Below, in pieces: positions 1 through 51,659 of a stretch of 51,659 nucleotides of DNA. The notes beneath the pieces were generated by a model. That model was not told the DNA's origin. It did not search any database and saw only the letters and a list, made by a program, of their open reading frames with translations. Origin of the DNA: Phycisphaerae bacterium (GTDB taxonomy: Bacteria > Planctomycetota > Phycisphaerae > UBA1845 > PWPN01); contig JAAYDF010000237.1 of NCBI GenBank assembly GCA_012729395.1, positions 1 to 51,659 of the forward strand, in the 5' to 3' direction. Numbering within the stretch: position 1 is the first letter of the stretch; every line of letters begins with the position of its first letter. The translations under genes and the position numbers were made by a program.

Positions 1-112
1 CCGGCCTAAGCCGAAATCATACGCGAACGCGAGGCTCAACACCAGCAGTGCGGCCTGCGCGAGCGGTTAAACTCCGCGCGTCATGACCCCTCGCCGCACG
101 GCAGTACCATTC

Positions 113-235
113 GTGTCAGGAACCTTTTCGGCCGGTGGGGCTCGCCTGCGGTGAGCCCCACTGGCTGAAAAGGTTCCTGACACCTTTGTGCGCTCGCCTG
201 CGGTGAGCCCCACCGCCCGAAAAGGTTCCTGACAC
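113..235. repeat. GTGTCAGGA palindromic (REP-like) element with an extra half copy
   Basis: A long inverted repeat lies at 113-183. The left arm starts GTGTCAGGAACCTTTTC and the right arm ends GAAAAGGTTCCTGACAC, with a GGGGCTC/GAGCCCC inner stem. The right half (139-183) is repeated directly at 191-235, giving one full hairpin and one orphan arm. The GTGTCAGGA core is shared with the palindrome at 41299-41388. Nothing in 1-265 looks like a confident gene. The first ~65 bases could hold the very start of a minus-strand gene, but a stop codon and the absence of a ribosome site prevent a call. Confidence 0.75.
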
Positions 236-265
236 CTTTTTGCGAGGCGACGGAATCCGGCTAGA

Positions 266-988
266 ATGGAGGCCATGGTTCAGCAGCCGCAGCGCATTTT
301 GGTGATCGAGACCTCAGGGCGGGCCGGGAGCACCGCACTCGGGACGGAAGCGGGGCTGGTTGCCGCCGTTCGTCTGCCGGGGAAGGTGCGCCACGCTGGC
401 GAGCTGCTGCCGATGGTCGCTGATCTGTTACACAAGCAGAGTTGGTCGCCGGGCAGCCTGACCGATGTATGGGTTTCGATTGGGCCGGGGAGCTTTACCG
501 GGCTGCGGATCGCGGTGACGGTTGCCCGTACGCTGGCTTGGTCGGTAGGGGCCCGGCTGGTGGCGGTGCCGACCGTCGACGGGTTGGCTCTGAATGCTCT
601 CGCGGCGGAGCCAGTCCCTGCTCACGTCGCGGTCGTCCTGGACGCCAAGCGTGGGCAGGTGTACACCGCCGCGTTCGAGCTGATCGACGGCACCTGCCGG
701 AAGATTGTCGATGCTCACTTGGCCGACCCGTTGGCGTTCTTGAAGGTCTGCCCGCGACCGCTGGCGGTGCTGGGCGAGGGTGTCCCATACCATCGAGCGG
801 CCATCGAGGCGGCCGAGGTCCGCATCTTGCCCGAGGAAGTCTGGTGGCCCCGGGCCGAGCACGTTTTCCAGGTCGGCCAAACCCTGGCCCGGCAAGGGTG
901 CTACACGCCCGGCGATGATCTCATGCCCCTCTACATCCGCCGGCCCGAGGCCGAGGAGAAGTGGGAGAAGTTGCACGGCGTCAGTTGA
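266..988 (+). CDS. tsaB: TsaB, tRNA threonylcarbamoyladenosine biosynthesis scaffold protein
   Basis: TsaB is the inactive ASKHA-fold partner of TsaD. With TsaE it transfers the threonylcarbamoyl group to A37 of ANN-decoding tRNAs in the cytoplasm. The protein is 240 residues, normal for the family. It opens with an ILVIETSG strand and carries the diagnostic GPGSFTGLRIAV motif near residue 73. The C-terminal half is variable, as is usual. Two starts are possible: ATG 266 and ATG 275. A TAGAAT box at 262-267 with TTGCGA 16 bp upstream would start transcription near 274, so a near-leaderless start at 275 is possible. The gene stands alone, converging on the downstream minus-strand gene, with the palindrome 113-235 directly upstream. 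Family assignment is firm; the start is not. Confidence 0.9.
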   Translation: MEAMVQQPQRILVIETSGRAGSTALGTEAGLVAAVRLPGKVRHAGELLPMVADLLHKQSWSPGSLTDVWVSIGPGSFTGLRIAVTVARTLAWSVGARLVAVPTVDGLALNALAAEPVPAHVAVVLDAKRGQVYTAAFELIDGTCRKIVDAHLADPLAFLKVCPRPLAVLGEGVPYHRAAIEAAEVRILPEEVWWPRAEHVFQVGQTLARQGCYTPGDDLMPLYIRRPEAEEKWEKLHGVS

Positions 989-1084
989 AGCTCGCCGCCA
1001 AGGGTCTCGGTGTCGAGCACCGATCGGTCCGTTGAATGGCCGGCCGCAACGGTGCATGCCGGCGCCGCAAGCCCGGTCAAGTCG

Positions 1085-2056
1085 TCAGGCCTTCTCGGCC
1101 TTCCAGCCATACTCGTGGTAGCGGTGTTCGAACGCACCGTCGGCTTTGACGTCGATGATGCCGAAGCCTTCGGGATTGCCCAGATGGGCGCCCTTCCACC
1201 ATGCCCCGCTGACCGCTCCTTCGCCGATGTAGGTGGTGCCGTCGAGTTCGAGCCGCTCGTTCTGGTGCAGGTGCCCGGTGAGCACCAGGTTGACCCGGTG
1301 CTTCTTGAGCAGTTCGAGAATGGGGCCGGGGTTGCGGCACACGCGTCGCCGCTGGATTTCCAGGGTGTTCTTGTCCCGTGCTTCGAGTCCGCGGAAGACC
1401 GCGACGCTGAGGATCGGGATGTGAGCACAGATCGCCTTGGGCCGATCACCCGCGGCGGCCAGGTCGCGGTCAAGCCATTCCATGTCCTCGTCGGAGATGC
1501 CGCCGTGGTAGCCTTCGCCCTCGTTGGGCAGGATGTCGTCCACCATACAGAAATGCCAGCCCTGATGATCGAAGCTGTAGGTGGTGTTTTCCAGTCCGAG
1601 GCGATCGCGGGACATCTTCTTGCCATAGTCGGCATGGTCGCTGGGGATGCGGCCCTTGGACTGCCAGCCGAAGACCTCGTGGTTGCCGATGCAGTTACGG
1701 ATGGGAATGTCCGAATCGCGGCAAATGCGGTTGTAGAGGTCGAAGAGCTTGTTGGCCCGCTCTTCGCTGGCGGCCAGGGCGTCCATGACCAGGTCGCCGG
1801 TGGTGATGATGATATCCGGTCGCGGCTTGAGCGCGTGAATCGAGGCCAGGCATGCTCGCAGGCCCTCTTCGGCTCGCCGTTCAGGCTGCACATGGATATC
1901 CGTCAGGTGCACGAATCGGAAGGCCTTGGCCGACTGGATCGCCTCGGCGGCAATCGCACGCCGGCCCAGCGCGAGCCCGAGGGCCGCCGACCCTGCCATG
2001 TGCAACAAACCTCGACGGGAAATGGCTGACGGTGAGCGTGGGGATGGACTGTCCAT
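1085..2056 (-). CDS. Tat-exported calcineurin-like metallophosphoesterase
   Basis: This is a predicted periplasmic metallophosphoesterase of about 323 residues; the substrate is unknown. The N-terminus has a twin-arginine signal (SRRGLLHMAG, then an alanine-rich stretch ending RRAIAAEA). The two-metal site motifs appear in order: TDIHVQP, GDLVMD, GNHEVFG and GHLHQNE. The family hydrolyses phosphomono- or diesters using these Asp, His and Asn ligands. The ATG at 2056 is chosen because TGAGGAGGT lies 5-6 bases upstream (2061-2069) and the Tat signal begins there. The frame stays open for 85 more codons upstream, but that stretch is arginine-rich and looks non-coding. The gene converges with tsaB across a 96-base gap. 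It resembles planctomycete 'metallophosphoesterase' proteins, but nothing nearby suggests a pathway. Confidence 0.88.
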   Translation of the reverse strand: MDSPSPRSPSAISRRGLLHMAGSAALGLALGRRAIAAEAIQSAKAFRFVHLTDIHVQPERRAEEGLRACLASIHALKPRPDIIITTGDLVMDALAASEERANKLFDLYNRICRDSDIPIRNCIGNHEVFGWQSKGRIPSDHADYGKKMSRDRLGLENTTYSFDHQGWHFCMVDDILPNEGEGYHGGISDEDMEWLDRDLAAAGDRPKAICAHIPILSVAVFRGLEARDKNTLEIQRRRVCRNPGPILELLKKHRVNLVLTGHLHQNERLELDGTTYIGEGAVSGAWWKGAHLGNPEGFGIIDVKADGAFEHRYHEYGWKAEKA

Positions 2057-2560
2057 GTGTGACCTCCTCAACAAAAGCCAGGGATCTTGCAGTATCTCGT
2101 TGCGTCGGCCCCCCGCCACGGCGGGCAGGCTGCGACGGCCTGCCTGCCCAACACCGCGTCGTGGCCATTCCCGCGACGGCCGATGGCAACCGAAGCGCTG
2201 CACTCCGCACGCACAGCACGCGATCCGTCGCTGGCTCAGCGGGTTCGGCGCCCTGCGCGTTTTCATCAGGGTACCCAGTCTTTCCCGCCCTGTCGATTCG
2301 GCACGAGCCATTGAGACCGATCAGCGGCCGCGTCAGAGCCGCGCGCGTCAGGAAGCGGACCTCGTGTGCATGGCGTCCCCATGCGGAATCCACTTGCTCA
2401 TGGCCGCGGCGCTGCGCGGGTGCGGCCTGGAGACGCTGAACCGTGGCGTGGTGCCTGTCCGACAAAGCAGGGGGATGACACGGCCATCTCGGCTGGTGAT
2501 GGTCACTGGAGAAGACCGAGGTTCATCAAGTGACACACTGCTGCATGGTGGCAGTCTTCG
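2057..2560. other. Gap between acnA and the phosphoesterase gene
   Basis: No convincing gene is visible here; the open frames are shadows of GC-rich sequence. The phosphoesterase ribosome-binding site lies at 2061-2069. A strong GC hairpin (GGGCAGGC at 2123-2130 pairing with GCCTGCCC at 2142-2149) has no T-run on either side, so it is not an obvious intrinsic terminator. The gap must hold the end of the acnA transcript and the promoter of the phosphoesterase gene, but neither can be placed. Confidence 0.6.
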
Positions 2561-5284
<2,724 letters not shown>

Positions 5285-5787
5285 GGTTCTCTCCGTTACA
5301 GCGGCCGGGCAACGCCCGCACGATCCGCTCGGCTCCGAGGCATTGTAGGGTTCCCGGGTCCGCGCGTCAGCCCCGCGACCAAGCAGAGCCGCGACCGTAA
5401 GGGAGCGGTTCCTGGACGGGAACGCCAACCCGCGCTGGGGCTCGGATTCTACAGAAAACAACCACGCAGATGTTGAACACGGAGAAAACAGAGGGCAGAC
5501 CGAATCCTCTCTGTTTCCCCAGTTTCCTCCTGTTCAATGATGACTCCTGTGGGCTCGGCTCGTGAACGGTTACCGCGAGCATTCAGGTCGGGAAACGGGT
5601 CTTGACCGGCGGCGCGGAGTGCCGAATATCGGTACTGCGGAGAGGTGAAGATTGGTGAGATAGGAGGCATGACACTGCCGCGATAAGCCTGGGCAACCGG
5701 GGCGCAGGCAACCCTGCCGCGATCAGCAGGCCGTCGCGGTCGCCCGCGTCTTCTTATCATCGTCGCGTGGATGAGTACCAGGCAAGC
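5285..5787. repeat. Repeat-bearing gap upstream of acnA
   Basis: No gene is supported. The sequence around 5388-5413 carries AGAGCCGCGACCGTAAGGG, a member of the family also at 39531-39593 and 48599-48624. A separate imperfect palindrome spans 5473-5537 (TTGAACACGGAGAAAACAG against CTGTTTCCCC...TGTTCAA). It resembles the A/G-rich hairpins at 7373-7506. The acnA promoter should be in this interval, but I see no clear -35/-10 pair. Confidence 0.55.
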
Positions 5788-7308
5788 TCAGAAGTTGTCG
5801 ATGAGCCACTGGCCGTCGTCGGTGCGGGCGAGCGTGGCGTCCAACTCGAACGTGTCGCCCGCGTGGAAGGCTCGTCCCCCGATCTCGCAATCCCGTTTGA
5901 ACGTGGACTTCCAGACCATCTTCATGCGCCCGTCCGGCGCCGTTTCCGAGACGACAATCTCGGGGGCTACGTCCGGGTCCAGCGATTCGAGCATGTACTT
6001 GAACGCCACGGCGCTTCGCCGGGTGCTGTTCTCGGCGTTGGCGAGTTCCTCGATTTCCCGGTAGTCGGCGCCGCCGGGCAGGAAGCAGGCAATGACGGTG
6101 TCCCACTTGGCCCGGCCTAGGGCGGAGGAGAAGCTGGTGACTGTGGCGGTGGGCGTGCTGAAGTCGAGTTCATTGGCGGGAGCAGGTTCCTCGAGCGGCG
6201 GGGGGTCTTCGATCGGTGGCGGCTCGGGTGCCGCGGAGACAGGTTCGATGGCCGGCGCCGGCTCGGGCTCGATCGGTGGTTCCGGGGCGGGAAGACGGGC
6301 AGCGATCGTCCTGGCCGGGGCTGCCGGTGCCGGTGCCGGGGCCGGTGCGGGGGTGACAGTCGGCACGGGTGCCGGCTTCTGATCTGAGCCGAGCAGGTAA
6401 TACGCCCCGCCAGCAGCGACGATTATCCCCGCGATCGCGGCTGTCAGTTTCGTTCCCATGGTCATCACCGTTCCTCCCGTGGCCAGGGTCCAGGTGGCCT
6501 GAGTTGCTGAACCGGCGAACCCGCCTCCGCCGGCGGTGCCGATAGTCCCGGTCGATGCGCTGGCGAGGCCGGCGGAAGCGATTCCCGACGCCGCAGCGGC
6601 CACAGCGGCCTTCGTCGCGGCCGACATCGCCCCGAGGCTGGCAACCAAAGCAAGGGTCCGCGCCAGGGCCGGTCGCCCCGGACGCAGCTCGTGCGTCGAG
6701 GCATACAGCGCCGACTCCAGCGGACCTTGCAGTGCCTTCATCGCCCGCTTGAGATGCCGGTTTACCGTCGAGGGCGTCAGGCCCAGCCGCCCCGCGATCT
6801 CGGCCTGGCTCAACTGCTCTGCGTAGTGCAGGAGGACCAGCTCACGCTGCTCGGCCGGCAGGCCATCGATCGCGCCGTGGATTACCTTCGCCTGCTCGTC
6901 GCGCTCGAGCCGTTCCGACGGCGGTGCGTCGTGAGCGGCCCCCTCTCCGAGCTGTTCGATCGGGACCATGGCTTTCAAGGAGGACGCCCGCTGATGGTCC
7001 TTCAGCCAATCGCAGGCCAGGTTCCGGGCAATCTGGCTTACCCAAGCCGAGAATCGTTCAGGCGGATCCACGTGGGCCAGGTTCAGATAGGCCCGTAGAA
7101 ACACCTCCTGGGCCAGGTCCTCGGCCGCATGGCGATCGCGCAGCCGCGCGTAGCCGAGCATGTACACCAGCCCGAAGTGGCGCTCGACGAGACCGCCGAA
7201 TGCGCGAACGTCGCCTTGGACAGTCGCCCGCACGGCATGGGCATCCATGTGCTTGCTGTCGGTCATGACCGCATCGTATCCGTGAAGCCGGTCGCCCGGC
7301 CATGTCAT
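5788..7308 (-). CDS. ECF-type RNA polymerase sigma factor with transmembrane and NTF2-like C-terminal domain
   Basis: The N-terminal ~180 residues form an extracytoplasmic-function sigma factor. Region 2 includes DLAQEVFLRAYLNL, and region 4 is a helix-turn-helix with QAEIAGRLGLTPSTVNRHL. After a glycine/alanine-rich linker there is one membrane segment (LTAAIAGIIVAAGGAYYLLG, about residues 288-307). A Pro/Ala/Glu-rich spacer follows to about 385, then a ~120-residue domain ending WLIDNF that resembles NTF2/SnoaL-like folds. The design suggests a sigma factor tethered to the membrane with a sensor on the far side, so no separate anti-sigma factor gene is needed (inference). ATG 7308 is preferred because AGAGGA lies 6 bases upstream; ATG 7266 has no ribosome site. 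No anti-sigma gene is adjacent. Confidence 0.85.
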   Translation of the reverse strand: MTWPGDRLHGYDAVMTDSKHMDAHAVRATVQGDVRAFGGLVERHFGLVYMLGYARLRDRHAAEDLAQEVFLRAYLNLAHVDPPERFSAWVSQIARNLACDWLKDHQRASSLKAMVPIEQLGEGAAHDAPPSERLERDEQAKVIHGAIDGLPAEQRELVLLHYAEQLSQAEIAGRLGLTPSTVNRHLKRAMKALQGPLESALYASTHELRPGRPALARTLALVASLGAMSAATKAAVAAAASGIASAGLASASTGTIGTAGGGGFAGSATQATWTLATGGTVMTMGTKLTAAIAGIIVAAGGAYYLLGSDQKPAPVPTVTPAPAPAPAPAAPARTIAARLPAPEPPIEPEPAPAIEPVSAAPEPPPIEDPPPLEEPAPANELDFSTPTATVTSFSSALGRAKWDTVIACFLPGGADYREIEELANAENSTRRSAVAFKYMLESLDPDVAPEIVVSETAPDGRMKMVWKSTFKRDCEIGGRAFHAGDTFELDATLARTDDGQWLIDNF

Positions 7309-8253
7309 CGTGTCCTCTACTCATCATACTGGTTTGGCACGATGCCCTTGCACTCTATCTGAGAAAAGAAAGAAAAAGATGGCGCCAACCGCGAAAGTCA
7401 TCTCGCCCGTGTTCGTGAACGGTCGCCATCTCTTTTTGCACGAGGAACACGAAGAGAGAAGGTGTAGCAGCTTCGGCTTCTTTCTCTTTCTTCATGCTCC
7501 TCGTGCCTTTCGGGGTTTGTCTATCGGCAAACAAGCTCCGATGGCCCGTCCACGGGCCACATGGGCGCAGGGTATCCCCTGGTCCCGGCCCGGGCGCGGC
7601 AGAGATGGGTGAATGGGCTGGCTTCGTTCGTGGCGGCTGAAGCGGGCGTCGGGGGCTACAGGGCAGAAGGCACAAAGGTGCAGAGGCAGAAGGCACAAAG
7701 GCAGAAGGCACATAGGCACAAAGGCAGAAGGGGCAGAAGGCATAGAGGCGGAAGGGGCATGGGGACGTGGAATCTACACGCCGGTCGCCGCGAGGGGCGA
7801 CCGCTACGGCGGGGGATTCGGGTCCTGCGGCGCATTTTTTGCGGATGAGATCGAAAAAAAACTTCCGGCCGGCGAGATTTTTCGGTGGGCTCATCGACAG
7901 CCAGCCGGAGACTCCGGTGAGGAAGAGGGTTACGCGCGCCGAGGGACTGTTGCGCAGTTTATCGGACATTGGCGGCGTGCCGGCAGGCTCTGGTGGGCGA
8001 TTACCCTGGGGATTGTCCGCGGCAGTATTGTCATGCGCGAAGGTGGGGGGCATACGCACCCACCCCGGGCGGGCGAGACCCAGCGGCCGATCGAGGAGAG
8101 CTTTCCGCGTTCCGAAGTGCGGTTCTTGCGCGTCCGGGTGTTTCCGACTCATCCTGAACGCATGGATTTGCCGACACAAGGGGACCAACGGGCGGATTAT
8201 CGGCCGATGGTGCGTGGGTCAGGATGACCCCAGAACGGCGTGGGGAGCTCAGG
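7309..8253. repeat. Divergent intergenic region with hairpins and a GGCAGAAGGCACAAAGG array
   Basis: This 945-base gap separates the divergent sigma-factor and TPR genes. It contains two A/G-rich inverted repeats: AAAAAGATGGCG at 7373-7384 against CGCCATCTCTTTTT, and GCACGAGGA at 7438 against TCCTCGTGC ending 7506. It also contains a degenerate direct-repeat array built on GGCAGAAGGCACAAAGG at 7661-7764. The long open frames on both strands are products of the repeats and have no ribosome sites or recognisable domains. Promoters for both flanking genes should be here, but I could not place them. Confidence 0.6.
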
Positions 8254-10704
8254 ATGAGCGGCGTACCAGGACAACAGCCAGTGGGCCGACAATTGGCCGG
8301 GCGGTGGCAAATCCCGCTGCTGGCGGTGGCGACTGTCCTGCTCGCGGCCGGCTTGTGGCGTCTGCGGCCCGTTCCTCAACCGCCGACCTTCGACGATCTC
8401 TTTGCCCGCGCGGTGGCCCTCCACGAGTCCTCACTTTATCCCGAAGCGAGCGCTTACATTGGGGAACTACTGGCGAAGCCGGACCTCGATGACGCTCAGC
8501 GCCGTCGGTTGCACTCGCTGATGGCCCGCGTGATCTACGCTCACGAGCTGGGCAACGCGGTTCACGGCGTGGTGAACGCCCAACGCATCATCGAGCACTG
8601 CGACGCCGCTCTGGCGGAAGGCGAGCAGGACGATGTCCCGACCCTGCTGATGCGGGCCCGTGCCTGGGAGTGGCAGCAGTTGGGTGGGCGGGCGGTGGCG
8701 GCGTATCAGCAGGCTGTGGCGGCGGGCGCCGAGCACCCCTGGCGGATCCGCAAACGGATCATCGAGATTCAACGGGAGACAGATCAGGCAACGCCGGAGT
8801 GGCTTGTGGGTGAGTTCGAGGCGTTCGTGGTTGGCGAGGGTGTCGAAGAGGAGCTGCGTTACTGGGCCGCGGAGCAGAAGGTAGATCTGTTAGCCGCGGA
8901 AGGTCGGCACGCCGACGCGGAGCAGTTCCTCGCCCAGCACGCGGAGCGGTTCAAGGGGAGCACGGTCCAGGGCCAGTACGACTACCTTCAGGCACTGGCC
9001 CTTTTCCATTTGCGGCAGTTCGACGAGGCGGAGCGGTTGCTGCGTGTGGCGCGGGACGCTCTCGTACCGGGCCAGCCGTTGTACGCCAAGACCGGGTGGT
9101 TGCTCGGGCGGATCATGCAGGCGTATGAGTCGCCTCAGCCGGCGGTGTCGTTTTTCGACGACGTAGTGAGCCGGACTACGCCCAGCCCATACCGCACGCT
9201 CTCGATTCTGGGGCGTGCCGAGGCGCTCGCGTCCCTCGAGCGGTTTGACGAATCGCTGGCGGCGTTCCACGAGGTGCTGCGGCTGGTGTCCGAAGACCCG
9301 TATGCGGGTCAGGTTGACCTGCAGGTGGTTCGGCAATCGACGACGAGCTTGTACGAAGCGTTACGGCAGGCGGGCCGGTTGCCCGAAGCGATGGCCTACC
9401 TGCGAATCGCGGCCCGGTTGGCCCCGCCTGGGGATGACCGGTTGCAGGCTATCTACACGGAGCGACTGGCGGCTCTGGCGGAGGCACTGGGGCAAAGGTC
9501 GCTCGCCCTGGCGGAAGGGCGAGATGAGGGCGGTGCTCCGGCGGACCGGGACGCGGTTCGCCAGGAGGCTCGTGACCATCTCATCGAGGCTGCGGAGCAT
9601 TATCTGCAACTGGCCAAGCTGACCACGTTGGATGTGGCAGCCTCGACCACGGCGGCATGGAAGGCGGCGGACGCGTTTGATCTGGCGGGCGAGCGGAGCC
9701 GGCGGGCGTCGGTGCTCGAAGCGTTCATCCGCGAGCGGCCGGACCACATGCGGGTTTCCGAGGCGATGCTGCGGCTCGGCCTGACCTACCAGGCGATGGG
9801 CGAGTACGCTCAAGCGATCGCGGCTTACCAGCGCAACTTGATCGAATACCCGCGAACGTACTGGGCGACGCAGTCGCTGGTTCCACTGGCTGAGTGTTTC
9901 ATCGACAGCCGTGAACCGGATAAGGCAGAGCAGACTTTGCTGCGCGTAGTCGATCGCCAACCTGGGGACGATCTGGCGTTGATCGAGCCGGCCGCCCCGG
10001 AATACCGGGACGCGCTTTTTCAACTGGGCGATCTCTACATCCAGTCGGAGCGATACGAGCAGGGCATCGCCCGTTACGAGGAAGCGATCGAGCGGTATCC
10101 GGAGGATCGGCGGGCGGACCGTGCGACCTTCATGCTCGCCGAGGCCTATCGTCGCAGTGCCGCCCAAATCCGCGAGGACCTGAAGGATCCCAAGAAACTG
10201 GCCCACAAGGATGAGTTGAAAGTCGTGCACCTGCGCCGGTTGGCAAGGGCTCAGGAGTTGTATCAGCAAGTGATCGAGCGTTATCGAGGCCGGTCGGAGG
10301 AAAGCTTGGCGGACCTGGATCGGCTGTACCGCAAGCTGAGCCATTTCTACCGGGCGGACACGATCTACGACCGATCGTATGTACTGGACGCGGGTGACTA
10401 CCGGCCGTTTATCGAGGCTCTGCGCGAATACGACGAGGCCGCCTGGCTGTACCAGTCCGATCCGATCGCGATGTCCGCCTACGTGCAGATGATCAACTGC
10501 CATCTGCGGATGGGCAACGTGTACGAGGCCCGCAAGACGCTGCAGCGCATGTCGTGGGCGTTGCGGAATATCCCCGATGAGCAGTTCGAGCAGTATCTAC
10601 CGCAGGAGGGGCGACCGTTTTGGGAGGAGTACCTGTCGTGGCTGGGCCGGATGCCCATGTTCTCTGCCGCTGACGGCGAGCAGGACAGTCGACAAGCGGG
10701 ATAG
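8254..10704 (+). CDS. Membrane-anchored TPR-repeat protein
   Basis: This protein of about 816 residues has a short cytoplasmic N-terminus, one membrane segment (about residues 20-36, IPLLAVATVLLAAGLW) and then a long helical region built of tetratricopeptide-like repeats, for example AIAAYQRNLIEYP, GIARYEEAIERYPED and ALREYDEAAWLYQSDP. The bulk probably sits on the outer side of the membrane as a protein-protein scaffold. No catalytic motif is visible. It begins a co-directional run with the FlgN-like gene 20 bases downstream and the two-component pair, which suggests a link to flagellar assembly, but that is inference. ATG 8254 has GGGGAG 6 bases upstream; ATG 8224 in the same frame is the alternative. 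Confidence 0.8.
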   Translation: MSGVPGQQPVGRQLAGRWQIPLLAVATVLLAAGLWRLRPVPQPPTFDDLFARAVALHESSLYPEASAYIGELLAKPDLDDAQRRRLHSLMARVIYAHELGNAVHGVVNAQRIIEHCDAALAEGEQDDVPTLLMRARAWEWQQLGGRAVAAYQQAVAAGAEHPWRIRKRIIEIQRETDQATPEWLVGEFEAFVVGEGVEEELRYWAAEQKVDLLAAEGRHADAEQFLAQHAERFKGSTVQGQYDYLQALALFHLRQFDEAERLLRVARDALVPGQPLYAKTGWLLGRIMQAYESPQPAVSFFDDVVSRTTPSPYRTLSILGRAEALASLERFDESLAAFHEVLRLVSEDPYAGQVDLQVVRQSTTSLYEALRQAGRLPEAMAYLRIAARLAPPGDDRLQAIYTERLAALAEALGQRSLALAEGRDEGGAPADRDAVRQEARDHLIEAAEHYLQLAKLTTLDVAASTTAAWKAADAFDLAGERSRRASVLEAFIRERPDHMRVSEAMLRLGLTYQAMGEYAQAIAAYQRNLIEYPRTYWATQSLVPLAECFIDSREPDKAEQTLLRVVDRQPGDDLALIEPAAPEYRDALFQLGDLYIQSERYEQGIARYEEAIERYPEDRRADRATFMLAEAYRRSAAQIREDLKDPKKLAHKDELKVVHLRRLARAQELYQQVIERYRGRSEESLADLDRLYRKLSHFYRADTIYDRSYVLDAGDYRPFIEALREYDEAAWLYQSDPIAMSAYVQMINCHLRMGNVYEARKTLQRMSWALRNIPDEQFEQYLPQEGRPFWEEYLSWLGRMPMFSAADGEQDSRQAG

Positions 10705-10724
10705 CCAGAAGTGGGAAGTGCAAA

Positions 10725-11210
10725 GTGACCACAGAGCAACCTACAAGCGGTGAAGGCGTGACCGGTGCCGGGGTGGACGCGATCGTGGCCCTGCTGACGG
10801 GGCAACGGGATATTTACTCTGAGTTGTTGGCCTTGGGGCGTTCGCAACGGGCTCTGATCACCGGGAACGAGCCGGAGCGATTGTTGGCCCTGTTGGCCCA
10901 GCGGCAGCAGTTGATCGACCGGCTGGAAATGCTGGCGGCTCGGTTGAAGCCCTATCAGCAGGACTGGGCAGGCTGGCGGTCGGCGATGTCGGACGAGCGG
11001 GGCGAGCAGGTGGACCGGCTGGTGACGGAGGTGAATGCGCTCCTGGGCCAGATCCTTGCGATGGACACGGAAGATTCGCAGTTGTTGGCGGCTCGCAAGA
11101 GCGCGACCGGTGACGCGATGCAGACGTTGAAGACCGGTCGCCGGGCGGGCGCCGCCTACGCTGTAGCGGCGTATTCGCAGGTCTCGGGGACGGATTGGGC
11201 GGACGCATGA
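10725..11210 (+). CDS. flgN: FlgN-like flagellar export chaperone
   Basis: This is a small all-helical acidic protein of 161 residues with a heptad-like pattern (LLTGQRDIYSELLALG, then LLALLAQRQQLIDRLEMLA). The family keeps hook-associated proteins FlgK and FlgL soluble and delivers them to the export gate. Length and the LL-x-RQ-LI-RL pattern fit FlgN. Sequence conservation in this family is low, so position next to flagellar regulators carries much of the weight. The start is GTG 10725 with GGGAAG about 6 bases upstream. Its stop overlaps the ATG of the kinase gene (ATGA at 11207-11210), implying translational coupling. The last residues are unrelated to known motifs. Confidence 0.6.
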   Translation: MTTEQPTSGEGVTGAGVDAIVALLTGQRDIYSELLALGRSQRALITGNEPERLLALLAQRQQLIDRLEMLAARLKPYQQDWAGWRSAMSDERGEQVDRLVTEVNALLGQILAMDTEDSQLLAARKSATGDAMQTLKTGRRAGAAYAVAAYSQVSGTDWADA

Positions 11211-12127
11211 GCATCTTGGCAAACGATCTCGAGCGGCAGGCGATGTCCGGCGGTCAAGCCGTCGCAGCGCCCGCGCCTCCTGCGTTGACCCATCGCGAGC
11301 GCGAGTTGGGTGCGATCATCGATGCGTATAACGCGGTGACCGAGCAACTGAAGCAGTCGCATGAGAAATTGGGCGGTGAGGTCGTGCGATTGCGTGAGGA
11401 ATTGGCGGGCAAGAACCGGCAACTGCAACGGCGGGAGCGGCTGGCGGCACTAGGTGAACTTGCGGCGGGAATGGCCCATGAGATTCGCAACCCGCTTGCT
11501 GGTATTCGCCTCTTCGCCTGTCTGCTGGAACGCGATCTACACGATCGCCCGGCCCAAGCACAGGTCGTCCGCAAGATCATCAAAGGGGTCAGCACGCTGG
11601 AAGCCCTGGTGACGGACATTCTGGAGTTCGGTCGCCCACGCGCGCCCGTGCCCGGAATCGTGGTGCTGGATCACCTCGTTCGCGAGGCGATCGAGCTGGC
11701 CCGCGGGCGTGACGAAACCAAGCAGGTCGAGGTTCGCGTGTCGCCGGACCCCGTGGATATCAAACTGGTGACGGACGGCGTGCTTCTGCAGCGTGCTTTG
11801 CTCAATCTGTTGATCAACGCGTTCGATGCGGCCAGGAATGGCTCTGTGGCTCCTCATGTGTGCGTCCAGGTGACGACGGCCAATTCGCAGGAAGTGGTAC
11901 TGACAGTCAGCGACAACGGGCCGGGCATTCCCGGCGATTTGCTGGATCGTATTTTCAACCCGTTCTTCACCACCAAAGACACCGGTACGGGTTTGGGATT
12001 GGCCATTGTGCACCAGATTGCCGAGAGCCTGGGCGGCAGTGTGCAGGCGGCCAACCGGCCGGAGGGGGGAGCGATGTTTTCGCTACGGCTGCCGAAGGAT
12101 GGACGAGGGGGGAGTGCGGAGTATTGA
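11207..12127 (+). CDS. Sensor histidine kinase, likely flagellar (FlgS/FlrB-like)
   Basis: This is a soluble kinase of about 306 residues without membrane segments. A coiled-coil-like N-terminal helix (residues ~25-75) leads into the phosphoacceptor helix with the H-box GMAHEIRNPLAG (His near residue 89). The ATPase domain has the N-box LLINAFDAA, G1 DNGPGIP, F-box FFTTK and G2 GTGLGLAIV. Cytoplasmic NtrB-like kinases next to sigma-54 activators and flagellar genes control middle-class flagellar transcription in many bacteria (FlgS, FlrB, FleS). The start ATG overlaps the preceding stop. The partner response regulator begins 194 bases downstream. The signal it senses cannot be read from sequence; export-gate status is the usual idea for FlgS. 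Confidence 0.85.
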   Translation: MSILANDLERQAMSGGQAVAAPAPPALTHRERELGAIIDAYNAVTEQLKQSHEKLGGEVVRLREELAGKNRQLQRRERLAALGELAAGMAHEIRNPLAGIRLFACLLERDLHDRPAQAQVVRKIIKGVSTLEALVTDILEFGRPRAPVPGIVVLDHLVREAIELARGRDETKQVEVRVSPDPVDIKLVTDGVLLQRALLNLLINAFDAARNGSVAPHVCVQVTTANSQEVVLTVSDNGPGIPGDLLDRIFNPFFTTKDTGTGLGLAIVHQIAESLGGSVQAANRPEGGAMFSLRLPKDGRGGSAEY

Positions 12128-12321
12128 GTGCTGGGTGATGTGTCATGAGTGAGGCGTTCGAGAGCGTCTGGTGCAAAAACGAGCCCGGAGGGCAAGCGAC
12201 GGGATGCGGAGCGTCAGCGACGTACGGGTCGCCAGTCCGGCGTCGCTCGTTCGCCGTCGCTCAAGGGCTCTGAGTAGTGCATGCAGAGTAGGGCGTGAGG
12301 GGCCTGTTGGAGGTTTCAGTG
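12128..12321. repeat. Short gap with a degenerate CGAGCCCGGAGCGCAAGCGACGG element
   Basis: The gap between kinase and regulator holds a copy of the dispersed element at 12179-12220 (ACGAGCCCGGAGGGCAAG, then GGAGCGTCAGCGACGTAC). The same two segments occur in the same order at 34457-34535 and 34684-34735. The right part, to about 12275, resembles the reverse arm (CGCTCGTTCGCCGTCGCTC). The regulator's ribosome site TTGGAGG is at 12307-12313. I see no gene. Confidence 0.6.
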
Positions 12322-13704
12322 ATGGGCCGAATCTGTGTGGTGGACGACAATGAGATGCTCCGGGAGTCGGTGGCCGAGACCCTGACACGCGATGACCACG
12401 CGGTCTCGACATTCGCGGATCCGGTCGAGGCTTTACGGGTGGTCAGAGCGGGGGGATACGACTGCGTGCTGACGGATCTCAAGATGCCGGGCATGGACGG
12501 CGTCAGTTTGTTGCGGGAGCTGCGGTCCGCGGGGTGCGAGGCGTCGGTGATCCTGATGACCGCGTTCGGTACGGTGGACAGCGCGGTGCAGGCGATGAAG
12601 CTGGGTGCGTTCGATTACGTACAGAAGCCCTTCGACGCGGATCAGCTTTGCATGGTCGTGGATCGGGCGATCCAAAACGCGACGCTGCGTTCGGAGAACG
12701 AGGCCCTGAGGCGGTCGCTGACGGATGGGGATCCTCGATCGATGGTGGGCGAGTCGGCGGCGATGCGGGTGTTGCGCGAGACGATCAGCCGCATTGCCCC
12801 GAGCAACAACACGGTACTGGTGCAGGGCGAGTCGGGTACGGGCAAAGAGTTGCTGGCACGGGCGATCCACTCGGCGTCGCCGCGGTCCGAACGCCCGATG
12901 CTCTGTCTCAACTGTGCGGCTCTTTCGGGCAATCTGCTCGAGAGCGAGTTGTTTGGGCATGAGCGCGGGGCGTTTACCGGGGCGGACCGGATGCGCAAGG
13001 GGCGGTTTGAGCTGGCGGACGGCGGGACACTGCTGCTCGATGAGGTGAGCGAGATCCCGCTGCCTCTGCAGGCGAAACTGTTGCGGGTATTGCAGGAGCG
13101 GCAGTTTGAGCGTGTCGGCAGCAGTATCACCCGTAGTGTGGATGTGCGAGTGATCGCCACCACCAACCGGGGCTTGGCGGATTGGGTAGCCCGCAAGCGG
13201 TTTCGCGAGGACCTGTACTTCCGTTTGAGCGTGCTGCCGGTGGTCATGCCTCCGCTACGCGAGCGTCGCGAGGACGTGCCGTTGTTGGTGGATTACTTCC
13301 TGACTCGAGCGGCGACGCGGACCGGTCGGCCCAAACTTCGCGTGCAGGATCAGGCGATGCGTGTCCTTTGCGAGTATGACTGGCCGGGCAACATTCGCGA
13401 GCTGGAGAACTTGTGCGAGCGGGCATCGGTGTTGGTGCAGGATGGCGTGCTGACCTCACCCATCGTGACCCCATGGCTGAGCGGCCTTCGGCGAGCCGAG
13501 ACGCTGGAACGCGAACTCCGCTCCGGGCACCTGATGGAGGATATGGAGCGGCAATTGATCGAGAAGACCCTGCGTGAGTGCAGCGGCCATCGGGCCAAGA
13601 CGGCAGCCATGCTGGGCATCGGGGTCCGCACCCTGGGCCTCAAGCTCAAGCAGTGGCGGGAAGAGGCCCAGGCTAAGGCGTCGGCGTACAAACTGACGGG
13701 TTGA
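12322..13704 (+). CDS. Sigma-54-dependent response regulator (FlgR/FlrC/NtrC family)
   Basis: This 460-residue activator has three intact domains. The receiver has its phosphoacceptor Asp in DLKMPGMDG (near residue 52). The AAA+ ATPase has Walker A GESGTGKE (near 169) and the sigma-54-contacting loop GAFTGADR (near 216), followed by GGTLLLDEV and the arginine-finger region. The Fis-type helix-turn-helix is at the end (AAMLGIGVRTLGLKLK). It should drive open-complex formation by sigma-54 polymerase. A candidate -24/-12 element lies at 14059-14074, upstream of flgB. ATG 12322 has TTGGAGG 8 bases upstream; an in-frame GTG at 12295 is less likely. The adjacent kinase is the natural partner. Confidence 0.93.
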   Translation: MGRICVVDDNEMLRESVAETLTRDDHAVSTFADPVEALRVVRAGGYDCVLTDLKMPGMDGVSLLRELRSAGCEASVILMTAFGTVDSAVQAMKLGAFDYVQKPFDADQLCMVVDRAIQNATLRSENEALRRSLTDGDPRSMVGESAAMRVLRETISRIAPSNNTVLVQGESGTGKELLARAIHSASPRSERPMLCLNCAALSGNLLESELFGHERGAFTGADRMRKGRFELADGGTLLLDEVSEIPLPLQAKLLRVLQERQFERVGSSITRSVDVRVIATTNRGLADWVARKRFREDLYFRLSVLPVVMPPLRERREDVPLLVDYFLTRAATRTGRPKLRVQDQAMRVLCEYDWPGNIRELENLCERASVLVQDGVLTSPIVTPWLSGLRRAETLERELRSGHLMEDMERQLIEKTLRECSGHRAKTAAMLGIGVRTLGLKLKQWREEAQAKASAYKLTG

Positions 13705-14058
13705 TGCGAGACAAGTGATGGATGATCAGTGCTGAGTATTGCGGACTGAGTGCGGAGGTGTGATCGCTGAGCCGAAAGCCAAATTGAAGATGGCGTTTAC
13801 CGAACGCTTACGACTGAGTGATGAGTAATGGATGATGGGTGATGCATCAGGGCGGGCGTTGGGGGTTAGAGGGATTGGAGATTCGGATCAGGATTGAGAA
13901 CTGGGGATTGGAGATTGCAGACTGCAGATTGGAGTCTGGGGATTGCAGACTGCAGATTGGGGATTGGATAGCGCAGGTTTTGCGCGAGGGCGCAGGAACG
14001 GCCGATGTGGGACCGATATTGTCGGGCGTGGCATCACGGGATGTGAAAATGGGCGGTT
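13705..14058. repeat. Low-complexity gap with GATTGCAGACTGCAGATTGG direct repeats
   Basis: No gene is supported between the regulator and flgB. A G/A/T-rich run at 13871-13968 contains a 20-base unit GATTGCAGACTGCAGATTGG at 13913-13932 and again at 13941-13960. Related GATTTGAGATTGGGG sequence lies between flgB and flgC. Open frames here are translations of these repeats. The remainder to flgB includes a candidate sigma-54 promoter and a short direct repeat (GCGGCTCG[TC]TGCGTG) at about 14166-14203. Confidence 0.6.
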
Positions 14059-14074
14059 TGGTACTCGGCATGCA
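14059..14074 (+). promoter_or_regulatory. Candidate sigma-54 promoter for the flagellar superoperon
   Basis: The sequence TGGTACTCGGCATGCA has the invariant GG and GC dinucleotides exactly 10 bases apart. It matches 9 of the 12 fixed positions of TGGCACG-N4-TTGCA. It lies about 200 bases upstream of flgB and directly downstream of a sigma-54 activator gene. The long leader and the a-T at the -12 box lower confidence, and a GC-rich genome gives chance matches. No enhancer sites could be identified. Confidence 0.35.
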
Positions 14075-14272
14075 GGGCGACTGGGGCGCGAGGCCTAGAC
14101 CCGTGCAGGGGATGCACGGCGGGCAGAGCGAGAATGGGGTCCAAGGACCGCGCGGGCTGAAGCCCGCGGCTCGTTGCGTGGAGCCTGCGGCTCGCTGCGT
14201 GAAGCCGACTGCTGGTTGGCTGGTGCACGAGGGGCGTTGATTCTGGGGCGGTTGGTCTGATTGAGGTCGAGG

Positions 14273-14737
14273 ATGTTCTTCGCAGATGTGGTCAACAGTG
14301 GTACGGTGCCCGCCCTGGAGAAGGTGCTTGCCTTCACCGAGGCCCGGCAGCGCATGCTGGCCGAGAACATCGCCAACGTGGATACGCCGAACTATCGCAC
14401 GAAGCAATTGGATGTGGCCGCCTTCCAAGGGGCGCTGCGGACTGCGTTGGACGACCGCAGGCAGTCCGGATCGTCCCGAACTCGTCGCGGGGCGGAGTCG
14501 GAAGCGCTGTGTTTGCCGGCCAACAGCCAGTTTTGGCAGGATGACCAGGGCCGATTGGTCGTTCAACCCAGCGAGGTGCCGGCAGAGAATTTGTTGTTCC
14601 ATGATGACACCAACGCCCGGATCGAGCGACAGATGGCCATGATGGCGGAAAACACGATGATGCATCAAGCGGCGACCGAGCTGTTACGCTCCCGCTTCGA
14701 TGGGCTACTTAAGGCAATCCGTGGGCGAATAGGGTAA
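14273..14737 (+). CDS. flgB: Flagellar basal-body rod protein FlgB
   Basis: FlgB is the proximal rod subunit, exported by the flagellar type III apparatus and assembled on the MS ring with FlgC and FliE. The protein is about 154 residues. The conserved N-terminal rod motif is clear (LAENIANVDTPNYRTKQLD), and the C-terminal helix ends with heptad-spaced hydrophobics. There is no cleavable signal, as expected for a type III substrate. ATG 14273 has TGAGGT 5 bases upstream; a TTG in frame at 14261 is unlikely. It is the first gene of the basal-body superoperon and is separated from flgC by 193 bases of low-complexity sequence. Confidence 0.93.
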   Translation: MFFADVVNSGTVPALEKVLAFTEARQRMLAENIANVDTPNYRTKQLDVAAFQGALRTALDDRRQSGSSRTRRGAESEALCLPANSQFWQDDQGRLVVQPSEVPAENLLFHDDTNARIERQMAMMAENTMMHQAATELLRSRFDGLLKAIRGRIG

Positions 14738-14790
14738 GAGGGAACGGGAGAGCGGGAAGCCAGGCAGAGGGTCGTGAGTTAGGTGTGGCG

Positions 14791-14871
14791 GATTTGAGAT
14801 TGGGGATTTGAGATCTGAGATTTGAGATTGCGGATTTGGGATCTGGGATTTGAGATTGGGGATTCGGGATT
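14791..14871. repeat. GATTTGAGATTGGGG degenerate tandem repeat
   Basis: The flgB-flgC spacer is filled by repeats of a roughly 14-base unit close to GATTTGAGATTGGG and GATTTGGGATCTGG. Similar sequence occurs at 13871-13968. It is strongly purine-skewed on the plus strand and lacks any open reading frame with a start signal. No stable inverted repeat is evident. Confidence 0.7.
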
Positions 14872-14930
14872 AGCGGTTTTGGGCTTTCGCATGGTCCATT
14901 TGCGGATCTGGAATCTGAGAGGTTCGAGCG

Positions 14931-15341
14931 GTGTTCGGTAGTCTTGATATCAGCACGTCGGGTCTGGTGGCTCAGCGGATCCGGCTGGATACGATCGCGG
15001 GCAACATCGCCAACGCCCAGGCGACGAGCCGGGCTGATGGTCAGCCCGGGCCGTACAAGCGGCGGATGGCTTTGTTCAGCACGGGGGACGGGCGAGGCGG
15101 ACCGGGCGTCCACGTGCGAGAGGTGGCCGAGGATCCAAGCCGAGGGCCGATGATCTACAAGCCGGAGCATCCTGACGCGATCCAGACTGGCCCACAGCGC
15201 GGGTACGTGGAGTATCCCAATGTGGACCACGCGACGGAAATGGTGAATGCGATGCTGGCCTCGCGGGCGTATGAAGCGAACGTGACGGCCATGGAGGCGA
15301 CGAAAGATATGATTTCCTCCACGTTGCGGTTGCTGGCGTAA
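14931..15341 (+). CDS. flgC: Flagellar basal-body rod protein FlgC
   Basis: FlgC is a proximal rod subunit of 136 residues, the usual size. The N-terminus has the rod signature (ISTSGLVAQRIRLDTIAGNIANAQ), and the C-terminus has the classic NVDHATEMVNAMLASRAYEANV. It is a type III export substrate that acts between the MS ring and the distal rod. The start is GTG 14931 with GAGAGG 8 bases upstream; no ATG is available in a sensible place. It precedes fliE by 205 bases, in which I see no gene. Confidence 0.95.
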   Translation: MFGSLDISTSGLVAQRIRLDTIAGNIANAQATSRADGQPGPYKRRMALFSTGDGRGGPGVHVREVAEDPSRGPMIYKPEHPDAIQTGPQRGYVEYPNVDHATEMVNAMLASRAYEANVTAMEATKDMISSTLRLLA

Positions 15342-15546
15342 ACGGCCGATGGTGACGGCCGGCTTGCGAAGCGTGGAGATCGTTGGGGCGATGGAGATTG
15401 CCAGGACCAGGGAAGTGAGTTGGTGGCGAGGTGGTTTGCGGCCGGGTGGGATGCCCGGCGTGGCATCGGCGAGACGTTCGCAGTGGTGGACAAGCCGATG
15501 CCGCACCGACTCGAGTGCCAAGCTGATTTGAGAGGGATTGCACGGT

Positions 15547-15861
15547 ATGCCTGATCCGTTAAGCATTCAAGGTGTGGGTGCCGGCCAGCTATCTCCGGTG
15601 AGTCAACCGGGGGCGGCGGGTGTTTCCGGCACGGCGGGGGGCAAGTCGTTCAACGAGATCCTGCTGAACAGCCTCGACGAGGTGAACAGGTTACAGCAGG
15701 AGGCCGCCCAGGGGGTGGAGAAAGTCGCGACGGGTGAGACGGCCAACTTGGCGGAGGTCTTCACCGCCGTCCGCAAGGCTGACGTGGCCTTCAGCATGTT
15801 GATGGAGATGCGCAACAAGCTGGTTGAGGCCTATCAGGAAATTCAGCAGATGCGGGTCTGA
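15547..15861 (+). CDS. fliE: Flagellar hook-basal body complex protein FliE
   Basis: FliE is the adaptor that joins the MS ring/export gate to the rod. This 104-residue protein has the family pattern: a glycine/alanine-rich disordered N-terminus, then KSFNEILLNSLDEVNRLQQEA, and a C-terminal VRKADVAFSMLMEMRNKLVEAY segment. The ATG at 15547 has GAGAGGGA about 10 bases upstream; TTG 15538 is an in-frame alternative. It lies between flgC and fliF as in most flagellar operons. Confidence 0.93.
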   Translation: MPDPLSIQGVGAGQLSPVSQPGAAGVSGTAGGKSFNEILLNSLDEVNRLQQEAAQGVEKVATGETANLAEVFTAVRKADVAFSMLMEMRNKLVEAYQEIQQMRV

Positions 15862-15973
15862 CGCGGGTTGTTTAGGTTTTCGAGACGGTGGCTGAGCGTG
15901 ATGGGACCGTGGTCCTGTTCAACCGGAAGATGGATGCTTCCGTCAGCCAGCCGATGTATGGAGAGTGCAGGAA

Positions 15974-17647
15974 ATGGAATTCCTCAGGAAACTCTTCGTT
16001 CAGACGCAGAGTCACCTCAAGGGGCTGACCGCTTCGCAGCGACTGGCCATTGGTTCATGTGCGGGGCTGATCGTGCTGGCCCTGTTGTGGCTGGTGAACT
16101 GGTCGGGCAGCCAGACGATGGTGCCGTTGCTTGATCAGCCCATGTCCGCCGACGAAATCGCGCCGATTCGCCAGCGGCTCGAGGCGATGCAGATCACGCA
16201 CAAGGTGCAGAACGGCGTTCTTCTGGTGCCCGCCGACCAGGAGTACCAAGTGCGTGCCCAGCTTGCCCAGGCCCAGGCCCTGCCCCGCGACATCAGCTTG
16301 GGTTTCACTCGTCTGATTGAGAAGAACATGAGCCCGTGGCAGGACCTGACGGAGAAGGACTGGCTGCGGGGTGTGGCTTTGGGCAACGAGTTGGCCCGGA
16401 CGCTCCAGTGTTTCGAGGGCATCGAGGACGCGAGGGTATTCCTTGACCGGACGGTAAAGCGGACGATCGGCCAGCCGCCGGTGGTTCCGACCGCGAGTGT
16501 GTTTGTCAAGCCGGCCGCGGGCGTGCAGTTGACCCGTGACCGGGTTTTCGCGATGGCGAACATGGTCAGTGCCGCAGTCGGCGGGCTCGATGTGACCAAG
16601 GTTCGCGTTGCCGACATGACGACCGGCCGGTCGTATGCCGTCCCGAGTCTGGAAGACACCCTGGCTTTCAGCGACCTCGAGGACCGGCAGAAGAAAGAGA
16701 CCTACTTCGCCAACAAGATCCGCGATCTGTTCGATATTCCGGGCCTGCTGGTCGCGGTTCACGCGGCCCTCGATGAAGAGTCCACGCAGGTCGTCAAGGA
16801 GGAGCATGGCAAGCCGGTGATGGTGGCCGACGAATCCGAGTCGGAGACCATGGCTCGTGGCCAGCAGGCGGACGAGCCGGGGGTGAATCCCAACACCTCG
16901 GTGGCCATCAGTTCAGGCGGCAACTCCGAGAACATGGAGAAGAACCGGACGAAGAGCACCTTCGACGGCCGGGTGGATCGCACGGTCACCAAGACGGAGA
17001 AGCCGCGACACGGAATTCAGAAGCTCTTCGCGTCGGTCAACGTGCCGCGAAGTTACCTCGAAGCCATCTACAAGAAGGCCAACGAAGGCAAGGTGCCCAC
17101 GGACGAGGAGCTGGACGCTTTGGCCCGCACGGAGCTGGACGTCAAGATTCGCAACCAGGTGTTGGGCGTGTTGGGACTGGGTCGCGGCGAAGAGGACCAG
17201 GTCAAGGTGGCCTGGATTCATGATGACGCGACCATCCAGCTCGGCGAGACGATGCAGGCGGGAACGACGGACGGCATGCTGGCGCTGGTACGGGTGTACG
17301 GTGGCAAGGCCGGCCTGGGTGCCCTGGCATTCGTCAGCCTGGTCATGATGCTGATGATGGTTCGGCGAGTCAGCGAAGGGCCGGTCCTGCCCGGTGAGGA
17401 GCCGCCGGCCCGCCAAGTGATCCATATCAAAGGCCGTCGCAAGGCGGATGAAGTGATGGAGATGACCGTGGGCGACGAGCCCGTAGGCGATGCGGAGGTT
17501 ACGGGTGCGCTCTTAGTGGGTCGAGAGGTGGACGAGCACACGCTGCACAGCCAGGAGGTTGTCGGGCAGGTGGTCGAGATGATCAACGACGATCCGGAAA
17601 CGACGGTGGGCATCCTGCGTCGCTGGATGGACACCGATCAGAAGTAG
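15974..17647 (+). CDS. fliF: Flagellar MS-ring protein FliF
   Basis: FliF builds the MS ring in the cytoplasmic membrane and houses the export gate; its C-terminus binds FliG. The protein is about 557 residues. It has an N-terminal membrane segment (about residues 24-42), the YscJ-like ring-building domains (LVPADQEYQVRAQLAQ; GIEDARVFLDRT; PTASVFVKPAAG), and a second membrane segment near residues 444-463 (LAFVSLVMMLMMVRR). The acidic tail ends ETTVGILRRWM, the FliG-binding element. ATG 15974 is chosen; GTG 15965 in the same frame is possible. Stop to fliG start is 9 bases. Confidence 0.96.
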   Translation: MEFLRKLFVQTQSHLKGLTASQRLAIGSCAGLIVLALLWLVNWSGSQTMVPLLDQPMSADEIAPIRQRLEAMQITHKVQNGVLLVPADQEYQVRAQLAQAQALPRDISLGFTRLIEKNMSPWQDLTEKDWLRGVALGNELARTLQCFEGIEDARVFLDRTVKRTIGQPPVVPTASVFVKPAAGVQLTRDRVFAMANMVSAAVGGLDVTKVRVADMTTGRSYAVPSLEDTLAFSDLEDRQKKETYFANKIRDLFDIPGLLVAVHAALDEESTQVVKEEHGKPVMVADESESETMARGQQADEPGVNPNTSVAISSGGNSENMEKNRTKSTFDGRVDRTVTKTEKPRHGIQKLFASVNVPRSYLEAIYKKANEGKVPTDEELDALARTELDVKIRNQVLGVLGLGRGEEDQVKVAWIHDDATIQLGETMQAGTTDGMLALVRVYGGKAGLGALAFVSLVMMLMMVRRVSEGPVLPGEEPPARQVIHIKGRRKADEVMEMTVGDEPVGDAEVTGALLVGREVDEHTLHSQEVVGQVVEMINDDPETTVGILRRWMDTDQK

Positions 17648-17656
17648 GCAAAGGTC

Positions 17657-18706
17657 ATGGCCAAGAAGCTGAAATCAGCAGCCGCCGGTGGGGAACCCGA
17701 GCCGAAGGAATACTCCGGCTTGGCGAAGGTGGCGGTGTTCATGCTGGCGGTGGGACCGGAGACCGCCGGTCTGATCATGCGCCACATGGAGCGGGAGACG
17801 GTCGAGGATCTGACGCGAGAGATTGCCTCGCTCGGCGCGGTGACGACGGAGAAGAGCCAGGCGGTCGTCGAGGAATTCTACAACGTTGCTCTGGCGAAGC
17901 AGTATGCCAATGAGGGTGGTCTCGGGTACGCCCGGATGGTTCTGGAGAAGGCGTTGCCGCGAGACGAGGCCGCCCGGGTGATGGAGCAGATCGCTCACCA
18001 GGTGCATCAGCAGCCTTTCAGTTTTCTGCAGAAGGCCGAGAGCGAGAATCTGCTGACATTCATGCAGGATGAGCACCCACAGACGATCGCCCTGATTCTG
18101 GCCCATTTGCCGCCGAGCAAAGGCAGCGAGATCCTGGGCGGGTTGCCGCCGGCCAAGCAGATCGAGGTCGTCACGCGCGTGGCGAACATGGAGCAGACCA
18201 ACCCGGAGGTTATCCAAGAGGTCGAGAAGGGACTCGAACAACGGCTATCGGGCATCGTTTCGCAGCAGTTCCAGAAGGTGGGAGGGGTTGAAGCGGTGGC
18301 CGAGATGCTCAACCTTTCCGACCGAGCGACGGAGAAGGGCATCCTGGAGACCCTGGAGGCCGAGGATCCCGATCTCGTGGAGCAGATCCGGCGACTGATG
18401 TTCGTGTTCGAGGACATCCTGCTGGTCAACGATAAGGGCATCCAGGCCGTGCTCAAGGAGATCGACCACGACGAGCTGGCTTTGGCTTTGAAGACCGCCA
18501 GCGACGACATGAAGGAGAAGATCTTCTCGAACATGTCGGAGCGTGCGGCCGTGCTGATCAAGGAGGAGATGGAGTACATGGGTCCGGTGCGACTCAGCGA
18601 CGTGGAGTCGGCGCAGCAGCGGATCGTGGACGTGGTCCGCCGGTTGGAGGACGCGGGCGAGATCATCCTGCAAGGCCGTGGTGGAGACACGGACGTGGTG
18701 GTGTAG
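17657..18706 (+). CDS. fliG: Flagellar motor switch protein FliG
   Basis: FliG couples stator torque to the MS ring and sits on the cytoplasmic face. The 349-residue protein has the N-terminal FliF-binding domain (KVAVFMLAVGPETAGLIM), the EHPQ motif in MQDEHPQTIALILAHLPP near residue 139, and the C-terminal torque helix with charged residues SERAAVLIKEEMEYMGPVRLSD. The motor residues expected for interaction with MotA are present in kind. It begins at ATG 17657, 9 bases after fliF. FliN is present downstream but FliM is not in the window. Confidence 0.97.
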   Translation: MAKKLKSAAAGGEPEPKEYSGLAKVAVFMLAVGPETAGLIMRHMERETVEDLTREIASLGAVTTEKSQAVVEEFYNVALAKQYANEGGLGYARMVLEKALPRDEAARVMEQIAHQVHQQPFSFLQKAESENLLTFMQDEHPQTIALILAHLPPSKGSEILGGLPPAKQIEVVTRVANMEQTNPEVIQEVEKGLEQRLSGIVSQQFQKVGGVEAVAEMLNLSDRATEKGILETLEAEDPDLVEQIRRLMFVFEDILLVNDKGIQAVLKEIDHDELALALKTASDDMKEKIFSNMSERAAVLIKEEMEYMGPVRLSDVESAQQRIVDVVRRLEDAGEIILQGRGGDTDVVV

Positions 18707-18724
18707 GACAGCGGAGGTCGGTGA

Positions 18725-19429
18725 TTGAGTCGGCACTCGACGATCATCAAGATGGGTACCCAGCGGGCGGAAGCCATTGGCTGCCGGTCGTTCCAGTTGA
18801 CGGATGTGTTGGTCGAGGCCCGGCAACTGGTAGCGGAGGCCCGTCGAGAAGCGGCGGCGCTGCGGGCTCGGGCTCAGCAGGAGGTGGAGACTCTGCGGGT
18901 TCAGGGCCGGGCGGAAGGTTACGAGCAGGGATTGAAGGAAGGTCGCGAAGCGGGTCGCGAGGAAGGGCGCCGGGAGGCGTTCGAGAAGGCCCGCCGCGAG
19001 TTCATGGAGAGCCAGGCGTCGCTGGTCGCCGCTTGCGGCCAGGTGATCGAACAGGTTGAGGCCGACCGGGCCGCCTGGGTTGCCTCGGCCAGGCAGGATC
19101 TGGTCGAGCTGGCGTTGTCCATCGCCCGGCGGGTAGCCCGTCACGTTGGCGAACGTGATCGCGAAGTCGTGCTCGCCAATCTCGACGAAGCGGTTCGCCT
19201 CATGGGCCGGCGTTCGGAAGTCACCATTCGGGTGAATCCGGTGGACGGCGAAGCGGTTCGCCAGTTTGCTCCGACACTGGTGGAGGTTCGCGAGGTGTGC
19301 CGGCATGTGCAGGTCGTCGAGGACGCCGCGGTCGTGCCGGGCGGTTGCCGGGTGCAATGGGGCAGCGGTCTGGTTGATGCCGACCTGGAGACGCAGCTTG
19401 ACCGTTTGGCGGAAGCGTTGAAGAAGTGA
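18725..19429 (+). CDS. fliH: Flagellar export ATPase regulator FliH
   Basis: FliH binds the FliI ATPase and tethers it to the C-ring via FliN. The 234-residue protein has a long Glu/Arg/Ala coiled coil rich in glycine-spaced repeats (EGYEQGLKEGREAGREEG, the GxxxG-type pattern typical of FliH). A globular C-terminal domain follows (LVELALSIARRVARH, VTIRVNPVDGEAVRQ). The start is TTG 18725, with GGAGG at 18713-18717 and a 7-base spacing. ATG 18752 would remove the first nine residues. It is 11-14 bases upstream of fliI. Confidence 0.9.
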   Translation: MSRHSTIIKMGTQRAEAIGCRSFQLTDVLVEARQLVAEARREAAALRARAQQEVETLRVQGRAEGYEQGLKEGREAGREEGRREAFEKARREFMESQASLVAACGQVIEQVEADRAAWVASARQDLVELALSIARRVARHVGERDREVVLANLDEAVRLMGRRSEVTIRVNPVDGEAVRQFAPTLVEVREVCRHVQVVEDAAVVPGGCRVQWGSGLVDADLETQLDRLAEALKK

Positions 19430-19442
19430 TGAGTGCTGAGTG

Positions 19443-20792
19443 ATGAGTGCTTTTGCGGGTGAGATTGACCTGGTTGGCCGTGTGACGACTCCTGCCTTGA
19501 TTGGGCGGGTGGTCGATGTCACGGGGCTGACCGTGCGCGTCGCGGGTCTGCCCGCGTCGATCGGCACGATGTGCGAGGTACGCTCTCACCGTGGATGCAC
19601 TGAGGCCCAGGTTGTCGGTTTCCGCGACGACGAGGCGATCGTCATGCCGCTGAGGGACACTCAAGGTGTTGCTCGCGGCGATGTGGTGCGGACGCTGCCC
19701 GGCGAGGCGGTGGTGCCGTGTGCCGAGGCATTGGTGGGGCGGGTGGTCGACGGGCTCGGGCGGGTGATCGACAACGGACCGCCGGTGCATGCGGATGCCC
19801 AGTACCCGCTTTACACCAGCGCACCGCCGGCTTTGAGCCGGCCGCGGATCGACGAGCCGGTGGGCACGGGAATTCGGGCGATGGACGCTTTACTCACCGC
19901 AGGCAGGGGCCAGCGGCTGGGGCTTTTCGCGGGTACCGGTGTCGGCAAGAGCGTTCTGGTCGGGATGATCGCTCGGCACACCGACGCGGACGTTTGCGTG
20001 GTTGCCCTGGTGGGTGAGCGCGGACGCGAAGTCAACGACTTCATCGACAAGGATCTCGGGCCCGAGGGGCGACGCAAGACCGTCATGGTGGTCAGCACTT
20101 CGGATGAGTCGCCCGTGCTGCGTGTGCGTGCGGGTTTTGTGGCCACGGCCATTGCCGAGTACTTCCGTGATCGTGGCCGAGACGTGCTCTTGCTTATGGA
20201 TTCCGTGACTCGGTTGGCGATCGCCCAACGGCAGATCGGTCTCGCGGCGGGTGAGCCGCCGGCTACCCGCGGCTACACGCCCAGCGTTTTCGCCCTGTTC
20301 CCGCAGTTGCTGGAGCGAGCCGGCCGCACCAAGCGAGGCAGCATCACCGGATTCTACAGCGTGCTGGTCGAAGGCGATGACATCAACGATCCGATCGGCG
20401 ACACCATTCGCGGGATTCTCGATGGGCATGTGTGGTTGTCACGGTCGCTGGCCAGCCAGGGGCACTACCCGGCTGTCAGTGTGATCGACAGCATCAGCCG
20501 TGTCATGGTGGACGTGGTCGACGAGCGGCAAGAGCAGGCGGCCCGGACGGTGAAACGCACGCTGGCCATATGGAATGAGATCTCCGATCTCGTGAATATC
20601 GGCGCGTATGCCCCGGGCTCCAATCCGCAGTTCGATACGGTGATCGAGACTCGGCCGGCGGTCCTGGCTTTCCTGCAGCAAGGGATGCGGGAGCGGACCA
20701 CCATGGCCGAGGCTCGCGAGCAGTTGCTCGCCCTGGCTGGGAAGATCGAGGAAACCCAGCAGCGACTGCAGAAGGGAGTAGATAAAAAGTAG
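19443..20792 (+). CDS. fliI: Flagellum-specific ATP synthase FliI
   Basis: FliI is the hexameric ATPase of the flagellar type III export apparatus and belongs to the F1-beta/SctN family. The protein is 449 residues. Walker A is GLFAGTGVGKSVLVG and Walker B is DVLLLMDSVTRLA. The family hallmark GEPPATRGYTPSVFALFPQLLERAG and the DDINDPIGD loop are intact. The C-terminal helices interact with FliJ. Start ATG 19443 follows an in-frame GTG by one codon. It is followed by a 379-base repeat-rich gap before fliJ. Confidence 0.97.
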   Translation: MSAFAGEIDLVGRVTTPALIGRVVDVTGLTVRVAGLPASIGTMCEVRSHRGCTEAQVVGFRDDEAIVMPLRDTQGVARGDVVRTLPGEAVVPCAEALVGRVVDGLGRVIDNGPPVHADAQYPLYTSAPPALSRPRIDEPVGTGIRAMDALLTAGRGQRLGLFAGTGVGKSVLVGMIARHTDADVCVVALVGERGREVNDFIDKDLGPEGRRKTVMVVSTSDESPVLRVRAGFVATAIAEYFRDRGRDVLLLMDSVTRLAIAQRQIGLAAGEPPATRGYTPSVFALFPQLLERAGRTKRGSITGFYSVLVEGDDINDPIGDTIRGILDGHVWLSRSLASQGHYPAVSVIDSISRVMVDVVDERQEQAARTVKRTLAIWNEISDLVNIGAYAPGSNPQFDTVIETRPAVLAFLQQGMRERTTMAEAREQLLALAGKIEETQQRLQKGVDKK

Positions 20793-20810
20793 CGCCCGGA
20801 CAGCCAATCG

Positions 20811-20838
20811 GTAGCGGCCGCCCCCCGTGGCGGCCGGG
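20811..20838 (+). repeat. GTAGCGGCCGCC hairpin element
   Basis: GTAGCGGCCGCCCCCCGTGG continues with CGGCCGG and folds as CGGCCGCC/GGCGGCCG with a short loop. An essentially identical 27-base copy in inverted orientation sits inside the VKOR-DsbA gene at 46278-46305. Relatives occur at 30802-30903, 32250-32370 and 48674-48690. This is a dispersed palindromic family. There is no T-run, so terminator function is uncertain. Confidence 0.8.
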
Positions 20839-20853
20839 CACCGCTGGGACAAC

Positions 20854-20988
20854 CGAGCCCCGAGCGCAAGCGAGGAGGTACGAGCCCCGAGCGTAAGCGA
20901 GGAAGTACGAGTTCCGAGCGCGAGCGAGGAAGTGCGAGCCCCGAGCGTAAGCGAGGAGGTACGAGCCCCGAGCGCGAGCGAGTGGGAC
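20854..20988 (+). repeat. Five-copy 27-bp tandem repeat (CGAGCCCCGAGCGCAAGCGAGGAGGTA)
   Basis: Five direct copies of a 27-base unit run from 20854 to 20988; copies begin near 20854, 20881, 20908, 20935 and 20962. Variable positions are mainly C/T and A/G within GCG[CT][AG]AGCGAGG. The 27-base period keeps a frame open, giving a repeated APSASEEVR peptide, but no start signal supports translation. A 28-base version in opposite orientation fills 34558-34918. The rest of the gap to fliJ (20989-21171) shows no gene. Confidence 0.85.
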
Positions 20989-21171
20989 ACGCCGGGGATG
21001 CGAGAAGTACGTCGCTGACGCGTTACGTCCCGTCGCTCGCACCGCGGACTGGTTGTCGAGGCAGAGCACTGCCACGCAGTGAGGTGGCTGAGGTTGACGG
21101 GAGTTGGGGAAACGATGAACGCGGTTCGGACGGTTTCTGCGACGAGCGTGTGTTTCGCACGAGGGTGAGTG

Positions 21172-21633
21172 ATGGCCAGGCGATTCATATTCCGCTTCGA
21201 GACGCTGTTGCGGATTCGTCGCCAGCGAGAGGATGAGCACAAACGGATCGTGGCCGCGAGGGTGCGTGAGATTCAGAAGACTCGCGAACAGATGGCCGCC
21301 CTCGATCGCCAGATCCAGGATGAACTGCACGCGATCCGATCCGGTCAGCAGCCGGGCCAGATCGACATGCAGCAAGTGGTCCGGCATCGGCACTGGCTGG
21401 GTCGACTGCACAAGGCCGTGCTTGACGGGCAGGCCAGGCTAAGGTTTCTGGAGGCTCGTTTAGTTCAGGAACGGGCGGCACTGGCGGAGGCAGCCAAGCA
21501 ATGCCGCATTATGGAGAAGCTCAGAGAGCGGCAGGAACTGCGGCATCTGCAGGAGCAAGAGCGGCTGGAGACGCGGGTCACCGACGATCTGGCCACCATA
21601 CGGTACGTCTTTGACGCGCAGGCGACGCCATGA
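21172..21633 (+). CDS. fliJ: Flagellar export protein FliJ
   Basis: FliJ is the coiled-coil stalk of the FliI ATPase ring and helps open the export gate. The protein has about 153 residues. It starts RRFIFRFETLLRIRRQREDE, the standard FliJ opening, and is almost entirely helical with Glu/Arg/Gln heptads to the end. ATG 21172 has GAGGGTGA about 4 bases upstream. The stop TGA overlaps the next start (ATGATG at 21630), implying coupled translation with the MotE/FlbB-like gene. Confidence 0.88.
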   Translation: MARRFIFRFETLLRIRRQREDEHKRIVAARVREIQKTREQMAALDRQIQDELHAIRSGQQPGQIDMQQVVRHRHWLGRLHKAVLDGQARLRFLEARLVQERAALAEAAKQCRIMEKLRERQELRHLQEQERLETRVTDDLATIRYVFDAQATP

Positions 21634-22253
21634 TGAAGCGGCTCTATCACGGACTGGCGCTGATTGCCCTGATCAACCTCTTCGCGGTTGGCGGGCTGGT
21701 GGGGTATCTGTTCGCCAGCGGGCGGCTGAATGAGGAACGCCTCAACCAGATCGGCGAGGTCCTTCGGGGCGAGTATCCTCGTCCGGAGGCGGTCGCCACC
21801 CAGCCGGCAGAGCCGCCCCCGCCGCCTCAGAGTTCGCGTGAGGAAATCGCGACCATGCAGGCTCGGCGAGATTTTTACCAGCTTGTCGGCGAGCGACATC
21901 GACGCGAGTCCGCCGACCGGGCCGACCTCGAAGACTCCGTCCATCTGCGGATTCTTCGCCGCCTCGAGGAAATCGAGCAGAGAAACCAGGAGTTTCAGCA
22001 GCAGAAACAGGAGTTCGTCAAGCAAAGCGAGCAGGAGGGCTTTACCCAAGTCCTGGAAATGTATTCGACGATGGATCCCAAGCAGGCCAAGGACCTGCTG
22101 CGGCTGAAGGAAAAAGAGGCGGATGTGGTCAGGATCATCATGCAGATGGACCCCAACCGCCGCAAGCGAATCATTAACGCGTGCAAAACAGAGGATGAAC
22201 GTCTCTGGATCGGGAGGATCCTGAACCAGATTGCGGAAGTGAACAAACAATAG
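21630..22253 (+). CDS. MotE/FlbB-like flagellar protein with MgtE-N-like C-terminus
   Basis: This 207-residue protein has an N-terminal membrane anchor (LALIALINLFAVGGLVGYLFA), a proline-rich stretch, a long helix rich in Gln/Glu, and a C-terminal ~60-residue module (LEMYSTMDPKQAKDLL, VVRIIMQMDPNRRKRIINA) resembling the MgtE N-domain or FliG-like armadillo helices. In spirochaetes the equivalent gene (flbB) sits in the same place after fliJ. In other phyla MotE-type proteins stabilise the stator-rotor region or periplasmic collar. Orientation suggests that the helical domain lies outside the cytoplasm. ATG 21630 overlaps the fliJ stop. Name by position and architecture; function is inferred. 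Confidence 0.72.
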   Translation: MMKRLYHGLALIALINLFAVGGLVGYLFASGRLNEERLNQIGEVLRGEYPRPEAVATQPAEPPPPPQSSREEIATMQARRDFYQLVGERHRRESADRADLEDSVHLRILRRLEEIEQRNQEFQQQKQEFVKQSEQEGFTQVLEMYSTMDPKQAKDLLRLKEKEADVVRIIMQMDPNRRKRIINACKTEDERLWIGRILNQIAEVNKQ

Positions 22254-22299
22254 GCGAACGGCGTGGATGGTCCGAACGCCTCCTGGATTGGAATTCGAC

Positions 22300-23805
22300 A
22301 TGACCCAGGTGGAAGCGGCGAACGCCGGTTCCGCGAGGCAGACCTCGCAGAGCCGGTTCACCGTGCTTGACTCCACGCCTGCTCTGCCCACCGGCTCGGG
22401 CGGCGCTGACCAGTTCGCGACCCTTTTGGCCCGGACCATCCAGTCCCCCTCGTGGCTGGCCTCCGTGCAGGAACGCTGGGGTGACCAGGTGGGCCCGGCT
22501 GCCCGACGGCTGCAGCAGTTGCAGGGCAAGACGGAGACCTCATCATCTCGATCCCGCGTCGAAGCTCTCAAAGACACGGCAGATAAGGCTCGGAGTAGCG
22601 CTGAGACAAGGGTAGATCGTTTTCGCGAAGTCGCTGATGTCGAAGCGCGACCTGACCGGCTGAAAGCCCAGATGGAAGATGGCGCGGATCAGGCCGAGCT
22701 GCCTGACCCGCTCGGGTCATCTCGCGGCGCAGTGGATACGGTCGAGGCGGACGCTGTCGATCCGTCCGCTCGTCCGGATGCGTCCGAGGTTCCCGCCGAT
22801 GGCGAATCGCCGGAGTCAACGCCGGCTGGGCAGGGGCCCCTCGAGTGGTGCACCGGCTTGACGGCGATGCCTCTGGTCGGCGGGCCGGGGCAGTTCCTCA
22901 CCTTCACGGTCGGCGCGGGTTTCCCCGGTAGTGCCATGACGCCGCCGGTCGGCGATGTGGCCGGGTTGCCGCCACAACCGGGGATGGCCGACTCGCTTGG
23001 TCAGACTGCGTCGGGCCAGGGTAGTGCTGCCGTCGCTGGAGGCACGCGGGTCGCTACGCTGCCCGGAACCGACACTTCCGCGGGGGGTGACGCTCAGGGC
23101 AAGGCATCGGCGGACGCCTCCTCCTCGGCAGCGTCGGTGCGCGCCGGCGAGGGAGGACAGAAGGCCAGCGGCACCGCGACTGACTTCCAGCAGATGCTGC
23201 AGCAGGTCGGACGGTTGCGAGGACCAGGCGGCGGAATTCAGAACCCGGCTAGCGGGACGCTCCTCCCCGCGGAAGAGACAGTCAAACTCAACGAACCGCA
23301 AGCCGCGACCGAACTCGCCCGGGTTGTGCGTTCGGCGATCGGCACCCGGAACTCCAGCATGGTTCTTCGACTCGATCCGCCCGAGTTGGGGCAGGTTCGA
23401 GTCGACGTGCGCATGCAGGATCAGACGCTGACCCTGCGGTTTCACACGGAGACACAGGAGGGATACGACGCGCTACGTGCCCGGCTGGATGACCTGCGGC
23501 AAACTCTCGAACAGCAGGGTGTCCAACTGGATCGGGTGGAGGTCGAGTTGCGGCAGACCGCTTCGCCGGGAGATGCCCGCCAGGATGGTTCGCAAGGTCA
23601 GCACCTGCCCACCGACAGCCATTCGGGCTTCGGAGACCTTCCCGGGCAGCACGGTGCCGACCACGGCACGCCTGCCCAGGGCCAGCCGGAACGCGGCAAT
23701 TCGTACGAACATGACAGCCTGCCCGGTGAGCAGGCGGCAGAGCAGGATTTAAGGGCTGATGGCGGCGAGCGCCTGACGGAGTCAGGCGTCGACCTCATCG
23801 TGTGA
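22300..23805 (+). CDS. fliK: Flagellar hook-length control protein FliK
   Basis: FliK is a secreted molecular ruler that switches export from hook to filament proteins by contacting FlhB. The first ~330 residues are low-complexity, rich in Ala, Gly, Ser, Pro and Asp, as is usual for FliK rulers. The C-terminal Flg_hook domain is clear: MVLRLDPPELGQVRVDVRM, then QTLTLRFHTETQEGYDALR and LRQTLEQQGVQL. A Gln/Gly/His-rich tail follows. ATG 22300 is chosen, with GGA 8 bases upstream; ATG 22267 would add 11 residues. The downstream gap to flgD is about 100 bases. Confidence 0.85.
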   Translation: MTQVEAANAGSARQTSQSRFTVLDSTPALPTGSGGADQFATLLARTIQSPSWLASVQERWGDQVGPAARRLQQLQGKTETSSSRSRVEALKDTADKARSSAETRVDRFREVADVEARPDRLKAQMEDGADQAELPDPLGSSRGAVDTVEADAVDPSARPDASEVPADGESPESTPAGQGPLEWCTGLTAMPLVGGPGQFLTFTVGAGFPGSAMTPPVGDVAGLPPQPGMADSLGQTASGQGSAAVAGGTRVATLPGTDTSAGGDAQGKASADASSSAASVRAGEGGQKASGTATDFQQMLQQVGRLRGPGGGIQNPASGTLLPAEETVKLNEPQAATELARVVRSAIGTRNSSMVLRLDPPELGQVRVDVRMQDQTLTLRFHTETQEGYDALRARLDDLRQTLEQQGVQLDRVEVELRQTASPGDARQDGSQGQHLPTDSHSGFGDLPGQHGADHGTPAQGQPERGNSYEHDSLPGEQAAEQDLRADGGERLTESGVDLIV

Positions 23806-23907
23806 TGTGATCGATGACCGGGTTCCGGCTCGGCCCGGAGGGCGGGGCCGGAATCACATGGGACGCGGTAGGCTCGTCGTTGGCTACCCGTCCAGAGGAA
23901 TTTGTCA

Positions 23908-24357
23908 ATGTCTATTAGCGCGATCTCCAGTACCACGGCCAGTACCGATGCGACCGCCACGGCTTCCGACCTGTCGGGCTTGAGCGGAACGGACTTCATG
24001 GAGATCCTGGTCAAGCAGCTCCAGTACCAGGATCCTTTCGAGCCGATGGGCAACGAGCAGATGATTTCCCAGATGGCCAACATCCGGGAGCTGGAGATGA
24101 ACACCCGGCTCACGGAGCGACTTGAGCAACTCACCGGTCAGCAGCGGTTCGGATCGGCGGCGGCTCTCATCGGCAAGTACGCCGTCGGCGAGATATCCAC
24201 GGAAGACGGTACCGCGATCGGTGTCGAAGGCATCATCACCGGCCTGCGCTTCACGTCCGCGGGCGACGTCATCCTTGAACTGGATAGCGGTGATCTGTTG
24301 CCCCTGGCGTCCGTGGAACGTGTGGCGGATGTGAGCGACACAACCGCCACGTCATGA
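23908..24357 (+). CDS. flgD: Flagellar hook scaffolding protein FlgD
   Basis: FlgD caps the growing hook and is discarded when the hook is complete. The 149-residue protein has the defining motif SGTDFMEILVKQLQYQDPFEPMGNEQMISQMA split over residues ~30-62, followed by a short beta-rich segment (AVGEISTEDGTAIGVEGIITG). It is short; many FlgD proteins add a C-terminal Tudor/FnIII module of 70-100 residues, which is missing or reduced here. ATG 23908 has AGAGGA 8 bases upstream. flgE follows after 186 bases. Confidence 0.92.
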   Translation: MSISAISSTTASTDATATASDLSGLSGTDFMEILVKQLQYQDPFEPMGNEQMISQMANIRELEMNTRLTERLEQLTGQQRFGSAAALIGKYAVGEISTEDGTAIGVEGIITGLRFTSAGDVILELDSGDLLPLASVERVADVSDTTATS

Positions 24358-24543
24358 GTCTCCGTCGCTGCTTGGCGGCGACGGGACGCACGCTGTCGGA
24401 GAGTGCCACCGAGTGCCGTCACAAGAAGACGAGGTCGCGTTGCTCGCGGCAAAGCCAAGAGAAGTTCGAGAAGTGTTTGTACCACCGGTTCAGCCGGTGA
24501 GCGCACAGGGTTGACAGCCCTTGCCATACTCTGGGAGGTTGCT

Positions 24544-26265
24544 ATGGGACTGACTACCGCCATGTTCACCGGCCTGACAGGCCTGAACTCCAATCAGTAC
24601 ATGATCGATGTGATCGGTAACAACGTGGCCAACGTGAATACCACCGCGTTCAAGGGGAGCCGGGCCAACTTCGAGAACCAATTCTCGATCATGCTCTCGT
24701 CGGGCAGCGGTCCCGGGGCCACAAGCGGCGGGGTCAATCCCTCTCAGGTCGGGATGGGCTCGTTGCTGGCCGGCGTCCAGAAGAACTGCGTCTCCGGGTC
24801 CATCGAGAGCACCGGCTATCCGACGGACATGGCCATCGAAGGCGCGGGCTTCTTCATCGTCAAGACCGGCGACGGCGATACGGGCTACACCCGTGATGGG
24901 TCCTTCAAGCTGTCCTCGGATAACGTGCTAACCACCTCAAGCGGAGCCTTCGTCCGCGGGTACGGCGTCGATGACGACTACAACATCGTGCGGGGGCAAC
25001 TGCAGAACCTCGAGATCCCGCTGGGTACTGAGAGTACCGCCCGTGCGACGAGCAACGCCCAGTTTGACGGCAACCTCAACGCCGCCGGAAGCATCGCCAC
25101 GCAAGGTACGATCCTTCACTCGCAGGCGATGCTCAACGGCAGCAGCACCGGACCATCCGCCACTGCCGACACCTTGATGGTCAATGTCCACGACGCGGAA
25201 TCGGTCATTCCCCTCTTCATCGAGGGAGATGTGATCACCGTCAAGGGGGCTCGCAAGGGTGATTCCGGTGGACGGCAGTTGCCCGAGGCCAGCTTCACCG
25301 TCGCCGCCGACAGCACGCTCGGCGACTTCGCCGCATTTCTCAACGACACCTTGGGCATCAACGACGACGAGGCCGTGCCGGGCAATCCGGGAGTGCGCAT
25401 CGGCGAGGAGGGCGACGAGGCAGGCAAGATTATCGTCGAAGGAAACGCCGGCCTGGAAAACGCCCTGACCATCCGCCTGGCAGACATTCAGGTCACCAAT
25501 CCGAACTTCAACGCACCGTTCAACTTCAGCGAACAGCAGGCCGCCAACGGGGAGAGCGTCTTCACTACCTTCATCGCCTACGACTCACTGGGGAACGCCG
25601 TTTCGGTGGACCTTTGCTTGACCTTGGACGAGAAGACCAACCTGGGGACCACTTGGCGGTTTTACGCCGAGAGCCACGACGACACCGATTCGACACCAGT
25701 CCTTGGTCCGACCGGCACGGTGACCTTCGACAACAACGGCATGATGACCAACGTGACCAATGACACCCTGAGAATCGATCGGAAAGAGACAGGGGCCTTG
25801 ACCCCGATGCAGGTGACCTTGGATTTCTCCGGCGTCAATGGACTTGCCGCCCCGTATGCCGCCGAGCCGTCCAGCCTGGTCATGCGGACGCAGGATGGCT
25901 ACGCGGCCGGCACGCTGACGAAGTTTGCCGTGGCTGCGGACGGTACCATTGTGGGTACGTTCAGCAACGGACTGACCCGCTCCCTGGGGCAGATCGCGCT
26001 GGCTACCTTCAGCAATCCGGAGGGACTCATCGCCGACGTGAATAATGTTTACCGTATTGGCCCCAATTCGGGCCAGCCGATGATCACCACGGGCCAGACA
26101 CTGGGGGCCGGCACGATACAGGGAGGGGCCCTGGAGCTCAGCAACGTCGATTTGACGCGCGAATTTATCGGACTTATCACCGCCACGACCGGTTTCTCCG
26201 CCGCCGGCAGGGTTATCTCGACCTCCAACGAACTTCTCAATGAATTGCTCCTGATAGCCCGATAA
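24544..26265 (+). CDS. flgE: Flagellar hook protein FlgE
   Basis: FlgE polymerises into the hook. The 573-residue protein has the N-terminal rod/hook motif (NSNQYMIDVIGNNVANVNTTAFKGSR) broken by no gaps, the FlgE/F/G D1 sequence (GFFIVKTGDGDTGYTRDGSFKL), a large central insertion (about residues 175-400) forming outer domains, and the C-terminal LSNVDLTREFIGLITATTGF segment ending in a coiled-coil helix. Length exceeds the ~400 residues of E. coli but matches many long-hook bacteria. ATG 24544 has GGGAGG 5 bases upstream; the open frame extends 47 codons further upstream but lacks support. Confidence 0.94.
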   Translation: MGLTTAMFTGLTGLNSNQYMIDVIGNNVANVNTTAFKGSRANFENQFSIMLSSGSGPGATSGGVNPSQVGMGSLLAGVQKNCVSGSIESTGYPTDMAIEGAGFFIVKTGDGDTGYTRDGSFKLSSDNVLTTSSGAFVRGYGVDDDYNIVRGQLQNLEIPLGTESTARATSNAQFDGNLNAAGSIATQGTILHSQAMLNGSSTGPSATADTLMVNVHDAESVIPLFIEGDVITVKGARKGDSGGRQLPEASFTVAADSTLGDFAAFLNDTLGINDDEAVPGNPGVRIGEEGDEAGKIIVEGNAGLENALTIRLADIQVTNPNFNAPFNFSEQQAANGESVFTTFIAYDSLGNAVSVDLCLTLDEKTNLGTTWRFYAESHDDTDSTPVLGPTGTVTFDNNGMMTNVTNDTLRIDRKETGALTPMQVTLDFSGVNGLAAPYAAEPSSLVMRTQDGYAAGTLTKFAVAADGTIVGTFSNGLTRSLGQIALATFSNPEGLIADVNNVYRIGPNSGQPMITTGQTLGAGTIQGGALELSNVDLTREFIGLITATTGFSAAGRVISTSNELLNELLLIAR

Positions 26266-26465
26266 GTACGGGTGCCGGCAGGTCTGTAGCGTGGTTCAGA
26301 CGCGCTGATCCACTGCGGTGGCAAGACGCGGGTGGGCGTCCGGTGGTCGGACCGGAGATCGCCGCATCCTCCTTGGCATTCAGGCCGCTGCTGCGGCAAG
26401 GCCGGCAATGCGGTACGGCAGGGGACCACGCGGTTGGTGCCCATGACTGGGGCAGGTGAACGACT

Positions 26466-26657
26466 TTGATCTCGCTGACGCGACTGAACAACACGCGGTT
26501 CGTGGTAAATGCTGAGATGATCCGGACCATCGAGGAGCGGCCGGACACGACCATCGTGCTCGTCAACGGTGAGACGTTCATCGTCCGCGAACCCATGGAC
26601 GAGGTGGTCGCCAAGGCGATCGAGTACGGTCGGATGGTCCGCATGTTGCCTCGGTGA
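26466..26657 (+). CDS. flbD: FlbD-family small flagellar protein
   Basis: This 63-residue cytoplasmic protein matches the spirochaete/Bacillus FlbD family: it opens MISLTRLNNTRFVVNAEMIR, then TIEERPDTTIVLVNGETFIV and a short C-terminal helix. The family lies between flgE and motA in superoperons of this type. Its role is poorly known; links to motility and FliL or stator function have been proposed. The start is TTG 26466 with AGGTGA 5 bases upstream and no good ATG alternative. It should not be confused with the Caulobacter FlbD transcription factor, which is unrelated. Confidence 0.88.
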   Translation: MISLTRLNNTRFVVNAEMIRTIEERPDTTIVLVNGETFIVREPMDEVVAKAIEYGRMVRMLPR

Positions 26658-26824
26658 GGTGACATCGCCGCGGTGAAACGAAGTGGGGTGGTGTCTCGGC
26701 GGTTCGGGCGGAAGAGGTGGTAAATGACCGGACGCGGCGGGTCGATGAGAGGATAGACGGGCAGGATGCCCGGCGTCCGGTAATCGCCTCCGCGGCTGGT
26801 TTTGTGGTTGAAGGGAGCGTTGGA

Positions 26825-27739
26825 TTGATTGACCGGGCGACGGTGTTCGGGTTGGCAGCGACGCTGTTTCTGCTGGCGGTGGTGATCGTGGCGGGAGCAG
26901 GCTGGGAGGCCCATGCTTTCTGGCAGACGCCGTTGGTTGCGCTGGTGCTTGGCGGGACGCTGCTGACGACCGTGATGGCCGTACCGGGAGCCCGGTTCCG
27001 GCCGCTGGTGCGGCTGATTCGGAACGCGTTCTACGTTCGAACGCGTCCGCCCGCCGAACTCGTGGTCCTGCTGGTCGCGATGGCGGACATCGCCCGGCGG
27101 GACGGCTTGTTGGCCCTCGAGCGTTTGGCGGTGGGGCTGAACGATGACTTCCTGCGGCGCACGATGCGTATGGCGATCGACGGCAGTGAGGCCGCGACGA
27201 TCGAAGCGGTGGCCCGGGCGGAGATGGAGAGTGTTGACCTGCGTCACGCGGCGGGCGCCGGCATGTTGGAGTCCATGGGGCGTACCGCGCCGGTTTTTGG
27301 CATGATCGGCACACTGATTGGGCTGGTCATCATGCTGGGGCGGATGAACGATCCGGGGAACATCGGCCCAGGGATGGCGGTGGCGATGCTGACTACGCTG
27401 TACGGGCTGGTGTTGGCCCATGTGTTCTGCTTCCCGCTGGCCCGCAGGCTGACGCATCGCAGCAGTGAGGAACTACTGTGCAGGACGATTACGCTCAAGG
27501 GTGTGCTGGCCATCCACGCGGGCGACAACCCGCGGATTGTGGAGCAGAAGCTTCGAGCGTACCTGCCGCCGGATGCGTTGGGTGAAGGCTCGCTGGCGGA
27601 CGCGGCGTCGGTGAGAGAGGCCCTGCGTTCGCGACTGGTGACGCGTGACCGGGCACACGCATCGGAGCCCGCTGGTGTGCGTGGAGAGGCACCCGGCGCG
27701 GGTGTGCGGCGTCCGTCGGACTTGGAGGAGGCAGCCTGA
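26825..27739 (+). CDS. motA: Flagellar motor stator protein MotA
   Basis: MotA forms the ion-conducting stator ring with MotB in the cytoplasmic membrane. Visible features are four membrane segments (IDRATVFGLAATLFLLAVVI; TPLVALVLGGTLLTTVM; VFGMIGTLIGLVIML; LYGLVLAHVFCFPLA), the cytoplasmic loop motif ARRDGLLALE, and the proton/sodium-path motif TAPVFGMIGTLIGL. I favour TTG 26825, with AAGGGAG 7 bases upstream, because it gives the usual MotA N-terminus and about 304 residues. An in-frame GTG at 26717 would add 36 residues of poor quality. The ~50-residue hydrophilic C-terminal extension is unusual. motB follows after 2 bases. Confidence 0.92.
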   Translation: MIDRATVFGLAATLFLLAVVIVAGAGWEAHAFWQTPLVALVLGGTLLTTVMAVPGARFRPLVRLIRNAFYVRTRPPAELVVLLVAMADIARRDGLLALERLAVGLNDDFLRRTMRMAIDGSEAATIEAVARAEMESVDLRHAAGAGMLESMGRTAPVFGMIGTLIGLVIMLGRMNDPGNIGPGMAVAMLTTLYGLVLAHVFCFPLARRLTHRSSEELLCRTITLKGVLAIHAGDNPRIVEQKLRAYLPPDALGEGSLADAASVREALRSRLVTRDRAHASEPAGVRGEAPGAGVRRPSDLEEAA

Positions 27740-27741
27740 GC

Positions 27742-28479
27742 ATGGAGCTTTTCTGGCGCAAACGACTGGCGTCGGACGAAGACCAGGCGGCCTGGACGCT
27801 GCCGTTCGGCGATCTGATGGCTCTGCTGCTGGCGGTGTTCATCATGATCGCGGCGATGAGTGAATGGCATACCGACCGTCGTTTCCATGCGGTGGCTGGC
27901 GGGGTACGTACCGCGTTCGGCTTTGGCGCCCCTGCGACGGAAGCGGTGGAGGGTGCCTCGCGGGAGCGGTTGACGTTGGTCGAGCGGCTCGAACGGGCGG
28001 GCCTGGGTGTGGTATCTCAGGTGCGACTGGCGGGGGTGACGGGTCGGGAAGTGGCCTTGTGCCGGATGGTCGCCGAGCGAGAAGGCTTGCGGCTGATGCT
28101 CTTGGAGGACTCTTGCTTCGAGCCCTTCAGCGCGGTGTTGAAGCCGGCGGGTCGCCAGTTTGCGGCTGGCCTGGCTGAGTACCTTTCGGACGGAACCTCG
28201 CGTGTTCGCGTGGTCTGTGCCGTCGAGGGCGGCTCGCTGCCGGCGGACGCGATGTTCCGCGACGGATGGGATTTGGCGTACGAGCGGGTGCGCTCGGTAA
28301 TGGCTTTGCTGGTCGAGGGTGGTGTGGCTCACGAACGGCTCGCGATAGAGGTGGGGACAGAGACCGAAGCGATTGAGGAAGGGCACGGGGCCGAGGGCCA
28401 CCGTGGTTTGGAGATCGTCGTCGAGACCGAGCCCACGGTCCGTGCGACGGATAGGGTAACCATCGCCGATGGAGCGTAA
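27742..28479 (+). CDS. motB: Flagellar motor stator protein MotB, divergent peptidoglycan-binding domain
   Basis: MotB anchors the stator to peptidoglycan and provides the ion-binding Asp. The 245-residue protein has the N-terminal membrane helix PFGDLMALLLAVFIMI with that Asp, a plug/linker region, and an OmpA-like C-terminal domain that is recognisable (LKPAGRQFAAGLAEYL; DGWDLAYERVRSVMALL) but divergent. The usual GHTD motif is replaced by VEGGSLPAD, and N-x-x-LS by DGWDLA. Anchoring may therefore differ from the standard mode, or rely on FliL and other partners. It is translationally close to motA (2 bases) and fliL (8 bases). Confidence 0.88.
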   Translation: MELFWRKRLASDEDQAAWTLPFGDLMALLLAVFIMIAAMSEWHTDRRFHAVAGGVRTAFGFGAPATEAVEGASRERLTLVERLERAGLGVVSQVRLAGVTGREVALCRMVAEREGLRLMLLEDSCFEPFSAVLKPAGRQFAAGLAEYLSDGTSRVRVVCAVEGGSLPADAMFRDGWDLAYERVRSVMALLVEGGVAHERLAIEVGTETEAIEEGHGAEGHRGLEIVVETEPTVRATDRVTIADGA

Positions 28480-28487
28480 CGCATACT

Positions 28488-29030
28488 ATGGCTGAGAATG
28501 ACGCTGTTGAACAACTTGACGAGGCGCCGCCACCGAAGCCTTCCAAGGGTCGTGGCCGGCTGGTAGTCATCGGGGCCGTCCTGGGAATCATGGTGCTCGA
28601 GGCGCTGGTCATCTTCGTGTTGGTCAAGAGCTATGTGGCTCCGACTCCACAAGATGCGCAGGCGATGGGGCCGGGCGGACTGGACGCGGCGGCGGGGCAG
28701 AAAGCGGTCCAGCCGGTCGAGGTCGAGGTCGTGCAGTTCAGGGCCCAGAACGAGAAATCGCAACGGGTCATGATCTACGACCTGACGATTTTCGCGGTGG
28801 TGGGGGCCGACAAGAAGGAGAAGTTCCAGGAACTCCTGGAACAGCGGCGTGGGACAATCCGCGATCGGTTCACGCGGATCGTGAGGGCGAGCGACCCCGC
28901 CAGGTTCCTCGAACCGGATTTGGCCACGCTGCGAGAGCACTTCCGCAATGAGTTGGGTGAGATTGCGGATGACCGGGAGCTGATTCAGGAGGTGCTGATC
29001 CCGGCGATCATGACCTATGCGGAAGGGTGA
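28488..29030 (+). CDS. fliL: Flagellar basal body-associated protein FliL
   Basis: FliL surrounds and strengthens the stator units. The 180-residue protein has a proline-rich cytoplasmic N-terminus, one membrane helix (about residues 25-45, LVVIGAVLGIMVLEALVIFVL), and a periplasmic SPFH-like domain ending LRNEL-type sequence (here LREHFRNELGEIADDRELIQ). Two features fit the family: the position after motB and the single-pass topology. The next gene is fliN, where most relatives have fliM. Confidence 0.85.
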   Translation: MAENDAVEQLDEAPPPKPSKGRGRLVVIGAVLGIMVLEALVIFVLVKSYVAPTPQDAQAMGPGGLDAAAGQKAVQPVEVEVVQFRAQNEKSQRVMIYDLTIFAVVGADKKEKFQELLEQRRGTIRDRFTRIVRASDPARFLEPDLATLREHFRNELGEIADDRELIQEVLIPAIMTYAEG

Positions 29031-29120
29031 GGGAAGCGTGTGCGGTGGGGCGGGGGACCCGTCTGGCCGCGAGATTGCCTGGAGGGAGAAAGGCGGCGTC
29101 ATGGAGGAGTACCCGCTGCA

Positions 29121-29771
29121 ATGGCCGGCGACGAAACAGATGGCCTGCTGAGCCAGGCGGATATTGATGCGGCGATGGCTGCGGCGGGAGCGGCAGGCGA
29201 TGATCCGCCTGCGGCCGCTGCGCCGTCGGAGGTAGATACCACGGGCTTGAGTCAGGAAGATATCGACGAAGCGCTGGCGTTGGCGGGCGAGGAGCCTCAG
29301 GCCGAGGATCCGTCGCCGGCTGCTGAGCCGGATACGCGTGTGGATTCCGCTGGCCGGCCGTTTGACGAGGTCGCGGCGGCCATGGCCGCCGCCATCGCGA
29401 GCGAACAGGCGGCGGCGCCACAAGAGGCCCCCAGCCCGGCTCCGATGCCGGCCGGTGCTCAGCGATTCGAGCTTCCCCCGTTGGATGGCGGCGAGCCCAC
29501 GAATCCCGGCATGCAGGCGATCGACCTCCTCCGCGATGTGCAGCTCGACGTCAAGATCGAGCTGGGACGCAGCCGCATGTTGGTCGACGAGGTGCTGCGG
29601 CTGGGCGAAGGATCGGTCGTGGAACTGGACAAACTCGCGGGCGACCCGGTGGACGTTTTCGTGAACGATCGGCTTGTTGCCCGCGGCGAAGTGTTAGTGC
29701 TCAACGACAACTTTTGCGTGCGAATCAACGACATCGTACGGCAGGAGACGGACGAGGAAAACGCGAACTGA
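29121..29771 (+). CDS. fliN: Flagellar motor switch protein FliN with two FliM-like N-terminal peptides
   Basis: The C-terminal ~80 residues are a standard FliN/SpoA domain ([53 protein letters not shown]), which forms the lower C-ring. The N-terminal ~130 residues are long, acidic and Ala/Pro-rich. They carry two copies of the FliM-type peptide LSQxx[13 protein letters not shown] (residues 9-19) and [11 protein letters not shown] (42-52). In FliM that peptide binds phosphorylated CheY. No fliM lies in the operon, where it would be expected between fliL and fliN. ATG 29121 has GGAGGAG about 11 bases upstream; GTG 29040 is an in-frame alternative that would add 27 residues. Confidence 0.88.
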
Positions 29772-29887
29772 ACAACGATGCCTGACAGGAGGCGGGGCGT
29801 GGCCGCGGTTCTCGGCCGGCGCCGTGCAGGTTGGAGACCTGTGCTCCGCATCCAGGCAGAGTGCCTCACAACGAAGACAGGTGCAGG

Positions 29888-30772
29888 ATGCACGTTTGGA
29901 CCAGGATGGTCGGTCGAGCAGGGTTGCCAGTCGCGGCGGGGATCGTTGCGGCTGTGCTGCTTGAGATGCCGGTAGCCTATGGGGCGACGGAAACGGATAC
30001 CGTTCCGGCCTCGCGGGTTTCCGGCAGCCTTCTGCCACCGGCGGGCGAAATCCTCGAACGATTCGGCCCAGATCAGCCGGTCGCGGATTCGTCAACACCG
30101 ACTCCATCCACTCCCTCTATCCAGACCAGTACGTCGACGACGCGGCCGGCTTCGGGTTGGCTGCTGGGGTCGTCCGGTTCCGATTCCGAAGGGAGCAGGG
30201 ATACTCGTCCTGAAGAACGGCAGGTGGTTCAGCGGCGCGGTGGAGCAGGTTGGTCCGCGGGACGGAAGGCGGAAGGCTCCCCGATTTCACGGCAAGAGGC
30301 GGGAACGAGTTTCTGGCCAGGGTGGGAGGTGTTGCCGCTGGCCGTCGTCGTGGCTCTCATTCTGGGCGTCGCCTGGGTGATCAAGCGGTTCATGCCTGGC
30401 TCGCGGATGCTGACGGGCGCGGGGGTGATGGAGATCGTGGCCCGCCTGCCTTTGTCGGGCAAGCAAAGCCTGCTGTTGGTCAAGGTGGGGCGTCGGCTGA
30501 TCCTACTCGGGGTGAGTGCGGAGCGGATCACGGCTTTGGATGTGCTGGATGATCCGGAGCAGGCCGCCCTGTTGCTTGGCGAGGCGGCAAGCCGGCGGTC
30601 GGACTCGATCTCGCAAGCCTTCGCCGATGCCTTCGGCCGGGAGACGCACCAGTATATGGAGCATGACAGCCCGAGCAACGACGCTTCGTGGGGGGCGGTT
30701 CGGGGCTTGCTCGAGAAGGTGCGACGGTTGGCGGGGCGTCAGGAGCTGATGGAAGCACGAAACGAGAAGTGA
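29888..30772 (+). CDS. fliO: Flagellar export component FliO (FliZ-like)
   Basis: FliO is a membrane factor that helps assemble the FliP core of the export gate. The 294-residue protein has an N-terminal signal peptide (residues ~1-32, ending MPVAYGATE), a ~100-residue Ser/Thr/Pro-rich external region, and one membrane helix (VLPLAVVVALILGVAWVIK). A cytoplasmic FliO domain follows (GVMEIVARLPLSGKQSLLLV, then KVGRRLILLGVSAERITAL). This architecture, with signal peptide and long external region, matches FliZ/FliO of spirochaetes and Bacillus. ATG 29888 is preferred; ATG 29831 would place 19 unlikely residues before the signal peptide. Confidence 0.85.
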   Translation: MHVWTRMVGRAGLPVAAGIVAAVLLEMPVAYGATETDTVPASRVSGSLLPPAGEILERFGPDQPVADSSTPTPSTPSIQTSTSTTRPASGWLLGSSGSDSEGSRDTRPEERQVVQRRGGAGWSAGRKAEGSPISRQEAGTSFWPGWEVLPLAVVVALILGVAWVIKRFMPGSRMLTGAGVMEIVARLPLSGKQSLLLVKVGRRLILLGVSAERITALDVLDDPEQAALLLGEAASRRSDSISQAFADAFGRETHQYMEHDSPSNDASWGAVRGLLEKVRRLAGRQELMEARNEK

Positions 30773-30801
30773 GGAGGTTTCCCCAGTGCCGGGGCGGCTT
30801 G

Positions 30802-30903
30802 GTAGCGGCCGCCGCCCCTGGCGGCCGCAGGATGATCTTGTAGCGGCCGCCGCCCCTGGCGGCCGTAGGATGATCCTGTAGCGGCCGCCGCCCCTGGCGG
30901 CCG
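30802..30903 (+). repeat. Three tandem GTAGCGGCCGCC hairpins, 38-bp period
   Basis: Copies start at 30802, 30840 and 30878. Each has GTAGCGGCCGCCGCCCCTGG followed by CGGCCG, then a spacer AGGATGATC[TC]T in the first two. Each unit can fold into a GGCCGCC/GGCGGCC hairpin. They sit in the 251-base fliO-fliP gap. The spacing is regular and copies are near identical, so duplication is recent. The same family occurs at 20811 and 46278. Confidence 0.88.
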
Positions 30904-31023
30904 TTGGGCGGCAAGAGGGTTGCGGGCGCCGGCCGCCACAGACGCAGGTTCCCACAGGGGGCGGTTGTTGTAGAGAAGTGCCGTCGAGGGCTGTTGGACT
31001 GAGTTCGTGCCCTCGGGTGACAA

Positions 31024-31902
31024 ATGGTTCCAGGCGGCGTGGCGGAGTCGCGCGGCATGTGTAAGGCAGGATGCTTCAGGTGGCTGACGTCGGCGGCGCT
31101 GGTAACAGCGCTGGCCTCGGTAGCTCTTGCACAGCCTGCGCCGCCGTCGGTGCCCGCCGAGGCGGTGGAAGACCCGATCGACAACTCCGCGTTGCAGATC
31201 CCCGATCTGACCCGGGTGGTGCCGACGGCCGAGACCCGCGAGGGCCTCAGTACCACACTCCAAATCTTCATCATCATGACGGTGCTTATGCTCGCACCGT
31301 CGATTCTGGTGATGACCACGAGTTTCACGCGCATCTTGATCGTACTCGGGCTGGTGCGGCAGGCGATCGGGACCCAGCAGTTGCCGCCGGCACAGATCCT
31401 CGTCGGGCTATCTCTGTTCCTGACCTTTCTGGTGATGGCCCCGACCTATGAGAAGATTCACCGCGAGGCTCTTGTACCATGGATGAACAACGAGCCGGAG
31501 ATGACCCAGGCCCGGGCGGTCGAAGTCACCAAGGGGCATCTGCGGGACTTCATGTTCGCCCAGATCGAGCGTGTGGGAAACGAAGAGGACATCTTTCTGT
31601 TCCTCGAGTACCAGCAATGGGAGCAGGTGCCGCTGGACCAGGAAGTGACGCGGGCGGACGTGGATTTGGTCGTCCTGGTGCCGGCATTCATTCTCAGCGA
31701 GCTCAAGACGGCGTTCGTGCTGGGTTTCCGGATTTACCTGCCGTTTCTGGTCATTGACATGGTGATCGCGACGGTGCTGATCTCCATGGGCATGCTGATG
31801 TTGCCGCCGGTGCTGATCTCGCTGCCGTTCAAGTTACTGCTGTTTGTTCTGGCGGACGGGTGGCATCTCGTCGTGTCGTCGTTGCTGGCGGGTTTCGCGT
31901 GA
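31024..31902 (+). CDS. fliP: Flagellar type III export gate protein FliP
   Basis: FliP is a core channel subunit, five copies per gate. The 292-residue protein has a signal peptide (residues ~15-36, ending ASVALAQPA), four membrane segments, and the family signatures FIIMTVLMLAPSILVMTTSF, TRILIVLGLVRQAIG, and LVPAFILSELKTAFVLGF. It is a normal length for FliP with a cleaved leader. ATG 31024 or ATG 31057 (MCKAGCFRW) may start translation. FliQ follows after 30 bases. Confidence 0.96.
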   Translation: MVPGGVAESRGMCKAGCFRWLTSAALVTALASVALAQPAPPSVPAEAVEDPIDNSALQIPDLTRVVPTAETREGLSTTLQIFIIMTVLMLAPSILVMTTSFTRILIVLGLVRQAIGTQQLPPAQILVGLSLFLTFLVMAPTYEKIHREALVPWMNNEPEMTQARAVEVTKGHLRDFMFAQIERVGNEEDIFLFLEYQQWEQVPLDQEVTRADVDLVVLVPAFILSELKTAFVLGFRIYLPFLVIDMVIATVLISMGMLMLPPVLISLPFKLLLFVLADGWHLVVSSLLAGFA

Positions 31903-31932
31903 TCGCGGTGCGACAAAGGGGCAAGGCGTTCG

Positions 31933-32193
31933 ATGGATGTAAATCAGGCATTGGATCTGGGACGCGAGGCGCTGCTGATGGTGTTGTTGATCTCGGCGCC
32001 CGTGATGGGCGTCGGGCTGATCGTGGGCCTGACAGTTTCGCTGTTCCAGTCCATGACCCAGTTGCAGGAGCAGACGCTCAGCTTCGTACCCAAGATTCTG
32101 GCGATGGTGGGGCTGACGCTGGTTCTGGTTCCGTGGCTTGCGGGTCGACTGTTGGAATACGCCCGGTTGCTGCTGGGCGAGAGTCCATTTTAG
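31933..32193 (+). CDS. fliQ: Flagellar type III export gate protein FliQ
   Basis: FliQ is a small gate subunit with two membrane helices. The 86-residue protein has the invariant pattern LLISAPVMGVGLIVGLTVSL followed by FQSMTQLQEQTLSFVPKI, and a second helix ending LLEYARLL. It follows fliP by 30 bases. It is separated from fliR by 231 bases of palindromic repeat sequence, which may interrupt the transcript or insulate expression. Confidence 0.96.
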   Translation: MDVNQALDLGREALLMVLLISAPVMGVGLIVGLTVSLFQSMTQLQEQTLSFVPKILAMVGLTLVLVPWLAGRLLEYARLLLGESPF

Positions 32194-32249
32194 GGGACAA
32201 GTGCGGATGACGTTCGTTGGCATTGGCTGGCAGGCGGCGAAAGGATCAC

Positions 32250-32370
32250 AGCCGCCGGCCGCCACGGCTCGGCTGAGCTCGCCGAAGTCGGGGGGCGGCC
32301 GCTACGAGGGGCGGCCGGTACGGGGGGCGGCCGCTACGCAGGGCGGGCGCCACGGAGGACGGCCGGTAGG
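32250..32370 (-). repeat. Degenerate cluster of GCCGGCCGCC/GCGGCCGCTAC hairpins
   Basis: The fliQ-fliR gap carries GCCGGCCGCCACGG (32254-32267), GGGGGGCGGCCGCTACG and related segments up to GGACGGCCGGTAGG near 32370. Most are in reverse orientation to the copies at 20811 and 30802. There are at least three partial units. No gene is present here. Confidence 0.75.
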
Positions 32371-32424
32371 GGTGTGGGAGTTGCGTGACAGCGCGGTTTA
32401 GAGCTTTCGCTTGGGTGTGCATGG

Positions 32425-33210
32425 ATGCCATGGGGATTGACCGAGATCTATGTTGTCTTGCCGGCCTATGTGCTGGTGCTGAGCCGGGTGGCTGGCTTGA
32501 TGCTGGCGGCCCCGTTCTTCAGCGGGGCGATTCTGCCTACACGGCTGAAGGTTCTGCTGGCGGCGTCGATCGCCTTGGCGGTATTTCCGGTGACCATCTC
32601 GCGGTTAACCGTGCCGGTGACACTGATGTCGGCCGCGGCAGGGCTGCTTGGCGAGCTGGCCGTCGGCCTGCTGCTGGGGATGGGCGTATCGCTCGTGCTG
32701 ATGGGCGTGCAGTTGGGGATTCAACTGACCAGCCAGCAGGCGGGTATGGCCCTCGGCGAAGTGTTCAACCCCATGCTGGAATCGAATCTGCCTGTCGTAG
32801 CCGAGCTGTACTACTTTGTGTCGATGGTGATTTTTCTCGCGGTCGGCGGGCACCGGGCTTTGGTCAGAACGCTGTTGGACAGTTTCGAGGCTGTCCCGCC
32901 GCTGGGCTTCGTGGTGTCCGAGGGTGTGGTAGCCTTGCTGACCGATCTGATGATGGTGTCGTTCACCCTGGCGATTCGAGTGGGCGGGCCGATGATCATC
33001 GCTCTGCTTCTGGGCTTGATGACCCTGGGTTTTCTCTCGCGGACGATGCCGCAGTTGAACATCCTGACTATCGGCTTCCCGATCAAGATCGCCCTGGCTC
33101 TGCTGGTGATGGCTTTGACGATCATGTGGCTCGAACCGCTGTTGCTGCAGGGACTTTCGTTAGCGGTGGACGCGGTGCGAGAAGGTATGGGTATGGAGGG
33201 GTTGTACTAA
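32425..33210 (+). CDS. fliR: Flagellar type III export gate protein FliR
   Basis: FliR completes the core gate with FliP and FliQ. The 261-residue protein is strongly hydrophobic with about six membrane helices. The family features are present: VLVLSRVAGLMLAAPFFSG at the N-terminus, GIQLTSQQAGMALGEVFNP in the middle, and RTMPQLNILTIGFPIKI late. The ATG at 32425 is chosen from a cluster of three ATGs. Its end is 20 bases before flhB; the two are often fused or adjacent in other genomes. Confidence 0.95.
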   Translation: MPWGLTEIYVVLPAYVLVLSRVAGLMLAAPFFSGAILPTRLKVLLAASIALAVFPVTISRLTVPVTLMSAAAGLLGELAVGLLLGMGVSLVLMGVQLGIQLTSQQAGMALGEVFNPMLESNLPVVAELYYFVSMVIFLAVGGHRALVRTLLDSFEAVPPLGFVVSEGVVALLTDLMMVSFTLAIRVGGPMIIALLLGLMTLGFLSRTMPQLNILTIGFPIKIALALLVMALTIMWLEPLLLQGLSLAVDAVREGMGMEGLY

Positions 33211-33230
33211 CCCCTGAAGGCTAAGGCGGT

Positions 33231-34310
33231 ATGGCGGATACCACACAAGACAGGACCGAGCCCGCAACCCCGCGTCGGCGGGAGGAGGCCCGCAACCGAG
33301 GCCAAGTGGCCAAGAGCTCCGATCTGACCGCGGCGATCGTGCTCACGGGCGGCATGATCACGCTGTACATGTGGCATGAGACGCTCGTGGGGCGTTTGGT
33401 GATTCTGATCCGCAACTGTCTGGGCGAGGGCGGCACGGCCACAGATCCGGCGGCCATGGTGCCTACGTTGGTCGTGGCATTTCAAGTGATGGGAAGCCTG
33501 GTCTTGCCGGTCATGCTGATCGTGATGGTGCTCGCTTTAGCGGCGTCCTTCGCGCAGGTGGGGGTGCTTTTCACCGCCAAGCCGGTCACTCCGTCGCTGG
33601 AGAAGGTGAGCCCGCTGGCGGGCATGAAGCGCATGTTCAGTGCGCGGTCGGTGATGCTGCTGGTGATGGGGGTGGCCAAGATGACAGTCTTGGCCGTCGT
33701 CGCTTGGTGGACATTGCGGGGCCGATTGGACGCTCTCGCACACTGTGCGTTTCTGTCGCACCTGGCCATGGTCGAGCTGATGATTGATCTGCTGTTCACG
33801 CTCTCGATTCGGTTGACATTGGCCTTGCTGATTCTGGCGATCATCGACTACGTCTATCAACGTTGGAAGATGGAACGCGATCTGCGTATGACCCGGCAGG
33901 AGGTGCGAGAGGAACTCAAGCGGATGGACGGAGATCCGCATCTGAAACGAAGACGTCGGGAGATGCAGATGCAGCTTGCTCTGCGACGGATTCGGGCCGC
34001 GGTGCCCAAGGCGGACGTGGTCGTGACGAACCCCACGGAGTTCGCCGTGGCCATCCAGTACGACTCGCGGACGATGACCGCCCCGAAGGTGACCGCCAAG
34101 GGGGCGGATTTCCTGGCGGCCCGCATCAGGGAGTTGGCGATCGAGCACGGCGTGCCGATCGTCGAGCGACCGCCTTTGGCTCGGGCGATCTACCGTACGG
34201 TCGAGGTCGGGCAGGAGATCCCCGCCCAGCTGTACCGGGCTGTCGCGGAGGTGCTGGCTTATGTGTACGAGCTGGCGGGACGCGGGTATCGGCGCAAGCC
34301 GGCCGGGTGA
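33231..34310 (+). CDS. flhB: Flagellar export switch protein FlhB with NPTE in place of NPTH
   Basis: FlhB controls the export switch between hook and filament substrates. The 359-residue protein has the N-terminal DRTEPATPRRREEARNRGQV, four membrane segments, and a cytoplasmic domain. The self-cleavage site is normally NPTH. Here it reads VVVTNPTEFAVAIQYD (near residues 266-270), so the His is Glu. Cleavage occurs between Asn and Pro, and the following His aids it; replacement may slow or alter processing. The rest of the domain (VPIVERPPLARAIYRTVEVG) is intact. It begins 20 bases after fliR and is followed by a large repeat block. Confidence 0.95.
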   Translation: MADTTQDRTEPATPRRREEARNRGQVAKSSDLTAAIVLTGGMITLYMWHETLVGRLVILIRNCLGEGGTATDPAAMVPTLVVAFQVMGSLVLPVMLIVMVLALAASFAQVGVLFTAKPVTPSLEKVSPLAGMKRMFSARSVMLLVMGVAKMTVLAVVAWWTLRGRLDALAHCAFLSHLAMVELMIDLLFTLSIRLTLALLILAIIDYVYQRWKMERDLRMTRQEVREELKRMDGDPHLKRRRREMQMQLALRRIRAAVPKADVVVTNPTEFAVAIQYDSRTMTAPKVTAKGADFLAARIRELAIEHGVPIVERPPLARAIYRTVEVGQEIPAQLYRAVAEVLAYVYELAGRGYRRKPAG

Positions 34311-34446
34311 GAGAGGGGAGGAGGAAGGCTAAAGGCCAAGGGCTGGAGGATGAAGGTTGAAGACTGAAGACTGAAGGATGCAGACTGAAGGATGAAGGCT
34401 AAAGGCTAAAGGCTGAAGGATGAAGGCGGAAGACAGACGAATGACG
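34311..34446 (+). repeat. GGCTGAAGGATGAAGG purine-rich repeat
   Basis: Immediately after flhB, 34330-34440 is a purine-rich run built from units such as AAGGCTAAAGGCTGAAGGATG and GAAGACTGAAGACTGAAGG, with a 7-base rhythm. It is strongly strand-biased for G/A, has no inverted repeat, and contains no gene. Confidence 0.75.
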
Positions 34447-34918
34447 GAATGCGCCAACGAGCCCGGAGCGCGAGCGACGGAATGCGCCAACGAGCCCGGA
34501 GCGCGAGCGACGGGATGGTGGAGCGTCAGCGACGTACCCTCGTGTTCCGGGCGTTACCCACTCGCTCGCGCTCGGGGCTCGTTACCCACTCGCTTACGCT
34601 CGCGGCTCGTTACCCGCTCGCTCGCGCTCGGGGCTCGTTTGCCGCTCGCTCGCGCTCGGGGTGCGGGCTACGCGATACGCCAACGAGCCCGGAGCGCAAG
34701 CGACGGGATTGTGGAGCGTCAGCGACGTACCCTTGTGTTCCGGGCGTTACCCACTCGCTCGCGCTCGGGGCTCGTTTGCCGCTCGCTCGCGCTCGGGGCT
34801 CGTTTGCCGCTCGCTCGCGCTCGGGGCTCGTTTGCCGCTCGCTCGCGCTCGGGGCTCGTTTGCCACTCGCTTACGCTCGCGGCTCGTTACCCGCTCGCTT
34901 CCGCTCGGGGCTCGCTGG
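34447..34918 (-). repeat. Compound tandem array of 28-bp CTCGCTCGCGCTCGGGGCTCG repeats, itself duplicated
   Basis: Two blocks of 28-base units sit between flhB and flhA. The first (34558-34669) has four copies; the second (34751-34918) has six. A typical unit is CCGCTCGCTCGCGCTCGGGG then CTCGTTTG. Each block is preceded by the same leader (CGAGCCCGGAGCG[CG]..AGCGACGGG, GGAGCGTCAGCGACGTACCC, TTCCGGGCGTTA; at 34487-34557 and 34684-34750). The whole region is therefore a segmental duplication. Short CGAGCCCGGAGCGCGAGCGACGG copies at 34457 and 34489 face the other way. The unit is the reverse complement of the 27-base repeat at 20854-20988. A 28-base period would shift reading frames, so this is not coding. 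Confidence 0.88.
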
Positions 34919-34959
34919 TCGGCGGCCTCGTACGAATACGAGAATGGTCGAGGTAATGG

Positions 34960-37071
34960 ATGAGTAGTCCGGCATTACTGGAATCGCGGTCCGTCAAGTG
35001 GTTGGAGCGCAACCGCGGCATGATCCTGCCGCTTGGTGCGACGCTGCTCATTTTCGTGATGCTGCGTCCGCTGCCGACCTCGCTGCTCGACCTTCTTCTA
35101 GCGGGCAACATCACCCTGTCGGCTGTGGTGCTGCTGACGGTCATGTACATCCGGCATCCGCTGGAGTTCTCATCGTTCCCCTCACTGTTGCTGGCGTTGA
35201 CCTTGGTGCGGTTGGTTCTGAACACCGCGACCACGCGACTGATTCTGACCAATGCGCAGGACGGCACCGCCGCCGCCGGGCACGTCATCGAGGTGTTCGG
35301 CGACTTCGTGGCCGCCGGCTCCCTGGCCGTCGGTATCATCATCTTCACCATTCTGACCGTCATCCAGTTCGTGGTGATCACCAAGGGTGCCACCCGCATC
35401 GCGGAAGTAGCCGCCCGCTTCACCTTGGACGGCATGCCCGGCAAGCAGATGGCCATCGACGCGGATCTCAACGCCGGGCTGATCAACGAGGCCGAGGCCC
35501 GCCGTCGCCGCGAGGAGATCACCGCCGAAGCCGACTTCTACGGGGCCATGGACGGTGCCTCGAAGTTCGTTCGCGGCGATGCCATTGCCGGGTTGATCAT
35601 CACCATTGTAAACATACTGGGTGGCATCTATGTAGGCATGGTCGAGCACGGCATGCCGATCATGGAATGCCTGCGGGTCTTCTCCAAGTTGACCATCGGG
35701 GACGGGCTTGTGGCGGCGATACCGGCGTTCATCACTTCGGTGTCAGCAGGTATGCTGGTCACCCGCAGCAGCAGCAAGAGCAACCTGGGCGAGGATATGT
35801 TAGGCCAGTTGACCGCCCGGCCGATCGCCCTGATTCTCGCCGCGGTGTTCCTGGGATTTCTGTCTTTGACGCCGCTGCCGAAGCTGCCGCTGTTGTTGCT
35901 CGCGGCGGGTTGTGGCGGCGTGGCGTTCTTTCTTTCAAGTGCTCGCACGGCGGATGCCGCGGCGGTTGCCCTCAAGGCCAAGCAGGAAGCCCGCAAGCCT
36001 GAACGCGTCGAGACCTTGCTGGCGGTCGACCCCATGGAACTGGAAGTCGGGTACGGCCTGATTCGGCTTGTGGACCGCAAGCAGGGAGGCGACCTGCTGG
36101 ATCGCATCACGAACATCCGGCGGCAGATCGCGACCGATCTGGGTATCGTGGTTCCGCCGATTCGTGTGCGCGACCACCTGCGGCTCGAACCCAATCAATA
36201 CGTGGTCAAGGTGCGCGGCGTGGAGGTGGCCCGCGGTGAGTGCATGCCCGGGTACCTATTGGCGATAAACAACGGCATGGTAACCGCCCCCGTGGCCGGA
36301 ATCGAAACGGTTGAGCCTGCGTTCGGCCTCCCGGCCCTGTGGATCAGCGAGGAACTCAAGGCCGACGCCGAGCAGCGAAGCTACACCGTAGTGCCGGCCT
36401 CGAGCGTGTTGGCCACCCATCTGACCGAGGTCGTGCGGCGCTATGCCGACGAGTTGCTGACGCGCGAGCAGACCCATCGGCTGCTGGACACCCTGAAGGA
36501 GAAGTCGCCCAAGGCGGTCGAGGACGTGGTGCCCGAGGTCGTCAAGGTGGGCGAACTGCAGCGGGTCCTGCAAAATCTGCTTCGCGAGCGAGTGCCCATC
36601 CGCGACCTGGAGACGATTCTGGAGACCCTCGCGGAGTGGATACCCCGTACACGCGACCCGGACATTTTGACCGAGTATTGCCGAAATGCTCTGGCGAGAA
36701 CGATCTGCCAGATGTATAAAGACGAGCGCAATGTGGTCCGTGTCGTGACGCTGGATCCGAAGATCGAGGATTTGGTCAACGCTCACTTGGAGCGGAACGA
36801 TCGCGGCGCGTTTCTGGTGCTTCCGCCGGAGGTGCAGAACCGGCTGGTGGCGGCGATCCGCAACCGGGTCGAGCGGGCTTCGACGAGTTCAGGAGGCCAG
36901 ACGGTCACGATTCTGGCTTCTCCGCAGATCCGTATGTGGATGCGACGCCTGATCGAGCCGGCTCTCCCGCATGTGCCCGTTTTGGCGTATAACGAAATCG
37001 TTCGAGGCATTGAGGTGCAGTCCTTGGGATTGGTGGTGCTGACGGATGGACCTGAAGACCTACCAGGGTAG
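34960..37071 (+). CDS. flhA: Flagellar biosynthesis export-gate protein FlhA
   Basis: FlhA is the nonameric export gate component that docks chaperone-substrate complexes. The 703-residue protein has about eight membrane helices in the first ~340 residues. The conserved FHIPEP loop follows: RFTLDGMPGKQMAIDADLNA, then the charged LINEAEARRRREEI and GAMDGASKFVRGDAIAG. The soluble C-domain begins near residue 345 and keeps the four-subdomain pattern (VGYGLIRLVD; VVPPIRVRDHL; LLTREQTHRLLDTL). ATG 34960 has GAGGT 5-6 bases upstream. Its last 26 bases overlap flhF, indicating coupled translation. Confidence 0.97.
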   Translation: MSSPALLESRSVKWLERNRGMILPLGATLLIFVMLRPLPTSLLDLLLAGNITLSAVVLLTVMYIRHPLEFSSFPSLLLALTLVRLVLNTATTRLILTNAQDGTAAAGHVIEVFGDFVAAGSLAVGIIIFTILTVIQFVVITKGATRIAEVAARFTLDGMPGKQMAIDADLNAGLINEAEARRRREEITAEADFYGAMDGASKFVRGDAIAGLIITIVNILGGIYVGMVEHGMPIMECLRVFSKLTIGDGLVAAIPAFITSVSAGMLVTRSSSKSNLGEDMLGQLTARPIALILAAVFLGFLSLTPLPKLPLLLLAAGCGGVAFFLSSARTADAAAVALKAKQEARKPERVETLLAVDPMELEVGYGLIRLVDRKQGGDLLDRITNIRRQIATDLGIVVPPIRVRDHLRLEPNQYVVKVRGVEVARGECMPGYLLAINNGMVTAPVAGIETVEPAFGLPALWISEELKADAEQRSYTVVPASSVLATHLTEVVRRYADELLTREQTHRLLDTLKEKSPKAVEDVVPEVVKVGELQRVLQNLLRERVPIRDLETILETLAEWIPRTRDPDILTEYCRNALARTICQMYKDERNVVRVVTLDPKIEDLVNAHLERNDRGAFLVLPPEVQNRLVAAIRNRVERASTSSGGQTVTILASPQIRMWMRRLIEPALPHVPVLAYNEIVRGIEVQSLGLVVLTDGPEDLPG

Positions 37072-38560
37072 TTCCATGGCCGAGGCGCTCGAGCGGGTCA
37101 AAACCGACCTGGGCGCCGACGCGGTCATTTTGCACACACGCACAGTCAGACGCGGAGGCGTGCTGGGTGTGGGTGCCCGAAACATTGTGGAGATCACGGC
37201 TAGCCGCGATCCGCGACTGCTGCCGGCCGCTGAACGGCGCGCGATGGCAGGACGGGTCAGCCAGGTCGGTCGGAACGATCCACCGTCCGGCGATCGGCTT
37301 CGCGACGCCTCGGCGGAACGCCTGGTTCGGGACCTGTACAGCGCCCGACCCACGTCCTCGAGCGTGGCGACGCGTGCCCCGAGATCGGTGCCCTCGGTTC
37401 CGGCAGCTCCGCCGCGTCCGTTCGGTGACCTCGGAACCCAGGCCGCCAATCTGCAGAACGAGATCAACGAGATCCGAGCGATGGTGCGCGAATTGCTGAG
37501 TCGACCGGTGGTCAACGCACCGGTTGGACATCTGCCGGACCTTGCCCCAGACGTGCCCGAGATTCCGGACGAATTGCGGGATTACTATACCCGCTTGCTG
37601 CAGAACGCGGTGGCGGAGGAACTCGCTCACGATGTCATCCAACGTGCTCGGCAGCGGCTCGATGACTGCCGGGCCCGCATCATGGCTGGTGTGGCAGGCA
37701 AGCTGGATGATGCCCAAGCGGACAAGCGCGTACGCGACAAGTTGCGAGATCTCATTCCCGCGGTGCTCATGGAATCGATCGAGCGGATGCTGCCGGCGGC
37801 GGGCCCGCTCGAGGTCGGAGCCAGTGATCGCGGCAAGGTCGTCGCACTGGTCGGGCCGACGGGCGTCGGCAAAACCACCACCGTGGCCAAGCTTGCGGCA
37901 CACTTCAAGCTTCGCGAAGGCCGAAGCGTCGGCCTGATTACCATCGACACCTACCGCATCGCGGCGGTAGATCAGTTGAGGGCCTATGCCGACATCATGG
38001 CTTTGCCACTCGAGGTGGTCTTCACGCCTCAGGAGCTGGCGGAGGCCATCAAGCGGCTCGGCGATTGCGACCTGATTCTCGTGGATACGTCGGGGCGAAG
38101 TCATCGTGACGCCCAGCGATTGGCTGACCTTCGTCAGTTCCTGGACGCGGGTAGAGCGGCGGTCGAGTCTCAGGCCACCGAGGCGCAAACCCCCGCCGGT
38201 GCGGACGGCACGTCCGTGCAACAATCGTCCACCAAACGTTTCGAGGTCCATCTGCTGTTATCATGCACCGGGCACCGCGACCAGTTGATCGATGTGGCCG
38301 AGCGGTTCTCTTCGCTGGGCGTGGATGGCGTCGTGTTCACCAAGTTGGACGAGGCGGTGGGGGCGGGCGTGGTGCTGAACGTGGCCACCCGGCTCAAATG
38401 GCATATGTCCTATCTGACCACGGGCCAGGAAGTGCCGGATGACATTGAAATCGGGCATCGTCGCCGGATCGCGGAGCTGTTGCTCCAGCCGGCAGGTGAG
38501 ACCGCTTCGCCTGGGCGTTCCGGCGAAGCTCAGACATCGTGCGTGGATCAGCTCGCGTAG
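37046..38560 (+). CDS. flhF: Flagellar SRP-like GTPase FlhF
   Basis: FlhF sets flagellum placement and number together with FlhG. The 504-residue protein has the N-terminal FlhF domain (MDLKTYQGSSMAEALERVKT), a proline/serine-rich middle segment (residues ~60-150), then the NG domain: P-loop GPTGVGKTTTVAKLAAHFK near residue 270, TIDTYRIAAVDQLRAYADI, ILVDTSGRSHRD, VFTKLDEAVGAGVVL and a C-terminal GQEVPDDIE. A ~30-residue Gln/Thr/Ala-rich stretch (residues ~370-400) separates the DTSGR helix from the next strand, longer than usual. It starts inside the end of flhA. Confidence 0.95.
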   Translation: MDLKTYQGSSMAEALERVKTDLGADAVILHTRTVRRGGVLGVGARNIVEITASRDPRLLPAAERRAMAGRVSQVGRNDPPSGDRLRDASAERLVRDLYSARPTSSSVATRAPRSVPSVPAAPPRPFGDLGTQAANLQNEINEIRAMVRELLSRPVVNAPVGHLPDLAPDVPEIPDELRDYYTRLLQNAVAEELAHDVIQRARQRLDDCRARIMAGVAGKLDDAQADKRVRDKLRDLIPAVLMESIERMLPAAGPLEVGASDRGKVVALVGPTGVGKTTTVAKLAAHFKLREGRSVGLITIDTYRIAAVDQLRAYADIMALPLEVVFTPQELAEAIKRLGDCDLILVDTSGRSHRDAQRLADLRQFLDAGRAAVESQATEAQTPAGADGTSVQQSSTKRFEVHLLLSCTGHRDQLIDVAERFSSLGVDGVVFTKLDEAVGAGVVLNVATRLKWHMSYLTTGQEVPDDIEIGHRRRIAELLLQPAGETASPGRSGEAQTSCVDQLA

Positions 38561-38596
38561 GCCCTGATCGGTCGGGGGCGACGACCGGAGGCCGCG

Positions 38597-39511
38597 ATGG
38601 TCCGACATGACGATTCGGGGGACTTGCGGGATCAGGCCAGCCGTCTGCGCCGCATGATGGCCGGCGATGCCGAAGTCGATGCTGCGCGGCGATCGGCCCA
38701 CGCCCTCGCGGTGGTCAGCGGCAAGGGCGGCGTGGGCAAGACCTTCGTGGCCTCGAACCTCGCGATTGCGCTGGCGGCACGGGGGCACCGCACCATCCTG
38801 TTCGACATGGACATGGGCCTAGCCAACGCGGACATCGTCTTGGGCGTCGAGCCCGTAGGTACCTGGTCCGATGTTTTGAGCGGTCGGCGGGCGCTGGATG
38901 AGATCATCGTCGAAGCGCCGGGCCATGTCTCGTTCGTGCCCGGCTGCAGCGGTGTGACGGAGCTGGCCAACCTGTCGGAGTTCGAGCGGCATCGGTTGCT
39001 GGCGGCAATGCGGCGGGTCGAGGCCCGCTACGATGTGATGGTTCTGGATTGCGGGGCGGGTATCTCGCGAAACGTGGTCGCGGTGGCCGACTTGGCGGAT
39101 ACCGTTTTGGTCCTGGCCACGCCCGAGCCGACCGCGCTCACCGACGCCTACGCGATGATCAAGACCTTCGCCCAGGAGAGGCAGTGGGGCTCGTCCGACC
39201 GTGCGGCTCTCGCCTCGATCGGGCTGGTGGTCAATAACGCGATCAGCCGGCGCGAGGGTCGGGATACCTACGAGCGATTGGCCGGGGTAGCCGCCCGATT
39301 TCTGCATCTGCCGGTGGCCGATTTGGGCTACATTCTGCGGGATGACCATGTCCCGGCCGCTGTTCGGCAGCGGCGGCCGGTGATTCTGGGCTATCCGCGT
39401 TGCTCGGCCAGCAGTTGCCTTCTCGCTTTGGCGGGGCGACTGTCGCGGGAGATGGGCCGACCCGAGGCCAGCCAGAGCCTGTTTTATCGGGTCATCAATC
39501 TGTTCGTGTGA
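38597..39511 (+). CDS. flhG: MinD-like ATPase FlhG (FleN/YlxH)
   Basis: FlhG is a ParA/MinD-type ATPase that stimulates FlhF GTPase activity and limits flagellar number. The 304-residue protein has the deviant Walker A motif SGKGGVGKTFVASNLA (near residue 41), DMDMGLANADIVLG as the switch I region, YDVMVLDCGAGI, and VLATPEPTALTDAYAMIK. A basic N-terminal helix (RLRRMM, residues ~16-21) precedes the ATPase as in FlhG, where a DQAxxLR motif (here DQASRLR) activates FlhF. The start is ATG 38597, 36 bases after flhF. Confidence 0.95.
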   Translation: MVRHDDSGDLRDQASRLRRMMAGDAEVDAARRSAHALAVVSGKGGVGKTFVASNLAIALAARGHRTILFDMDMGLANADIVLGVEPVGTWSDVLSGRRALDEIIVEAPGHVSFVPGCSGVTELANLSEFERHRLLAAMRRVEARYDVMVLDCGAGISRNVVAVADLADTVLVLATPEPTALTDAYAMIKTFAQERQWGSSDRAALASIGLVVNNAISRREGRDTYERLAGVAARFLHLPVADLGYILRDDHVPAAVRQRRPVILGYPRCSASSCLLALAGRLSREMGRPEASQSLFYRVINLFV

Positions 39512-39718
39512 TGGATCGTGGCCGGGCCAACAGAGCCGCGACCGTCAGCGAGCGGTCGGTGGCGGATACCGTTCCCTGACGGTCGCCGCTCTGGATCATC
39601 CCGATCCGGACAGCGAGGTCGGCGAGGCAAGACGACCGGGCGTCTATTTTGACCTCAACCCGACGGCGTCGTTTGCCGTTACACACGGGTTGAACCTCAG
39701 CGACAAGGATGTTGCGAG
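39512..39718. repeat. AGAGCCGCGACCG hairpin in the flhG downstream gap
   Basis: CAGAGCCGCGACCGTCAG (39531-39548) pairs with CTGACGGTCGCCGCTCTG (39576-39593) with one mismatch and a 27-base loop. Single-arm relatives occur at 5388 and 48599. The rest of this 207-base gap shows no gene. Confidence 0.78.
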
Positions 39719-40051
39719 ATGGTGAGACTGAGCGGTGCTGCATTGGGGCTTCTGGCCTTCTCCGTGGCGATCATCCAGGGACTGGCGGCAGGCAACCCGG
39801 TGGAAGTGATCTTGGGCCGGGCGATCTGGGCGCTGCTGCTGTTCTGTGTGCTGGGCCTGATTGTGGGGTATGTCGCCCAGCGCGTGCTCGATGAGCACAC
39901 CGTTCGCCGCCACGGCGAGCTGTTCAAGGAGGTCGAGGAGGCACCCAATGATTCAGAGCCGCCCACCAAGCCCGATCAGCAGGCTGGGTCCCAGGTCCGT
40001 GCAGCAGGTGCCACCGAGCCCCTGCCCAACCGCACCGTGCCCGCCGGTTGA
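39719..40051 (+). CDS. Small two-helix membrane protein between flhG and fliA
   Basis: This 110-residue protein is of unknown function. It has two predicted membrane helices (residues ~7-24, ALGLLAFSVAIIQGLAAG, and ~33-52, AIWALLLFCVLGLIVGYVA) and a charged, Pro/Ala-rich C-terminal tail (~55 residues). It lies in the same direction between flhG and fliA, 25 bases upstream of fliA, so it probably belongs to the operon. Stator, export and chemotaxis accessory roles are all possible; I recognise no family. Confidence 0.7.
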   Translation: MVRLSGAALGLLAFSVAIIQGLAAGNPVEVILGRAIWALLLFCVLGLIVGYVAQRVLDEHTVRRHGELFKEVEEAPNDSEPPTKPDQQAGSQVRAAGATEPLPNRTVPAG

Positions 40052-40076
40052 TCCATCCTGATCCGGGGAGATCACG

Positions 40077-40853
40077 ATGGCCGAGCCGCAAGATGACATT
40101 CAGCAAGTCTGGATCGATTACAAGAAGACAGGGGATCGACAGCTCCGCAACCGACTGATGGAGCACTACTGGCCGCTGGTACGATACACAGCCGACCGTA
40201 TCTCCGCCAAGCTGCCCAGCGAGGTGGACGTCGACGACCTGATCTCCGCGGGAATCTTCGGGCTGATCGATGCCATCGAGGCCTTCGACATGGCCCGGGG
40301 GGTCAAGTTTGAGACTTACTGTTCGCCGCGGATTCGGGGGGCGATCCTCGACGAGCTCCGCACGATGGATTGGGTGCCCCGGCTGGTGCGTAGCCGGGCC
40401 CACAAGTTGGACGCCGCCACCAAGGCGCTGCGGGCGGAACTCGGCCGATTGCCAACCGACGAGGAAATTGCCCATAAACTGGGGCTGAACCGGACTGAGT
40501 TCAACAAACTCATGCGCGACGCCAATGCCGTCACGCTCATTTCCCTGTCCCGCAAGTTCAACGACGAGGATTCCAGCCGCGAGTTGCAGGAAATCGACGT
40601 TTTGGAGGACCGCCAAAGCGAGGACCCGGTCCACGAGCTGCAGAAACGGGACATGCGCGAGCTGATCATGAGCCGCCTCACCCAGACGGAACGGCTCATT
40701 GTTGTCCTGTATTACTTTGAGCAGATGACCATGAAGGAGATCGGCGCCACGCTCGATCTCTCAGAAAGCCGCGTCAGCCAGATGCATTCGAGCATCCTCA
40801 ACCGTCTGATCCAACAGTTTGGGCTCAAAGACCCCCTTCCCCAGTACTGCTAA
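40077..40853 (+). CDS. fliA: Flagellar sigma factor FliA (sigma-28/WhiG type)
   Basis: FliA directs transcription of late flagellar and chemotaxis genes and is held in check by FlgM. The 258-residue protein has region 2 (VRYTADRISAKLPSEVDVDD; LISAGIFGLIDAIEAFD; KFETYCSPRIRGAILDELR), region 3 (LPTDEEIAHKLGL) and region 4 with the helix-turn-helix (MTMKEIGATLDLSESRVSQMH). The length and the RGAILDELR motif are diagnostic of sigma-28. No flgM is seen nearby. The gene is 25 bases after the small membrane protein and is followed by a conserved acidic protein. Confidence 0.96.
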   Translation: MAEPQDDIQQVWIDYKKTGDRQLRNRLMEHYWPLVRYTADRISAKLPSEVDVDDLISAGIFGLIDAIEAFDMARGVKFETYCSPRIRGAILDELRTMDWVPRLVRSRAHKLDAATKALRAELGRLPTDEEIAHKLGLNRTEFNKLMRDANAVTLISLSRKFNDEDSSRELQEIDVLEDRQSEDPVHELQKRDMRELIMSRLTQTERLIVVLYYFEQMTMKEIGATLDLSESRVSQMHSSILNRLIQQFGLKDPLPQYC

Positions 40854-40985
40854 CGCTTGCGGGCTGCCTCAAGCGGTCAAGAGAATATCCCTGCTGGTCC
40901 GATACATGAAACAGGCACTCGTGCTGTGCCCCGGCCGTCGGTCCGTGGTTTCTGCGGCGACGTTCCGATTCGGAGAGCCGGCTTC

Positions 40986-41294
40986 ATGTCCGCCGTTCCG
41001 CCCAATTTGGTGGGGCCGATCTTGCAGAGTCACCTGATGCAGCGGCAGGTGGCTGGTGCACGCGACGCCGAGCGCGCCCAGGAGACCACGGCCCAGCGTC
41101 AGCAGACGAGTGCTATTGACGAGAAGGACTCAACAGTCGAGACCACGGACGGCGACACCCAGGTACACACCGACTCGGAAGGCGCCGGCAGCCAAGGCCG
41201 CGAGTCTTCCCATCCCGAGCAGCCGTCCGAATCCGCCGAGGACGAAACCCGCGATTCCACCGAGCAAGGACGGCTCATCGACCTGGAAGCCTGA
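40986..41294 (+). CDS. Small conserved acidic protein following fliA
   Basis: This 102-residue protein opens MSAVPPNLVGPILQSHLMQR, then has a helix rich in Arg/Ala/Gln, and ends with a Glu/Asp/Ser-rich tail (EGAGSQGRES). It looks soluble and partly disordered. The combination of a PPNLVG start, an AIDEKDSTVETTDGDTQVH stretch and EGAGSQGRE recalls an uncharacterised family common in planctomycetes; I cannot name it further. ATG 40986 has GGAGAG 8 bases upstream. It is the last plus-strand gene before the palindrome at 41299 and may be cotranscribed with fliA. Confidence 0.7.
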   Translation: MSAVPPNLVGPILQSHLMQRQVAGARDAERAQETTAQRQQTSAIDEKDSTVETTDGDTQVHTDSEGAGSQGRESSHPEQPSESAEDETRDSTEQGRLIDLEA

Positions 41295-41298
41295 CCGC

Positions 41299-41388
41299 CG
41301 AAAAATGGTGTCAGGATGATTTTTTGAGGGGCGTGCAAGGGGGTGTCCGGCGTACCCCTCAGAAAATCATCCTGACACCATTTTCTGA
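41299..41388. terminator. GTGTCAGGA palindrome acting as bidirectional terminator between convergent genes
   Basis: A near-perfect inverted repeat has a left arm AAAAATGGTGTCAGGATGAT continuing TTTTTGAGGGG (41301-41331) and a right arm CCCCTCAGAAAATCATCCTG continuing ACACCATTTT (41355-41384). The stem is about 30 bp with one mismatch and a ~23-base loop. It lies between a plus-strand and a minus-strand gene. The A/T ends would act as a poly-U tail in both directions, so it could work as a bidirectional terminator. It shares the GTGTCAGGA core with 113-235. Confidence 0.75.
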
Positions 41389-41392
41389 GTGG

Positions 41393-41605
41393 TCAGCCGA
41401 AGGCCTTGAGGCCATTGGTCAGCAACCCGTTGATGAAGTCCCGGAGTTGTGCGGAGATCAGGCCATCCTGCAGGCTTCCTCCGATGTAGTTGTAGATGCC
41501 TGTTTTGAGGGCCTGGCTTGCCAAGTCGCCGCAGCCCGCGGTGAGTATGCATAGGCCGGCCGTCAGTATTGCCAGCAGAGGGCTTCGCCATGTGACGTGA
41601 CGCAT
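41393..41605 (-). CDS. Small lipoprotein of unknown function
   Basis: This 70-residue protein has a type II signal peptide with a clear lipobox (LLAILTAGLCILTAGC), so the Cys near residue 25 should be lipidated and the mature peptide exported. The mature part is ~45 residues with a glycine/alanine-rich amphipathic helix (DLASQALKTGIYNYIGG). There is no known motif. The ribosome site AAAGGAGT lies about 8 bases before ATG 41605, which strongly supports the start. It is divergent from the WaaP-like gene at 41833 and converges on the fliA operon, separated by the palindrome. Confidence 0.75.
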   Translation of the reverse strand: MRHVTWRSPLLAILTAGLCILTAGCGDLASQALKTGIYNYIGGSLQDGLISAQLRDFINGLLTNGLKAFG

Positions 41606-41741
41606 CTTCGGGTACTCCTTTGCGCCGGGTTTTCGACGATGGCCGGCGACGCGCGGGCATTATAAGGGCTCCTGACCTGGTTTGTCAGGGCCGGGCAGGG
41701 AGAATGGACAGATAAGAGATGGGTTCCTTGGCAAGGTCGCA

Positions 41742-41770
41742 TTGACAGGCACCGGCGGCGTTTGGATAGT
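41742..41770 (+). promoter_or_regulatory. Candidate sigma-70-type promoter for the WaaP-like gene
   Basis: TTGACA at 41742-41747 is a perfect -35 hexamer. It is followed, after 17 bases, by GATAGT at 41765-41770, which matches four of six -10 positions. Transcription would begin near 41777, about 56 bases before ATG 41833. This is the best promoter match in the window and would also read into the peptide operon at 43654 if there is read-through. Confidence 0.5.
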
Positions 41771-41832
41771 GATGCTCTCGTCGGGGGTGGGCTGTACCAG
41801 GCCCGGTGGGGTTTTTCTTTCGCGGAAGATGA

Positions 41833-43518
41833 ATGGCCACGCAGTTGCACATCGATGAGGAATACCGCGGCGTTTTGGCGTCGGCCGGCTTGGCGGGTTT
41901 TGAGCAGGTCATGGCCGCGCGTATGGGTGCTCCGGTGAGCGTGCGAGGCGCCCGGAGCACGGTGCGGCTGACGGTGACCGTCGATGGCCGATCGCGGGAG
42001 CTGTATCTCAAACGCGCGTTCAAGCACGCGACGCGTGCTTTGCTGCGGGAGTGGCTGCGGGGCCGACGGCCGCAGGCTGAGCCGACGCGGGAGTGCCGGC
42101 TGGTCGCCCGGTTGTCGGCGAGAGGTATCCGGACAGCTCGCGTCGTGGCCTGGGGGGAACGCAGCCGCTGGCTGGGCCCCGTGGCGGCGTTCGCGATGTT
42201 CGAGGCCGTGCCGGGAGCCTTCTCGCTGGACGAAGTCCTCGAGGTTCGGCCTGGGTCGCCGCCGCTGACCTCCGTGCGACAGCGGAGACGCATTCTGGCC
42301 GACTTGGCCGAGCTGGTGCGGCGGCTGCATGACGCTGACTTGCGATGGCCCGAGCTGGTTGCCAAGCACATCCTGGTTGCGTTGCCGGCGTTAAGCGGCC
42401 CGGCGCCGCGGCCTGACGGGGGTGGCGCGGTGGGTGGGTCCGATCGCTGCACGGATTGCCCGCGGCTTTGGCTGGTGGGCGTGACGCGGATGCACGCGAG
42501 CGGCTCGGCTCGGTTGCGGGTGCGGAATTTCGTTTCCTTGTTGCGCTCGATACCGGCAGACAGTCTGAGCCGGGCGGATTTGTTGCGGTTTGCGTTTGCC
42601 TATGCCCGGATTGCCGATCAGCCCTGGCGGCAACAGAAGGAGGTTCTTGCCCGCGACTGGGGTTGGGCGGCGAAGCTGTGGGGGCGAGCGCGTCGAGAGG
42701 CGACCTTCGCGGGATCAGCGGGCTACGAGCCGGGCAGGTGCGTGAAGCTCGGCAGTATCCGGGTGGATGAGAGGTATCTGGCGTTTCTTGGCTCGCGTGG
42801 CGTCACCACGTTCGACGCCGTCTTCAAGTGGCAGCCTGCGGAGATGGCGACCGTCTCGGCGAACGGCTCGGGCGTGCGGTTCGAGCTTCCGGGGCCGGGC
42901 GACGAGCCAATGATTCTGCGGCTTTACCGCTTTGATCGTCCGCGTTTGGCGGATCAGTTCCGGCGAATCGTGGTGGAACGGGTGACCAGGAGTTCGGCGG
43001 GGCGGCTGTGGCGGAGAGCGGCGAAACTGCACAAGGCGGGTGTGTCAACGGCGTTGCCCGTGGCGTACGGTGAGAAGATGCGGGGGTGGTGGGAGCGGCG
43101 GAGCTTCGTGCTGTTTCGCGAGCCGCCGGGACTCAGCGTCCGCAGCTTGGCGGGGTCACCCGACGGCCGGCTCGCAACCTCGGCTCGCCGGGCAGCGGTG
43201 CGGCGATGCGGGGCTCTGCTCGGTCGGCTGCATAAGGCGGGGTTGCGATATGGCGGCAGGGCGGCTGACGGGCTGATATTGTCCGAGGTGGCAGCGGGGG
43301 AGTTGGAGCCCTGCTGCCCGGACCCGGGGGCCTTGGTTGCCTGTCGTACCGCGGATCGGTCGAGGGACGTGGCGGATCTGCTTGCCGTCGCGGGAGGCCT
43401 TGGGCTTAGCCGCACGGACCTTTTGCGGTTCGCGCGCCCCTACCTGGGCTCCGAGGCGTCCAAGGCCGGCGTCAGGTCATTGATCGAGGAAACCGGGCGT
43501 GCGGCAGGCCACAGGTAA
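41833..43518 (+). CDS. Tandem WaaP/Kdo-kinase-like protein, probably catalytically dead
   Basis: This 561-residue protein has two lipopolysaccharide-kinase-like domains in a row. Domain 1 (residues ~20-230) has LYLKRAFKHATRAL with the nucleotide Lys, a C-helix Glu (TRECRLVARL), and RRLHDADLRWPELVAKHILV in the catalytic loop. There the usual HRD-like Asp is Glu, and the second metal Asp is Gly (LWLVGVTRMH). Domain 2 (residues ~300-540) has MILRLYR, with Arg for the Lys, and LHKAGLRYGGRAADGLIL in the loop. Both copies therefore appear degenerate (inference from alignment by eye). WaaP-family enzymes phosphorylate heptose; this one is more likely a scaffold or binds an LPS-like or peptide substrate. 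It is 135 bases upstream of the peptide operon. Confidence 0.72.
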   Translation: MATQLHIDEEYRGVLASAGLAGFEQVMAARMGAPVSVRGARSTVRLTVTVDGRSRELYLKRAFKHATRALLREWLRGRRPQAEPTRECRLVARLSARGIRTARVVAWGERSRWLGPVAAFAMFEAVPGAFSLDEVLEVRPGSPPLTSVRQRRRILADLAELVRRLHDADLRWPELVAKHILVALPALSGPAPRPDGGGAVGGSDRCTDCPRLWLVGVTRMHASGSARLRVRNFVSLLRSIPADSLSRADLLRFAFAYARIADQPWRQQKEVLARDWGWAAKLWGRARREATFAGSAGYEPGRCVKLGSIRVDERYLAFLGSRGVTTFDAVFKWQPAEMATVSANGSGVRFELPGPGDEPMILRLYRFDRPRLADQFRRIVVERVTRSSAGRLWRRAAKLHKAGVSTALPVAYGEKMRGWWERRSFVLFREPPGLSVRSLAGSPDGRLATSARRAAVRRCGALLGRLHKAGLRYGGRAADGLILSEVAAGELEPCCPDPGALVACRTADRSRDVADLLAVAGGLGLSRTDLLRFARPYLGSEASKAGVRSLIEETGRAAGHR

Positions 43519-43560
43519 CAACTTGCGCGGCTGAGTCGCCGGGCGCCAGGTCATATCAAG

Positions 43561-43602
43561 TTGCGTCCTTGAAGGTCCGATTATGATGTTGTGGTCTTAT
43601 AA
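43561..43602 (+). promoter_or_regulatory. Weak promoter candidate for the peptide-maturation operon
   Basis: The AT-rich patch TTGCGT (43561-43566) with TATGAT (43582-43587) 15 bases downstream is a poor but possible sigma-70-like promoter in the 135-base gap before the nucleotidyltransferase gene. TTATAA at 43597-43602 is an alternative -10. Neither spacing is ideal, and read-through from 41742 is equally possible. Confidence 0.22.
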
Positions 43603-43653
43603 CTGCCCGCCCCCAGAGCGCGCCGGCATGGAGCCGTACACGGTCGGGGAGGC

Positions 43654-45087
43654 ATGCGGGAGACGACTGCGACGATGGCGTTCATGGCTAGCAAGACGAG
43701 CATATTATCGGGCGTTGCCATCGAGGATACGGCAGCGGCACCTTGCAGCGTCGAAGGAGCGATTTCCACGTTCCATTTTCGCGATGTGGTGGGCCTGCGC
43801 AATCTCCGCATGATGCATTTTCTGGAGCGGGTGGCCCTGCGTTTCAACCGGGCGGGTGTGCCGTTGATGGTGCTCAAGGGGGCGGCCCTGAATCTGACGC
43901 TGCATGATGACCCGGGCGCCCGGCCGATGGGCGACCTAGATCTGCTGATTCGGCCGGAGCATGTCCAGCAGGCGGTGCGGATCCTCGAGGCTCTCGGCTG
44001 TCGGTATGGCGAGCCGCTTCTGCGGGAAGACTTCTTCCCCCGTTTTCACTACGAGCGTGAGCTGAACGCTGGGGTGATTCACCCGGTGCGGATTGATCTG
44101 CACGTCCGACCGTTTCGACCGTTGCGATACGCGCGGATCATGCCCGCCGAGGCCTTCTGGCAGCGGGCACGGTCGGTGCGGATGGGCCGGGCGCGGGTGT
44201 TGGTGCCGTCGGTGGAGGAGATGCTGATCCACTTGGCGGTTCACTCCGCGGTGCACGGTCACGGGCGGGCGTTGTGGCTTGAGGACATTCGGCAATGGGT
44301 GGCCTGTCACGGGGACCGGCTCGACTGGCGTCGGCTGCTGGATACGGCGCGGGCGTGGGGTTTGACTTGGCCGATGCGGTCGGGGCTGCGTGCGGCGGCG
44401 GGTGAGGCGGGTTCGCTTGGCCCGGACTGGGTGTGGGCGGAGTTGGACGCGAAGCGGGCGGGCTGGCGGGATCGGCTGGCGTTGTGGCATGCGCCGCGCG
44501 ATGCGATCTGTCCGTTCGGGCAGGTGCTGGTCAACGCGCTGTGCACACCGGGCCGGTGGTTCGTGCTGGCTTACCTGGCGGCGGTGATGTTGCCCGGGCG
44601 GACGCATATGGCCGACTGGTACCCGCGGCGCCACCGGGGCTGGTTGGCCACTGCGTACCTCTTGCGGGCGACGGCACCGGTGCTGCGTCGGATTCCCGGT
44701 CTGTGGGCTTGGTTGAACCGCGTGGAGACGCGTCCGAGCCGCGGCCAGGGCTTGGGCGTATTCGCGTTGGGCAACTTCCGGCCGGGCGAAGTGATCATCG
44801 GGGGCCAAGTGCGGTCTGATGGTGGGCGACTGCGTCATCTCACTCACTCATGCCGTCCGAACGCCCGGCTGGCGGGGGCGGAACTTGTGGCCCTCAAGAC
44901 CATCCTGGCCGGTCAGGAAATCACCGTCGATCACGGCGAGCATGCGTGTTCTTGCCGCAGACAATCGGCGGAGGACCGCAACGAGCAGCACCGGTTTCGG
45001 GGAGACCGCCAACAAGTTGGCTCGGTCCAACGCCAACAAGTTGGTTCGGTCCAACGCAGCGACAATGTGTCTCGGTCCGGCAGATAG
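43654..45087 (+). CDS. PF14907-type nucleotidyltransferase fused to a mini SET-like domain
   Basis: The first ~330 residues match the 'uncharacterised nucleotidyltransferase' family PF14907: VPLMVLKGAALNLTLHDDPG, RPMGDLDLLIRPE with the metal-binding Asp pair (near residue 93), IDLHVRPFRPL and PSVEEMLIHLAVHSAVHGHG. Members of this family next to HprK-like kinases are known in lasso-peptide clusters. Residues ~365-435 are unlike that family: GLGVFALGNFRPGEVII, HLTHSCRPNARLAG, KTILAGQEITVDHGEHACSC. These match SET-domain landmarks (GxGVFA, NHSCxPN-like, GEExTxDYG-like, Cys-rich end), but the middle is much shorter than normal. The tail has two near-identical QQVGSVQR units. GGGGAGG lies just before ATG 43654 and is tightly spaced; ATG 43675 or 43684 are alternatives. 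The next gene starts 12 bases after the stop. Confidence 0.8.
   Translation: MRETTATMAFMASKTSILSGVAIEDTAAAPCSVEGAISTFHFRDVVGLRNLRMMHFLERVALRFNRAGVPLMVLKGAALNLTLHDDPGARPMGDLDLLIRPEHVQQAVRILEALGCRYGEPLLREDFFPRFHYERELNAGVIHPVRIDLHVRPFRPLRYARIMPAEAFWQRARSVRMGRARVLVPSVEEMLIHLAVHSAVHGHGRALWLEDIRQWVACHGDRLDWRRLLDTARAWGLTWPMRSGLRAAAGEAGSLGPDWVWAELDAKRAGWRDRLALWHAPRDAICPFGQVLVNALCTPGRWFVLAYLAAVMLPGRTHMADWYPRRHRGWLATAYLLRATAPVLRRIPGLWAWLNRVETRPSRGQGLGVFALGNFRPGEVIIGGQVRSDGGRLRHLTHSCRPNARLAGAELVALKTILAGQEITVDHGEHACSCRRQSAEDRNEQHRFRGDRQQVGSVQRQQVGSVQRSDNVSRSGR
45008..45055 (+). repeat. Two 24-bp direct repeats at the end of the nucleotidyltransferase gene
   Basis: GCCAACAAGTTGG[CT]TCGGTCCAAC occurs at 45008-45031 and 45032-45055, with one base difference. 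Each copy encodes QQVGSVQR-like residues, so the gene carries a tandem in-frame duplication in its C-terminal tail. Each unit contains the palindrome CCAACAAGTTGG. Confidence 0.88.
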
Positions 45088-45099
45088 GAGGCCGATTTC

Positions 45100-45600
45100 G
45101 TGAACCAGCCACCCCCATCGCAGGATAAGCACGTACCGGCGGCATCGTTGACCACGTCGGCAGAGCACGCGTCGGCGGATCCACTGACCACGTCGGCAGG
45201 GGGCGCGTCGGCGGATTCGCGGGCGGTGCCGGCAGGGGGCACGTCGGCGAGATCGCCGGCGGTCCCGGCAGAGAAGGCGTCGTTGCCGCCGACACCGCAA
45301 AAGTCCGCCGCGTGCTCGGACACATCGGCTGCTGACGCGTCATCGGTGCGGACCAGTCGAAGGAGTTTCCTCGGTGGTGCGGGTCGCAAGGCGTTGTATG
45401 TGACGCCGGCGGTGTTGACGCTGGCGGCTCGTCCCGCGGCGGCCTCGGGCTTCGAATGCGGCTCGCAGTTCAAGCACACCATCGGTTCGCCCTGCGATGA
45501 CACGGGGGCGGGCAAGGACTGCTGTCCAGTGGACCACTCTGGCACTCCGATGGACTGCGTTGACCCAGGCGACGGCAACAAGGTATGCACGGCACTGTAA
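45100..45600 (+). CDS. Tat-signal six-cysteine peptide with a repetitive leader; candidate precursor
   Basis: This 166-residue protein has three parts. Residues ~15-80 are a low-complexity Ala/Ser/Thr/Pro leader with repeats of ~15 residues (LTTSAGGASAD, RAVPAGGTSA). Residues ~86-115 are a twin-arginine-type signal (SRRSFLGGAGRKALYVTP, then LAARPAAASG). The ~50-residue mature part has six cysteines (FECGSQ, GSPCDD, GKDCCP, MDCVDP, NKVCTAL), enough for three disulfides. I found no clear homolog. Placement directly upstream of a VKOR-DsbA enzyme and with PqqD and HprK genes makes it the best candidate substrate of the operon. GTG 45100 has AGGAGG 8 bases upstream; a shorter start at GTG 45347, just before the Tat motif, is possible but lacks a ribosome site. 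Confidence 0.75.
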   Translation: MNQPPPSQDKHVPAASLTTSAEHASADPLTTSAGGASADSRAVPAGGTSARSPAVPAEKASLPPTPQKSAACSDTSAADASSVRTSRRSFLGGAGRKALYVTPAVLTLAARPAAASGFECGSQFKHTIGSPCDDTGAGKDCCPVDHSGTPMDCVDPGDGNKVCTAL

Positions 45601-45614
45601 AGGTGTAGACGGCT

Positions 45615-47180
45615 ATGACCAGACTGAGTGTGTCTTCCGAGGCCATGAAGGCCTGCCGACAGGATGCCGGTGTCGGTCGCGTTGCCGGCCGAGCGTTGAT
45701 TGCTCGTCATGGTTTCCTGCCGGCGGTCGTTCTGGCTCTGGTGGTACTGGGTGCTCTGCTAAGTGGCGAACTGGTCAAGCAGCATGACAACATCTGGGGC
45801 GATTCGGAGGCGAAGCATGGTTGGTGGGCCGGTTTGTGCGAGGCGGCGGCACCGCTGGGCCTGAGCTGTACGCAGGCGAGCAAAGGGCGTTGGTCGGAGA
45901 TTCGCCTGCCGATGCCGGTCTTGGCCAGGGGGTATCGGCCCGGCTTGGGGATGACGCGGGTGCCGGTCGCCTTTCTGGGTTTGGCGTACTTCGTCTGTCT
46001 GGCGACTTGGTTCCTCATGGTTGGGGCAGGTTTGCCGCCCGGGGGGATCTGGCATCGCGTGCCGCTGGCTCTGACGGCGATGGGCGCTGCCGTGTCGTGC
46101 TTCTTCCTGGTGCTCATGGCGGCAGGGTTCGCCCCGCGATGCTTGCTGTGCGTGCTTGTGCACGGGGTGAATCTGCAGCTGACGGCGGTGGTGTGGGGAT
46201 GGCGTTGGGGCAAGCGGGATACCGCCGAGGCCGGTGACTGTGTGAGGTGGTCCTCGGATCGCAGCGGTGTTGCAGACGCCGGCCGCCACGGGGGGCGGCC
46301 GCTACGGATTGGGTGGGATGGTGGTTCGCGGGTTGAGCGGGCCGACGGTTTGAGGCTTGAGCGGGGGCATTGGCTCCAGGCGATCCGAGCGATGGTGGTG
46401 GCGTTGGTGCTGGTGGGTGGGCTGTGGGTGTATCGCGGCGAGCACTTGGCGTTCAAGGAGCACCGGGCGAAGTTGATGCTCTACAAGACGCTGGTCACGG
46501 CCCTGCGAAACGACAAGGCCTTCCTCTTGCGCGAGCATCTGGCGGAGCCCGTGCAGTGGGCTCAGGCGGCCGTTGCGCTGCCGGTTTCTGATAACCCGCA
46601 ACTGGTGATCTTCAGCGATTACGATTGCCCGAACTGTGCGTGCGGGGCCAATCGGATCGTGGACAACGCGCGGCAGGCGTTCGGCGAACGGCTCGAAGTG
46701 GTTGTGCGGCATTATCCGTTGTGCGGCACCTGCAATCCGCACGTTCAATCGACGGCTCGGGTCGGAGCCTGCCAAGCGGCATTAGCGGCGGAAGCGGCTC
46801 GCCTGCAAGGCGGCGAAGAGGCCTTTCGCCTGATGCACGAGCGGTTGTTCATGCGGCGGCAGGGGCGTGATCGCGAATCGCTGGCCCGGCTGGCGGAGGA
46901 GTTGGGGCTGGATCGCGAGCGGTTCCTGGCGGATCTGGAGGGCGACGCGGTGCGGCGGACTGTGGCCCAGCATGTGGCCCTGGCGCATGCCTGGGGGGTT
47001 CGCGGCACGCCGGCTTTGTTCTTCGAGGGCCGACGGGTGAACCGGCAGTTCGAGGGGCCTGCGTATTGGGAGGCGCTCGCGGAGAACTGGCGGCGGGATG
47101 ACGGCACGGCAACCGCGCTGACGCAACGTGGGTTGACGCCGCGGGCCAGGAATGGGGGAGATGCCGATGGACGCCGATGA
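45615..47180 (+). CDS. VKOR-DsbA fusion disulfide-bond-forming enzyme
   Basis: This is a membrane enzyme of 521 residues. The N-terminal ~210 residues form a VKOR domain with four to five membrane helices. The redox pair lies in PRCLLCVLVH (near residue 176), and an outer pair is in GLCEAAAPLGLSC. A linker of about 60 residues follows, then another membrane helix (MVVALVLVGGLWVY). The C-terminal ~230 residues are a DsbA-like thioredoxin domain with the CxxC FSDYDCPNCACG (near residue 337) and cis-Pro RGTPAL (near 463). VKOR reoxidises the DsbA domain using quinone, making disulfides in exported proteins. The linker contains a GTAGCGGCCGCC-family hairpin in frame (46278-46305), encoding GVADAGRHGGRPLRIG. 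It starts 14 bases after the peptide gene. Confidence 0.9.
   Translation: MTRLSVSSEAMKACRQDAGVGRVAGRALIARHGFLPAVVLALVVLGALLSGELVKQHDNIWGDSEAKHGWWAGLCEAAAPLGLSCTQASKGRWSEIRLPMPVLARGYRPGLGMTRVPVAFLGLAYFVCLATWFLMVGAGLPPGGIWHRVPLALTAMGAAVSCFFLVLMAAGFAPRCLLCVLVHGVNLQLTAVVWGWRWGKRDTAEAGDCVRWSSDRSGVADAGRHGGRPLRIGWDGGSRVERADGLRLERGHWLQAIRAMVVALVLVGGLWVYRGEHLAFKEHRAKLMLYKTLVTALRNDKAFLLREHLAEPVQWAQAAVALPVSDNPQLVIFSDYDCPNCACGANRIVDNARQAFGERLEVVVRHYPLCGTCNPHVQSTARVGACQAALAAEAARLQGGEEAFRLMHERLFMRRQGRDRESLARLAEELGLDRERFLADLEGDAVRRTVAQHVALAHAWGVRGTPALFFEGRRVNRQFEGPAYWEALAENWRRDDGTATALTQRGLTPRARNGGDADGRR
46278..46305 (-). repeat. GTAGCGGCCGCC hairpin inserted inside the VKOR-DsbA gene
   Basis: The reverse complement of GCCGGCCGCCACGGGGGGCG plus GCCGCTAC equals the intergenic element at 20811-20838 over ~27 bases. 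It sits in frame in the linker between the VKOR and DsbA domains, adding about nine residues rich in Arg/Gly. This suggests a mobile palindromic repeat that inserted without breaking the gene. Confidence 0.85.
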
Positions 47181-47634
47181 ACATGGCGCGCTGGGGGCTG
47201 AGGCGTGCGAAGGCGTGCACGCGCTCCGCAGTGCTCGCAGAGCAGTGCCACACGAGGCGTGTGCGTGCGAAAGCACTGCTCAGAGAGCGATGGAGCGTGG
47301 CTGCGGGATGGGGATGGAGACGGAGATGGAGCCGCCGAGGTGGACGGCACGTGCGGCGGCGATCGCGGCGCCGCGTCGGCGGGCGGATCTGGTCGAGGAT
47401 GAACTGGACGGCGAGGCCATCCTCTCCGACGTGCGGACGGGCGGTATTCATCGGTTGAACGAGACAGCGCTGATCGTGTGGCGGTGGTGCGACGGCCGGA
47501 CGACCACGCTTCAGATCGCCCGGGGCCTGACGCGGCAATATGACGTCGGTCTGGAAATCGCGCTCGACCATGTCGAGCAGCTTCTGGTCTTGTTCGCCGA
47601 GGCCGGGCTGGTGGAGGTGGAAGCTTCCTCATGA
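47167..47634 (+). CDS. PqqD-like peptide chaperone
   Basis: The last ~100 residues match the PqqD/RiPP recognition element fold: LVEDELDGEAILSDVRTGGI, HRLNETALIVWRWCDG, LQIARGLTRQYDV, and ALDHVEQLLVLFAEAGLVEV. PqqD-family domains bind leader peptides and present them to modifying enzymes. ATG 47167 has GGGGGAG 6 bases upstream and overlaps the VKOR-DsbA stop; it yields a 155-residue protein with a Cys/Ala/Glu-rich extension. Starts at 47290, 47314 or 47326 are also in frame and would give a normal ~100-residue PqqD. The extension is partly encoded by a hairpin repeat (47240-47281), which weakens it. The stop overlaps the next start (ATGA at 47631-47634). Confidence 0.82.
   Translation: MDADEHGALGAEACEGVHALRSARRAVPHEACACESTAQRAMERGCGMGMETEMEPPRWTARAAAIAAPRRRADLVEDELDGEAILSDVRTGGIHRLNETALIVWRWCDGRTTTLQIARGLTRQYDVGLEIALDHVEQLLVLFAEAGLVEVEASS
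47240..47281. repeat. GAGCAGTGC...GCACTGCTC hairpin in the PqqD N-terminal region
   Basis: GAGCAGTGC (47240-47248) pairs perfectly with GCACTGCTC (47273-47281), enclosing a nested palindrome CACACG-AGG-CGTGTG. The element lies within the longest reading frame of the PqqD gene, before the conserved domain. It may be an intergenic repeat if translation starts downstream, or a hairpin that inserted into the coding region. Confidence 0.75.
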
Positions 47635-48524
47635 TCGCTCTGCGGCGTGAACCACGGGTGACTGCAAGCGGCTGCGAGGCGTGCTTCGCGATCGGGCCGG
47701 TGAGCGTGGTCGTGCGGAGCGATCTGCCCGAGATACTGGAGGATTTCGCTGGTCTGTATGCCGACGCTCGCGTCGATCAGCCGACCACCGAGCCGATCAT
47801 CCGCATGGAGGTGCGGGCGGTGCGCTCGGGATGGATGCGGCCGACGCGCTACGAGATCTTCGGCGACGGTCGGTCGCTGTGGACCGCGGATCGGCCGCGC
47901 GAGGTGTTGCCCTACATCGAGTGGGGCATCAACTGGCGGGTGATCGAGCGTTGTCCGGGGTATGTGCAGGTGCACGCGGCGACGCTGGTGCGTGATGGGC
48001 AGGGTTTGCTGCTGGCGGCGGATTCCGGATCGGGCAAGTCGACGCTGGCGGCCGGTCTGCTGGCTCGCGGGTGGGGGTATCTGTCCGACGAATTCGCGCT
48101 GATCGATCCGGTCGACCTGAGCATGCACGCCCTGCCCAAGGCCCTGTGCGTCAAGGCGGGGGCGTTCGACGCGGTCCGTGAGATCGGCTTACCGCTGTGG
48201 CGTGGTCGGCACTACGTGAAAGCCCTCAAGGGTTGCGTGGGCTACATTCGCCCAGCCGACATCCGCCCCGATGTGGTGGCTGCGGCGGCGCCCATTCGCT
48301 GGATCGTCTTTCCGCAGTACCTTGCCGGCTGCCGACCGCGGTTGCTGCCTGTGTCGCGGGCGCAGGCGCTGTTCACGCTGGCCGCGGGCACACTCAATCG
48401 TCACATCTTCGGTCACCAGGCGGCCGCCATCCTTCGCCGCGTCGTGACCACTGCCTCGTGCTATCGGTTAGAGGCGGGGTCGCTGGACGCGACCTGCCGG
48501 GTGCTGGGTGAGTTGGCGGGGTAG
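47631..48524 (+). CDS. HprK-like P-loop serine/threonine kinase
   Basis: This 297-residue protein resembles the HPr-kinase-related proteins found in peptide-modification clusters. An N-terminal ~120-residue domain (PVSVVVRSDLPEILEDF; PTTEPIIRM) precedes the kinase core: VQVHAATLVRDGQGLLLAA, P-loop [17 protein letters not shown] (near residues 130-137) and YLSDEFALIDPVDL. The rest is a mixed alpha/beta region (PIRWIVFPQYLAGC) with an NRHIFGH stretch. HprK relatives in lasso-peptide clusters phosphorylate a C-terminal residue of the precursor. No HPr protein is encoded nearby, so carbon-catabolite control is unlikely. ATG 47631 overlaps the PqqD stop, and it is the last gene of the operon. Confidence 0.82.
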   Translation: MIALRREPRVTASGCEACFAIGPVSVVVRSDLPEILEDFAGLYADARVDQPTTEPIIRMEVRAVRSGWMRPTRYEIFGDGRSLWTADRPREVLPYIEWGINWRVIERCPGYVQVHAATLVRDGQGLLLAADSGSGKSTLAAGLLARGWGYLSDEFALIDPVDLSMHALPKALCVKAGAFDAVREIGLPLWRGRHYVKALKGCVGYIRPADIRPDVVAAAAPIRWIVFPQYLAGCRPRLLPVSRAQALFTLAAGTLNRHIFGHQAAAILRRVVTTASCYRLEAGSLDATCRVLGELAG

Positions 48525-48717
48525 CGGTGTCACTTGTCGCTCCTGGCTCGACGTTTGCTCTGCGGGATACGCCGTTGGCTATCGGGTTGCCGCCAGTCAG
48601 AGCCGCGACGGCAAGGGAGCGGTGCAGATCGACGACGAGGACTCTGATAGAAGATCGCTGGAGGGGGCTTTCCGGTAGCGGCCGCCCCCTGCCCGCCGCG
48701 CTGGAACGCCCCTTGCG
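48525..48717. repeat. Gap after the peptide operon with repeat fragments
   Basis: The interval holds an AGAGCCGCGACGGCAAGGGA element (48599-48618) and a partial GGTAGCGGCCGCCCCCTGCC element (48673-48692), both related to other copies in the window. No clear intrinsic terminator with a T-run is visible, though the operon and the convergent aminotransferase gene must end here. No gene is present. Confidence 0.65.
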
Positions 48718-49845
48718 TTATCCACGGGCCAGTTGGCAGAGGATCTCGCAGCCGCGTTCGATGTTCTTGTCGCTCGTGGCGTAGCTGAGCCGGAAGTGGG
48801 TATCCCGCTCGCTGAAGACCGAGCCGGGGATGATGAGCACGCGTTGGGCGATGGCCTGCTCCACGAAGGTGGTGGCGTCGGCGAACCGCTTAGGAGCCTG
48901 CGGGAAGAAGTAAAAACCACCGCTCGGTTTTGCGAACTCGAACGTGCCCGCCAGCAGCCGAGCCACGAGATCGCGCTTGCGGCGATAGTCGTCGACGTGT
49001 CCGCTGATATCCGCGTCGAGGGCGGCGAGGCCGGCGTGCTGCACCATGCTGGGGGCGCAGACGAATGTGTACTGCTGAAGCTTGGTCATTTCCTCGATGA
49101 GAAACTGCGGACCCGCCGCGTACCCCAGCCGCCAGCCGGTCATGCCGTAGCTCTTGCCGAAGCCCCGCAGCAGCAGCGTGCGGTGGGGGGCGTGCCGCAA
49201 CGAGCAAGGACACTCGCCGTCGTAATTCAGCTTGTTGTAGATTTCATCGATCAGCAGGAGGATGTTGTGCCGCTCGGCCAAATCGGCTGCCTGCCGCAGC
49301 TCGTCGTCGGCGAGCACCACGCCAGTGGGATTGCTCGGGGTCGCCAACACCAGGATCTTGGTCCGCGGCGTGATCGCGGCCTCGTAGCGGTCGGCCCGGA
49401 ACTTGAAGTCCGGATAGGTGTCCACAAACACCGGAACCCCGCCGACCAGTCGTGCCGCGTGCTTGTAGATCACGAAATAAGGGTCGCCCAAGACCACCTC
49501 ATCGCCGGGGTCCAGGGCCGCCATCAGAGCCAGCAGGATTCCGCCGGACACGCCCGAGGTGATCAGCACGGGCAGGGGGGAGCCGCATTCCGCCCGGAGA
49601 TCGGCGGCGATCCGCTCGCGCAATGGGGCGATGCCCTGTGTGACCGTGTACCCGTTCTGACGGCTTTGGATAGCCTGGATGGCCGCTTGTCGCACGTCAG
49701 GCGGCACGTCGAAATCCGGCTGTCCAATAGACAGGTTGATCGGGTTGGCGATCTTCGCACCGAGGTCGAAGACCTTTCGAATGCCGGACGCGTTGACGGC
49801 TCGGCTGCGTTGCGAGAGGAGTCGGTCGGCTGATAGCTCGCCCAT
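48718..49845 (-). CDS. PLP-dependent aminotransferase, class I (aspartate-aminotransferase-like)
   Basis: This fold-type I aminotransferase has 375 residues. Landmarks are SIGQPDFDVPPDVRQAA, the cofactor-binding region ITSGVSGGILLALMAALDPG, ATPSNPTGVVLADDEL with the conserved Asn, LLIDEIYNKLNY with the Asp and Tyr, and the PLP Lys in LLRGFGKSYGMTGWRLGY. It also has the C-terminal Arg-containing FRLSYATSDKNIERG. Substrate may be aspartate, alanine or an aromatic acid; sequence alone does not tell. ATG 49845 has GGAG about 6 bases upstream. It is convergent with the peptide operon and seems monocistronic with the small basic protein upstream. Confidence 0.93.
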   Translation of the reverse strand: MGELSADRLLSQRSRAVNASGIRKVFDLGAKIANPINLSIGQPDFDVPPDVRQAAIQAIQSRQNGYTVTQGIAPLRERIAADLRAECGSPLPVLITSGVSGGILLALMAALDPGDEVVLGDPYFVIYKHAARLVGGVPVFVDTYPDFKFRADRYEAAITPRTKILVLATPSNPTGVVLADDELRQAADLAERHNILLLIDEIYNKLNYDGECPCSLRHAPHRTLLLRGFGKSYGMTGWRLGYAAGPQFLIEEMTKLQQYTFVCAPSMVQHAGLAALDADISGHVDDYRRKRDLVARLLAGTFEFAKPSGGFYFFPQAPKRFADATTFVEQAIAQRVLIIPGSVFSERDTHFRLSYATSDKNIERGCEILCQLARG

Positions 49846-49935
49846 GTGATGCTCCGCCAGGTGAAGCGAATTGCAGAGCCCGTCCGAACAGAGTACCGCC
49901 GGCCGATCATCGTCAGCCCGCGGAACCTGGGGCGG

Positions 49936-50178
49936 CTACTTGCCCTTGGCTTTGGCTTTGGTGTCGGGTTCGGCGGCCTTCTCGTCGGCCTCTTCCTTCT
50001 TCTTGACCTTCTTGCCAACGTGGAGATTGCGGTTCGCGACCTTCGGCAAACCGAACGCGCTTCGGTCGTCCCGCCAAGTTTCTTGATCCTGCAAGCGTTT
50101 GATTCGCTCCGCACGCGTCAGGACGTTACGGTGTCGCGCCAGGCTGCTGCCGATCTTCAATGAACGATCAATGGACAT
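49936..50178 (-). CDS. Small basic protein (TIGR04137-like; planctomycete/verrucomicrobial family)
   Basis: This 80-residue protein opens MSIDRSLKIGSSLARHRNVL, then TRAERIKRLQDQETW and SAFGLPKVANR, and ends in a Lys/Ala/Glu-rich tail. The RHRNVLTRAERIxRL plus FGLPKV pattern matches the 'small basic protein' family of the planctomycete-verrucomicrobia-chlamydia group, thought to be associated with ribosomes or RNA. It is a useful lineage marker. ATG 50178 has GGGAG about 10 bases upstream; a longer open frame to 50253 lacks conservation. Confidence 0.85.
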   Translation of the reverse strand: MSIDRSLKIGSSLARHRNVLTRAERIKRLQDQETWRDDRSAFGLPKVANRNLHVGKKVKKKEEADEKAAEPDTKAKAKGK

Positions 50179-50319
50179 CGTCGCAAGCTCCCACTGAGCA
50201 TCGCCGCCGCGTTCACGGCGGTCATTACCCGCAATCTTGTGGCATCGGCCCACCGGCCGCGGAGACCGGACGACCCATGCAAACGAGCCCCGCAGTATAC
50301 TGGCCCCGCAGGAAAAATG

Positions 50320-51228
50320 CTACTTCCCGAAATTCTGGGCGAACGGTCCGCTGAGCCGGTACACCGCCAGCCCCTTCCCGCTCAGTTCCCGGGCACAGGT
50401 GTCGCCCAGGGCTTTGAGGTCGTCGAGGAATTTCTGGCAGGCTTCCTTCTGGCCGGCCTCCCGGTAGTCGAATCCCAGCACCGTCACCAGCCGCCAGTAG
50501 TCGCCCGACCTTTCCAGCGTGGTCTCCAGGCCGTAGTTCTCCTGGAGCCATTGCTTGACGTGCTCGGCTGATTTCTTGTGTTCCTGCTTGAAACTCTCGA
50601 TGACCACGTAATTGATGCCCGGCTCTCGTTCGGGCGGGCCGGCCGAGCGTTCGGGCCGCGGGGTGGGCTTCTCCTGGGTCTGACCTGCCGTCTGAGCGGG
50701 CTGATCTTTGGTGCTTCCGCTTCGGGAGTCGGGAGGTGGGTTGCCACCGACCTTGAGGAGGTCGGGCTTGGCGGGCTTCTTGAGGGCTTGCTGAATGTCG
50801 TCCACGGCGGCCGGGGCCTGGATGTCCCCACCGCCTGAGCCGGTGCTCTGGCCGATCAGGAAACTGCTGAGGATGACCAGCAGGATGATGCCCCCGGCGA
50901 TGGAGGCGTTGATCGGGTTCAGGGAAAGCACCAGTCGGCCATTCTCAAGCCGAAAGACCGGCGTCCGGTCGGCCTGTCCGGTGGTGTGCTCGGCGCTTCG
51001 TGCGACGGAGTGGAGCGGCGCCCCAGTACCGGCGGCGGATGACCGGACGGCGGGAGCGGAGGCGGTACTATCCGGCGTTGGGTGGGTGCCCGTGCTATCT
51101 TCGGGGGGCGCGGGCTGTGTCTCCGAGCGTTTGAACCACTTGGGGACCGCCAGCTTATCCGAGCCCTTGCGGGTAGACCGCGAGTCAATCAGCTCGAATA
51201 GCGCGGGGGCATGTTTGGACTTGGACAT
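50320..51228 (-). CDS. Single-pass membrane protein with SPOR-like C-terminal domain
   Basis: The 302-residue protein has a cytoplasmic N-terminus of ~100 residues that is Pro/Ser/Thr-rich, one membrane helix (about residues 107-129, ASIAGGIILLVILSSFLIGQ), a long Pro/Gly/Lys-rich linker, and a C-terminal ~95-residue domain (INYVVIESFKQEHKKSAEHV; WLQENYGLETTLERSGDYWR; LVTVLGFDYREAGQKEAC). The C-domain resembles SPOR-type repeats that bind denuded peptidoglycan, but conservation is weak. It may act at the cell wall or division site. It faces the small basic protein and is divergent from the partial esterase downstream. Confidence 0.75.
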   Translation of the reverse strand: MSKSKHAPALFELIDSRSTRKGSDKLAVPKWFKRSETQPAPPEDSTGTHPTPDSTASAPAVRSSAAGTGAPLHSVARSAEHTTGQADRTPVFRLENGRLVLSLNPINASIAGGIILLVILSSFLIGQSTGSGGGDIQAPAAVDDIQQALKKPAKPDLLKVGGNPPPDSRSGSTKDQPAQTAGQTQEKPTPRPERSAGPPEREPGINYVVIESFKQEHKKSAEHVKQWLQENYGLETTLERSGDYWRLVTVLGFDYREAGQKEACQKFLDDLKALGDTCARELSGKGLAVYRLSGPFAQNFGK

Positions 51229-51435
51229 CCCAAGACCCTCCTGCTCAAAGCCCGGATGAAGGCCCCTCTGCCATGGGCGTCCTGCCGGTGGGGTCCGAGG
51301 TTGGGGGCAGGCTTAGCCAGCCTTCCAGGCGCGGCGTCGTCGCAGCGCGGCCACAATTGCGATAGGATACCGTTTTTCGGCGAGCGTTCAAGGCGACTTG
51401 CGGCCGGGAGGTGCCCCGTGGGGGCGTGCGATTCA

Positions 51436-51659
51436 ATGCGGCGATATGTGGCAGCCCTGCTGTCGGGATTGGTGTTGACCCTGGTCACCGGTTGCCCGGT
51501 GGTCAGCAACCTGCCAGCCCCGGGGCGTTGCCTGACCGAGCGCGACCCTGAGCATGGCCGCCGTTATCATCTCTACGTTCCCAGTGCCTACCACGACGGC
51601 CGGTCCTGGCCGTTGGTCGTTACCTGCCACGGCACGCCGCCCTTCGACACCGCCCAGGC
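51436..51659 (+). CDS. Partial secreted lipoprotein esterase (PHB-depolymerase/LpqC-like), cut by the window end
   Basis: Only the first 74 codons are present. The N-terminus is a lipoprotein signal (YVAALLSGLVLTLVTGC, lipobox TGC), so the protein is lipidated and exported. The start of an alpha/beta-hydrolase follows: RRYHLYVPSAYHDGRSWPLV and VTCHGTPPFDTA, where the HG is the oxyanion-hole strand of polyhydroxybutyrate depolymerase/LpqC-like esterases. The nucleophile and the rest lie beyond the window. ATG 51436 has a poor ribosome site. Confidence 0.65.
   Translation, partial: MRRYVAALLSGLVLTLVTGCPVVSNLPAPGRCLTERDPEHGRRYHLYVPSAYHDGRSWPLVVTCHGTPPFDTAQ

Follow-up and report, generated by a model that had tools for sequence, protein, structure and literature searches.

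The five adjacent genes at positions 43,654 to 48,524 of a Phycisphaerae contig (JAAYDF010000237.1; the window, of 51,659 nucleotides) raise the question of whether a kinase, a nucleotidyltransferase, a PqqD-type protein and a VKOR-DsbA fusion act together on the small protein encoded among them, and by what pathway. A preliminary description had placed five genes on one strand, separated by gaps of 12 and 14 bases and followed by two overlaps. All its coordinates match the co-directional ORFs that we confirmed (Table 1), the overlaps being of 29 and 4 bases. The domains that it listed were also found, those outside the kinase with Pfam (PF14907, E=3.4e-40; DSBA, 2e-17; VKOR, 7e-8; PqqD, 6e-13; SET, 2e-5, 25.4 bits for a cut-off of 22.4), but the SET domain is degenerate in the window copy. 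Its missing residues and its THSC and DHG sequences speak against a working methyltransferase. On these sequence grounds we discarded an active enzyme, and the domain is probably dead; it looks intact in seven relatives (L032, L034, L060, L063, L069, L071 and L093). Promoter and terminator scans gave signals no greater than in shuffled sequences, a PHROGs search returned nothing significant, and a plasmid search with the precursor as query gave no match.

Table 1. Features of the operon, in coordinates of the window.
Feature	Position	Strand	Basis
Nucleotidyltransferase (PF14907, NTP_transf_5), GDLDLL metal-binding motif, C-terminal degenerate SET	43654..45087	+	Pfam; D-x-D present
Degenerate SET domain	44722..44961	+	Compared with relative L032: 22 residues missing mid-domain, NHSC to THSC, DYG to DHG (Tyr to His)
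Ribosome-binding site AGGAGG	45086..45091	+	8 nt 5' of the precursor's GTG start
Precursor protein, 166 aa	45100..45600	+	ORF; 62% identity to L032 precursor over 69 aa
Twin arginine of leader, residues 87-88	45358..45363	+	Invariant in 26-row leader alignment (A6)
YVTPAV, predicted RRE-binding motif YxxPxV, residues 100-105	45397..45414	+	Pro invariant; motif common to LPP/lasso leaders (PMC13381572); RRE covariation
AAA, predicted signal peptidase site, residues 113-115	45436..45444	+	Ala at P+10/P+12 in 80%/100% of Cys-type precursors
Predicted mature peptide SGFECGS...CTAL	45445..45597	+	Six Cys in C-C-CC-C-C order; same order in L032
VKOR-DsbA fusion, CLLC (VKOR part) and CPNC (DsbA part)	45615..47180	+	Pfam; both CxxC motifs
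PqqD-family RiPP recognition element (RRE)	47152..47634; domain ~47413-47613	+	Pfam, E=6e-13
HprK-related kinase, SGSGKST P-loop, His115, Asp153-Glu154	47631..48524	+	Sub-cut-off HMM score; residues; precursor fusions

The preliminary description had made its reading depend on whether the peptide gene is kept beside the enzyme genes in relatives. A precursor with the same leader adjoins the PqqD, HprK and nucleotidyltransferase genes at 65 of 78 non-redundant planctomycete loci, and several of the remaining 13 loci are broken by contig ends or gaps. The PF14907 transferase gene adjoins the others in most relatives. Glycosyltransferase genes were observed near some of the planctomycete clusters. 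When leader and kinase were counted across 61 whole genomes, strong leader matches (E<1e-6) appeared in 27 of the 28 genomes with the kinase and in none of the 33 without it (Fisher 2e-16). Searching the window genome with the leader HMM revealed the precursor as sole match (E=2e-14). Moreover, precursor and enzyme form a single in-frame protein at several loci, the partner being HprK at five (L035, L051, L065, L141 and L174), PqqD at two and the nucleotidyltransferase-SET protein at one (L060). The conserved neighbourhood, the genome-wide co-occurrence, the fusions to three enzymes and the tracking of Cys-rich tails by VKOR-DsbA (see below) uphold the proposal that the genes act jointly on a peptide; for this operon, joint action of its genes on the small protein has good support.

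The likely meeting point of enzymes and precursor is the PqqD-type protein, whose ORF begins with about 80 residues of uncertain N-terminus ahead of the domain. The family profile matched the PDB entries TfuB1 (5e-9), TbiB1 (5e-8) and LppB (1.6e-6), and a Foldseek search with the RRE retrieved TbiB1 and TfuB1. The nearest solved relatives include RREs of lasso peptides and of linear polyphosphorylated peptides (LPP) whose structures contain bound leaders. As judged from its winged-helix PqqD fold and conserved leader pocket, the predicted RRE belongs to this lasso/LPP type. The Asn aligned to N33 of LppB is nearly always kept in the RREs. LppB bonds its leader Tyr through Asp70, and the RRE site aligned to this Asp holds an acidic residue in 30 of the 41 Tyr-leader systems vs 2 of 21 others (p=2e-6); where the leader has Lys, the RRE carries Asp at one of two sites. 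The family leader itself has the form of a twin-arginine signal, RRxFL...AxA, with YxxPxV, to which RREs of the lasso type bind, lying inside the hydrophobic core. Twin arginine, hydrophobic stretch and AxA, the sequence marks of a Tat substrate, are all found, and TatC is present. The best reading of these features is that one leader element serves two uses, as predicted Tat signal and as RRE docking motif.

Behind this leader, the tails of the relatives come in two types, one a tiny Ser-rich end and the other a C-C-CC-C-C knot. The latter framework was found in all 30 Cys-type precursors listed. The window copy spaces its Cys residues 11-8-0-10-9, more loosely than the 6-5-0-4-4 usual in the family, and Pfam knottin models matched the precursors below their cut-offs only. 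A six-Cys core as the conserved feature of the family was rejected, the leader being the conserved part and 35 of 65 relatives having Cys-free tails. Of the 65 precursors, 59 have a Ser between P+13 and P+15. In 19 of the 30 Cys-type precursors one stands at P+15, which corresponds in register to the Ser that is phosphorylated in LPP; the window precursor has none there, its nearest Ser residues being at P+13, directly after AAA, and P+19, and its C-terminus is not Ser. Where tails contain Cys, a VKOR-DsbA gene is local at 23 of 30 loci and missing from the other seven; where they do not, it is local at 0 of 35. The fusion encoded in the operon is the only one in the window genome at E<=1e-15. 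Corrected for relatedness, the VKOR/Cys-tail and the leader/RRE associations correspond to 4-5 independent changes each, none in the opposite direction. Neither is significant, because these changes are too few.

The active-site residues of the kinase are conserved, and we consider it probable that the operon directs an RRE-guided modification of the precursor by kinase and transferase, followed by Tat export, cleavage and disulfide formation. What the sequences show is how the genes are linked and fused, how specific the leader is, to which family the RRE belongs, how it covaries with the leader, and that knotted tails go with VKOR; phosphorylation and its site, the transferase product, the use of Tat, cleavage and disulfide pairing are inferred. 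The RRE would bind the YVTPAV segment in the cytoplasm and present the precursor to the HprK-like kinase, which would phosphorylate a Ser, most likely one shortly after AxA. The PF14907 transferase may then extend this phosphate with an added group, a hexose in the case of pseudomycoidin. The modified precursor would leave through Tat because its RRE-docking leader doubles as a twin-arginine signal, signal peptidase would cleave after AxA, and the VKOR-DsbA protein of the operon would form three disulfides in the C-C-CC-C-C core outside the cell. There are precedents for the RRE, HprK-like kinase and transferase part of such a pathway (PMC13381572, PMC10368454, PMC8498205).

Other explanations of the locus differ in what they leave to the small protein. 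It could be an ordinary secreted Cys-rich protein that lies by chance in an operon with unrelated enzymes. Small Cys-rich proteins are common in planctomycetes, and operon proximity by itself may mislead, but this reading is hardly credible given the conserved position in dozens of clusters, the three kinds of fusion and the leader co-occurrence (27/28 vs 0/33 genomes); the genome-wide leader search led us to reject a generic Tat protein beside unrelated genes. The kinase, RRE and transferase might instead build or install something else, for example on a cell-surface polymer or on another protein, the Tat protein being a separate exported partner or receptor of that product and not the substrate. 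PqqD-HprK-nucleotidyltransferase triads of Proteobacteria (Thiobacillus and others) lie near hemA, prfA and prmC, and no such precursor was found within 5 kb of them; the three enzymes can therefore work without one. The glycosyltransferase genes noted above would also fit another product. Against this stand the fusions of the precursor to each of the three enzymes, the covariation of YxxPxV with the RRE and the confinement of the leader to kinase-bearing genomes, and we regard this explanation as quite unlikely.

An alternative that touches only the export step is that the leader stays uncleaved as a membrane anchor, or serves as an RRE leader and nothing more, with RR and AxA serving kinase docking and the product being held in the membrane or exported by another route. 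In some fusions the leader indeed follows a folded kinase or RRE domain, which is unusual for a Tat signal, and tails of 3-7 residues are very small for secreted products. The invariant RR, the hydrophobic stretch, the fixed AxA spacing and the presence of TatC nevertheless favour a functional Tat signal, and Cys-knot tails with VKOR-DsbA indicate a non-cytoplasmic compartment. A leader of this anchor or docking kind is rather unlikely, and we retain modification followed by Tat export as the preferred pathway.

The preliminary description had also proposed a distinct class on account of the missing cyclase. This was partly anticipated by LPP, described in 2026 from Bacillota, where the lpp cluster of Paenibacillus alginolyticus combines an RRE, an HprK-like kinase and an NTP transferase with no cyclase; the kinase phosphorylates core Ser3, and deletion of the transferase caused no change in the test host (PMC13381572). 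The planctomycete systems resemble LPP in the clustering of a discrete PqqD-type RRE, HprK-like kinase and NTP transferase, in precursors with a conserved YxxPxV leader and a variable C-terminus, and in the P+15 Ser of most Cys-type precursors, though not of the window copy. They are set apart by their hosts, by precursor-enzyme fusions, by a leader that combines a twin-arginine signal and AxA but has no HQxIxFETxxS part of the LPP motif YxxPxVLxHQxIxFETxxS, and, in a subset, by the knotted core with VKOR-DsbA. Two further LPP traits were not found: neither the operon nor the genes adjoining it encode a SipW-like signal peptidase, an MsbA-like exporter is absent from the operon, and neither a signal peptidase family nor such an exporter is among the 25 most recurrent families listed near 21 relatives. 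The operon appears to be a new branch of the recently described linear phosphorylated peptide family. It is quite possible, if short of probable, that it represents a separate planctomycete RiPP class, in which a leader acting as RRE dock and Tat signal couples phosphorylation and the transfer of a sugar or nucleotide in the cytoplasm to export, a dedicated VKOR-DsbA finishes a cystine-knot phosphopeptide outside, and a sister type yields very small phosphopeptides rich in Ser.

In the paeninodin, pseudomycoidin and Bsf lasso systems, the RRE speeds the HprK-like kinase, the leader carries [Y/W]xxPx[L/V], and the pseudomycoidin nucleotidyltransferase attaches a hexose to the phosphate (PMC8498205, PMC10368454). 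The planctomycete systems share RRE, kinase, nucleotidyltransferase and this leader type with phosphorylated and phosphoglycosylated lasso peptides, but have neither cyclase nor B2 cysteine protease and a predicted export through a Tat-type signal. No macrolactam cyclase or B2 leader protease was found in the operon, in flanking genes or among the 25 recurrent families listed near relatives, and a lasso cluster with an overlooked cyclase was rejected. The trio order PqqD-HprK-nucleotidyltransferase also recalls the HPr-rel-A system of Proteobacteria and some planctomycetes. However, the window proteins score below the NCBIfam cut-offs (kinase, TIGR04352, 182.4 bits for 200; PqqD, TIGR04353, 17.7 for 35), and no such precursor was found next to the proteobacterial trios. 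Finally, six Cys in the order and typical family spacing given above are reminiscent of knottins or inhibitor cystine knots, but here they are bacterial and lie behind an RRE/Tat leader, with sub-cut-off Pfam matches and a looser spacing in the window.

Our literature search found no paper on HprK with PqqD in planctomycetes or on Tat paired with PqqD RiPPs, and a product described for one lasso peptide only among the nucleotidyltransferases of such clusters, for which the proposed pathway, if true, would provide context. It would also mean that a planctomycete natural-product family was found by its anatomy and not through the hallmark enzymes for which mining tools search, that an RRE leader is simultaneously a Tat signal linking modification to export, and that bacteria may produce phospho-modified knottins. 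Ready test proteins for the handover of the peptide from RRE to kinase exist in the natural proteins that join the precursor to the kinase, the RRE or the transferase. AlphaFold models of the natural PqqD-precursor and HprK-precursor fusions gave confident domains, but low confidence for how the leader sits on the RRE and how the tail sits in the kinase.

The preliminary description had placed five co-directional genes here, and all five reading frames were found where claimed; two pairs of neighbours are separated, by 12 and 14 bases, and two pairs overlap, by 29 and 4 bases. Pfam assigned the first gene to the PF14907 nucleotidyltransferases (3e-40), found VKOR plus DSBA in one downstream gene and matched the next to PqqD; in NCBIfam, the kinase was nearest to HprK-related kinase A (182 bits, cut-off 200). 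The SET domain described behind the transferase held up as a weak Pfam match (25.4 bits, cut-off 22.4), but in the window copy 22 residues are missing, NHSC has lost its Asn and DYG its Tyr; an intact-looking domain follows the transferase in L032, L034, L060, L063, L069, L071 and L093, loci of relatives. The precursor (RTSRRSFLGGAGRKALYVTPAVLTLAARPAAA-SGFECGS...CTAL, 166 aa) was assigned to no family. Its gene starts with GTG, with AGGAGG 8 nt upstream, and its six cysteines follow the order C-C-CC-C-C. Two repeat tracts in the operon resemble low-complexity sequence that expanded recently. Upstream of the cluster are a flagellar region and a sigma factor gene.

Positions of the features in the window and in loci of relatives
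Sequence	Position	Feature
window	41833-43518 (+)	protein with two Kdo/WaaP-type kinase segments, directly upstream of operon
window	43654-45087 (+)	nucleotidyltransferase (NT)-SET
window	45007-45078	24-bp repeats, end of transferase gene
window	45100-45600 (+)	precursor
window	45158-45282	imperfect 36-bp tandem repeats, encoding N-terminal extension of precursor
window	45615-47180 (+)	VKOR-DsbA
window	47152-47634 (+)	PqqD (RiPP recognition element, RRE)
window	47631-48524 (+)	HprK-like kinase
L060	2030-5172	divergent NT-SET-precursor fusion and second PqqD, opposite a VKOR-PqqD-HprK set
L060	4729-5172	further small Cys-rich ORF
L161	9558-10235; 10419-11147	two PqqD genes in cluster, one fused to precursor
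L209 (genome G027)	4886-5434	second precursor, same leader, double Cys knot

Neighbourhoods were taken from the relatives and from 80 named loci, with partner genes located by HMMs; the co-occurrence and pairing associations that follow are correlational, drawn from loci with shared ancestry. Once near-duplicates were dropped, 78 Planctomycetota loci remained. A precursor was identified in 65, nearly always near PqqD, HprK and NT, which bears out its proposed conservation beside these partners; several of the other 13 loci are interrupted by assembly gaps or contig ends. Kinase homologues were detected in 32 of 61 relatives (E<=1e-3), 28 of these with strong matches over all or almost all of the protein; by family alignment they were present in 64 of 114 genomes of the order and in 19/382 genomes sampled across the phylum. 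One locus labelled Alphaproteobacteria (L088, JANQQE010000021.1) carries the same cluster as a planctomycete genome (G019, L046), and the label looks wrong.

The RR pair and the Pro of the YxxP motif were invariant in the leader alignment (26 rows). When the 61 whole genomes were searched with a leader profile, strong matches (E<1e-6) occurred in 27 of the 28 kinase genomes and in none of the 33 kinase-free ones (Fisher 2e-16). A generic Tat signal is therefore ruled out as an account of this leader. In genome G011, leader and kinase lie on different contigs (C67 and C10), each at a contig end, consistent with one cluster broken by assembly. No kinase, RRE or transferase was found in the 10.5 kb around the second precursor of L209, so modification in trans may occur there. 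More distant planctomycetes (L198, L200, L201) combine the trio with RRKFLK...YxxP-type leaders, but their tails differ: L198 has a Cys-Pro repeat, and those of L200 and L201 are Gly-rich. The family thus extends beyond the two tail types tallied below.

Neither a cyclase nor a B2 protease was found in the operon, in its flanking genes or among the 25 commonest neighbour families listed, so this is not a lasso cluster. The planctomycete system would work like the linear polyphosphorylated peptides (LPP; lpp of Paenibacillus alginolyticus, PMC13381572) and the phosphorylated lasso systems, with which it shares an RRE, an HprK-like kinase, a transferase and a YxxPx[V/L] leader. We keep it apart from LPP because an LPP-type dedicated signal peptidase and MsbA exporter were found neither in the operon nor among the 25 commonest neighbour families listed, because the planctomycete leader lacks the remainder of the LPP leader motif, and because LPP are described as Bacillota-restricted. 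The same search also picked up proteobacterial PqqD-HprK-NT trios (L097-L137, among them Thiobacillus, Massilia and Sulfuriferula), which have hemA, prfA and prmC nearby and revealed no such precursor within 5 kb.

Compared with solved recognition elements, the PqqD family profile matched TfuB1 (5e-9), TbiB1 (5e-8), LppB (1.6e-6) and PbaB1 (2.5e-6); Foldseek with a modelled fusion placed TbiB1 and TfuB1, both solved as leader complexes, on top. According to the LPP paper, Asp70 of LppB forms a bond with Tyr of the leader, and Asn33 holds the kink at Pro in place (PMC13381572). All 38 aligned rows have Asn at the position of Asn33, and the position aligned to Asp70 was acidic in 30/41 Tyr-leader systems versus 2/21 others (p=2e-6); on the tree this correlation amounts to about five changes, none opposite, too few for significance. 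Of the four Lys leaders, three are paired with an RRE that has Asp at the Asn33 position, and one with an RRE that retains Asp at the Asp70 position. In the window, a leader Tyr faces an RRE His in this comparison. Docking models were of low confidence.

Tails of the 65 precursors fell into two types: 30 are C-C-CC-C-C cores, most commonly spaced 6-5-0-4-4, and 35 are Cys-free and mostly very short, 25 of them ending in Ser (e.g. PSS, GVSATS). A local VKOR-DsbA gene accompanied 23/30 Cys-type and 0/35 Cys-free loci (Fisher 9e-12), three of the 23 having been identified manually: in L060 the fusion is on the opposite strand, in L075 the gene is truncated at the start of the contig, and in L158 it is broken by a gap. 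Tail type switches four times on the tree, and two Cys-free loci without VKOR-DsbA (L033, L150) are placed inside a mostly Cys-type group. Seven Cys-type loci lack a local copy, and five of these are the kinase fusions. Most genomes have a further VKOR-DsbA or DsbA-like gene elsewhere; in the window genome the operon copy is the sole one at E<=1e-15.

Counting from the Pro of the predicted RRE-binding motif YxxPxV (YVTPAV in the window), the AxA site has Ala at P+10 and P+12. Ser occurs at P+13 to P+15 in 59/65 precursors, two control leader stretches giving 11 and 14, and exactly at P+15 in 19 of the 30 Cys-type precursors; the phosphorylated Ser3 of LPP is at P+15 (PMC13381572). In the window precursor, the core Ser residues closest to this position are at P+13 and P+19. 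In paeninodin, a phosphorylated lasso peptide, the modified residue is the C-terminal Ser (PMC8498205), and by analogy the Ser-ended tails would fit C-terminal phosphorylation of this type.

Stop-to-stop reading of open frames revealed precursors in frame after the C-terminus of HprK (L035, L051, L065, L141, L174), PqqD (L058, L161) and NT-SET (L060), and the precursor is therefore linked to three different enzyme partners. A separate precursor could also be made from an internal start at the fused loci. The HprK-precursor fusions form a single group on the kinase tree.
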